41,854 nucleotides of DNA from Eubacterium sp. (GTDB lineage: Bacteria; Bacillota; Clostridia; Lachnospirales; Lachnospiraceae): NCBI GenBank assembly GCA_017459675.1, contig JAFUCM010000136.1, positions 1 to 41,854 of the forward strand, in the 5' to 3' direction. The position numbers and the translations under genes were made by a program. The notes beneath the pieces are model-generated. The model was given only the letters and a program-made list of their open reading frames with translations. It had not been told where the DNA came from and did not search any database. Of this stretch, positions 1-41,854 are shown piece by piece (the first letter of the stretch is position 1; each line of letters begins with the position of its first letter).

Positions 1-105
1 AATAACAGAGTGGCCATATGCCGGGAACTGTTAAATCAGGGCTCCTTTCAGATGCTGGCAGGTCATACAAATGTAACCGACAAGAAAAGTTTGTTAAGTG
101 CTTAA
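1..105 (+). CDS. 3' end of an unidentified ORF (partial)
   Basis: Frame 1 is open from the window edge to a TAA at 103-105 and encodes 34 residues ending in ...GHTNVTDKKSLLSA. The GHTNV stretch faintly resembles the C-terminal box of tyrosine recombinases, but no tyrosine follows at the expected distance, so the family is not established. It runs in the same direction as the cobalamin genes. It could be the end of a mobile-element protein or simply an open frame. Confidence 0.3.
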   Translation, partial: NNRVAICRELLNQGSFQMLAGHTNVTDKKSLLSA

Positions 106-136
106 ATCAACTCTTGACAACGGTCACTTCATAACA

Positions 137-169
137 GTCAATGGGGACGTTTCACTCTGACTCATTGAC
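137..169. repeat. REP-like imperfect palindrome with GGGGACG core
   Basis: A perfect 7-base inverted repeat (GTCAATG at 137-143, CATTGAC at 163-169) flanks a 19-base loop that begins GGGACG. From memory, similar GGGGACG...TTTGACTCATT sequences occur near IS200/REP-type Y1 transposases in Clostridia. That link is recall, not something shown here. No second copy was seen in this window. Confidence 0.35.
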
Positions 170-235
170 ACATTGCCGCACCGCACCGCCTGCGGAAGTT
201 GATAAACTCAGATGAAAGTAAGGAAGAAAACCAAC

Positions 236-1615
236 ATGTCACAGGCACGTTTCATGATTGCCGCGCCGTCGAGCGGAAGCGGCAAGACACTGATTACATG
301 CGGATTGATGCATCTTCTGAAACGCAGAGGCCTGCGGGTTCAGTCCTTTAAATGCGGGCCGGATTTTATCGATCCGATGTTCCATGCGTATATTACAGGA
401 CGTCCGGCAGGCAATCTGGATGCGTTCATGGCGGAGCCGGATGTCATCCGCAGGATGCTGCAGGATGGCATGCGGGATGCTGATATTACTTTGACAGAAG
501 GCGTCATGGGGTTCTTTGACGGAATCGGATTCGGCGATACGAAGGCCAGCAGTGCAGATGCTGCGCTCCAGACAGGTACACCTGTGATTCTGGTGATGAA
601 CGGCCGCGGCGTCAGCACCAGCATTCTCCCGCTGATCCAGGGAATGCTTTCTTTTCCGGGCGGAGAAATGATAAAAGGGATTATTCTGAACCGGATTTCC
701 AAAGGTGTATTCCCCCCTATGAAGCAGATGATTGAATCGGCACTTCCTGTCAAAGTAATCGGTTATCTGCCGGAGCTTCCGGATGTGCGGCTGGACAGCC
801 GGCATCTGGGACTGATGATGCCTTCTGAAATCGAAGACCTCGAAATGCAGCTGAACCGTCTGGCAGACTGTCTGGAGGATACTGTTACGCTGGAGGGACT
901 GCTGACGATTGCAAAGGAAGCGGAAGTACTGTATGAGGACGAAACGGCCGCGTTTACGACAGCAGCAGACTGTCCGGAAGGATTCCGTGTGAGAATCGGC
1001 GTCGCAAAAGACGAGGCATTTTGTTTCTTTTATCAGGAAAATCTGCGGATGCTCGAACGTGCCGGCGCGGAGCCTGTTTATTTTTCACCGCTGCATGACG
1101 AGCATCTTCCGGAGGATCTGGATGCACTGCTGCTGGTCGGCGGCTATCCGGAACTGAAGGCGCAGGAACTGTCCGCAAACAAAAGCATGCGAACGGAGAT
1201 AGCAGACGCATGCAAAGGGGGCATGCCGGTGCTCGCAGAATGCGGCGGTTTTCTGTATCTGCACAGGACACTGGAGGATCTGGAAGGAAAAGCGTGGCCC
1301 ATGTGCGGCGTGATTCATGCCGCGGCATACAACAATCACCGCCTCACGCGGTTTGGTTATATCACCCTGCAGGGCGGGATGTTTTTCGGGCAGGACATCG
1401 GACATGTCAGAGCCCATGAATTTCATCACTATGATTCGGAGGATCCGGGAAATGCATTTCTTGCAATGAAACCGGCCGGAAAACGCCGGTGGAACTGCAT
1501 TCACAGCTCTGAGACGATGTATGCCGGATTTCCGCATCTGTATTATCCGGCCAATCCGGAAATTGTGACTGCGTATATTGCAGCAGCGCAGAGGTATCAC
1601 AGGAGGATGTCCTAA
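236..1615 (+). CDS. cbiA: Cobyrinic acid a,c-diamide synthase (CbiA/CobB)
   Basis: Glutamine- and ATP-dependent amidation of the a and c side chains of cobyrinate in cobalamin synthesis (cytoplasm). The 459-residue protein has an N-terminal P-loop of the dethiobiotin-synthetase type (APSSGSGKT) and a C-terminal class I glutamine amidotransferase domain whose nucleophile is the Cys in AECGGFLYL (about residue 336). An upstream ATG at 212 is in frame, but AAGGAAG lies nine bases before the ATG at 236 and the protein then starts like its family, so 236 is preferred. It is the first of five same-strand cobalamin genes, and its stop abuts the next start. I saw no cobalamin riboswitch or convincing promoter upstream. 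Confidence 0.93.
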   Translation: MSQARFMIAAPSSGSGKTLITCGLMHLLKRRGLRVQSFKCGPDFIDPMFHAYITGRPAGNLDAFMAEPDVIRRMLQDGMRDADITLTEGVMGFFDGIGFGDTKASSADAALQTGTPVILVMNGRGVSTSILPLIQGMLSFPGGEMIKGIILNRISKGVFPPMKQMIESALPVKVIGYLPELPDVRLDSRHLGLMMPSEIEDLEMQLNRLADCLEDTVTLEGLLTIAKEAEVLYEDETAAFTTAADCPEGFRVRIGVAKDEAFCFFYQENLRMLERAGAEPVYFSPLHDEHLPEDLDALLLVGGYPELKAQELSANKSMRTEIADACKGGMPVLAECGGFLYLHRTLEDLEGKAWPMCGVIHAAAYNNHRLTRFGYITLQGGMFFGQDIGHVRAHEFHHYDSEDPGNAFLAMKPAGKRRWNCIHSSETMYAGFPHLYYPANPEIVTAYIAAAQRYHRRMS

Positions 1616-2599
1616 GTGAAAGCACTATTCATTATTCCGGCAGTTGCCGCCGCATTTTGTCTGGATCTTCTGTTTGGAGACCCGCGCCGGCTCTATCACC
1701 CGATCCGCCTGATCGGCAATCTGATCAGTCTGCTGGAACGAATCTTAAGGAAAATTTTTCCGAAGACCAAAAAAGGAGAGCGGATCGCAGGCGCGGTTCT
1801 TGCTGTCCTTGTCATTGGATTGTCGGGAGGCATTCCGTTTGCCGCTCTGTTTTTCTGCTTCCGGATCCATATCCTTCTGGGATTTGCGCTGGAAGTTTTC
1901 TGGTGCTGGCAGCTGCTGGCCTGCAGATCGCTGCAGGTGGAAAGCATGCGGGTTTACCATGATCTGAAGCGGGAAGAGATCGAGGACGCACGGGAATCTC
2001 TGGGACGGATTGTCGGGCGTGACACGGACTTTCTGGACGAACAGGCCATTATCCGTGCTGCAGTCGAGACGGTTGCGGAAAATGCATCGGACGGTGTGGT
2101 CGCACCAATGCTCTATATGATGATCGGCGGCGCAGCATGCGGGTTTGTCTACAAATCCATCAATACGATGGATTCCATGATCGGATACAAAAATGACCGC
2201 TATCAGTGGTTTGGAACATTCGCTGCACGGCTGGATGATCTGGTAAATCTGATCCCGGCCCGTCTGACCGCATTGTTGATGATCCTGACAGCATACGGGA
2301 AGGATTACAGCAGATCCCGTGCATGGCGGATCTTCCGGCGCGACAGAAGGAAGCATCCAAGTCCCAATTCGGCACAGCCGGAATCGGCGATGGCGGGCGC
2401 GCTCGGGATTATGCTGGGCGGTGATTCAAGTTACTTTGGTTCCGTACATCACAAGGCGACACTGGGGGATCCGGAACGTCCTGCCGAGGCGGCTGATATT
2501 CTCCGGGCAAACCGGCTGATGCAGCGGGCATCTGTCGCTGCACTGATTCTGTTTGCATTGCTGCGGATTCTGATTGTACTGGTGATTATGCGCGGATGA
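1616..2599 (+). CDS. cbiB: Adenosylcobinamide-phosphate synthase CbiB
   Basis: CbiB (CobD in aerobic nomenclature) is a membrane enzyme that joins aminopropanol (phosphate) to adenosylcobyric acid. The product is 327 residues with several hydrophobic segments. Family landmarks visible are the N-terminal DLLFGDPRRLYHPIRLIG, the ENASDGVVAPMLY segment, the NTMDSMIGYKN segment and the C-terminal LGGDSSYFG. Translation starts at a GTG immediately after the cbiA TAA, with AGGAGG at 1601-1606, so the two are probably translationally coupled. A 53-base gap separates it from the aminotransferase gene. Confidence 0.94.
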   Translation: MKALFIIPAVAAAFCLDLLFGDPRRLYHPIRLIGNLISLLERILRKIFPKTKKGERIAGAVLAVLVIGLSGGIPFAALFFCFRIHILLGFALEVFWCWQLLACRSLQVESMRVYHDLKREEIEDARESLGRIVGRDTDFLDEQAIIRAAVETVAENASDGVVAPMLYMMIGGAACGFVYKSINTMDSMIGYKNDRYQWFGTFAARLDDLVNLIPARLTALLMILTAYGKDYSRSRAWRIFRRDRRKHPSPNSAQPESAMAGALGIMLGGDSSYFGSVHHKATLGDPERPAEAADILRANRLMQRASVAALILFALLRILIVLVIMRG

Positions 2600-2652
2600 A
2601 GCCTGTGTAAAACAATGAACGAAAAACGATAAAACAACAGGAATATTTTTAA

Positions 2653-3705
2653 ATGACGAATGACAATAACTATCTTCATGGCGGAGATGTCTATCACAAC
2701 ACCATCCGCCTTGATTTTTCTGTAAATCTGAATCCTGCCGGCACCCCTGATTCTGTCATACAGGCTGCAAGAGACAGCATCGGACTGATCCGGAATTATC
2801 CGGACCCGGAACAGCGTGCGCTGCGGGCGGCACTTTCTGAAACACTGAAGATACCGGCTGAACAGTTTCTGTTCGGAAACGGTGCGGCAGAGCTGATTGA
2901 CGCATTTTTAGCGGCCGCGGCCCCGGAACGTATTATCCTGCCGGAACCGTCTTTTTCGGAATACCGCAGAATTCCGGAGACACAGAACACGGAAATTCTG
3001 ACGCTTCCGCTCAGAGAAGAAGCCGATTTTATGCTGCAGGAAACGATTCCGGATCTGTCTGGCGGAAAGGATGCCGACGTGCTGATTCTCTGCACACCGA
3101 ACAACCCGAACGGCGGGATGATCCGGCCGGAACGCCTGCGGGATATTCTGAAAGCGTGCAGGGAGGCGGGAATCCGCGTGATGCTGGATGAATGCTTTAT
3201 CATGCTCTCGGATCATCCGGAGTATGCAGCAGATGCTGCGCTGCTGCAGGAATATCCGAATCTTTTTGTCCTGCGGACCTTCACAAAATCCTTTGCCATG
3301 CCGGGACTGCGTCTGGGATACGGCATGACAGCAGATGTGAATCTGCGTGAGAAAATGCGTATGCTTCTGCAGCCGTGGAACATCTCCATTCCTGCAACGG
3401 CCGCAGGCATTGCCGCAATGCAGGAGACGGAACATGTGAGGGCTGCGCGGGAACTGATCCGGACAGAGCGGGCATTTCTGGCAGAAGGACTTCGCGGCAT
3501 CGGTTATAAGGTCTATGAAAGTGCGAGCAATTATCTGCTCTTCAGAGGCCCGGAAACACTCGGCGAGAAACTCCTGGCGCATGGAATTCTGATCCGGGAC
3601 TGTTCCAATTACAGGGGACTTTCCCGCGGCTATTTCAGGATTGCCGTGCGGCAGCATGCGGATAACAGAGAATTGCTTGATACCCTTCGGCTGTTGGAGA
3701 ACTAA
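2653..3705 (+). CDS. cobD: PLP-dependent threonine-phosphate decarboxylase (CobD-like)
   Basis: Fold-type I PLP enzyme related to histidinol-phosphate aminotransferase, 350 residues. It opens with HGGDVYHNTIRLDFSVNLNP, typical of the CobD branch. The PLP lysine lies in RTFTKSFAMPGLRLGYG (about residue 212), and the cofactor-binding CTPNNPNGG and LDECF motifs are present. In cobalamin synthesis it would make (R)-1-amino-2-propanol O-2-phosphate from threonine phosphate, the substrate of the CbiB step. Position between cbiB and cobQ supports CobD over HisC, but the two families cannot be fully separated by eye. Confidence 0.85.
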   Translation: MTNDNNYLHGGDVYHNTIRLDFSVNLNPAGTPDSVIQAARDSIGLIRNYPDPEQRALRAALSETLKIPAEQFLFGNGAAELIDAFLAAAAPERIILPEPSFSEYRRIPETQNTEILTLPLREEADFMLQETIPDLSGGKDADVLILCTPNNPNGGMIRPERLRDILKACREAGIRVMLDECFIMLSDHPEYAADAALLQEYPNLFVLRTFTKSFAMPGLRLGYGMTADVNLREKMRMLLQPWNISIPATAAGIAAMQETEHVRAARELIRTERAFLAEGLRGIGYKVYESASNYLLFRGPETLGEKLLAHGILIRDCSNYRGLSRGYFRIAVRQHADNRELLDTLRLLEN

Positions 3706-3708
3706 ATT

Positions 3709-5193
3709 ATGGCAAAAGCAATCATGATACAGGGAACGATGTCAAATGTCGGGAAAAGTCTGGTGGCAGCCGGACTCTGCCGCATTTTTCATCAGGACGG
3801 TTATAAATGTGCCCCGTTCAAGGCGCAGAACATGGCACTGAATTCTTATGTGACAGATGAAGGCCTGGAGATGGGACGCGCGCAGGTGATGCAGGCGGAG
3901 GCTGCCGGCATCCGTCCGCGCGCAGAGATGAATCCGATCCTCCTGAAGCCGACAAATGATACCGGATCGCAGGTCATTGTCAACGGGAGGAGCATCGGAA
4001 ATTACAGCGCCAGAGATTATTTTTCATACAAAAAAGAACTGATTCCGAATGTGATGGCAGCCTATAAGACGCTGGCAGAGGAATTCGATATTATTGTGAT
4101 TGAAGGCGCCGGAAGTCCTGCGGAAATCAACCTGAAGGACGCCGACCATTTTGTCAACATGGATATGGCAAAGCTGGCAGGTGCGCCGGTTCTTCTGGTC
4201 GGAGACATTGACCGCGGCGGCGTATTTGCGCAGCTTTACGGAACCACTGCGCTGCTGACAGAAGCGGAGCAGAAACGGATCCGCGGCTATATTATCAACA
4301 AATTTCGCGGAGATGTGTCACTTCTTTCGCCGGGACCGGAGATGCTGGAGGAAAAAACCGGCATTCCGGTTGTCGGGACCGTTCCGATGATGCCGCTCAA
4401 AATCGATGATGAGGACAGCCTGACAGACCGTTTCGGCAACCGCAGCACCACGGGGCTTGTAGATCTTGCGGTGATCCGGCTGCCGCGCATATCAAATTTC
4501 TCGGACTTCAGCGTATTTGACATGCTGCCGGATACATCCGTCCGTTATATCAGACATCCTTCAGAGCTCGGGACCCCGGATCTGATCATCCTGCCCGGCA
4601 GCAAGGACACAATCGGAGATCTGACGTGGCTGCGTGAATCCGGACTGGCGGATCTGATTCTGCAGAAGGCGGCAGAGGGTACGCCGGTTTTCGGGATCTG
4701 CGGCGGGTTCCAGATGCTGGGACGGACAATCTCTGATCCGCTCGGGGCAGAGCGGCAGGGGACGACAGAAGGTCTCGGACTGCTTCCGCATGATACCGTC
4801 TATGAACCCGAAAAGCATCAGACGAAGATCACCGGAACCCTGCCGGAATTTTCCGGGATCCTGCAGGACCTGTCCGGCAGAGAATTCTCCGGTTACGAGA
4901 TCCATATGGGTGTCAGTTCTGTAACAGAAAATGGCAGAAAAGAAGCACTTGCGGTACCATTCCTCCAGAATCGGCATATATACGGGACCTATGTACACGG
5001 GATTTTTGATGCGGCCGGAATCGCGGCGGCTGTTGTGCGCGCACTGGCCGCAGCCAAAGGACGCGTGATCACAGATCTTCCGGATGGAGATTATGCGGCA
5101 TTTAAAGAAACACAGTATGATCTGCTTGCGGACACACTCCGCAGTTCACTTGACATGAAACAGATTTATCAGATTTTGGAAGAGGGGATTTAG
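3709..5193 (+). CDS. cobQ: Cobyric acid synthase CobQ/CbiP
   Basis: Carries out four glutamine-dependent amidations (b, d, e, g) of adenosylcobyrinic acid a,c-diamide to cobyric acid. The 494-residue protein has the N-terminal [13 protein letters not shown]-loop and the segments [13 protein letters not shown] and [14 protein letters not shown] (here [14 protein letters not shown]). The C-terminal GATase domain has Cys in [11 protein letters not shown] (about residue 331) and His in GTYVHGIFD (about residue 429). It starts three bases after the cobD stop and ends three bases before cbiC. Length and motifs look complete. Confidence 0.96.
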
Positions 5194-5196
5194 GAC

Positions 5197-5811
5197 ATGC
5201 GTCATCAGCCTGGAGCAATTGAGCGGGAAAGTTTTTCCATAATCAGAAGAGAACTGGAGGAGCGGAACCTTCATCTGGATCCGAAAACCGAAGATATCGT
5301 GATGCGGTGCATTCACACCAGCGCAGATTTTGACTATGCAGAGATGCTTGCTGTCAGCGCAGGTGCGGACGATGCCGCCATCAAGGCACTGCAGAATGGT
5401 GCCCATATCGTGACAGATACCACAATGGCAATGTCCGGCATCAACAAGCGGATGCTCGCGCAGTTCGGCGGAGAAGTACACTGCTTTATTTCAGATGAGG
5501 ACGTCATCCGTGAGGCAAAAGAGCGCGGGACGACCCGCGCAGTTGTCTCGATGGAGCATGCGGCAAAGCTGGAGCAGCAGCTGATCTTCGCCATCGGCAA
5601 CGCACCGACAGCGCTGATGCGCCTGTGCGAACTGATCGATGCCGGCGAAGTCCGGCCGGCTCTTGTCATCGGCGTACCGGTCGGATTTGTCAACGTCGTG
5701 AAATCAAAGGAAATGCTGATGGAGCGGGATGTGCCGTATATTGTCTCCCGCGGCAACAAGGGCGGCAGCAATATCGCGGCGTGCATCTGTAACGCACTTT
5801 TGTATCGATAA
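5197..5811 (+). CDS. cbiC: Precorrin-8X / cobalt-precorrin-8 methylmutase CbiC
   Basis: Moves a methyl group from C-11 to C-12 to form (cobalt-)hydrogenobyrinate in corrin ring synthesis. The 204-residue product shows the N-terminal RCIHTSADFDYAE with the catalytic His (about residue 40), the segment VTDTTMAMSGINK and the C-terminal VIGVPVGFVNVVKSKE. It closes the cobalamin run, starting three bases after the cobQ TAG. The earlier ring-building genes are not in this window and must lie elsewhere if the pathway is complete. The next gene is convergent. Confidence 0.95.
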   Translation: MRHQPGAIERESFSIIRRELEERNLHLDPKTEDIVMRCIHTSADFDYAEMLAVSAGADDAAIKALQNGAHIVTDTTMAMSGINKRMLAQFGGEVHCFISDEDVIREAKERGTTRAVVSMEHAAKLEQQLIFAIGNAPTALMRLCELIDAGEVRPALVIGVPVGFVNVVKSKEMLMERDVPYIVSRGNKGGSNIAACICNALLYR

Positions 5812-5845
5812 ATATATCGCCCGCGGTGAAGTTATCGAAAGTGCG

Positions 5846-6124
5846 TTACTCATCGAAACCGGGCATGAGCCGCATATTAACCAGGATCATCCGGACTTCT
5901 TCGCCGTCTGCAAGCTGCATGTCTTCGTGGTCTGTGACGGAAGGAAGTTCGGGTTCGTCTTCCTGCAGTTCGAGCTCGATCCAGTCGTATGCCGCTTCTG
6001 TCGCGGCGCCGAGGCAGTCGTCCATGGTATCTCCGTAGGCCTCACACATGGTCAGGTCCGGAAATACTGCGTGATATCTGCCGTCATTTTCCTGTTTTAC
6101 GATTACGGGATAATAGAATTTCAT
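5846..6124 (-). CDS. HicB-family antitoxin-like protein (orphan)
   Basis: A 92-residue protein opening with MKFYYPVIVKQENDGRYHAV, then FPDLTMCEAYGDTMDDC and EAAYDWIELELQEDEPELP. This is the partial RNase H fold of HicB antitoxins. AGGAGG lies nine bases upstream of the ATG. No HicA toxin (about 60 residues, usually with a GSHHKF-type motif) was found in the flanking 34 and 146 bases. Stand-alone HicB-like proteins of this size occur widely in Firmicutes. The C-terminal half is acidic and no DNA-binding domain is evident. Role unknown. Confidence 0.8.
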   Translation of the reverse strand: MKFYYPVIVKQENDGRYHAVFPDLTMCEAYGDTMDDCLGAATEAAYDWIELELQEDEPELPSVTDHEDMQLADGEEVRMILVNMRLMPGFDE

Positions 6125-6270
6125 AACTGCCTCCTGAAGAAATTTTATGAAAACAGTCCGATAACGAATCTGTTTTGTTATAGATAATAAGCACGTATCT
6201 ACTGATTGTACTTGATACGGAATTGAAAATCAACTTTGCAGATGGTTTTTGTCGTGCTATGATGAGATCT

Positions 6271-8160
6271 ATGAATAAGAATGAGAAAAAAGAGGAGCGT
6301 ATCCTTGCGCTTCCGGAAGAAATTCTGCTGCGGGTTACGAAACCCGAGCGCTATATCGGTAATGAGATCAATGCAGTGATGAAACAGGCGGATCAGGTAA
6401 AGATCCGCTTTGCATTTGCATTTCCGGATGTCTATGAGATCGGCATGTCGCATCTGGGCATCCAGATTCTGTATGACATGTTCAACCGGCGGGATGACAT
6501 CTGGTGTGAGCGTGTTTATTCGCCGTGGCCGGATCTGGATCAGATCATGCGGGAGGAGCAGATTCCGCTCTTTGCGCTGGAATCTCAGGATCCGGTGAGA
6601 CAATTTGATTTTCTCGGGATCACTCTGCAGTATGAGATGTGCTATACCAACATCCTCCAGATTCTGGATCTTTCGGGGATTCCGCTGGATGCTGCGAAGC
6701 GGACAGAGGAAGACCCGATTGTGATCGGCGGCGGCCCCTGTACCTATAATCCGGAGCCGATTGCGCCGTTTTTTGATCTGTTTTATATCGGTGAGGGAGA
6801 GGTCGTATACGACAGTCTCTTTGACCTGTACCTTGCCTGCCGGGATGCAGGAGAAGACCGGCAGACATTTCTGCGCCGTGCCGCATCCCTCCCGGGCATT
6901 TACGTGCCGTCTCTATATGAGGCCTCTTACAATGAAGACGGGACACTTGCGGATTTCCGGCCGCTTTACGAGGATGTTCCGGCTGTGGTTGAGAAGCAGC
7001 TGGTGCGTGATTTTGACCAGGTTCCGTATCCGGAAAAACAGGTGGTGCCGTTTGTGCAGGCGACACAGGACCGCGTGGTTCTGGAGGTGCAGCGCGGCTG
7101 CATCCGCGGCTGCCGGTTCTGCCAGGCCGGGATGGTATACCGCCCGCTGAGAGAAAAACATCTGCCCACGCTGATGCGCGACGCAAAAGCGCTGCTTGCG
7201 AACACCGGATATGATGAGATTTCCTTAAGCTCGCTTTCAACCAGTGACTTTTCAGAGCTGAAGCCGCTGATTGATTTTCTGATGGAATTCTGTCCGGCGC
7301 GCGGCATCAATATTTCCCTGCCGTCCCTGCGGATTGACGCCTTCTCACTCGACGTGATGTCGAAAGTGCAGGATGTTAAGAAAAGCAGTCTGACATTTGC
7401 GCCGGAGGCGGGAACCCAGCGCATGCGCGATGTCATCAACAAAGGTCTGACAGAAGCGGATATTCTGAAGGGGGCCGGCGAGGCCTTTGCAGGCGGCTGG
7501 AACAAAGTGAAACTGTACTTCATGATGGGACTCCCGTTTGAGACGGAAGAAGATGTCCGCGGGATCGCGCAGCTCTGTCAGAAAATCGCGGAAGAATATT
7601 ATGAGATTCCCAAAGAATCCAGAAACGGGAAGATCCAGATTACGGCGAGCTGTTCGTATTTTGTCCCGAAACCGTTCACGCCGTTTCAGTGGGCGAAGAT
7701 GGATACCGTCGAATCCTATCTGGAAAAGGCCGCTGCCGCGAAGCAGGAAGTGCGCGCACAGACGAATCAGCGCAGCATCCGTTTCACGTACCATGCCAGC
7801 GGTGTCTCAAAGCTGGAGGGCGTATTTGCCCGCGGCGACCGGCGCTGTGCAGAAGTGCTGCGATGTGCTTATCAGAACGGCGCCCTGTTTGATGCCTGGA
7901 CGGAGAATTTCCGCCAGGAAATCTGGGATGATGCATTTACCGCCTGCGGGATCGATCCGGCGTTTTATATTCACCGCGAACGTTCTGCAGACGAGCTTCT
8001 GCCATGGGATTTTATCGACATTGGCGTGACAAAAGAATTCCTGAAGCGGGAATGGGAAAATGCAAAGGCCGCGCGCGTTACGCCAAACTGCCGGCAGCAG
8101 TGCAGCGGCTGCGGCGCCAGAAAGTACGGAGGAGGTGTCTGTTTTGAAGCTCAGAATTAA
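6271..8160 (+). CDS. B12-binding-type radical SAM protein (TIGR03960 family)
   Basis: About 629 residues. The N-terminal half resembles the cobalamin-binding fold (FAFPDVYEIGMSHLGIQILY). The radical SAM core carries RGCIRGCRFCQAG, a Cx3CxxC cluster motif at about residues 277-284. A C-terminal cysteine-rich CSGCGARKYGGG follows. The substrate of this family is not known to me. The downstream partner gene overlaps by 17 bases, and the pair is commonly next to RNase G. The start is uncertain: the frame is open back to a TTG at 6223; I chose the ATG at 6271. An AGAGGAG at 6291-6297 has no in-frame standard start at the right distance, and family members begin near residue 11 of this model. Confidence 0.88.
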   Translation: MNKNEKKEERILALPEEILLRVTKPERYIGNEINAVMKQADQVKIRFAFAFPDVYEIGMSHLGIQILYDMFNRRDDIWCERVYSPWPDLDQIMREEQIPLFALESQDPVRQFDFLGITLQYEMCYTNILQILDLSGIPLDAAKRTEEDPIVIGGGPCTYNPEPIAPFFDLFYIGEGEVVYDSLFDLYLACRDAGEDRQTFLRRAASLPGIYVPSLYEASYNEDGTLADFRPLYEDVPAVVEKQLVRDFDQVPYPEKQVVPFVQATQDRVVLEVQRGCIRGCRFCQAGMVYRPLREKHLPTLMRDAKALLANTGYDEISLSSLSTSDFSELKPLIDFLMEFCPARGINISLPSLRIDAFSLDVMSKVQDVKKSSLTFAPEAGTQRMRDVINKGLTEADILKGAGEAFAGGWNKVKLYFMMGLPFETEEDVRGIAQLCQKIAEEYYEIPKESRNGKIQITASCSYFVPKPFTPFQWAKMDTVESYLEKAAAAKQEVRAQTNQRSIRFTYHASGVSKLEGVFARGDRRCAEVLRCAYQNGALFDAWTENFRQEIWDDAFTACGIDPAFYIHRERSADELLPWDFIDIGVTKEFLKREWENAKAARVTPNCRQQCSGCGARKYGGGVCFEAQN

Positions 8161-8878
8161 ATTTTCCAAGACAGGCACCATGAAATACATCGGTCATCTG
8201 GATGTCATGCGGTATTTTCAGAAAGCGCTGCGCCGTGCACAGTTTGATACGACCCTTTCGGGCGGATTCAGTCCGCACATGATCATGTCCTTCGCAGCGC
8301 CGCTCGGCGTCGGTATTACCAGCGAGGGTGAATATTTTGATCTGGAAGTTGCAAGTGCGGCTTCTTCTGAGGAAATGAAGCAGCGGCTGAATGCCGTTAT
8401 GGCAGACGGGATTACGGTTCTTTCGGTTCTGCAGATTCCGGATGATAAGAAATACGGCGGCATGCGTCTGCTTGCGGCCGCGGATTATCTGGTATCACTG
8501 AAGCAGCTGACTGACAGCGGAAATGATACAGAACTGGCTGAGGCAGCCGCAGAGGCGCAGAAGCTGATTCCGGCATTTCTTGAACAGAAGGAGATTCTGC
8601 TTGAGAAAAAGACCAAAAAGGGCAGCAAAGTGATGGATATCCGTCCGCTGATCTACCGGCTGGAACCGCGCGGCGATGCGTTTTATCTGTTTGTATCGCA
8701 GGGAAGTGTCAACAATTTGCGCCCGGAATATGTGATCGAGAAGCTGTTTGCATTTGCCGGCAGAGAGATTCCGGCGCAAAATCTGAAGATCCACAGACTT
8801 GATCTGTTCGCGGAGGCAGAAGGATCCGGGCAGAATCGTTTCCGGTCACTGGAATCATACGGAGAAGCCTGTCCATGA
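8144..8878 (+). CDS. TIGR03936/DUF2344 radical SAM-linked protein
   Basis: A 244-residue protein beginning MKLRIKFSKTGTMKYIGHLD, the hallmark of this family. RALRRA...FSGGFSPH-type residues follow in the segment LSGGFSPHMIMSFA. It is nearly always encoded beside or fused to the TIGR03960 radical SAM protein, so a joint role (possibly in RNA or ribosome metabolism, given rng and rplU downstream) is an inference. The start is a TTG at 8144 because AGGAGG ends eight bases before it; the open frame extends 28 codons further upstream into the radical SAM gene. It overlaps rng by four bases (ATGA). Confidence 0.88.
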   Translation: MKLRIKFSKTGTMKYIGHLDVMRYFQKALRRAQFDTTLSGGFSPHMIMSFAAPLGVGITSEGEYFDLEVASAASSEEMKQRLNAVMADGITVLSVLQIPDDKKYGGMRLLAAADYLVSLKQLTDSGNDTELAEAAAEAQKLIPAFLEQKEILLEKKTKKGSKVMDIRPLIYRLEPRGDAFYLFVSQGSVNNLRPEYVIEKLFAFAGREIPAQNLKIHRLDLFAEAEGSGQNRFRSLESYGEACP

Positions 8879-10107
8879 ATCCGAAACGCCTGATTTTGAC
8901 CAATATGCCGGTGCAAAACCGGGAAATGCTGGTGTGTGCCGTGTTTGAAAAAGAATCCGGCAGACTGGAGGATTTTTTCCTGTATCCGCCTTCTGAATCC
9001 ATGCCTTCCCCCGGGGAGATCTATGTCGGAAAAATTGACCGCATACATCGCCAGACAGAAGGTGCTTTTGTCCGCCTTTCCGGAAAGCAGATGGTGTATC
9101 TTCCGCTGCGCGGAAAGGAAAGCTGTGATGACTACGTGATGAAAACCCGCAGAGAGCGCGGGGCAAAGCTGCGCACGGGAGATGAACTGCTTCTGCAGAT
9201 TGATGTCACTGCGCAGAAGACGAAGCTGCCGCGTGCAGACGGAGAACTGAATCTGCCGGGAAGATATCTGGCAGTTACGACCCGGGACCCGGGCTGGCAT
9301 TATTCCAGAAAGCTTCCGGCAGAGGCAAAAAGCCGGATCCGGCAGATCTTTGAATCAAATCACTGTGCCCCGGAGCAATTCGGTGTGATCGTGCGCACGC
9401 ATGCGGAAGAGGCCGCAGAGGCAGATCTGACAGCAGAGTTTGCAGATCTCGCCGGGAAACTGAAGACGATTCTTGCAGAAGGCCGCGTGTCGCCGGCCGG
9501 AAGCTGCCTGATGCGCACACCGGCTTCGTGGGCACATCTTCTGGACAGAATCTCATTTGAACCGGAGACGGTTATTGAGACAGACCGTCCGGAATTAATG
9601 GAACAGATCCGGGAAATGACGCACACAGGTGCATCGCAGCCGGTTTTATCCATGTACCGTGATCCTGTCATTCCGCTGTATCAGCTTTACAGGCTGAAGA
9701 GCCATCTGGATCGTCTGACGGCCAGACGTGTCTGGCTGAAATCCGGCGCATCTGTGATCATTGAGCCGACAGAAGCATTTGTTTCCGTTGATGTAAACAG
9801 CGGCAAATTCACCGGAAATCTCGGACGGGAGGAGATGGCCCGCAGGATTAATCTGGAGGCGGCACCCGAGATTCTCAGGCAGCTGCGTCTGCGACAGCTC
9901 TCCGGAACCATTCTGGTTGACTTTATCAATATGAATGATCCGGCACATACCAGAGAACTCATGCAGTGTCTGAAGGATGCGGCGGCGGATGATCCGGTCA
10001 GAACCTCTGTCATCGATATGACTGCGCTCGGAATCGTCGAAATCACACGTGAAAAGCGTTTTGCGCCGCTGGCGGAACAGATCAGAATTAATGATAAAAG
10101 CTTATGA
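8875..10107 (+). CDS. rng: Ribonuclease E/G family endoribonuclease
   Basis: Endonuclease that cuts single-stranded RNA, known to act in rRNA maturation and mRNA decay. The 410-residue protein has an N-terminal S1-like region (PGEIYVGKIDRIHRQTEGAF). The catalytic core has Mg-binding aspartates in FVSVDVNSG (about residue 305) and ILVDFINMND (about residue 349), then TALGIVEITREKR. It is shorter than the 489-residue E. coli RNase G, and I see no Zn-link CxxC pair after the core. The start overlaps the upstream stop as ATGA, and the same arrangement recurs with the next gene, so the four genes 6271-11099 are likely co-translated. Confidence 0.9.
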   Translation: MNPKRLILTNMPVQNREMLVCAVFEKESGRLEDFFLYPPSESMPSPGEIYVGKIDRIHRQTEGAFVRLSGKQMVYLPLRGKESCDDYVMKTRRERGAKLRTGDELLLQIDVTAQKTKLPRADGELNLPGRYLAVTTRDPGWHYSRKLPAEAKSRIRQIFESNHCAPEQFGVIVRTHAEEAAEADLTAEFADLAGKLKTILAEGRVSPAGSCLMRTPASWAHLLDRISFEPETVIETDRPELMEQIREMTHTGASQPVLSMYRDPVIPLYQLYRLKSHLDRLTARRVWLKSGASVIIEPTEAFVSVDVNSGKFTGNLGREEMARRINLEAAPEILRQLRLRQLSGTILVDFINMNDPAHTRELMQCLKDAAADDPVRTSVIDMTALGIVEITREKRFAPLAEQIRINDKSL

Positions 10108-11099
10108 ATTACTATGAAATAAAACACAGTGCCCCGCGGGGCCTTCGGAAAAATAAACCTAAAAGACAGCTGACGCCGGCATCCGTAATTGTTTTTTTTG
10201 CCATTGAAACAGCGCTGTTTCTGACGTTCGGAAGCATCATACAGCTGCGTTATGGACTGACAGGTGTTACCATCACGGAACTTGGCATGCTCGTTCTTTC
10301 TGTCGGATTTGCGCTGCTTTACCGCACAGATCTGCGCAGCGTATTTCCACTGCACAGGCCAAAACTCATTGGTCTGGCCGGCTGCGCAGTTCTCTGGTTC
10401 GGCGCAATCCTGGCTTCCATGCTGGTAAATCTGTTTCTGGTTTATTTCTTTCCGGTTCCTTATCAGATGATCGGGGAAGAAGATTCCCTGTTTCAGAGTG
10501 TTCCGTTTCTGCTGCAGATTCTCATCGTGGCGATTCTTCCCGCGGTCTGTGAGGAGGCACTGCACCGCGGTGTCATGCAGAACGGGATCGGAAACCGCGT
10601 AAAAAACATCACGGTGCTCTCAGTTATTATGGGCGGCATCTTCGCGGTATTTCATCTGTATCCGATCAAATATCCGGGCATGCTGATTCTGGGCGGGATG
10701 ATGTCATACATTCTGGCGATTTCCGGCAACATGATCTATTCCAGCTTTGTTCATTTTCTCAATAATTTTATTTCGCTGCTGGTCGGGAAACTCACCGGGA
10801 TTCTGCTGTTTCCGGCATATGGCATGTGCGTGTCAGGCATGCGTGCGGCAGGCAGTATCAGCGAAGGCGCGGCAGCAGCGGAGAGCGGCGTCACCTTTCC
10901 GTACATCGGTATTTCCATCATGACGATCGGTATTTTTATTCCGATTCTTCTGTATGTCGGTGTATACCTGCTGAAACGGGCCGAGGCGCCTGTGCGGCCG
11001 GCATTCGTTCCGAAAGTTCCCGCACACCCTGTCAGAAACCGCATTGTCGTGCCGACGGTACTGATCTTTGCATGCGGTCTTCTGATTACGATTCTATAA
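10104..11099 (+). CDS. CPBP-family intramembrane protease
   Basis: A 331-residue polytopic membrane protein of the CAAX protease/bacteriocin-processing (CPBP, Abi) family. The putative catalytic motifs are EEALHRG (about residue 150), FHLYP about 35 residues later, and HFLNNF. An N-terminal basic stretch precedes the first membrane span, with about eight hydrophobic segments in all. The start overlaps rng as ATGA. The substrate is unknown. Its tight linkage to rng suggests co-expression but does not define a role. It ends just before the rplU promoter. Confidence 0.87.
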   Translation: MNYYEIKHSAPRGLRKNKPKRQLTPASVIVFFAIETALFLTFGSIIQLRYGLTGVTITELGMLVLSVGFALLYRTDLRSVFPLHRPKLIGLAGCAVLWFGAILASMLVNLFLVYFFPVPYQMIGEEDSLFQSVPFLLQILIVAILPAVCEEALHRGVMQNGIGNRVKNITVLSVIMGGIFAVFHLYPIKYPGMLILGGMMSYILAISGNMIYSSFVHFLNNFISLLVGKLTGILLFPAYGMCVSGMRAAGSISEGAAAAESGVTFPYIGISIMTIGIFIPILLYVGVYLLKRAEAPVRPAFVPKVPAHPVRNRIVVPTVLIFACGLLITIL

Positions 11100-11106
11100 T
11101 AACAGG

Positions 11107-11135
11107 TTGACAAAAAGTGATGGAAATGTTATAGT
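11107..11135 (+). promoter_or_regulatory. Sigma-A promoter of rplU-rpmA
   Basis: TTGACA at 11107-11112, a 17-base spacer and TATAGT at 11130-11135. A TG two bases before the -10 makes it also an extended -10. It lies eight bases after the stop of the membrane protease gene, so the ribosomal genes have their own transcript starting near 11142. Confidence 0.85.
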
Positions 11136-11141
11136 ACTTGG

Positions 11142-11233
11142 GTATGCCGCACAGAGAGGTTCCAAAGTACACCGGCTTTGAGAAAAGCCCGGCTGTCACC
11201 GTATCTGGCGAGATTAATAAGGAGGTGCACCTT
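11142..11233 (+). promoter_or_regulatory. Candidate L21 mRNA leader
   Basis: About 92 bases of untranslated leader between the predicted transcription start and the rplU ATG. It contains a GC-rich hairpin (CCGGCTTT pairing with AAAGCCCGG with one bulge) and a GGAGGTG ribosome binding site at 11221-11227. Firmicutes rplU transcripts carry a conserved L21 leader thought to allow autogenous control. Position and structure fit, but I could not match it to the covariance model. Confidence 0.5.
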
Positions 11234-11542
11234 ATGTACGCGATTATTGCAACAGGTGGTAAACAGTACAAAGTTTCCGAAGGCGATGTGATCCGTGTAG
11301 AGAAACTCGGCGTCGAAGCTGATGAGACTGTTACATTTGACCAGGTACTTGCAGTAAGAGACGACGATACCCTTAAGGTCGGCAAGGATGTTGAGAACGC
11401 AACTGTTTCCGCAACCTGCACAGGCAACGGCAAGGGCAAGAAGGTCGTTATCTATAAGTACAAGAGAAAGACCGGATATCACTGCAAAAACGGTCACAGA
11501 CAGCAGTACACAGAAGTTAAGATCGACAAGATCAACGCATAA
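11234..11542 (+). CDS. rplU: Large ribosomal subunit protein bL21
   Basis: A 102-residue bL21, beginning [18 protein letters not shown] and ending with the basic [17 protein letters not shown] segment that contacts 23S rRNA. The open frame extends further upstream to 11138, but GGAGGTG at 11221 and the family start fix the ATG at 11234. It is followed by rpmA after a 19-base gap. The small gene prp (ysxB), usually found between these two in Firmicutes, is absent. Confidence 0.97.
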
Positions 11543-11561
11543 CAGCAAGGAGGAATTCGTA

Positions 11562-11822
11562 ATGGCTCATAAAAAGGGTGTCGGCTCCACAAAGAACGGC
11601 CGCGATTCCGAGTCGAAGCGCCTCGGAGCGAAGCGGGCTGACGGACAGTTTGTCACAGCCGGAAATATTCTTTACAGACAGCGCGGAACACACATCCATC
11701 CGGGTGTCAATGTAGGCAGAGGCAAGGATGATACTCTGTTCGCGACTGCTGATGGTATCGTTCGTTACCACAGATATGGAAGAGACAGAAAGAAAGTCTC
11801 TGTCGTTCCGGTAGAAGACTAA
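11562..11822 (+). CDS. rpmA: Large ribosomal subunit protein bL27, without N-terminal extension
   Basis: An 86-residue bL27 that starts directly with [20 protein letters not shown]. Many Firmicutes bL27 proteins carry a short leader ending in FFA that is removed by the Prp protease. Here AAGGAGGAATTCGTA precedes the ATG, and the upstream codons in frame do not encode such a leader. This fits the absence of prp. A strong terminator follows. Confidence 0.97.
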
Positions 11823-11839
11823 TCTTTTCAGCGTTTTGG

Positions 11840-11870
11840 GAGCTGCTGCATTTTTTGCGGCAGCTCTTTT
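11840..11870 (+). terminator. Rho-independent terminator of rplU-rpmA
   Basis: A 10-base stem (GAGCTGCTGC with GCGGCAGCTC, one G-U pair) around a short T-rich loop is followed by TTTT. It lies 18 bases after the rpmA stop. Confidence 0.85.
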
Positions 11871-11933
11871 GTTCCTATAAAATTCAAGAAGGTTGATTCA
11901 AATCGATATACTAATCATACAGGAGCGGCAAAA

Positions 11934-13247
11934 ATGTTCGCAGACAGAGCAAAAATCATAATAAAATCCGGCAAGGGCGGCGACGGGCATGTCAGCTTCC
12001 GGCGGGAGAAATATGTGCCGAACGGCGGCCCGGACGGCGGTGACGGCGGACGCGGCGGCAATATCATTTTCGAAGTAGACCCCGGTATGAATACGCTGGC
12101 CAATTACAGATATAAGCGTAAATTTGCCGCCGGCAATGGAGGAGACGGTGAGAAACGCAAGCGGCACGGTGCTGACGGCGCGGATCTGGTTCTGAAGGTA
12201 CCGGAGGGAACCGTTGTGCTGGATGATAAGAGCGGAAAGGTGATTGCGGATCTTTCCGGTGAGAACCGGCGCACGATTCTGCTGCGCGGCGGACGGGGCG
12301 GCAAAGGCAATATGAATTTTGCGACCCCGACGATGCAGGCGCCGCATTATGCGCAGCCGGGACAGCCGGCCAGGGAGTTGGAAGTCCGTCTGGAACTGAA
12401 GCTGATTGCGGATGTCGGACTCGTCGGTTTTCCGAATGTCGGGAAATCCACATTTTTATCCCGGATCAGCAATGCCACACCGAAAATTGCCAATTATCAT
12501 TTCACGACCCTTGTTCCGAATCTCGGTGTCGTCGATATGGATGACGGTGCCGGATTTGTCGTGGCAGATATTCCCGGACTGATTGAGGGCGCCTCTGAGG
12601 GCGCCGGCCTCGGGTTCCAGTTTCTGCGTCATATTGAGCGTACCAGAATGTTCATTCACCTGGTTGATGTATCCGGAAGCGAAGGACGTGATCCGGCAGA
12701 TGACGTCCGGAAAATCAATGCCGAGCTGGAGAAGTACGGGATTGATCTCTCCAAAAAGCGTCAGGTAATTGCTGCCAACAAGATGGATCTAGTCTATATG
12801 GAGTATTACGAGGAGACCGGCGAGGAGAGTCCGCTGGACCATCTGCGTGCGGCGTTTGAGGCAGAGAACATTCCGGTATTTCCGATTTCAGCAGCGACAG
12901 GCGAGGGAATCCGCCCGCTTCTGTATCATATTCAGCAGGAGCTGCAGGAAATTCCGCGCGAGGGTATGCATTTTGAACCGGAAGTCGATGTCGAAGAGAT
13001 TCTTCCGGTGGATGAGTCGCTGCCGTTCCAGGTCTTCACAGATCCGGATGATCCGCATGTCTTTCATGTCGAAGGACCGCGGGTGGAAAAAATGCTCGGC
13101 TACACAAATCTTGAGTCAGAGAAGGGATTTGCCTTCTTCCAGAAATTCCTGGATACCAGCGGCATTCTGGAGGCACTTGAAGAAGCAGGCGTGCAGGACG
13201 GCGATCTCGTCTGGGTCTACGGACATTCTTTTGAATATTATAAATAA
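11934..13247 (+). CDS. obg: GTPase Obg (CgtA), 50S assembly factor
   Basis: Essential GTPase that binds the large ribosomal subunit and links ribosome assembly to growth and stress. The 437-residue protein has the glycine-rich Obg domain (GKGGDGHVSFRREKYVPNGG) and a G domain with G1 GFPNVGKST, the G2 TT in YHFTT, G3 DIPGLIEGA, G4 NKMD and G5 SAATG. It ends with the OCT domain found in Gram-positive forms. AGGAG lies upstream of the ATG. It leads a five-gene run (obg-yhbY-nadD-yqeK-rsfS), a common Firmicutes order apart from aroE/yqeH. Confidence 0.97.
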   Translation: MFADRAKIIIKSGKGGDGHVSFRREKYVPNGGPDGGDGGRGGNIIFEVDPGMNTLANYRYKRKFAAGNGGDGEKRKRHGADGADLVLKVPEGTVVLDDKSGKVIADLSGENRRTILLRGGRGGKGNMNFATPTMQAPHYAQPGQPARELEVRLELKLIADVGLVGFPNVGKSTFLSRISNATPKIANYHFTTLVPNLGVVDMDDGAGFVVADIPGLIEGASEGAGLGFQFLRHIERTRMFIHLVDVSGSEGRDPADDVRKINAELEKYGIDLSKKRQVIAANKMDLVYMEYYEETGEESPLDHLRAAFEAENIPVFPISAATGEGIRPLLYHIQQELQEIPREGMHFEPEVDVEEILPVDESLPFQVFTDPDDPHVFHVEGPRVEKMLGYTNLESEKGFAFFQKFLDTSGILEALEEAGVQDGDLVWVYGHSFEYYK

Positions 13248-13267
13248 ATACAGAACGGAGATAACTT

Positions 13268-13600
13268 ATGGTACAATTAACCAGTAAGCAGCGGGCATAT
13301 CTGAAAGGACTTGCAATGAAAGAAGAAGCCATTCTTCAGCTCGGAAAGACCGGTGTAACACCGGAATTTACCGCTTCCCTGGATGAGGCGCTGGCGGCGC
13401 GCGAGCTTGTGAAGATCGGCGTCCAGCGGACATTTGCTGAGGAACAGGATCTCCATGAAGCGGCCGAAACACTCGCAGAACGGACGAAATCCTGTGTCGT
13501 ACAGACCATCGGCCGGAAAATTGTTTTCTACCGTCCGGGAGACGAGAAGCACCGCAGAATCGAACTGCCCCGTGCGAAGAAGACATCCGGTACATTCTGA
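13268..13600 (+). CDS. yhbY: YhbY-type CRM-domain RNA-binding protein
   Basis: A 110-residue CRM (KOW-like/IF3-C fold) protein associated with pre-50S particles. The family landmarks are LTSKQRAYLKGLA near the N terminus, LGKTGVTPEF (the GxxG-type RNA contact loop) and the C-terminal IGRKIVFYRPG. A GGAG site precedes the ATG. It follows obg by 20 bases, consistent with a shared role in ribosome assembly. Confidence 0.93.
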   Translation: MVQLTSKQRAYLKGLAMKEEAILQLGKTGVTPEFTASLDEALAARELVKIGVQRTFAEEQDLHEAAETLAERTKSCVVQTIGRKIVFYRPGDEKHRRIELPRAKKTSGTF

Positions 13601-13624
13601 TTTATAAAAAGAACAGGAGACTAC

Positions 13625-14248
13625 ATGACGAAACGACGCATCGGCATTATGGGCGGAACCTTTGATCCCATACACATCGGCCATCTGATTCTCGGAGAGG
13701 CTGCACACCGGCAGTTTCAGCTGGAAACCGTTTACTTTATGCCATCTGGCAATCCGCCGCACAAGCGGAACCGTGCAGGGAGGGCGTCGGATGAACAGCG
13801 CGTGGAGATGGTGCGCCGTGCAATTGCCTCCAACCCGCATTTTAAGCTGTCAGAACGCGAAATGCATCCGGACGGATACAGTTTCACCTACAGGACCCTG
13901 GAGGCGCTGAATGCAGAGTATCCGGACTGTTCCTGGTATTTCATCATCGGGGCAGACAGCCTCTTTGACTTCGATACCTGGCGCGAACCTGCCAGAATCG
14001 CCGCGGCGTGCAGCCTCGTTGTTGCTACGCGCAATCAGACGGATCCGGTCCGGTTTGATGCCGAGATTGCAGCCAAGCGGGCTGCATACAACAGCGAATT
14101 TCTGAAACTCGACACACCGAATCTGGATATTTCGTCGCGTCATTTGCGGGAAATGATTCAGAAGGGAGAGTCAGTGAAATATTATCTGCAGGATTCGGTG
14201 ATTGACTATATTCAGCAGGAACACATTTACTATGAAAAAGCAGAATGA
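13625..14248 (+). CDS. nadD: Nicotinate-nucleotide adenylyltransferase NadD
   Basis: Forms deamido-NAD from nicotinate mononucleotide and ATP in NAD synthesis. The 207-residue protein has the nucleotidyl-transferase signature GGTFDPIHIGHL near the N terminus, FIIGADSLFDFDTW in the middle and the ISSRHLR motif near the C terminus, all at expected spacing. AGGAGACTAC precedes the ATG. The 3' end overlaps yqeK by 17 bases. Confidence 0.96.
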   Translation: MTKRRIGIMGGTFDPIHIGHLILGEAAHRQFQLETVYFMPSGNPPHKRNRAGRASDEQRVEMVRRAIASNPHFKLSEREMHPDGYSFTYRTLEALNAEYPDCSWYFIIGADSLFDFDTWREPARIAAACSLVVATRNQTDPVRFDAEIAAKRAAYNSEFLKLDTPNLDISSRHLREMIQKGESVKYYLQDSVIDYIQQEHIYYEKAE

Positions 14249-14864
14249 GACGAACAGCACGGTAAATAATGGCCCTGATTTCACAGCGATTGAACAGCGC
14301 CTGGCTAAATTACAAAACGGACGCAGATTCCAGCATACACTCGGTGTCACTTACACCGCGTGCGCACTTGCCATGCGCTATGGGTGTGATCTGACACAGG
14401 CGCGGACGGCAGGCCTTCTGCATGACTGTGCAAAACACCTGAGCGGAATCGAACTGCGGGAAACCGCCACCAGAAGGCATATCAGCGTGACACAGTTTGA
14501 GCGCGAGCACACGCCGCTCCTGCACGCAAAGGTCGGTGCCTATCTCGCACGGGTGGATTACGGAATTACAGATTTGTCCATTCTCGAGGCGATCCGCTGG
14601 CATACGACCGGCAAGCCGGATATGACACTTCTGGAAAAAATCGTCTTTACGGCGGATTATATTGAACCGAACCGGGACCGCGCACCGCATCTGACAGAAT
14701 TGCGTGAACTGGCATTCCGGGATCTGGACAGATGCGTCTGCGAGATTCTGCGTGACACCAGGAATTATCTGGCCCGCAATCCCAAGGCGATGGACCCCAT
14801 GACACTTGATGCACTGGCTTATTATGAATCACATACAGATTCCACAGCGGAAGAGGAGGAATGA
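14232..14864 (+). CDS. yqeK: YqeK-type HD-domain Ap4A hydrolase
   Basis: A 210-residue HD-domain phosphohydrolase. The metal-binding residues lie in RRFQHTLGV, LLHDCAKH and AIRWHTTG, and KIVFTADYIEPNR is also typical. The family cleaves diadenosine tetraphosphate symmetrically. The frame is open to 14202, but the ATG at 14232 preceded by AGGAACAC is preferred. It overlaps nadD, as in many Firmicutes. Confidence 0.92.
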   Translation: MKKQNETNSTVNNGPDFTAIEQRLAKLQNGRRFQHTLGVTYTACALAMRYGCDLTQARTAGLLHDCAKHLSGIELRETATRRHISVTQFEREHTPLLHAKVGAYLARVDYGITDLSILEAIRWHTTGKPDMTLLEKIVFTADYIEPNRDRAPHLTELRELAFRDLDRCVCEILRDTRNYLARNPKAMDPMTLDALAYYESHTDSTAEEEE

Positions 14865-14867
14865 TAA

Positions 14868-15221
14868 ATGGCAACATCCAGAGAACTTGCGAAGATAGCG
14901 ATCGAAGCAATGGAAGACAAGAAAGCAATCGATATCAAAATTATTGATATTGAGAAAATCTCCACACTGGCCGATTACTTTATCATTGCAAGCGGATCCA
15001 ACCGTAATCAGGTTCAGGCCATGGCCGATGCAGTCGACGAGAAGATGAGCCGGGCAGGATATGAGCCGAAAAATATAGAAGGATACCGGAACGCGAACTG
15101 GATCCTGATGGATTACGGCGATCTGGTGATTCATATTTTCGATGAGGAAAACCGCCTGTTTTATGATCTTGAAAGGATCTGGCGGGACGGAAATCTTGTC
15201 GGAAAAGAGGCGCTGGATTAA
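14868..15221 (+). CDS. rsfS: Ribosome silencing factor RsfS
   Basis: A 117-residue RsfS (Iojap family), which binds uL14 and blocks subunit joining during starvation. Landmarks are ADYFIIASGSNRNQVQAMAD, WILMDYGDLVIHIF and FYDLERIW. GAGGAGGAATGATAA precedes the ATG and overlaps the yqeK stop region. It is the last gene of the run and is followed by a strong hairpin terminator. Confidence 0.96.
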   Translation: MATSRELAKIAIEAMEDKKAIDIKIIDIEKISTLADYFIIASGSNRNQVQAMADAVDEKMSRAGYEPKNIEGYRNANWILMDYGDLVIHIFDEENRLFYDLERIWRDGNLVGKEALD

Positions 15222-15229
15222 GAAAGGTT

Positions 15230-15264
15230 ACGGGCTGCTGTATCGTATACAGCAGCCCGTTTTT
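15230..15264 (+). terminator. Strong terminator between rsfS and lexA
   Basis: A perfect 14-base stem (ACGGGCTGCTGTAT and its complement) with a CGT loop is followed by TTTT. It ends the obg-rsfS transcript. Because lexA ends four bases further on in the opposite direction, the same hairpin may also act for lexA, though the T tract on that side is weak. Confidence 0.9.
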
Positions 15265-15268
15265 AAGT

Positions 15269-15934
15269 TTAGAAGAATCGCATCACACCGATCACTTTGC
15301 CGAGAATCGTGAGATCCTCCACAATGATCGGATCCATGTAATCGTTCTCCGGCTGCAGGCGGTAATGCCCGTTTTCCGGATAATATGTTTTGACAGTGGC
15401 CGAATCTTCAATCAGTGCCACGACCATATCACCCTTACGTGCCGCAGGTGTTTTCTCGACGAGTACATAGTCGCCGTCGAGGATCCCTGCATTAATCATA
15501 CTTTCTCCTTTTACCCGCAGCAGGAAGGTCTCCTGATTCGGAAGCCGGTCCACAGGAAACGGGAACCAGGTCTCAATCATCTCTTCGGCGAGCAGCGGCG
15601 TACCGGCGGCAACACGTCCTACAACCGGCACGTTGACAAGCTCCGGTCCTTCATTCTGCGGATTCACAACCTTCGGCTGTGGTGCAAGTGCGGCACGGCG
15701 CAGATCCTGAAATTCCTCATCCAGGATCTCTATAGTTCTGGACTTGTCCGGATCACGTCTGATATAACCGTCTTTTTCAAGCTGTGCAAGATGTGCGTGG
15801 ACAGAAGAGGTTGATTTCAGTCCGACGGCTGCACAGATCTCGCGTACAGACGGCGGAAAACCTCTTGTCAGAATCTCCTGCTTGAGAAAGGAGAGGATCT
15901 CTTTCTGTTTATCACTGCGTTTATCATTCTTCAT
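15269..15934 (-). CDS. lexA: SOS repressor LexA
   Basis: Represses DNA-damage genes and self-cleaves when RecA filaments form. The 221-residue protein has an N-terminal winged helix (SVREICAAVGLKSTSSVHAH). The S24 peptidase domain has the Ala110-Gly111 cleavage site (RVAAGTP), catalytic Ser145 in KGESMINAG and Lys182 in SATVKTYY. The ATG at 15934 has AAGGA nine bases upstream; an in-frame TTG at 15943 does not. It is divergent from a YneA-like gene, and SOS boxes lie between them, so it probably controls both itself and that gene. Confidence 0.97.
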   Translation of the reverse strand: MKNDKRSDKQKEILSFLKQEILTRGFPPSVREICAAVGLKSTSSVHAHLAQLEKDGYIRRDPDKSRTIEILDEEFQDLRRAALAPQPKVVNPQNEGPELVNVPVVGRVAAGTPLLAEEMIETWFPFPVDRLPNQETFLLRVKGESMINAGILDGDYVLVEKTPAARKGDMVVALIEDSATVKTYYPENGHYRLQPENDYMDPIIVEDLTILGKVIGVMRFF

Positions 15935-16030
15935 GGTTATCAATCCTTTTCGTGTGCTGCGGCCTTTTCAGATCCCTGCCGCAGCAATAACATATCTCTG
16001 TCTGTACAGCAGGAATCTCTTCTTACGGGT

Positions 16031-16059
16031 ATTTTAACATAATTATGGAACGGACACAA
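16031..16059 (-). promoter_or_regulatory. Candidate lexA promoter
   Basis: Read on the minus strand: TTGTGT (16059-16054), a 17-base spacer and TAAAAT (16036-16031). SOS box 1 lies about ten bases upstream of this -35. Confidence 0.55.
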
Positions 16060-16068
16060 GATCATAAT

Positions 16069-16082
16069 CGAACAAATGTTTG
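16069..16082. promoter_or_regulatory. SOS box 1 (LexA operator)
   Basis: CGAACAAATGTTTG matches the Gram-positive LexA consensus CGAACnnnnGTTYG. It lies between the divergent lexA and LysM-gene promoters. Confidence 0.85.
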
Positions 16083-16092
16083 AAATAAAGTG

Positions 16093-16121
16093 TTGACAAA
16101 CATTTGTTCGGAGGCTATACT
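16093..16121 (+). promoter_or_regulatory. Sigma-A promoter of the YneA-like gene
   Basis: TTGACA at 16093-16098, exactly 17 bases, then TATACT at 16116-16121. SOS box 2 covers the last two bases of the -35 and the first part of the spacer, so bound LexA would block polymerase. Confidence 0.88.
16097..16110. promoter_or_regulatory. SOS box 2 (LexA operator)
   Basis: CAAACATTTGTTCG is the exact reverse complement of SOS box 1 (CGAACAAATGTTTG). It overlaps the -35 and spacer of the YneA-like promoter. Confidence 0.88.
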
Positions 16122-16131
16122 GATATCAGAT

Positions 16132-16145
16132 GGAACAAGTGTTCG
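16132..16145. promoter_or_regulatory. SOS box 3 (LexA operator)
   Basis: GGAACAAGTGTTCG has perfectly palindromic GAAC...GTTC half sites. It lies just after the predicted transcription start of the YneA-like gene. Confidence 0.75.
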
Positions 16146-16184
16146 ATGCGAGAGCAGTAAAGTATGGAGAGAGGAGCAGAGCAG

Positions 16185-16535
16185 ATGAGACAGAGTGGAT
16201 ATCGTTATGCACAGAAGCGAAACCGGAAGACCAGCATGCACACCGTTACAGCTGTTGCGGCTGCGATTGTTCTGATCCTTGTTGCCACTGTATTTTTCAC
16301 CGGCAGGCAGGCGAAGGCCGGCGATCTCGATACGAATACGAAAGCCGGAAAGTATTATACAAGTTATGAAGTGCAGAGCGGGGATACGCTCTGGACAATT
16401 GCCGAAGCATACAGCAGCGGTTCGGATCAGAGTGTGAAGGCTTACGTGGAAGAAGTCTGCCGGATCAATCATCTTTCTGATGCCAACCAGATCTATGCAG
16501 GCAACAGGATCTGCATTCCTTATTATAAGAATTAA
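16185..16535 (+). CDS. YneA-like SOS-induced LysM membrane protein
   Basis: A 116-residue protein with a short basic cytoplasmic N terminus, one membrane span (about residues 19-40) and an external LysM domain (about residues 60-113, YEVQSGDTLWTIAEAY to GNRICIP). The size, topology and divergence from lexA match YneA, the SOS-induced inhibitor of cell division in Bacillus. The promoter carries LexA operators, supporting that role. The start at 16185 follows GAGAGGAG; an in-frame ATG at 16164 lacks a site. The division-inhibitor function is inferred from architecture and context. Confidence 0.87.
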   Translation: MRQSGYRYAQKRNRKTSMHTVTAVAAAIVLILVATVFFTGRQAKAGDLDTNTKAGKYYTSYEVQSGDTLWTIAEAYSSGSDQSVKAYVEEVCRINHLSDANQIYAGNRICIPYYKN

Positions 16536-16568
16536 GCAAATTATCTTTTATTCGATCCCCTTATAGAA

Positions 16569-16613
16569 GGAATGCCGGTGTTCACCACCTCAACCCCGTG
16601 CACCGGTTATTCC
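16569..16613. repeat. Inverted repeat downstream of the YneA-like gene
   Basis: GGAATGCCGGTG (16569-16580) can pair, with a small internal mismatch, with CACCGGTTATTCC (16601-16613) around a 20-base C-rich loop. It has no T tract. It lies in the 214-base non-coding stretch 16536-16749 together with the terminator that follows. Its role is unknown. Confidence 0.4.
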
Positions 16614-16629
16614 TGTCATCCCTGAACGG

Positions 16630-16697
16630 AAAGAGACTGCTGTTCCTCTGCAGGAATTAATTCCCGCCTGCAGAAGAGGACAGCAGTCTCTTTCTCT
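16630..16697 (+). terminator. Long hairpin terminator of the YneA-like gene
   Basis: A perfect 14-base outer stem (AAAGAGACTGCTGT at 16630-16643, complement at 16680-16693) continues into an inner stem (TCCTCT/AGAGGA and CTGCAGG/CCTGCAG). It ends in a T-rich run. Confidence 0.8.
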
Positions 16698-16749
16698 TTA
16701 AAGATTCACCTGGCTTTTATCAATCTGTTGTCTGAAAACACAGCAGACA

Positions 16750-17190
16750 TTATTTTAAAATGGCCTCGCGCAGCTTTGCAGCAACTTCTTCACATGCTTC
16801 ATCGGTTGTCAGTTTGTTGCGGTCCGGATCCATTGCGAAGATTCCGCCCCACTCAAATTCGTCTTTGTACTTCGGAACAAGATGCATATGCATGTGTCCT
16901 GCAGTATCTCCATAAGCACCGTAGTTAACTTTGTCCGGATGATAAAGATCATGAATTGCCTGTGAAACGGTTGCAACGTCCTCGAAGTATGCGGCACGCT
17001 GTTCCGGTGTCAGCTCGATCAGTTCAGATACATGCCATTTGCTGGCAACGATGCATCTGCCCGGATGTGACTGCTCTTTGAACAGATAGATCTTGCTTGC
17101 CGGAAGTTCACAAATCTTGTATCCGAATTTTGCAACGAGTTCGCCTTCTGCGCAATAAGAACAATCCGGATGTAAAACTTCATTTCCCAT
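16750..17190 (-). CDS. HIT-family nucleotide-binding protein
   Basis: A 146-residue histidine-triad protein of the Hint/Fhit superfamily. The catalytic HxHxHxx motif is HMHMHLV in the segment AGHMHMHLVPKY. An N-terminal CSYC pair could bind metal. Such proteins hydrolyse nucleoside phosphoramidates or dinucleotides; the substrate cannot be read here. AGGAGGAGG lies about ten bases before the ATG. It is monocistronic and divergent from the AEC transporter. Confidence 0.92.
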   Translation of the reverse strand: MGNEVLHPDCSYCAEGELVAKFGYKICELPASKIYLFKEQSHPGRCIVASKWHVSELIELTPEQRAAYFEDVATVSQAIHDLYHPDKVNYGAYGDTAGHMHMHLVPKYKDEFEWGGIFAMDPDRNKLTTDEACEEVAAKLREAILK

Positions 17191-17395
17191 AGTAATTGCC
17201 GCCTCCTCCTTAGGAACACCATAACGTATTTGTTTTCAGTGTATATTTTAGCACAATGCGGATCGAGATGACATACAGATTGTAAATTGTCGAGCATTGT
17301 ATTACATTTTGTGCATATGCTGATCCAATGTTTGTTATTTGCTTGTCAAGTTAACTCAAAAATGAACAATTGCGTTGTGAAGTTGTTATTTTATT

Positions 17396-17424
17396 TTGAC
17401 CTTTCAACAGGAATCAACTATAAT
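17396..17424 (+). promoter_or_regulatory. Sigma-A promoter of the AEC transporter gene
   Basis: TTGACC at 17396-17401, 17 bases, then TATAAT at 17419-17424. It lies in the 288-base divergent region 17191-17478, whose remaining AT-rich sequence shows nothing else I can identify. Confidence 0.88.
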
Positions 17425-17478
17425 GATTACGTAACGGGACAGGTTCCTGATTAATTAACCCGGGAGACGTTTTTTACC

Positions 17479-18408
17479 GTGTCAGCACAGACTTATCAAT
17501 TAGAAACATTTGTAATTCTTCAGCAGATGGCGGTGATCGCCTGCCTGGTTCTGATCGGTTATGGTTCTTATAAAAAGAACGTGATCGACAACCGGTTCTG
17601 TCGTCAGCTTTCTGTTCTCATTGTTGATTTTACCAATCCGGCACTGATGATTACAGCAGTTATTTCCGGAGATATCACTGCAGACAGAAAAGATGTGCTT
17701 TCAGCACTTTTGATTGCAGCGGTCATGTATGCACTGTTGTGTGTGCTCGGAGCAGTTGTGCCTCGTTTTCTTGGCGTTCAGAAGGAAGACCGCCGATTCT
17801 ATCATATGCTGACGGTATATACCAACACAGGGTTTATCGGGATTCCGCTGGCCACGGCAATTCTTCCGGAAAATGCCATGATCTACGTGATTATTTTCAA
17901 CATCATGTTCAGCATCTATATGTACACACATGGTGTTCTGGTTCTGGGCGGAGAGGGGATCAAACTGAAGAAGCTGATCAGTCCCGGAACTGTTTCAGGC
18001 GTTGCGGCACTGTTGATTTACTGGTTCCGCATATCCGTGCCTGATATGCCGGCCAGCTTTGTCCGGTATCTCGGAAACTCCACAACCTTCCTGACGATGA
18101 TTATGCTGGGGGCATCCATTGCACAGCAGTCGATCATAAAATGTTTTCAGGACCGGATTGTATGGCGCTACATCATTTACAGGATGCTGGCTCTGCCTGC
18201 AGCAATGACTCTGATCCTGAAGTGGATGCATTGCAATTCAGATATGATTCTGGCGTATTGCCTCATGCTGGCACTTCCGGCTGCAAATATGCCGCTGATC
18301 CTTGCAGAAAAAGAAGGCTATCCGACAGCAACCTTGTCGAAGGTAATCCTGACGACAACACTGGTATCGTTTTTTACCATTACATGTCTGCTCAGTGTTT
18401 TGTTCTGA
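17479..18408 (+). CDS. AEC-family transporter (auxin efflux carrier-like permease)
   Basis: A 309-residue membrane protein with about ten hydrophobic segments in two halves, typical of the bacterial PIN-like AEC family (PF03547). Landmarks include VDFTNPALMITAVISGD and YTNTGFIGIPLATAILPE in the first half and LMLALPAANMPLILAEKEG in the second. Bacterial members transport organic acids such as malate, but the substrate is not shown here. Translation starts at a GTG with GGGAG about 12 bases upstream. It is probably monocistronic. Confidence 0.88.
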   Translation: MSAQTYQLETFVILQQMAVIACLVLIGYGSYKKNVIDNRFCRQLSVLIVDFTNPALMITAVISGDITADRKDVLSALLIAAVMYALLCVLGAVVPRFLGVQKEDRRFYHMLTVYTNTGFIGIPLATAILPENAMIYVIIFNIMFSIYMYTHGVLVLGGEGIKLKKLISPGTVSGVAALLIYWFRISVPDMPASFVRYLGNSTTFLTMIMLGASIAQQSIIKCFQDRIVWRYIIYRMLALPAAMTLILKWMHCNSDMILAYCLMLALPAANMPLILAEKEGYPTATLSKVILTTTLVSFFTITCLLSVLF

Positions 18409-18547
18409 AATTACATGCTCGCGCAGTGTCTTGTTCAGAAACTCTGAAACAGATGATCCGTGCAGACAGACCGGTATTTGTGTATTAGAAGGTCTTTTTA
18501 TTAAAGAAGAGAAGCAGTAAGCAGTACGGGCAAGTCATTTGTCTGTC

Positions 18548-18576
18548 TTGACAATCGCGTCCGGCTGCGGTATCTT
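18548..18576 (+). promoter_or_regulatory. Promoter upstream of the tyrosine recombinase
   Basis: TTGACA at 18548-18553, 17 bases, then TATCTT at 18571-18576. It lies in the 278-base gap 18409-18686. Confidence 0.7.
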
Positions 18577-18592
18577 AATCAGGAGAGACACA

Positions 18593-18628
18593 ACTATTCG
18601 GAAAACACAGGTTTATCGAAAAGTTAAG
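18593..18628. other. Possible dif-like site upstream of the XerS-like gene
   Basis: ATTCGGAAAA and ATCGAAAA stand in direct orientation, about nine bases apart, shortly upstream of the recombinase gene. In streptococci the XerS target lies next to its gene and has asymmetric GAAAA-rich arms. The resemblance is slight and uncertain. Confidence 0.2.
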
Positions 18629-18686
18629 GGGCTTCAGAAGTGGTTTTTCCCTTTCTGACAGATATATGGAGGCAATCATCTGTAAT

Positions 18687-19754
18687 ATGGAGAAACGTGT
18701 AACGTATCATGAACAGACAGATCTGGACAATACAATCAAACTGCGCAGTGTTCTGAAGTCGCTGCCTGACTTTGCACGTGATTATTTCCGTGCATCCAGT
18801 ATTACGACTTCGACAAATACACGCTGTAAATATGCATATGACATCCGGGTGTTTTTTCAGTTTCTGATCTCGGAAAATCCTGCTTATAAGAACTATGAAA
18901 TCCGTGATTTCAGGCTTGATGATCTTGACCGCATCACGGCGCTGGACCTTGAGGAATATATTGAATATCTGAAGGTATATCGGGATCCGAAAACCGGTTC
19001 ATTGATTACCAACGGGGAAAAAGGCATCAAGCGAAAGCTGTCAGCGCTGCGGACTTTTTATGCATATTATTATAAGCATGAACTGATCAGGACCAATCCG
19101 ACGCTGCTGATCGACATGCCGAAGTTACATAAGAAAGATATCATCCGGCTGGATGCCGGAGAAGTCGCCAGTCTGCTGGATCTGGTGGAAACCGGCACAG
19201 ATGCATCCATGTCGGCACATCAGCGGAGTTATTATGAGAAAAACCGCGTCCGGGATCTGGCCATTCTGACCTTGCTTCTGGGAACCGGCATCCGTGTTTC
19301 AGAGTGTGTCGGGCTGGATCTGGAGGACGTCGATTTCCGGAACGGCGGGATTCGTGTTGTACGCAAGGGCGGCAATGAAATGATGGTTTATTTCGGCGAT
19401 GAAGTAGCCCGTGCACTGGAAGATTATATTGAGAATGACCGTGCGGCGGTAACACCTGTTCCCGGACATGAGCACGCACTCTTCTACTCTTCCCAGCGGA
19501 AGCGGATCGGTGTGAAAACCGTTGAAAACATGGTGAAGAAATACGCCCGGCAGGTGACTTCTACCAAGAAAATAACGCCGCATAAGCTGCGCAGTACGTA
19601 CGGCACGGCACTGTACCAGGAAACCGGTGACATCTATCTGGTTGCAGATGTACTCGGACACAAGGATGTCAATACAACGAAGACGCATTACGCAGCCATG
19701 AGCGATGCGCGCCGCAGAAGTGCCGCAAAAGCCGTTCAGCTGCGTGAAGACTGA
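18687..19754 (+). CDS. XerS-like tyrosine recombinase
   Basis: Site-specific recombinase with an N-terminal SAM-like core-binding domain and a C-terminal catalytic domain. Active-site residues are Arg in GTGIRVSECVGLDL, the HxxR pair in HKLRSTYGTALY, His in VLGHKDVNTT and nucleophile Tyr in KTHYAAM. At 355 residues (from the ATG at 18687) it is the size of streptococcal XerS rather than XerC/XerD (about 300), and it has the extended N-terminal region. This suggests a single-recombinase dimer-resolution system, by inference. The start is uncertain: an in-frame ATG at 18666 has no binding site, while GGAGG at 18669 is 13 bases from 18687. Confidence 0.85.
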   Translation: MEKRVTYHEQTDLDNTIKLRSVLKSLPDFARDYFRASSITTSTNTRCKYAYDIRVFFQFLISENPAYKNYEIRDFRLDDLDRITALDLEEYIEYLKVYRDPKTGSLITNGEKGIKRKLSALRTFYAYYYKHELIRTNPTLLIDMPKLHKKDIIRLDAGEVASLLDLVETGTDASMSAHQRSYYEKNRVRDLAILTLLLGTGIRVSECVGLDLEDVDFRNGGIRVVRKGGNEMMVYFGDEVARALEDYIENDRAAVTPVPGHEHALFYSSQRKRIGVKTVENMVKKYARQVTSTKKITPHKLRSTYGTALYQETGDIYLVADVLGHKDVNTTKTHYAAMSDARRRSAAKAVQLRED

Positions 19755-19785
19755 TACAAATACTGATAGAAAGACTGATACGAAC
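19750..19785. repeat. 12-base tandem repeat over the recombinase stop codon
   Basis: ACTGATA recurs at 19750, 19762 and 19774 with a 12-base period (ACTGATACAAAT, ACTGATAGAAAG, ACTGATACGAAC). The first copy contains the TGA stop of the recombinase gene. Confidence 0.8.
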
Positions 19786-19843
19786 GACTTATAAGATTTT
19801 TCCCGCATGACAGTTTGCTTACAATAAGGAGTTGTATGATACC

Positions 19844-21034
19844 ATGAAGTTCAAAGGATGGTTAAAACACACGTTCGGACCCTATACGATTGCAGCATGC
19901 ACAGCAATCCTCTTCTATGTGATTCTGATGCATCTGGGCGATATTTTCGGCGCGTTCGGCTCGCTGTTCAAATTGTTTTCGCCTGTGCTGATCGGAATCG
20001 TGATGGCCTATATCATCGATCCGCTGGCGCGGCTGTTTCAGCGCACAATTTTCTCGATGATCAAAAAGGAATCCATGAAGCGCACATTTTCTGTCCTGCT
20101 GTCGATTGTGATCGTACTGGCGGGCATCATACTGCTTCTGGTTTCGCTTCTGCCGCAGCTGATCAGCAGTATTGCAAATATTGCGAATAACTTCAGTTAC
20201 TATGTGAATTCTCTGGAGAGACTGATTGAACGGGCAGCCAGCCGTGTATCCAGCGACCGCGTAGATCTCAGCAGTGTTACAGATGCGACCAACAAGATTC
20301 TGGAGCGGATCGGGGAGGTTCTGCCGCAGCTTGCAAACCGGGTGATCAATACTTCTTTTTCAATCGGTACGCGCCTGTTCAATATCGTCGTATCCTTTAT
20401 TCTGGCGATTTATTTTCTGCTGGATAAATCCCGCCTGATGGACGGCTGCAGCTGGATGCTGTCTTTTATTATCAAAGAGGACCGCTATGAAGGCGTCAGT
20501 CATTTTCTGACCCGCTGTAATAAAATTCTGATTGATTATGTGATCTATGATCTGATAGACGGCCTGATTGTCGGCGTTGCCAATTTCGTGTTTATGACGA
20601 TCGGAAATATGCCCTATGCGATTCTGGTATCTGTGATTGTCGGCATCACCAACCTGGCACCGACCTTCGGACCGATTGCCGGCGGTGTCATCGGTGCATT
20701 TATTCTGATTCTGGTCAATCCCTGGCAGGCACTGTGGTTCATTATCTTTACGGTGATTCTGCAGACGATTGACGGCTATATTCTGAAACCGAAGCTGTTC
20801 GGCGGCACGTTTGGCGTCTCCTCGCTCTGGATCCTGGTCTGTATCATTATCGGCGGCAGGCTGATGGGTGTGGCAGGCATCCTGATTGCCATCCCATTTG
20901 CGGCAATCTTCGATTTCATCATGCGGGATTATTTATCACCGTGGCTGCAGAGACGTGATGAGGAACGGGAAAACAGCAAGAAACAAAAGCAGGAAATCGA
21001 AGCAAAACAGAATACGAAACAGGATACGCAATAA
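19844..21034 (+). CDS. AI-2E family membrane protein (PF01594)
   Basis: A 396-residue polytopic protein of the AI-2E/PerM family with about seven or eight membrane spans and a soluble central region. Landmarks are FSPVLIGIVMAYIIDPL near the N terminus, GITNLAPTFGPIAGG in the second half and a charged Lys/Gln-rich C-terminal tail. Members have been linked to AI-2 export or Na+/H+ exchange; the substrate is undetermined. AAGGAG lies 12 bases before the ATG at 19844; an in-frame TTG at 19832 abuts that site and is unlikely. Confidence 0.88.
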   Translation: MKFKGWLKHTFGPYTIAACTAILFYVILMHLGDIFGAFGSLFKLFSPVLIGIVMAYIIDPLARLFQRTIFSMIKKESMKRTFSVLLSIVIVLAGIILLLVSLLPQLISSIANIANNFSYYVNSLERLIERAASRVSSDRVDLSSVTDATNKILERIGEVLPQLANRVINTSFSIGTRLFNIVVSFILAIYFLLDKSRLMDGCSWMLSFIIKEDRYEGVSHFLTRCNKILIDYVIYDLIDGLIVGVANFVFMTIGNMPYAILVSVIVGITNLAPTFGPIAGGVIGAFILILVNPWQALWFIIFTVILQTIDGYILKPKLFGGTFGVSSLWILVCIIIGGRLMGVAGILIAIPFAAIFDFIMRDYLSPWLQRRDEERENSKKQKQEIEAKQNTKQDTQ

Positions 21035-21065
21035 GATTTACAATGTATATATGTATAAGAAAGGA

Positions 21066-21098
21066 GAAAGCTGACATAATTATATTATGTCAGCTTTC
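21066..21098. terminator. Convergent hairpin between AI-2E gene and pseudouridine synthase
   Basis: A perfect 14-base stem (GAAAGCTGACATAA at 21066-21079, complement at 21085-21098) has a five-base AT loop. It overlaps the 3' end of the minus-strand gene, including its TAA. T tracts on both sides are short, so termination strength is uncertain. Confidence 0.65.
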
Positions 21099-22002
21099 TT
21101 AATGTCGCTTCAAATTCAGACGGGAGCGGCGCGGTTACTTCCAGGTAGTTTCCGGTGACAGGATGGATGAAACCGATTACCATCGCATGCAGAACCTGTC
21201 CCTGCAGGCCGCCGACCGGCTGTTTCTTCGGTCCATAGAGCGGATCCCCCAGAATCGGATGCCCGATACTGGCCATATGGACACGAATCTGATGGGTGCG
21301 CCCGGTCTCGAGCTCGCATTCGATATAAGCATATCCCTTTGAAAGATTTTCCAGCAGCTTTACATGTGTCACAGCGGGCTTTCCGCCGGACTTTACAATC
21401 GCCATTTTTTTCCGGTCAGCCGGATGCCGGCCGATGTTGCCGGTGATGGTCATCTGCTCTTCTTTCAGGGTTCCGATGCAGATTGCGCGGTATCTGCGCG
21501 TAATGCTGTGTACGGCGAGCTGCTCTGCAAGTGCACGGTGCGCGCGGTCCGTTTTACATACGACAAGCGCACCGGTTGTGTCCTGATCGATTCTGTGAAC
21601 GATACCGGGCCTTAAGACGCCGTTGATGCCGGAGAGACTTCCGGCGCAGTGATACAGAAGCGCATTGACCAGCGTGTGTTCTGTGTGTCCTGCAGACGGG
21701 TGCACGACCATCTGCTTCGGTTTGTTGACAACAAGCAGTTCCGCATCCTCGTAGAGAATATCCAGCGGAATATTTTCCGGGAGAATTTCCGGCTCCCTCT
21801 GCTCCGGAAGGACGATCACAACACAGTCAGACGTCTGTACCCGGTAATTGGCCTTTACCGGGCGGCTGTTACATTGTACCTGGTTCTCCCTGATCAGTTT
21901 CTGTACATAAGCGCGGGATGCATCCGGCAGGCAGGCTGCAAGATATGCATCGATGCGCATGCCGCTCTCAGAATCCTGTACGGTAAATGTGTATGTTTCC
22001 AT
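21085..22002 (-). CDS. RluA/RluD-family rRNA pseudouridine synthase (YlyB-like)
   Basis: Isomerises uridine to pseudouridine in rRNA. The 305-residue protein has an N-terminal S4 RNA-binding domain (MRIDAYLAACLPDASRAYVQ) and a catalytic domain with the aspartate in VHRIDQDTTGALVV. ETGRTHQIRVHMASIGHPI and LHA follow further on. It starts at the ATG at 22002 (an in-frame TTG precedes it), with AAGGA about 14 bases upstream. It follows lspA, the usual lspA-rluD/ylyB order in Firmicutes. The exact target uridine is not known. Confidence 0.93.
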   Translation of the reverse strand: METYTFTVQDSESGMRIDAYLAACLPDASRAYVQKLIRENQVQCNSRPVKANYRVQTSDCVVIVLPEQREPEILPENIPLDILYEDAELLVVNKPKQMVVHPSAGHTEHTLVNALLYHCAGSLSGINGVLRPGIVHRIDQDTTGALVVCKTDRAHRALAEQLAVHSITRRYRAICIGTLKEEQMTITGNIGRHPADRKKMAIVKSGGKPAVTHVKLLENLSKGYAYIECELETGRTHQIRVHMASIGHPILGDPLYGPKKQPVGGLQGQVLHAMVIGFIHPVTGNYLEVTAPLPSEFEATLRKLT

Positions 22003-22072
22003 CAAATAAATGTGATCCTTTTTGTATCATTAAGCTGTGAAAGGGCAACTGGACCTTCAACAGCTCAGTTGA

Positions 22073-22582
22073 TTATTTCAGGAAGGAAAAATCATCTTCC
22101 TTGTAGTAAAACAGAATCAGCAGGATCAGCACCGTGACAGCAACCGAAACATAGATATCTGCCACATTGAAAATCGGAAAATCAATCAGCCGGAAATAAA
22201 TGAAATCCACAACATAGCGCTGTGTGATCCGGTCGATGAAATTTCCGATTGCCCCCGCTGCGAGAAACAGGACGGTAATCGTGAGCGGACGGTAACGTCT
22301 GCCGGCCGGTGCCTTGATCAGGTAGATCAGACAGATCACCAGGAAGACAACGGTTACGATCCAGAAAAACCACTGTTTTCCGGAGAGCATTCCCCAGGCT
22401 GCGCCACGGTTTTCCAGATATTGCAGTTCAAGGACACCGCGGATAATCGGAACGGGCGGCTGATCTTTGAGATGTATGACAGCCAGATGCTTCGTGATCC
22501 GGTCAGCGGCGGTCAGAACCAGAACCGCCAGAATTGCAGTCAGGTAAAACCCGGCTGTTTTTTGTTTTGCAGAATCTTTCAT
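22073..22582 (-). CDS. lspA: Signal peptidase II (prolipoprotein signal peptidase)
   Basis: Membrane aspartic protease that removes the signal peptide of lipoproteins. The 169-residue protein has four hydrophobic segments. The catalytic aspartates lie in GNFIDRI and FNVADIYVS, and the N-terminal ADRITKHLA and QYLENRGAAWGM motifs are family-typical. The frame is open to 22630, overlapping aroB, but the ATG at 22582 gives the normal length. It lies 19 bases after aroB and is followed by the pseudouridine synthase gene. The 70-base gap to that gene contains only a weak inverted repeat. Confidence 0.93.
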   Translation of the reverse strand: MKDSAKQKTAGFYLTAILAVLVLTAADRITKHLAVIHLKDQPPVPIIRGVLELQYLENRGAAWGMLSGKQWFFWIVTVVFLVICLIYLIKAPAGRRYRPLTITVLFLAAGAIGNFIDRITQRYVVDFIYFRLIDFPIFNVADIYVSVAVTVLILLILFYYKEDDFSFLK

Positions 22583-22601
22583 GTAGACAACCCCACTCTT
22601 C

Positions 22602-23663
22602 TCAGGCGCGGACGACTTCCTGCACGGCATCCAGCAGATCGCTGTCCGTCAGTGTCCGGCAGATTTCCGCGCTGCCGATCTCGCGCAGCAGAACGAATTT
22701 AATCCGTCCGGCTTCCATTTTTTTATCAGACCGCATGGCATTTAATACAGCTTCTGCCTCTAATCCGGAGGTGTACAGCGGCAGCGATGAAGCGGCCAGC
22801 AGTGCCCGGATCCGGAGCAGATCAGAAGCCTGAATGGTACCGCGCTTCTGATCGACAGACAGCGCAGCGAGCATGCCAAGGGCAACACAGTGCCCGTGCA
22901 GCATCCGGAAGTTGGAAAGCTTTTCGATCGCATGCCCGACAGTATGTCCGTAGTTCAGAATTGCACGAAGTCCGGTTTCCTTCGGATCTTCGGCAACGAC
23001 CCGTGCTTTGATGGCACAGCAGGTGCGGATCATATGTGTCAGGGCGTCCGGCTCCTTGTCCCGGATCTGTTTGTTGTGTTCCTCCAGCCAGTCAAAGAAT
23101 GTGCTGTCACAGATCAATGCACTTTTGATGATCTCCGCCATCCCGGAGGCGAACTGGTCACCGGGAAGCGTACGCAGTGTTTCCGGATTCATGTAGACCA
23201 GCCGCGGCTGGTGAAAAGCGCCGACCATATTCTTGTACTGGTCGAAATCAACGCCTGTTTTGCCGCCGACGCTGCTGTCAACCTGTGCGAGCAGTGTTGT
23301 CGGAACCTGTACAAAATCAATCCCGCGCAGATACGTCGAAGCGGTGAAACCGGTGAGATCCCCGACAACCCCGCCGCCGAGTGCGATCAGCAGATCTTTT
23401 CGCTCAAAATGCTCTTCAATCAGAAATGTATAGAGCGCGCGGACGGTATCGAGATTCTTGTGCTGCTCTCCCGCCGGCATGATATAAGAAAAAACGGCAG
23501 CCGGAAATTCTTTTAATGCATCTTCCACTGCTTCCAGATAAAGCGGTGCGATATTGGTGTCTGTGACAATACAGATTTTTCCGGGCTGAAGGCCGGCGTG
23601 AGCCAGACATTCCGCGAGCTCCGGAAAACTGTTCTGCCAGACAATTTCATAAGAGAATTCCAT
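22602..23663 (-). CDS. aroB: 3-dehydroquinate synthase, possibly with a disrupted 5' end
   Basis: Second step of the shikimate pathway, an NAD- and metal-dependent conversion of DAHP to 3-dehydroquinate. From the ATG at 23663 it encodes 353 residues with LGGGVVGDLTGFTAS, PTTLLAQVDSSVGGKTGVD and the metal-binding NYGHTVGHAIE. This ATG has no good ribosome binding site. In the same frame, 12 codons upstream, an ATG at 23699 follows AAAGGAACAGC and encodes METLRIE, like the missing first strand of AroB, but then reaches TAA (23678-23676). The gene may therefore be damaged, translated by reinitiation, or affected by a sequence error. It sits unusually between ylmH and lspA. Confidence 0.88.
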   Translation of the reverse strand: MEFSYEIVWQNSFPELAECLAHAGLQPGKICIVTDTNIAPLYLEAVEDALKEFPAAVFSYIMPAGEQHKNLDTVRALYTFLIEEHFERKDLLIALGGGVVGDLTGFTASTYLRGIDFVQVPTTLLAQVDSSVGGKTGVDFDQYKNMVGAFHQPRLVYMNPETLRTLPGDQFASGMAEIIKSALICDSTFFDWLEEHNKQIRDKEPDALTHMIRTCCAIKARVVAEDPKETGLRAILNYGHTVGHAIEKLSNFRMLHGHCVALGMLAALSVDQKRGTIQASDLLRIRALLAASSLPLYTSGLEAEAVLNAMRSDKKMEAGRIKFVLLREIGSAEICRTLTDSDLLDAVQEVVRA

Positions 23664-23675
23664 ACCCTGCGCAGC

Positions 23676-23699
23676 TTATTCAATACGTAATGTTTCCAT
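23676..23699 (-). other. Seven-codon ORF METLRIE in frame with aroB
   Basis: ATG at 23699-23697 with AAAGGAACAGC just upstream, seven codons, then TAA at 23678-23676. It is in frame with aroB, whose next ATG is 12 bases past the stop. It reads like the native aroB N terminus cut by an ochre codon, or a leader peptide coupled to aroB. Confidence 0.6.
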
Positions 23700-23711
23700 G
23701 CTGTTCCTTTC

Positions 23712-23788
23712 TTTCGATGAAGCCTTTCGATGAAGCCTTTCGATGAAGCCTTTAGATGAAAGCCTTTAGATGAAAGCCTTTAGATGAA
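23712..23788. repeat. 13/14-base tandem array at the ylmH 3' end
   Basis: On the + strand: three copies of TTTCGATGAAGCC (13 bases), two of TTTAGATGAAAGCC (14 bases) and a final TTTAGATGAA. The last copy holds the final codons and TAA of ylmH, which runs on the minus strand. The array fills most of the ylmH-aroB gap and ends just before the ribosome binding site of the METLRIE ORF. Confidence 0.92.
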
Positions 23789-24583
23789 ACGTTCCATCCG
23801 GACCATCATTCTGCCCTTTTTGGTCTGATGCAGAACCTGGCAGAATCTGCATTTTCCGAGTCCTCTCACAGAGATCAGATCATTTTCATGCGGCGGATGT
23901 CCGTTGGAGGTAACTAGCTTTGCATTTACGAAAACGACGCCGCTCTGTACCAGAAGTGAGGCGCGTGACCGCGGAATCCCGAAAGCCAGTGCAATCAGCG
24001 CATCCAGACGAAGCGAGGCGACACTTCCAATCTGTTCTTCTGTCGCAATCGACAGCGAGATGCTGTCGGGGGCATGCTGTTCTGTCAGTACTTCTGTGTG
24101 ACGCACACGTGTCAGTTCCGCACAGAGGTAGGAAGCCATGCGTTCCACACAGAAAACAGATGCTGTATTCTCGCGGACAATCAGATCCCCGATCAGACTT
24201 CGCTCAATCCCCAGGGATAGAATGCTGCCAAGAAAATCCCGGTGTGACAGGTTCTCCGCATAACGGGGCGCAGATGGCCTGACAGAAATCACGGCGATCG
24301 GAAACGGCCAGCCGGGGGCAGCCTCTCCGGGATGCAAAGCAGAAGTGTTCTCTGAGGGATCTGAAAAAGAAAGAGCATCAGGGACAAATGCGGCCATCTG
24401 ACGCTCTGCATCGGAATACCCGCCGGAGATCCGCAGCTGGATTCCATGTTCTTTCCAGCGGATTCCCCGGAGTGCATTTTGCTGATTTAAATCAAGAAAA
24501 TCACTGAACAGGACAATCCCGCGTGCATAGGCGCGGTCCGCCAGCTCAGTGATTCTTTTTTGAAATTGCTCAATCTCTCGCAT
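23780..24583 (-). CDS. ylmH: YlmH-type S4-domain RNA-binding protein
   Basis: A 267-residue protein with an N-terminal YlmH region (RRITEL-type start QKRITELADRAY, FSDFLDLNQQNAL, GYSDAERQMAAF) and a C-terminal S4 domain (ASLLVQSGVVFVNAKLV, ENDLISVRGLGKCRF). YlmH binds ribosomal RNA and has been implicated in rescue of stalled 50S-peptidyl-tRNA complexes. It starts nine bases after sepF, in the usual sepF-ylmH order, but ylmG and divIVA are missing from the cluster. Its stop codon lies inside a tandem-repeat array. Confidence 0.9.
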   Translation of the reverse strand: MREIEQFQKRITELADRAYARGIVLFSDFLDLNQQNALRGIRWKEHGIQLRISGGYSDAERQMAAFVPDALSFSDPSENTSALHPGEAAPGWPFPIAVISVRPSAPRYAENLSHRDFLGSILSLGIERSLIGDLIVRENTASVFCVERMASYLCAELTRVRHTEVLTEQHAPDSISLSIATEEQIGSVASLRLDALIALAFGIPRSRASLLVQSGVVFVNAKLVTSNGHPPHENDLISVRGLGKCRFCQVLHQTKKGRMMVRMERFI

Positions 24584-24592
24584 ATTGTCAGA

Positions 24593-25192
24593 TCAGAAAC
24601 CGGAACGGATCGAAGGAATTCCACCGTTCAGGATATCCTGAATATCACCGGAAATCTCAACATTCGCAGGTGTGAGAATAAAGATGTAGCTGGAAACCTT
24701 CTGCAGACTTCCGTCAATGGCATAGCAGGTGCCGCAGGCAAAGTCAATAATGCGCTGTGCGAGTTCTACATCAATTCCTTCGAGATTCAGAACAACCGTA
24801 CAGTTTGAAAGCAGTGTATCTGCTATTTCACGCGTATTTTCCATGGAAGTCGGGCGGATCACAGATACCTCCATCTCACCGCGGGCGGCTGTCTGTCGTT
24901 TCATCGGGGTTACTTTGGACGAAGCTGTGGAAGCAGATCTTGAAGTGCGCACGGTGCGGGCTTCGGTCCGGACACTCGTTCTGCCGGTGTCAGATAAGAG
25001 ATCTTCCTCCTGGTCATTCATCTTGCGGAAAAAGCGGTTTTTGGGTTTTTCAGCCGGTTCTTCCGGGAGCGGCGCTTCTTCTACAATGGGATCATCTTCT
25101 TCGTCATACTCTTCTTCATCGAAGAACTGATCATCATCATCATAATCGTCATTCAATCGTACTGCATTCAGGAACTTATCTAAAAAACTCAT
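24593..25192 (-). CDS. sepF: Cell division protein SepF
   Basis: Membrane-associated partner of FtsZ in septum assembly. The 199-residue protein has a short amphipathic N terminus (MSFLDKFLNAVRLN). A long acidic and then Ser/Thr/Arg-rich linker spans about residues 15-105. The conserved C-terminal SepF domain has VSVIRPTSMENTREIADTLL, VVLNLEGIDVELAQRIIDF and IFILTPANVEISG. The linker is longer than in B. subtilis SepF (about 150 residues). It lies between yggS and ylmH, the classic arrangement. Confidence 0.95.
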   Translation of the reverse strand: MSFLDKFLNAVRLNDDYDDDDQFFDEEEYDEEDDPIVEEAPLPEEPAEKPKNRFFRKMNDQEEDLLSDTGRTSVRTEARTVRTSRSASTASSKVTPMKRQTAARGEMEVSVIRPTSMENTREIADTLLSNCTVVLNLEGIDVELAQRIIDFACGTCYAIDGSLQKVSSYIFILTPANVEISGDIQDILNGGIPSIRSGF

Positions 25193-25206
25193 CGGTTATG
25201 CTCCTA

Positions 25207-25905
25207 TCATTTGTCGTAATTACGTGCACCGAATATCGCGGTTCCGATCCGGACGAATGTTGCACCTTCTTCAATCGCAACTTCAAAATCGCCGGTCATC
25301 CCCATGCTCAAATCACACATAGATACATTATTAATGTTTTTCCCGGCAATGTCAACACTTAATTCTTTCAGGCGCCGGAAAACAGGGCGATTCTCCTCAG
25401 GATCATCGACAAAGGGAGCAATTGTCATGAGTCCTCTGACACGCACATGCGGGAGCAGAGAAATCTCCTGGATTATGGCAGCAGTCTCTTCTGCGCGCGC
25501 ACCGAATTTACTCTCCTCTTCTGCGACATTCACTTCAAACAAAACCGGCACAATCAGATCCTTTTTCGCAGCTTCCTTCTCAATCACCTGTGCAAGCTTC
25601 AGCGAATCGACAGAATGAATCATACATGCCTTATCAATCACCTGGCGCACCTTATTGGTCTGCAGATGCCCGATCATATGCCACCGGATATCATCCGGAA
25701 GAACCGGCTGCTTTGCACAGATCTCCTGCACCTTATTCTCACCGAAATCACGGACCCCATCACTGTAAATCTCTTCCAGCATCGGAACCGGCTTCGTCTT
25801 ACTGACGGCGATCAGTGTCACATCACTGCGGTCCCTGCCGGCCCGCGCACACGCAGCCGCAACCCGCGCCTCGACCTTCTCCAAATTTATTGTTAATTCA
25901 CCCAT
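25207..25905 (-). CDS. yggS: YggS-family PLP homeostasis protein
   Basis: A 232-residue PLP-binding protein of the PLPBP/YggS (YlmE) family, which controls intracellular PLP rather than catalysing a known reaction. The PLP lysine lies in LIAVSKTKP. Other landmarks are FGENKVQE, WHMIGHLQTNKV and the phosphate-binding DLSMGMTGDFEVAI...GTAIFG. CGGAGAA precedes the ATG. It lies 14 bases upstream of sepF, as ylmE does in Bacillus, and 15 bases after the HlyD-like gene. Confidence 0.95.
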   Translation of the reverse strand: MGELTINLEKVEARVAAACARAGRDRSDVTLIAVSKTKPVPMLEEIYSDGVRDFGENKVQEICAKQPVLPDDIRWHMIGHLQTNKVRQVIDKACMIHSVDSLKLAQVIEKEAAKKDLIVPVLFEVNVAEEESKFGARAEETAAIIQEISLLPHVRVRGLMTIAPFVDDPEENRPVFRRLKELSVDIAGKNINNVSMCDLSMGMTGDFEVAIEEGATFVRIGTAIFGARNYDK

Positions 25906-25920
25906 CTTTATTTTCTCCGT

Positions 25921-27258
25921 TCAGTGCAGAATATCCGACTCCTTCACCCGGTCTCCGTTCCGCACAATATAATCATACTGTGTCACGCCAAATGATGTTC
26001 CTTCTGCAATGATACACGATTCATCATCTTCATCCAGAATCTGAATCTTCCGGAATACGGCATAGCCCTTATTGGTAGAGTAAACACCTTTCAGCTTTGC
26101 GGTCGTGCCGATCTGGAAGCGTTCATCGGAATCCGGTTTGATCAGAACATCTCCCCGGCTGAATGTTTCCGTATCGACAAAGTAATATGCGATATCCGCC
26201 TGATTGACAGGCTTCGTTTCCTCATATAATGTGGCCTCGACAAAGGAGGTCGATACCACCCCGTTCTCATCTGTCACTTCTTTTAAGAAGCCCGAATCCC
26301 CGGAATCACCGCCTTCTGTGACAAAGTTCACAGGGACCGCGTAAAACGTCTTTTCGATGACAGCAGATTTCGGAATTTTAAGTCCGGTAACCGTATTGGT
26401 AACCAGCTCGACATTCAGAAAACGGTCGTTGCAATAACGCACCATTCCATCGGTAAAGGTGATTTCCGCATAATGCACACCATCAGAATCGAAGAAGCGC
26501 AGATTGCCCGTCTCCGAGAGTCCGTCTTTGGCAAAGCGGACTCGGATCCTGGTTCTGTCAGAATCGGTCAGACGCTTGTACTGGTGGTCCGAAAGTGCAA
26601 GCACGATGGACCAGTTCTCACTGTCGATCAGACGGTAAACCGGACTGCCGGCTGAAACACTGGCATCACTTTTCAGCTGGTTTTTGTGATACGATTTGGT
26701 ATAGAAGTCATCGGAACTGATCTGATCTGCGGTCTTACTCTCATAGCCGTCGCTTGAATAGGATATGATACCGTCTTTGCCGGCATAATAGAGTTTGCCG
26801 TCTGTCGCGGCAAATTCTGATGCGCCGTAAACACTGGTATCGAGTGAAAACTTCAGATCATAGACACTGCGGAACTGATTGCGGTCATACGCTCTCGCAT
26901 AGCGGTCTGCCAGCTGGCGGATCTGCGCCAGATCATCGGATGTGATCGCATGCTTTTTGACGAGGTCCTGCTGCGGACTGACGATGCAGACCGCCTCATC
27001 CCGGGCCGCTTTCATGCCGTCGGCGATGAAATAATTGACATATCCGCCTGCATCAGCTGTCACAATGTGCTCGCTCCGCAGTGCGATTGCCGCATACGTT
27101 TCATTCTTGGAAAGCGTACCGGAGGTGACCTGGTAGGTTTCCGTGTGCACCCGCGTCAGATAAAGAAACATCGTAATAACGAGGTACAGTACCAGTGCCC
27201 CGAATATCACAATTCCAATATTCAGATGGAATCCGCTGTTTTTCTGCTTCTTTGCCAA
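25921..27258 (-). CDS. HlyD-like single-span membrane protein of the sepF cluster
   Basis: A 445-residue protein with a cytoplasmic basic start (MAKKQKNSGFHLN), one membrane span at about residues 13-35 and a large extracellular region. Short beta-rich lipoyl/barrel-sandwich-like segments (GGYVNYFIADGMKA, VSAGSPVYRLID, LKIPKSAVIEK, YDYIVRNGDRVKESDIL) resemble HlyD-type adaptors. A role in division or envelope work is only suggested by its place before yggS-sepF. The start is a TTG at 27258 with AGGAG seven bases upstream; the frame is open to 27291, inside a hairpin. Confidence 0.75.
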   Translation of the reverse strand: MAKKQKNSGFHLNIGIVIFGALVLYLVITMFLYLTRVHTETYQVTSGTLSKNETYAAIALRSEHIVTADAGGYVNYFIADGMKAARDEAVCIVSPQQDLVKKHAITSDDLAQIRQLADRYARAYDRNQFRSVYDLKFSLDTSVYGASEFAATDGKLYYAGKDGIISYSSDGYESKTADQISSDDFYTKSYHKNQLKSDASVSAGSPVYRLIDSENWSIVLALSDHQYKRLTDSDRTRIRVRFAKDGLSETGNLRFFDSDGVHYAEITFTDGMVRYCNDRFLNVELVTNTVTGLKIPKSAVIEKTFYAVPVNFVTEGGDSGDSGFLKEVTDENGVVSTSFVEATLYEETKPVNQADIAYYFVDTETFSRGDVLIKPDSDERFQIGTTAKLKGVYSTNKGYAVFRKIQILDEDDESCIIAEGTSFGVTQYDYIVRNGDRVKESDILH

Positions 27259-27279
27259 ATCAGTTCTCCTGACATCAGA

Positions 27280-27323
27280 CAGGCTGAGCATGGTTACGGA
27301 TGTCCGCCATCATACTCAGCCTG
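27280..27323. repeat. Long inverted repeat upstream of the HlyD-like gene
   Basis: CAGGCTGAGCATG (27280-27292) pairs with CATACTCAGCCTG (27311-27323), one G-U pair, 13 bases around an 18-base loop. Between the P-loop gene and the HlyD-like gene it could end the former's transcript or form a 5' structure of the latter. There is no T tract in the minus direction, but TTTATTT follows in the plus direction. Confidence 0.6.
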
Positions 27324-27368
27324 TTTATTTAGCACTGTTCAACGGAATGAAGATCCGTTATGTAATGA

Positions 27369-27788
27369 TCAAAGTGCTTCTATTACTTTTTCCTGCAGCG
27401 CAGGTGACAGCTCTTCTTTGTCTTTCGAGATACTCAGGATAAAGTCGACATTGTACAAACTGCTGATATTATCAATCTCAGAAATTACAGAATCAAGTGT
27501 ATCATCAGAAACCTTTGCCACACGGATGAAATTGTCCGCGTAGACCTTCTCCAGGTCATGATCCTGTGAGATGATTCCACAGATAAAGCCAATAAACTCA
27601 TCGCTGCTCTTGAGCGGGTATTTGGACAGATCAATCAGACGGATCCGATTGTTGAGTTCATACATTTTACTGGAACTTTTATCTAAATAAACAACGTTTC
27701 CGGATGCTTCCTTAATTGCTGCATTTGCCTGCTCGAGCAAATACCGTGTCTTTCCTTTTCCCTCGTTTCCGACAACGAACTGAACCAT
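27369..27788 (-). CDS. Small P-loop protein of unknown function
   Basis: A 139-residue protein with a Walker A motif at the N terminus (GNEGKGKT, residues 7-14), followed by a helical region and an acidic C terminus. A short hydrophobic strand VDFILSISKD near residue 115 could act as Walker B-like. It is too small for a full AAA or PilT ATPase, although such proteins are sometimes annotated as PilT-like. AAGGAGGG precedes the ATG and it has its own promoter. I do not recognise a function. It sits between the elongation and division clusters. Confidence 0.75.
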   Translation of the reverse strand: MVQFVVGNEGKGKTRYLLEQANAAIKEASGNVVYLDKSSSKMYELNNRIRLIDLSKYPLKSSDEFIGFICGIISQDHDLEKVYADNFIRVAKVSDDTLDSVISEIDNISSLYNVDFILSISKDKEELSPALQEKVIEAL

Positions 27789-27836
27789 AAGCGGTGCCCT
27801 CCTTGTTTATAATTTAAGCATTGTTCGTATAACAAT

Positions 27837-27865
27837 ATTATAGTGTCTGGTGAATGAAATTACAA
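27837..27865 (-). promoter_or_regulatory. Promoter of the small P-loop gene
   Basis: Read on the minus strand: TTGTAA (27865-27860), 17 bases, then TATAAT (27842-27837). It lies in the 82-base gap after the carboxypeptidase gene. Confidence 0.75.
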
Positions 27866-27870
27866 GTCTT

Positions 27871-28890
27871 TTAAGCGTTGGTCTCTGTAAGCAGTGTGTC
27901 CATGTCTTCATAGAGCACAGTTTTGTTCGGCGCATTCATAACAATCGCAATGTACGGAACGCCGTACTGGTTCTGCACAGCCAGTGCGAGACAGCTTCCC
28001 GCCTCATCCGTTGTACCGGTTTTGCCGGCCATAATCGTAACATTTTCCGGGATATCGTGCTCTCCGCTTAAGTATTTGTCGGTGGCATCCAGGTTGTAGG
28101 TGCGGACCTTGCCGTCCTGGCCGGTTACCTCCAGCTTATAGATGGAGTTTTTCATGATATCCGTGATTTCCGTATGCTTTGCGGCCTCATTCAGCATCAG
28201 ATAGACATCGTACGGCGTCGTGTAATGCTCTTCATCGTGCAGACCGTGCGGATTTGCAAAATGTGTTCCGGTCATGCCGAGCTTGGCAGCCTCTTCATTC
28301 ATCAGAAGGACGAACCGGTCTACATCGCCGCCGATTTGTCTGGCAATTGCCATCGCCGCATCATTGGCAGAGTAAACCAGCAGCGCAGAGAAAAGCTGCT
28401 GCATGGTAACCGTGTCGCCCACCTCCAGACCGGCGAGCTGGGAATCCGCCTCCATATTGACGTCATCACTCGTGATGGTTACGCGGTCTTCCGGATTGGC
28501 ATACCGGATATACAGAATTGCCGTCATAATCTTGGTGATACTGGCAGGATAAATCCGGTCATAAATATTACAGGAAAATTTTGCCTCACAGGTCTCAAGA
28601 TTAAAGAGCAGCCCGTGTTCCTGCGGATACTGAAAACTGGTATTCAGAAGGTCTACATTGCTCTCAGAGACACACAGGTTCTTTGCAAACGGAACCGCTG
28701 TGGCCGCCTCGGCGATTTCTGCGCCGCGGCTTCCCGGCATCTGGTAAGCCGCCGTGAGATCCATGGGATCATCTGATGTATTAAAGTAAAGATAACCGAC
28801 AATGCCAAGCAGAACCAGAATAACCGTGATGAAAATAATCATCATGTTTCTGACCAGCTTCTGCTGACGTCTTTTTCGTGAAGTTGACAT
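27871..28890 (-). CDS. D-alanyl-D-alanine carboxypeptidase (PBP5/DacF type)
   Basis: Low-molecular-weight penicillin-binding protein that trims the terminal D-Ala of peptidoglycan stem peptides. The 339-residue protein has an N-terminal membrane anchor (about residues 15-35) and the three active-site motifs: SxxK at Ser117 (PASITKIMT), SxN at Ser174 (YSANDA) and KTG at 290-292 (AGKTGTTDEAG). The C-terminal beta domain and amphipathic anchor of classical PBP5 are missing, consistent with anchoring at the N terminus. It starts 11 bases after rodA and closes the elongation gene run. Confidence 0.92.
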   Translation of the reverse strand: MSTSRKRRQQKLVRNMMIIFITVILVLLGIVGYLYFNTSDDPMDLTAAYQMPGSRGAEIAEAATAVPFAKNLCVSESNVDLLNTSFQYPQEHGLLFNLETCEAKFSCNIYDRIYPASITKIMTAILYIRYANPEDRVTITSDDVNMEADSQLAGLEVGDTVTMQQLFSALLVYSANDAAMAIARQIGGDVDRFVLLMNEEAAKLGMTGTHFANPHGLHDEEHYTTPYDVYLMLNEAAKHTEITDIMKNSIYKLEVTGQDGKVRTYNLDATDKYLSGEHDIPENVTIMAGKTGTTDEAGSCLALAVQNQYGVPYIAIVMNAPNKTVLYEDMDTLLTETNA

Positions 28891-28901
28891 GCTGCATTCT
28901 C

Positions 28902-30020
28902 CTAAACCATGTAGTAATTACGATTCTGCAGACCGACATTGAGCACGAAACCAATGCCCATGTACATGCAGAAAAGCGAAGTCAGACCATAGCTGACAAA
29001 AGGCAGCGGAGTACCGGTATTCGGGAACAGTCCCGTCGCGACGCAGATATTGATGAAGCTCTGTATGGCAATCATCGAGGCCACGCCGCTGCAGATCAGC
29101 GTCCCGGAGAGATCCTTCGCCCGCCTTCCCGTCAGCAGACACTGCAGAACAATCAGGAACAACAGCAGGATGATGACGAAGCACCCGACAAACCCGAGCT
29201 CCTCTCCTGCCACGGCAAAGATGAAGTCGTTCTGCAGCTCGGCAACGAAATTGCCGCGGTTTGAGGAAGAAACCTCATTGTTGTTCAGGCCTTTGCCGGT
29301 CAGCTGTCCGGATCCGATCGCCGTGATGGAATTGCGCTGCTGAATCGCCGACTCCGAGTACTCTTCTTCATCGCCTTCAAAGAAGGTCATGATTCTGTTT
29401 CGCTGATATTCCTTGATGATCGGCAGATTGGTCTGCGTGACTAGCAGCAGGAAAATCGCGGCGGCCGGGATCACAATAAGAAGGATCGTTCCGATCCGCC
29501 GGTAGCTGAGTCCTGCCACATAGATCAGCAGGAAAAAAATCAGCGTGATCGTGATGGTGTTTTTCAGATCCGGCTGCATGGCGATCAGCGCAAGCGGCGG
29601 AAGCAGCAGCAGAACGGATTTGAAAATATTTGCCGGCGTATTGATGGCTTCTTCATTTTTCATGAAATACATGGCAAAAAACAGAATCAGAAATATTTTT
29701 GCCAGCTCTGTCGGCTGAAACTGAAAGCTGCCGATCTGCAGCCAGCGTGAGGCACCTTTGCGGGCATCGCCGGTCAGAAGCACGACAATCAGAAGCCCGA
29801 GATTGATGCCATACAGAATCCTGGAAAAATTAAGTACCCAGCTGTAGTCAAACAGCGACACAATCACCATGATCACGGCACCCGCAATGGCGCCGTACAT
29901 CTGCCTGGAACGAAGAGACGGATCAGCGGACCCGACCAGCATGATCCCAAGCACACTGAGTGCCGCGACCAGCAGGATCAATATGAAATTATAATCCTTG
30001 AGTTTGTATTGAGACAGCAT
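28902..30020 (-). CDS. rodA: SEDS-family peptidoglycan glycosyltransferase RodA
   Basis: Polymerises lipid II during lateral wall growth together with PBP2. The 372-residue protein has about ten membrane spans. SEDS landmarks are GDARKGASRWLQIGSFQFQP near the middle, ELAKIFLILFFA, and the C-terminal TGLFPNTGTPLPFVSYGLTS containing the conserved NTGxxLPFxSYG. It starts 17 bases after mrdA. The immediate PBP2 and MreBCD neighbours point to RodA rather than FtsW or SpoVE. Confidence 0.94.
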   Translation of the reverse strand: MLSQYKLKDYNFILILLVAALSVLGIMLVGSADPSLRSRQMYGAIAGAVIMVIVSLFDYSWVLNFSRILYGINLGLLIVVLLTGDARKGASRWLQIGSFQFQPTELAKIFLILFFAMYFMKNEEAINTPANIFKSVLLLLPPLALIAMQPDLKNTITITLIFFLLIYVAGLSYRRIGTILLIVIPAAAIFLLLVTQTNLPIIKEYQRNRIMTFFEGDEEEYSESAIQQRNSITAIGSGQLTGKGLNNNEVSSSNRGNFVAELQNDFIFAVAGEELGFVGCFVIILLLFLIVLQCLLTGRRAKDLSGTLICSGVASMIAIQSFINICVATGLFPNTGTPLPFVSYGLTSLFCMYMGIGFVLNVGLQNRNYYMV

Positions 30021-30037
30021 ATATTTTTACCTGTATA

Positions 30038-32947
30038 TCAGTCGGTTACCGCGACGTTGGAGACACCGCCCTCTGCTGCATTGCCGGTCAGGATCTGTCC
30101 TTCATCTTCCGTATTGTAATAATACTGAAGAACATCGCTGGCCACCAGACAGGAGTTCTGTGAACTGTATCCGTAGGCAATACGGATGGCAAATGCGATC
30201 GCATCATCATTATAAGTGGTGGAACCGATGATCAGAGAATGGCTCGGCCGGTTGTTGGCTTCCTGCGCCGTTCCTGTCTTGCCGTATACGTCAAACGGCA
30301 GAAGCATCATGGTCTCATTTTCCTGCATGGCTTCATGCATACCCTGGTGGATCGCCTCCCAGATATAATCCGGAAGTTCTGTCTTCTTTGCAATGGTCGG
30401 TGAGAATTCCTTCAGCAGATTGCCGTCCGGATCGGTCACCTTGCTCAGGAGATTCAGGTCATAACTGACCCCTTCGTTGGCAATGGTGGCTGCATAGCGC
30501 GACAGCTGTGAGGTTGTGTACTGATGCGCGCCCTGACCGATTGCGGAAGGAATCGCAAGATCATCCGTGACATGCGGCGATGATTCTGTGATCTGAATAT
30601 CCGTCTTCTGATCGAGTGCAAACATGGCGGAATATTTCTGGATCGTTGCCAGTGAGGTATTCTGGCTGAAGTTCTCTTCCGAGTCGAGTCCGAGACGGTA
30701 CCCGATGGTACAGAAGAAGACATTGCAGGAATGCTGGATTCCGCCGATTACATCCAGTGATCCGTGACCGGTGCGGTACCAGCAGTGAAGCTGGTCGCTC
30801 TCATCCAGAATGTCCACACCGAACAGACCGGTACACTCGATTTCCGTGTCCATATTGATGACGCCCTCATTCAGGCCGGCGGCCGCCATGACCGGCTTGT
30901 AAGTCGAACCGGGCGCGGTCAGCTGCTGCGTCGCCTTGTTGTAGAACGGCGTGGAAAGATCATTGTAAAGTTTGTTGTAATAGTCGGTGTCCATTTCGTT
31001 TGCCAGACGGTTATTGTCATAGCCTGGATACGTGACCAGTGCTCGTACCTCGCCGGTATCAGGGTCGTTGATCACGATCGAACCCGAACAGGGATCCAGC
31101 GCGAGCATGGCCGGTGTGATTTCCAGCGAGCGGATCTTCTCTGCCATAAAATCATACGGAACAATACCGCCGCTCTGCAGTTCTGCATAAAGATCATCAT
31201 GGGAATTCAGAATTCCCTGATCATACAGAATCTTACAGAGATCGGCAGGATCGACCTGATCGTCCAGCAGCATATAGTGATAAATGATCCGGGCAAATGC
31301 AGTGCGGTCTACCAGATGCAGAACCAGGTGGTCAATGACGGCCTGATAGATTTCCTCGGAATCCATATAGCTGCTGTCATTGGCAAGCTTTGAAATATCG
31401 ATCCAGTCCTGCTTTGCCGCATAGTGCAGAAAGTCGATAAAGGACACACTCTCGTCTTTGAAATAAGCCTGATAAATGTCGTCGCTTTCATCCATCTTAT
31501 CAGAATTCAGGATGCCGGTGTCCTGGATCAGATACCGGTTGCAGATGTAGTCAAGATAATCCTTGTATTCATCTGTGAGGTCCTTGTAGGCCGGCATTGC
31601 GCCGCCGCCGAGTTCCTCTGTGATCCATTTCAGGATCTGGTCCTGCTTCTGCTGATAGCGCTCATATACAGCTTTCTCCGTCTCGCTTGCATCAGCCTCG
31701 GAGAAATGCGTGATGTCGATGACATTGTTGTTGATCAGTGCATAATATACATCGTAAATCGGGATGTAAAGTTCATTGTCGGCATCTTCCACTTCTTCCG
31801 GGCCGTATTTGGTGTTCTGCAGACGCAGCAGCAGAATACCGGCAATGCGCTGTTCAAGTATCTGATAACATGCATTCTGCAGTTCCGAATCGATTGTCAG
31901 GTAAACATCGTTTCCCTGCACCGGCTGGACACGGGATTTTTCATCGATGGAAAGGACCTTTCCAAGGTTGTCGACGGTGATGTCCTCCGATCCTTCTGTT
32001 CCCTGCAGGGTCGTCTCCATGTACTGCTCAATGCCGGCTTTGCCGATGATGGAGTTGCTGGTGTACTGATCATTCTGTTTTTCAAGTTCCGCCAGTTCTT
32101 CTGCCGACGGTTTTCCGGTATACCCGATGATCGGCGCAAAGGCCATCGGATCATTGTAGACACGCTTGTAATCCTCAGAGATCGAAACACCCTGCAGGTG
32201 ATCGGAACGCTCCTCGATCGCAGCGACGGTTTCGTCTGAGACGTCCTCTGCGACGGTTACCGGAACATAGCGCTGGTAGCTGATCAGTGAAAGCTGATAC
32301 CGCACGATAATGATGCGCAGCATCTCTTCTTTGGTCAGCTCCTGCGGGATTCCGTTGCTCTCGAGCTCTTCCGGCGTGTATGGATTCTCTTCATTCACCA
32401 GCATGAAACGCTCGGAGGCGAGATAATGCATGATCTCATCAGCCGAAGCATTTGCCTCCGCTTCTGTCATCTCATCCGCGCGCTGGTAGCCGAAAATATC
32501 GGCGCGGAAACGGTCTCTGGAAACACCTTCATCGACGTCAAAGACGTAATTATCATCTTCATCGACTATGATGTGGAAATTATGGGAAAGCAGGTCTCCC
32601 TTCTCGACGATCAGTGAAGTCAGTTCGTAGATCTCGCCGTTCATCGCCAGATTCTTTTCACGCGTCGTGTTATAGCTTCCGTTGTCCTCGATGGTAACGG
32701 TATTGGCAAGCTCGTTGTAAGCCAGCAGCTTGCCCTTTACATCATAGATATTGCCGCGTGTACCCGGGACCATCCGCTTCCGGCTGGTCATAACCGTAAA
32801 ATTGTCAGCATAGGTTCTTCCATCAACAATCTGCAGCTTGAAAATCCGTGCAACAAGAATCAGACTCATTGTCAGAAAGACAATGAGCAGCAGGATAATC
32901 CGGTTTGTAAAAAATTGCTGCAGTTTCCTGATTATTTTCTTAGCCAA
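30038..32947 (-). CDS. mrdA: Penicillin-binding protein 2 (MrdA) with a large insertion
   Basis: Class B transpeptidase of the elongation complex, partner of RodA. The 969-residue protein has a membrane anchor (about residues 14-33) and a pedestal domain starting VPGTRGNIYDVKG. The transpeptidase domain has STYK (about 681), SCN (about 739) and KTGTAQEA (about 889). It is about 300 residues longer than typical PBP2 because some 260 acidic, helix-rich residues separate VYLTIDSELQ (about 350) from ALDPCSGSIVI (about 617), elements that are normally adjacent. It overlaps mreD by 16 bases and lies 17 bases before rodA. Confidence 0.94.
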   Translation of the reverse strand: MAKKIIRKLQQFFTNRIILLLIVFLTMSLILVARIFKLQIVDGRTYADNFTVMTSRKRMVPGTRGNIYDVKGKLLAYNELANTVTIEDNGSYNTTREKNLAMNGEIYELTSLIVEKGDLLSHNFHIIVDEDDNYVFDVDEGVSRDRFRADIFGYQRADEMTEAEANASADEIMHYLASERFMLVNEENPYTPEELESNGIPQELTKEEMLRIIIVRYQLSLISYQRYVPVTVAEDVSDETVAAIEERSDHLQGVSISEDYKRVYNDPMAFAPIIGYTGKPSAEELAELEKQNDQYTSNSIIGKAGIEQYMETTLQGTEGSEDITVDNLGKVLSIDEKSRVQPVQGNDVYLTIDSELQNACYQILEQRIAGILLLRLQNTKYGPEEVEDADNELYIPIYDVYYALINNNVIDITHFSEADASETEKAVYERYQQKQDQILKWITEELGGGAMPAYKDLTDEYKDYLDYICNRYLIQDTGILNSDKMDESDDIYQAYFKDESVSFIDFLHYAAKQDWIDISKLANDSSYMDSEEIYQAVIDHLVLHLVDRTAFARIIYHYMLLDDQVDPADLCKILYDQGILNSHDDLYAELQSGGIVPYDFMAEKIRSLEITPAMLALDPCSGSIVINDPDTGEVRALVTYPGYDNNRLANEMDTDYYNKLYNDLSTPFYNKATQQLTAPGSTYKPVMAAAGLNEGVINMDTEIECTGLFGVDILDESDQLHCWYRTGHGSLDVIGGIQHSCNVFFCTIGYRLGLDSEENFSQNTSLATIQKYSAMFALDQKTDIQITESSPHVTDDLAIPSAIGQGAHQYTTSQLSRYAATIANEGVSYDLNLLSKVTDPDGNLLKEFSPTIAKKTELPDYIWEAIHQGMHEAMQENETMMLLPFDVYGKTGTAQEANNRPSHSLIIGSTTYNDDAIAFAIRIAYGYSSQNSCLVASDVLQYYYNTEDEGQILTGNAAEGGVSNVAVTD

Positions 32948-33462
32948 GGTGACTGTTGCTCCTCCAGTTCATAAGCCGAGAGCTTCTGGTTGATTCTGAA
33001 AAAGATTTTATACAGAATAAATGTAAAGATTACAGATGAAACAAGCTCCGGCATAATTGCCAGCCGCAGGTATTTCCCGAAGGTATAATGCCCGCCGCTG
33101 AAGATGCTGTACAGAAAGAAACAGAATCCGTAAAAGAATTCGGAAATCGATACAAGGATTACCGGCATCTTCAGATCTTCATCAAAGAAAATCTTGCAGA
33201 GAAATCCGTTGGCATATCCGATCAGCATCATAATAAGTGCGTGAAAACCAAGGCCCGGCCCGTAAAAGAGATCAAGCACCAGGCCTGCCGCAAATCCCAT
33301 CCAGATCCCGCTGCGTCTGCCGCGCATAAAGCCGGTCGAGACGACAAAGATCAGCAGCAGATTCGGCCGCAGGAATACCGCCGGTATCCATGGCAGCACA
33401 GACATCTGCAGCAGTGCCAGAATCAGGATGGTGATGGCCGAAACAATGATGCGGCGCCTCAT
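32932..33462 (-). CDS. mreD: Rod shape-determining protein MreD
   Basis: A 176-residue integral membrane protein with about five hydrophobic spans. It opens with a basic start, ILILALLQMSVLPWI and PNLLLIFVVSTGFMRG, typical of MreD, and contains the segment GLVLDLFYGPGLGFHALIMM. It links MreB and MreC to the wall machinery. It overlaps mreC by four bases and mrdA by 16, so the three are probably translationally coupled. Confidence 0.92.
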   Translation of the reverse strand: MRRRIIVSAITILILALLQMSVLPWIPAVFLRPNLLLIFVVSTGFMRGRRSGIWMGFAAGLVLDLFYGPGLGFHALIMMLIGYANGFLCKIFFDEDLKMPVILVSISEFFYGFCFFLYSIFSGGHYTFGKYLRLAIMPELVSSVIFTFILYKIFFRINQKLSAYELEEQQSPWLRK

Positions 33463-34313
33463 TTCCCACCTCCGGTATCTTTCGTCTGCTTAATCACAAG
33501 CACCTCCTGGAGATGCGCAAAATCCACGGCCGGAACAATGTACCCGGTCTTGGTCAGGCGGTTGGAATCTTCGTCGACTTCCATAATGTATCCGATCAGA
33601 ATGCCTTCCAGATACTTGTCACTGATATTGGATGTGACAATTTTCTCGCCGGCGATAATCTCATTTTCCGTATTCATCTGGCCGAAAGGAAGACGGTCAT
33701 CTTCCATCGCACTCATATCGCCGTATACAATACAGGTATCCAGCGTTGTGGCTGTCATGCCGCTGACATTACTGGCATCATCAATAATCGACCGCACGAT
33801 CGCCCAGTTGCTTCCGACCTGTGTGACAATGCCGACAAGACCGCTTCCGCTGACCACATTCATATCAACCGCAATGCCGTCATTGCTGCCGCGGTTAATT
33901 GTGAACTGATGAAACCAGTTCCCGGATTCTTTGGCGATGACATTCGCTCCGATCTTCTCATACTGTGAGAAATCGCCGTCTAGCTGGTACAGTTCCCGCA
34001 GCCGTTTGAGTTCATCCTGTTCGCGGGCCAGTGTGGTGTTCTCTGCCTCAAGTTCATCGACGCGCGCTTTCAGTTCTTTGTTTTCCGCGCTGAGTTCTTT
34101 GACATTCTGGAATCCGGAGGCCTGTCCGGTCAGCCAGGTTCCGACATGGTTGATGCCGTTCTGCAGCGGAACGATTGCGATTCCGCCGGCCTGCTGCAGC
34201 GGTGCCACCGGCAGCAGACTGGTAAGCGTCAGTGCAATCATCGCAATACAGGCAAATATCAGACACACGAGAATATGCCTGCTCTTAATATGTTTGCGTT
34301 TGTTTCTCTTCAT
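33459..34313 (-). CDS. mreC: Rod shape-determining protein MreC
   Basis: Bitopic scaffold of the elongation complex, 284 residues. A basic N terminus (MKRNKRKHIKSRH) leads into one membrane span (about 13-33). A coiled coil follows at about 70-110 (LSAENKELKARVDELEAEN), then a beta-barrel region with GSNDGIAVDMNVVSGSGLVG and VGSNWAIVRSIIDD. It begins 16 bases after the mreB-like gene and overlaps mreD by four bases. Confidence 0.94.
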   Translation of the reverse strand: MKRNKRKHIKSRHILVCLIFACIAMIALTLTSLLPVAPLQQAGGIAIVPLQNGINHVGTWLTGQASGFQNVKELSAENKELKARVDELEAENTTLAREQDELKRLRELYQLDGDFSQYEKIGANVIAKESGNWFHQFTINRGSNDGIAVDMNVVSGSGLVGIVTQVGSNWAIVRSIIDDASNVSGMTATTLDTCIVYGDMSAMEDDRLPFGQMNTENEIIAGEKIVTSNISDKYLEGILIGYIMEVDEDSNRLTKTGYIVPAVDFAHLQEVLVIKQTKDTGGGK

Positions 34314-34329
34314 GACATCCTCTGTTTAT

Positions 34330-35325
34330 CTATGCAAGATACGTTTTGAAAGACGCATCTGAAATAATTTCCTTGATTCCGCAGACTGTGTGAAGGTCAT
34401 AATGTCCGGAGATGCGCACCGCACATTCCAGTCTGTCGTTTAAATATCTGGGGAGACCCGTAATCTTCGTGCTGCCGCCGCAGAGATAGATTCCCTCCTC
34501 CAGAATGACTGTCCGCACCTGCGGCGGGATCCGCTGCAGAAAGCGGAGAATCTCATCCATGATCTTATCGAGTTCCGAACGCACTGCGGATGTGACCGTG
34601 AATGTCGTCACGACACCGCTGCGCGGCAGACCGTTCCGCGTGTCAATGCCGGTCACCTTGCGCGCCTCAAGCCTGCTGCCGGAAAGATCCGTCAGAGACA
34701 GCTTCAGCCGTTTTGCCGTTTTCCCGCTGATCATAAAATGATTCTTGCGGCGCACGGCAGCCACAATGGCATCATTGAGGCTCTGGCCGCCGATCGGAAT
34801 TGCAGTGCTGATCAGAATACGCCCGTCTGCAATGACAGAAAAACAGGTGCTCTGCGCGCCGAAATTAATCAGCATGGTTCCCCTGGGATTCGTGATGGGA
34901 ATCCCGAAAGCAACCGCATCGGCAATTGCACGTTCCACCATATAGATCCGGCTCCTTCTGAGCATCCCTCTGGACGCAATGGTGTGATAGGCGCGTTTTT
35001 CAATTTCAGACATATCCGTGGGAACAGAAAAATACAGGGACGGTCCGTAACCGATCCGGCTCTGTGTGCGCTCGAGAAGTGTATGAAGAACTGCTTCCAT
35101 CATGGAAACATCACTAATACGCCCGTTAGACATCGGGGTATATACCTCGATGTTCTCGGGCGTTTTTCCGAACAGTTCATAAGCGTCATTTCCGATTGCA
35201 AATACAGATTCCGCATCGCGGATTGCAATCATATTGCGCTCTTTCTGAATCTGTTCGCTGCTGTGATCATATATTTTCACCGTACTGGTGCCAATATCAA
35301 TTCCAAAACTGTGATGAAGCGCCAT
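34330..35325 (-). CDS. mreB: Divergent MreB-like actin homologue
   Basis: A 331-residue actin-fold protein in the mreB position (radC-mreB-mreC-mreD). The phosphate-1 loop is close to consensus (FGIDIGTSTVKIYD). Phosphate-2, normally DIGGGTTE in MreB, reads NFGAQSTCF, and the IEEPxAAAIG segment reads VERAIADAVAFG. The adenosine motif reads YLCGGSTKITGL. The Asp-to-Asn change and lost glycines suggest weak or absent ATP hydrolysis, or a specialised paralogue. Length and fold are otherwise normal, with no frameshift. A canonical MreB may exist elsewhere in the genome. Confidence 0.85.
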   Translation of the reverse strand: MALHHSFGIDIGTSTVKIYDHSSEQIQKERNMIAIRDAESVFAIGNDAYELFGKTPENIEVYTPMSNGRISDVSMMEAVLHTLLERTQSRIGYGPSLYFSVPTDMSEIEKRAYHTIASRGMLRRSRIYMVERAIADAVAFGIPITNPRGTMLINFGAQSTCFSVIADGRILISTAIPIGGQSLNDAIVAAVRRKNHFMISGKTAKRLKLSLTDLSGSRLEARKVTGIDTRNGLPRSGVVTTFTVTSAVRSELDKIMDEILRFLQRIPPQVRTVILEEGIYLCGGSTKITGLPRYLNDRLECAVRISGHYDLHTVCGIKEIISDASFKTYLA

Positions 35326-35346
35326 CCTTCATCGGTCCCCTCTCTT

Positions 35347-36108
35347 CTACAATTCTGCTGTCTGAAAAAATGCAGAATCATCGATTGAAAGCTGCGCCGG
35401 AGAAATCTCCCACACTGTCCGGTCGCCGCAGATGCTCTCAAAACACATATCCCCTATAATGATGTGATCCAGCAGATGGATCCCCAGCATCTCGCCTGCA
35501 GTCCGCACGCGCTCTGTGACGAGCAGATCTTCGGGACTGGGCGTCGCATCGCCGCTGGGATGATTATGTACCAGAACAATCTGGACGGCGTGCCAGGCCA
35601 GTGCGGCCAGAAAAATCTCACGCGGTGAGATCAGAGAAAGATTCACAGTCCCTCTTGTTATGATCTCATCCCCCAGCAGATTGTTCTTTGTATCAAACAT
35701 CATGCAGAGCACAATCTCCTGCTCCTCATGACGCAGACTTTCCATATAATAGTCCGCAATGGATTCCGGGTCATTAAATTTCAGCCGCCGTTCAGCCGGT
35801 GTCCTGGCGATCCGCCTTGCAAGCTCAGCAATACACCGGAGCTGTACGGCCTTGACGGTCCCGATCCCCGGGATTGTGCGCAGTTCTTCAACAGAACGGT
35901 GAATAATTCCCACAAGACCCGTATAAGCGCCCGCCTGTGAAAGAATTTCCTGCGCCAGGGCAACGGATGATTTTCCTCTTGTTCCTGTCCGCAGAATCAC
36001 GGCGAGCAGTTCTGCATCTGAAAGTGCCGCCGGTCCGTTCTGAAGACATTTTTCATACGGTCTCTCATCTTCCGGCAGTTCCATGATCGTTTTTTTGTTA
36101 TAATCCAT
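35347..36108 (-). CDS. radC: RadC-family JAB-domain protein
   Basis: A 253-residue protein with an N-terminal helix-hairpin-helix region (ALSDAELLAVILRTGTRGKS, TIPGIGTVKAVQL) and a C-terminal JAB/MPN metal-binding domain. The metal motif HNHPSGDATPSPED and the preceding glutamate region (ISPREIFLAAL) are present. The role is unsettled; it is not a proven repair protein. The ATG at 36108 follows AGAGGAG; an in-frame codon at 36129 does not have one. It leads the radC-mreBCD run with a 21-base gap to mreB. minCD, often found further along, are absent. Confidence 0.93.
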   Translation of the reverse strand: MDYNKKTIMELPEDERPYEKCLQNGPAALSDAELLAVILRTGTRGKSSVALAQEILSQAGAYTGLVGIIHRSVEELRTIPGIGTVKAVQLRCIAELARRIARTPAERRLKFNDPESIADYYMESLRHEEQEIVLCMMFDTKNNLLGDEIITRGTVNLSLISPREIFLAALAWHAVQIVLVHNHPSGDATPSPEDLLVTERVRTAGEMLGIHLLDHIIIGDMCFESICGDRTVWEISPAQLSIDDSAFFQTAEL

Positions 36109-36200
36109 ACGTTTCTCTCCTCTTATCATGACATAACAATCGCAGCATCAGAAGATGCCGCACAGATGATAAGAACAGATTTTCAAAAACGATCAAAAGA

Positions 36201-36229
36201 ATTGTATCACAGTTTCTGTGTTATGTATA
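36201..36229 (-). promoter_or_regulatory. Candidate promoter of the radC-mre run
   Basis: Read on the minus strand: an extended -10 TGATACAAT (36209-36201) with a weak -35 TATACA (36229-36224) 17 bases upstream. It lies in the 151-base gap between the flavoprotein gene and radC. Confidence 0.45.
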
Positions 36230-36259
36230 GGAACAAAGCGGAAAGAATCCAAAAAAATA

Positions 36260-38002
36260 TCAACCAAATTTTTGGAAGCGCGAGGCGACAGCCTCGGCAA
36301 TTTTGATACCGTCCATGGCGGCGGATGTAATGCCGCCCGCATAGCCGGCACCCTCTCCGCAGGGATAAATACCGCGGATATTGCTCTCAAAACCGGCATC
36401 TCTGTCGATCCTGACAGGTGATGAAGTCCGGCTCTCCACACCGGAAAGAATCGTGTCCGGATGGGCATAGCCGGGCAGTTTTCTGTCAAATAAGAGGATT
36501 CCCTCCGCGATCCCTGTAGCGATCTCCTCCGGGAAAATAGAAAACACATCGCCCGCATGCCACGCGCCCTTCATCACAGGCATCCACTTTTGTGCCGGAT
36601 TGTATCCGGTGCCGGAAAGACCGGTACCCGGACTGGAGAATTCAGTACCCGGGCCGGAAAAACCAGCACACGCAGCGGTATGCGGTGCGGAATCCGGCAG
36701 CAGATCTCTGCTTTTTGCCGCGGCGCAGAAATCAGAAAAACGCTGCACCGGAATTGCGCCGCAGCCCGCGCGGTATGCGTTTTCTTCGAGGTTTCTGACG
36801 AATAACAGGCCGGATAGTGCTTCGGGAAGGCCGGAAGCATAGCTGTCATCCTGTAAGGCTGCACGCATCTTCAGGTAATCATCCGGGCTCACCGTAACGA
36901 CCACGGCACTGTTGGCATTTTCCGCGTCGCGTGCGTGATAGCTCATGCCGTTAACGGCCAGCATGCCCGGCTCAGAGGACGCATTTACGACATAGCCGCC
37001 GGGACACATACAGAACGTATAGGCAGCCCTTCCGGATGAAAGCTGTGCAGTCAGTTTATAGTCGGCGGCGCCGACGTGTTCCGGATGCGCGGTTCCGTAC
37101 TGCTGCAGGTTGATCAGTGCCTGCGGATGCTCTGCCCGCACACCGACAGCAATCGGCTTCATGCGCATGGAAATGCCCTTGCTGTAAAGCATCTGATAGG
37201 TATCACGGGCAGAATGCCCGATGGCCGGGATCACGATTTCAGCCGGGATAAAGGTCCCGTCTGCAAGCTGAACCCCTTTGACCGCGCCGTCTTCAATACG
37301 GATGTCAGTCACTTTTTTCTGAAACTGTACCTCGCCGCCCATGGAAATAATCTGACGGCGCATCGTTTTAACAATGGAAACAAGCAGATCTGTGCCCAGA
37401 TGCGGTTTTGCATCGCAGAGGATTTCATCCGGTGCACCGGCATTGTGAAACATCTGCAGAACCAGGCGGTTCCGTCCCGCCGGATCTTTGACGCCGGTAT
37501 TCAGTTTTCCGTCTGAAAATGTACCGGCCCCGCCCTCTCCGAACTGGACGTTGGAATCCGGCTGAAGCAGACCGGTCTCCCAGAATGTCTCGACCGTTCT
37601 GCGGCGGGCAGATGCTTCTTCGCCGCGCTCCAGTACGACAGGTCTGTATCCATGTGATGCAAGCATATGTGCACAGAACAGGCCGGCCGGACCGCTTCCG
37701 ATGATGACCGGCGGATGCAGCAGTTTTTCATTTCCCTGTTCCGGAAAGCGGTAAACGGGCAAACTGGTTTGCGTAATATTTTTATGTCGATTATTCCGAA
37801 GAATCCTGTTCTCGCCGGGCACTTCCAGCTCGACGGTATAAGTATAATACAGCAGTGGTTTGCTGCGCGCATCAACAGAGCGCCGGATGATCTGAAAATG
37901 ACGGATATCCTGCGGACGGATCCGGAGCATTCTGCATGCTTTTTTCAGAACGGCATTTTCTGTATGCGGAATTTCCAGCTTCAGCTGTGTGATTCTGATC
38001 AT
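36260..38002 (-). CDS. FAD-dependent dehydrogenase (BFO_1638-like, uncharacterised)
   Basis: A 580-residue flavoprotein with an N-terminal accessory domain of about 80 residues (MIRITQLKLEIPH, ACRMLRIRPQDI). A Rossmann FAD-binding motif VIIGSGPAGLFCAHMLA follows, then FGEGGAGTFSDGKLNTGVKD and the C-terminal GIYPCGEGAGYAGGITSAA. Proteins like this are annotated as FAD-dependent dehydrogenases of unknown substrate. Near residue 470 is a Gly/Ser/Pro-rich insert with repeats of SGPGT/SSPGT. The start at 38002 follows AGGAG and fits the family; the frame extends to 38068, overlapping the upstream gene. Confidence 0.88.
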   Translation of the reverse strand: MIRITQLKLEIPHTENAVLKKACRMLRIRPQDIRHFQIIRRSVDARSKPLLYYTYTVELEVPGENRILRNNRHKNITQTSLPVYRFPEQGNEKLLHPPVIIGSGPAGLFCAHMLASHGYRPVVLERGEEASARRRTVETFWETGLLQPDSNVQFGEGGAGTFSDGKLNTGVKDPAGRNRLVLQMFHNAGAPDEILCDAKPHLGTDLLVSIVKTMRRQIISMGGEVQFQKKVTDIRIEDGAVKGVQLADGTFIPAEIVIPAIGHSARDTYQMLYSKGISMRMKPIAVGVRAEHPQALINLQQYGTAHPEHVGAADYKLTAQLSSGRAAYTFCMCPGGYVVNASSEPGMLAVNGMSYHARDAENANSAVVVTVSPDDYLKMRAALQDDSYASGLPEALSGLLFVRNLEENAYRAGCGAIPVQRFSDFCAAAKSRDLLPDSAPHTAACAGFSGPGTEFSSPGTGLSGTGYNPAQKWMPVMKGAWHAGDVFSIFPEEIATGIAEGILLFDRKLPGYAHPDTILSGVESRTSSPVRIDRDAGFESNIRGIYPCGEGAGYAGGITSAAMDGIKIAEAVASRFQKFG

Positions 38003-38019
38003 TTCGTACGGATCTCCTG

Positions 38020-39204
38020 TTAAATTGCGGCACTGGTGCCTGCCACATAGCCGCTGGACCAGGCCCACTGCAGATTATATCCGCCGCAGGCTCCGTCTGC
38101 ATCAACTGCTTCACCGGTAAAATACAGGCCCGGCATGTATCTGGACTGCAGATTCTCATCAAGTCCTGCTGTGGAGATGCCGCCGGAAGAAACCTGTGCA
38201 AAACGCCCTGCGGCAGCATCGGTCACATGCAGTTCAATCTGCTTCACTGCTTTAACAGCTGCGGCAATCTCTGCCTTTTTCGGGATAAACACCGGAATCA
38301 GCTGTTCCGGCAGCAGACCGCAGAAAAGCTGCCGTACGGTTTTCCAGGGAGCGGCTGTCTGCTGCATTTCCATGCGTCCTGTCAGCTCGGCTTCTGTCAG
38401 ATACGGAACAAGATCCAGGATTACCCGCACGTCTTTCCGTGCTTCACGGACAGCCCGGACGGCAAACCGGCTGATCTGAAAGACCGGGATGCCGGAAATG
38501 CCATAATCTGCCAGCTGAACATTACCCGCTTCCTGCATCTGCATCATACCGTCAATCACCAGTGAAACAGATGCCTGAATCCGAACGCCGGCCCATTTTT
38601 TTGCATAATCCCCGCGGACATGCAGCGGAACCAGTGCGGGCAGAAAGGGAATATACGGCTGCCCGGTCTGTTCCGCGATTGCGATTGCAGTATCCGAAGA
38701 ACCGCGCACAGCAGATGCAGGACTGCCGCATGCTGCAATGACAGCGTCTGCGGGATATGACCACGTCTTCGTGCGGACGGTCAGGCCCGCCCCTGCTTTG
38801 CTGACAGACTGCACTTCTTCTCTGGTCTTAATCCGTACCCCGAGATGCTCCGCTTCCATAAGAAGCAGTTTCAGAACGGTCTCCGCCTGCTCCGTACAGG
38901 GATAAATCCATCCGTCACGGCTCTTCGGATACAGACCGAGTCCCGTGAAGAAGGCAATGGTCTGATCGACATCAAAGCGGCGGATAATCTGCCACAGATA
39001 CTGCGGATCGGTTCCGCGGTAGCAGGACGGATCCTGTGTCAGGTTCGTCAGATTACACTTTCCGTTGCCGCTTGCGAGCAGTTTCCGGCCGGGCTTATCA
39101 TTTCCCTCAAGAATTGTCACGTGCGCGCCGCCTCTGGCCGCCCAGATGCCGGCCATCAGACCGGAGGCGCCGGCCCCTATGATGATGATTTTTTTCTGCG
39201 GCAT
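38020..39204 (-). CDS. HI0933-family FAD/NAD(P)-binding oxidoreductase
   Basis: A 394-residue flavoprotein of the HI0933/YtfP-like (aminoacetone oxidase-like) family. It begins MPQKKIIIIGAGASGLMAGI with the dinucleotide-binding motif and has GRKLLASGNGKCNLTNL, then VSSGGISTAGLDENLQSR and FTGEAVDADGACGGYNLQWA at the C terminus. The physiological substrate is unknown. AGGAG precedes the ATG at 39204; an in-frame start at 39225 is less likely. It lies between miaA and the other flavoprotein gene. Confidence 0.92.
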   Translation of the reverse strand: MPQKKIIIIGAGASGLMAGIWAARGGAHVTILEGNDKPGRKLLASGNGKCNLTNLTQDPSCYRGTDPQYLWQIIRRFDVDQTIAFFTGLGLYPKSRDGWIYPCTEQAETVLKLLLMEAEHLGVRIKTREEVQSVSKAGAGLTVRTKTWSYPADAVIAACGSPASAVRGSSDTAIAIAEQTGQPYIPFLPALVPLHVRGDYAKKWAGVRIQASVSLVIDGMMQMQEAGNVQLADYGISGIPVFQISRFAVRAVREARKDVRVILDLVPYLTEAELTGRMEMQQTAAPWKTVRQLFCGLLPEQLIPVFIPKKAEIAAAVKAVKQIELHVTDAAAGRFAQVSSGGISTAGLDENLQSRYMPGLYFTGEAVDADGACGGYNLQWAWSSGYVAGTSAAI

Positions 39205-39240
39205 GGTGAATCTCCTATAGAACAATTCTGCAGAATAAAT

Positions 39241-40197
39241 TTATAAAGAAACGATCCCCCGCGCCCGGCAGATCTCCAGCATATGAGAAACAACCGCCGC
39301 AAAATCATACTGAAATGCGGAAATATCAACCCAGATGACATCCGGTTCCCGGCGGAACCAGGTCAGCTGACGTTTTGCGAAATGCCGGGTATTGGTTTTG
39401 ATTTTCCGGATGACTTCCTCCCGGGAGCATTCTCCGCGGAAATACGGGAACCACTCGCGGTACCCGAGTCCCTTCATGGATGTATTTTCCTCCGTGAGTC
39501 CGCGTGCATACAGCTGCCGGACTTCTTCCTCCAGCCCGTCTGCAATCATCTGATCCACGCGCCGGTCAATCCGGTCATAGATCTTCTGCCGGTCATCGGT
39601 CAGAACAAAATAAGCATAGCGGAAGGGAGAAGGATTCTGATGCTGTTCCGCATTGTGTGCAGAGATCGGCCGGCCGGTCTCGTGATAATACTCGAGCGCG
39701 CGGATTACCCGCTTCCGGTTATTTGGATGAATGATCTCTGCAGATGCAGGATCACACGACTGCAGCATCGAAAAGAGCGCTTCTGTCCCGCCGGGTTCCT
39801 GACTGCGTGCTACCAGAAGTTCCCGGTATGCGGAGTGTCCGGTTGTCTCTGAAAAATCAATTTCTTTCAGCAGGGCCTGAATATAAAATCCGGTGCCGCC
39901 TGCAATGATGGGAATCCGTCCTTCACCGGCGCACAGATCAACAGCGGCGCGGCCGCGTTTCTGAAACTGATAGACGTCAAATGACTCTTCGGGTTCGAGA
40001 ATATCGATCAGATAATGCGGTACACCGTCCATCTCCTCCGGTGTGATTTTTGCGGAGCCGATGTTCATTCCGCGGTATACCTGCATGGAATCCGCGGAGA
40101 TAACGGTGCCGTTGATGCGTTTTGCCAGCAGAACCGAACAGGCTGTTTTGCCGACAGCAGTCGGTCCTGTCACAATGATACAAGGTTGTTTATTCAT
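39241..40197 (-). CDS. miaA: tRNA dimethylallyltransferase MiaA
   Basis: Adds a dimethylallyl group to A37 of tRNAs reading UNN codons. The 318-residue protein has the P-loop GPTAVGKTACSV, the ISADSMQVYRGMNIGSAK and VPHYLIDILEPEESFDVYQF segments, AGGTGFYIQALL and TRHFAKRQLTWFRR. The ATG overlaps the mutL stop as ATGA, and mutL-miaA is a widely conserved pair. Confidence 0.96.
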   Translation of the reverse strand: MNKQPCIIVTGPTAVGKTACSVLLAKRINGTVISADSMQVYRGMNIGSAKITPEEMDGVPHYLIDILEPEESFDVYQFQKRGRAAVDLCAGEGRIPIIAGGTGFYIQALLKEIDFSETTGHSAYRELLVARSQEPGGTEALFSMLQSCDPASAEIIHPNNRKRVIRALEYYHETGRPISAHNAEQHQNPSPFRYAYFVLTDDRQKIYDRIDRRVDQMIADGLEEEVRQLYARGLTEENTSMKGLGYREWFPYFRGECSREEVIRKIKTNTRHFAKRQLTWFRREPDVIWVDISAFQYDFAAVVSHMLEICRARGIVSL

Positions 40198-41854
40198 AGG
40201 ATGCGCTTAAACTTTCTGTCCAGTTCATAGTGTGACATGTATACAATGGTCGGTCTGCCGTGCGGACAGTTGTATGGATTTTCGAGTTTCAGCAGCTCAT
40301 TGATCAGCGCGTCTGCCTCCTGCACGGACATGGTGTGATTGCCTTTGACGGCAGCTTTGCAGGACATGGATGCAAGCTTTTCCAGAATCAGATTTTCCGG
40401 CTGGTTTCCCAGACTGCCGAGACTGTCCAGGATATCCGTAAACAGCTGTTCGACAGATACGCCGTACAGATTTGAAGGAACGGCCGTGATCCGGTAATCG
40501 GAACCGCCAAACGGCTCGATAATAAATCCGAGTTCGCGGAAGGTGTCCAGATGCATTTCCAGCAGGGATGCCTCTGCCCCTGTCAGACTGAGAACTTTTG
40601 CCGGCGCGATCATCTGTGAATGGATTGTCTTCTCACGGTGCGCCTTCATCAGCCGCTCATACATGACCTTCTCGTGTGCTGCATGCTGATCGACAATATA
40701 CAGGTGATCCTGAAATTCAATCAGCCAGTAGGTTCCGAACAACTGTCCGATCATGCGATGGAACTGTCTGGCGGATTTTTCCAGAAGCTTTTCCGGAAAG
40801 AGTTCGGTCTGTTCGGGCTTTGGTGTCTTTTCAGTTTTTTCAGCTTTTTCAGTTTCCCGAAGCGTATGCGGCTGTCTCTCAGTATCTGAAGGCCTGTCTA
40901 TATCTGAAGGCCTGTCTGCATGGGAAGACCTGCCGGCATACGGGGCAGATGCTTCACGCAGCACCGATGATGTTTTCTGATTCGGCTCCGGCATAGTCAT
41001 GGAAGGTTCCGGCTGTGCTGTTTGCAGATTGCGCGGCTGTGCAGGTGACGGCTGTACCGGCTGTGCAGCTGGCGAACGATGCGGCTGTGCAGGTGCTGTG
41101 CCTGCCGGTTTCTCCCATGTATTGGATTTCGGTGCCTGCAGGAGATTCTGCGCCGCACGTCTCGCACGTTCAAAGGGTTCCGGCGCGGCTTCCCTGCCGG
41201 GAATCGGGCGTTCCCCCCGGAAAGACGGTTTTCTGCTCTGCTGTTCCAGCGAGATCTGCGGAATTCGTTCCCTGGTAAACAGTGCATTCTGAACGGCAAG
41301 GGTCAGCTGCCGGCTGATCTGCTCACCTTCTGAAATCCGGACTTCCATTTTGGCAGGATGTACATTTACATCTACCAGTTCCGGATTGATTTCCAGATAC
41401 AGAAGTGTAAACGGATATCTGTGCTGCATCATAAATCCGTGATAACCGTCTTCAATCGCGCGGGCGATCAGACTGCTTTTCACAAACCTGCCATTGATAT
41501 AATAATTTTCAAAATTACGATTGCCTCTGGCAATTTCAGGATTTCCGAGAAAACCGCTGATTTTCATATGGCTGCTCTCATCTTCAACCGGAATCAGCTG
41601 CTTAGCCATATCCCGCCCGTAAATCTGGAATACGATATCTCTGAGATTGCCGTTGCCGGTTGTGAAGAGGCGGCTTTTTCCGTTCATCAGCAGCTTGAAG
41701 GAGATCTCCGGGTGCGAAAGTGCCAGCTCCTCAACCACGGCAGCAATCCGGTTCCCTTCTGCGCCGGCGGATTTCAGAAATTATGCACGCGCCGGCGTAT
41801 TGTAAAACAGAGTGCGGACCAGAAAGGTCGTGCCGCCGGGCGCCCCGATTTCCT
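40194..41854 (-). pseudogene. mutL: mutL, DNA mismatch repair protein, interrupted by an in-frame TAA (5' end outside window)
   Basis: Reading from the right edge, the frame encodes GGTTFLVRTLFYNTPARA, meets TAA at 41783-41781, then continues FLKSAGAEGNRIAAVVEELA in the same frame. NTPARxKFL is a conserved MutL motif, so the TAA replaces the lysine codon (one base from AAA). After it, 528 codons are open. They hold the rest of the ATPase domain, a Pro/Gln/charged linker, and a C-terminal endonuclease region with DQHAAHEKVMYE (the DQHAx2Ex4E metal motif) and CPHGRP. The longest uninterrupted reading starts at a GTG at 41738 but would lack the ATP-binding half. It overlaps miaA by four bases. 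Confidence 0.8.
40870..40926. repeat. 18-base repeat in the mutL linker
   Basis: TCTGAAGGCCTGTCTATA is followed directly by TCTGAAGGCCTGTCTGCA and a more degenerate copy, encoding repeated RPSD units (HADRPSDIDRPSDTERQ) in the linker. It is in frame and does not break the gene. Confidence 0.6.

Follow-up and report, generated by a model that had tools for sequence, protein, structure and literature searches.

The stretch of DNA that was analysed (the window) is 41,854 bp long and comprises the entire contig C176; the draft genome to which it belongs has 220 contigs and 2,983,852 bases and was 91.79% complete and 6.85% contaminated. A mutL gene is located at its right end on the minus strand (40194..41854); it is truncated by the contig end, is present in the window from about codon 136 onward and is followed by miaA (39241..40197, minus strand). 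The minus-strand codon at 41781..41783 is TAA, lies in the mutL frame and stands within the motif NTPARA*FLK, as had been reported for the NTPARxKFL motif in an earlier reading of these letters alone (the sequence-only reading); it is codon 159 in the numbering of the first row of our genus alignment. The frame is open on either side of the stop, upstream as far as the contig end, and the TIGR00585 profile matched the locus with 321.9 bits with one TAA inside the match. Matches to PF01119 (transducer) and PF08676 (MutL_C, dimerisation/endonuclease) were found downstream of the stop, and the DQHA endonuclease motif and the CPHGRP motif were readable, so the rest of the gene is as well preserved as had been described. 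This downstream part is an open frame of 514 amino acids with a GTG start (40194..41738, minus strand), which covers the transducer and the C-terminal domain and lacks the ATPase part. Since the window is a whole contig, the TAA sits 71 bases from a contig end; the distance had previously been given as 72 bases, and whether the window edge was a contig edge, which it is, had been left open.

The 5' part of mutL was located on another contig of the same draft genome, C138, followed by an intact mutS and miaB. The state of mutS, which the sequence-only reading had proposed to check, is thus clear: the gene matched TIGR01070 with 1033.8 bits (cut-off 641.7). The N-terminal GHKL ATPase domain (PF13589 and PF02518) was found above the cut-offs on C138 and was absent from the part of the gene on the window contig. 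With the 5' part of mutL, mutS and miaB on C138, the order miaB-mutS-mutL-miaA is kept across the contig break, and a full-length mutL, flanked by an intact mutS and miaA, is most likely present in the species.

The two contigs overlap. Over its last 130 bases (41725..41854), the window was 97% identical to bases 1-130 of C138, with four mismatches at 41727, 41745, 41783 and 41812. At 41783, the site of the TAA, C138 codes for Gln and has no stop, so the second copy of the site in the assembly does not support the stop. The mismatch at 41727, the third base of C138, changes Asp in C138 to Glu in the window, that at 41812 changes Asn in C138 to Thr in the window, and that at 41745 is synonymous; therefore, all but one of the four differences alter the protein. 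A third contig with the same mutL stretch, which would back either state of the codon, was not found in the draft genome. Towards the nearest relative, G003, the nonsynonymous share was 37 of 190 differing codons (7 of 59 in the C138 part and 30 of 131 in two aligned blocks of the window part). At least three nonsynonymous differences out of four would be expected with P = 0.025 under this between-species share and with P = 0.70 under random substitutions, which is supporting evidence only, since there are no more than four differences and since variants within a population normally show a higher share than those between species. The chance of at least one stop in the 126-nt stretch concerned was 0.055 with three random substitutions and 0.072 with four. 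Relative to C138 the stop is a transition, and transitions are a common kind of real mutation. Identity to G003 amounted to 85.9% for the C138 tip and 85.2% for the window tip, compared with 89.5% for the mutL part of C138 beyond the tip and 90.4% and 85.9% for the two window blocks.

For a comparison with relatives, which had likewise been proposed, mutL-family matches were collected; they were found in 60 of 61 genomes, 57 of them above the cut-off, the genome under study being included in both counts. None of the 59 matches among the 60 other genomes (56 above the family cut-off) contained an internal stop, a few of them being partial and not covering the codon (for example those of G025, G038 and G060), and a stop shared by the lineage was therefore rejected. 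At codon 159, Lys was found in 29 of 31 loci and Glu in the other two (32 loci were taken, and L020 gave no motif match). A second set of 80 further loci, which may share genomes with the first, gave Lys in 70 of the 75 readable loci, Asn in three, Glu in one and Thr in one, the remaining five giving no motif match. Gln was found in none of the 31 and none of the 75. The claim that the stop replaces a conserved lysine is therefore true of the relatives and fails for the overlapping contig; since the Gln of C138 is also off the norm, the reading of C138 cannot be called correct either. By hand count on the alignment, the TAA column corresponds to K159 of E. coli MutL, in what we take to be the native residue numbering of that chain. 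As far as the available text of PMC9226502 goes, a K159E exchange in E. coli MutL had been described as affecting DNA binding, and the structure presented there places K159 away from the DNA, so that a role in folding or dimerisation is more likely.

The window tip also departs from the relatives at codon 149, where Thr replaces an Asn shared by all five aligned sequences of the genus, C138 included (the genus comparison used four other genomes, one per species). This Asn was counted by hand in 27 of 31 relatives, the others having Gln, His or Asp and none Thr. Among columns that are at least 90% conserved in the relatives, each tip departs at one of 11, in both cases at codon 159, compared with two of 76 in the interior of the window part and one of 64 in that of C138, numbers which are too small to show that the tips are generally bad. 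A mutL copy of the same species was sought in the genome collection; among the best 80 of at least 574 confirmed loci, which may omit records very near the window, the closest was 72% identical in the N-terminal part.

The TAA lies in the 20-nt loop of a perfect 8-bp inverted repeat that consists of G and C only (41762..41797, arms 41762-41769 and 41790-41797), each arm being itself a palindrome. The inverted repeat is absent from G002, G003 and G004, in which the contig continues across the site. GGCGG is found at 41766-41770, and the variant base lies 13 bases after it on the plus strand and 8 bases after GGC on the minus strand. According to passages of PMC4787001 and PMC3622629, inverted repeats and GGC accompany Illumina miscalls; the same part of PMC3622629 locates most errors 4 bases past GGC and holds that short motifs are not reliable predictors of error sites. 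Further, GGCNG is described to go with drops in coverage (PMC4872057, in part), and dips in coverage and sequencing errors to make contigs end early (PMC7953547, in part). In the draft genome itself, G+C hairpins of this kind showed no enrichment at contig ends (they occurred at 3 of 155 ends, two of which are those of the mutL overlap, vs 3 of 348 interior pieces at the 150-base setting), and hairpins as the usual reason for contigs to end in this assembly were therefore not supported. Single-strand folding of the tip was not exceptional (z = -1.24). In another species of the genus, a contig end likewise truncates the mutL gene of locus L045 (G001:C60, position 3018), about 15 codons past the codon-159 site and near a 7-bp G+C inverted repeat, possibly by coincidence.

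As a control, contig ends were compared with each other. Of the 440 ends, 171 were used, 16 of which read N and were dropped, and among the 155 usable ends ungapped overlaps of at least 30 bases with at most 8% mismatches were counted. Five terminus-to-terminus overlaps were found; four joins were exact (141, 103, 97 and 39 bp), and the mutL join of 130 bp with its four mismatches was the only one with disagreements. Several contig ends had exact shared stretches of 139-141 bp, which suggests a de Bruijn graph assembly with a k of about 141; the default maximum k of MEGAHIT is about 141. With such a k, the roughly 130 terminal bases would span about the length of one read. Furthermore, four pairs of contig starts (C1/C44, C11/C72, C15/C46 and C66/C89) had 144-251 bp in common in the same direction with 97.6-99.3% identity (148-251 bp and 97.6-99.2% for the last three pairs), and these could be strain branches or repeats.

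We consider it the most probable explanation, at about 65%, that an unreliable contig tip gave rise to the base call behind the TAA. It was inside mutL that the assembly broke, and it left two contigs with mutually disagreeing tips there; the window tip, about one read long, would rest on few error-bearing reads, and the inverted repeat and the GGC context may have helped to cause both the break and the miscalls. The position of the codon near a contig end, together with an overlapping contig that disagrees with it and lacks the stop, is what a contig-end artefact in a metagenome assembly looks like, and so are the confinement of the four-site disagreement to the last 130 bp and the G+C inverted repeat with GGC around the codon. 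The explanation is in line with the altered protein at three of four differences, the departure at codon 149, the exactness of the other four joins, the presence of the mutL 5' part and an intact mutS on C138, the absence of internal stops from the relatives' matches and the contexts of miscalls, coverage drops and early contig ends described in parts of PMC4787001, PMC3622629, PMC4872057 and PMC7953547. Unlike in a typical artefact of this kind, however, the other joins of the same assembly are exact and G+C hairpins are not enriched at its ends. The unexceptional folding of the tip and the distances of 13 and 8 bases from GGC instead of 4 also speak against an unreliable tip, as does the nature of the stop as a transition relative to C138. 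Moreover, both tips leave Lys at the same base, which would be a coincidence if the errors were independent. On balance, an assembly or sequencing error or a mixed population, which had been listed before as alternatives, fits the data better than a recent lesion in a strain that lacks full-length MutL and could be a mutator; this latter claim is unsupported, because the site is also covered by C138, where the stop is absent.

The strongest competitor of the unreliable tip is a genuine mutL nonsense allele carried by one of at least two co-occurring strains, but it is clearly the less likely of the two. C176 and C138 would then be different haplotypes that could not be joined, and the strain that gave rise to the window tip would lack full-length MutL and be a mismatch-repair mutator. 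This would account for the inexact mutL overlap next to four exact joins, and it agrees with the contamination of 6.85% and with the paired contig starts, whose lengths and identities are such as strain branches would give; mutators in gut E. coli are reported in the part of PMC7064181 available. The in-frame stop, which interrupts the N-terminal ATPase region of an otherwise preserved gene, also resembles a mutL nonsense mutator allele, but unlike for such an allele, a second copy of the site without the stop is present in the same draft genome. Against the allele, three of four differences alter the protein, and two of these fall on well conserved residues, a pattern that standing variation would not usually show; besides, the paired contig starts may be repeats, and a third contig that backs either state was not found. 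A natural population that is polymorphic at codon 159, one strain having a rare Gln in place of the nearly universal Lys and another a stop at the same base, with mismatch repair weakened or lost in some of its members, appears rather improbable to us.

It is very unlikely that the stop is fixed in the species, with mutL a pseudogene and C138 misbinned from another organism. The contamination of the draft genome would permit a misbinned contig, but C138 and the window show similar distances from G003, they overlap with 97% identity and jointly keep the order mutS-mutL-miaA, and the frame after the stop is open and conserved. Decoding of the TAA as an amino acid, for which only the open frame past the stop would speak, was rejected as having next to no likelihood, since 13 of 31 long frames in the window (chosen mechanically, not every one of them being a gene), miaA included, end at TAA as an ordinary stop and since the mutL-family matches of the 59 relatives contain no stop.

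MutL has an established role in mismatch repair. If the stop were real, the gene would be predicted to yield 158 residues of the ATPase region and at most a fragment of 514 amino acids, restarted at the GTG, without the ATPase domain. Mismatch repair would then be expected to be missing from the cell, and the stop would be one more natural mutator allele, of a kind that is already known. If the tip is unreliable, the case illustrates how the end of a metagenome contig can show an apparent lesion in a DNA-repair gene, and overlapping contigs should be checked before pseudogenes are called near contig ends.

The opposite end of the window starts in a repeat of about 165 bp (1-168), of which seven further copies with 86-98% identity were found. 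Six of these seven abut a contig end or are at most one base away from it (C75, C45, C51, C153, C83 and C171). Its inner part of about 31 bp (136-166) had 13 more matches on both strands, including a facing pair in C2, and the repeat resembles a REP or MITE element at which this assembly breaks. Elsewhere in the window, a cobalamin biosynthesis-like cluster (212-5193) encodes CbiA/CobQ-type amidotransferases, CobD/CbiB and an aminotransferase, and a gene at 18666-19754 encodes a tyrosine recombinase of the phage-integrase family. A protein of 969 residues encoded at 30038-32947 is related to penicillin-binding protein 2; its match to the PBP2 model was split in three and reached 371.1 bits, below the cut-off of 455, and the protein may be unusually long or contain an insertion.
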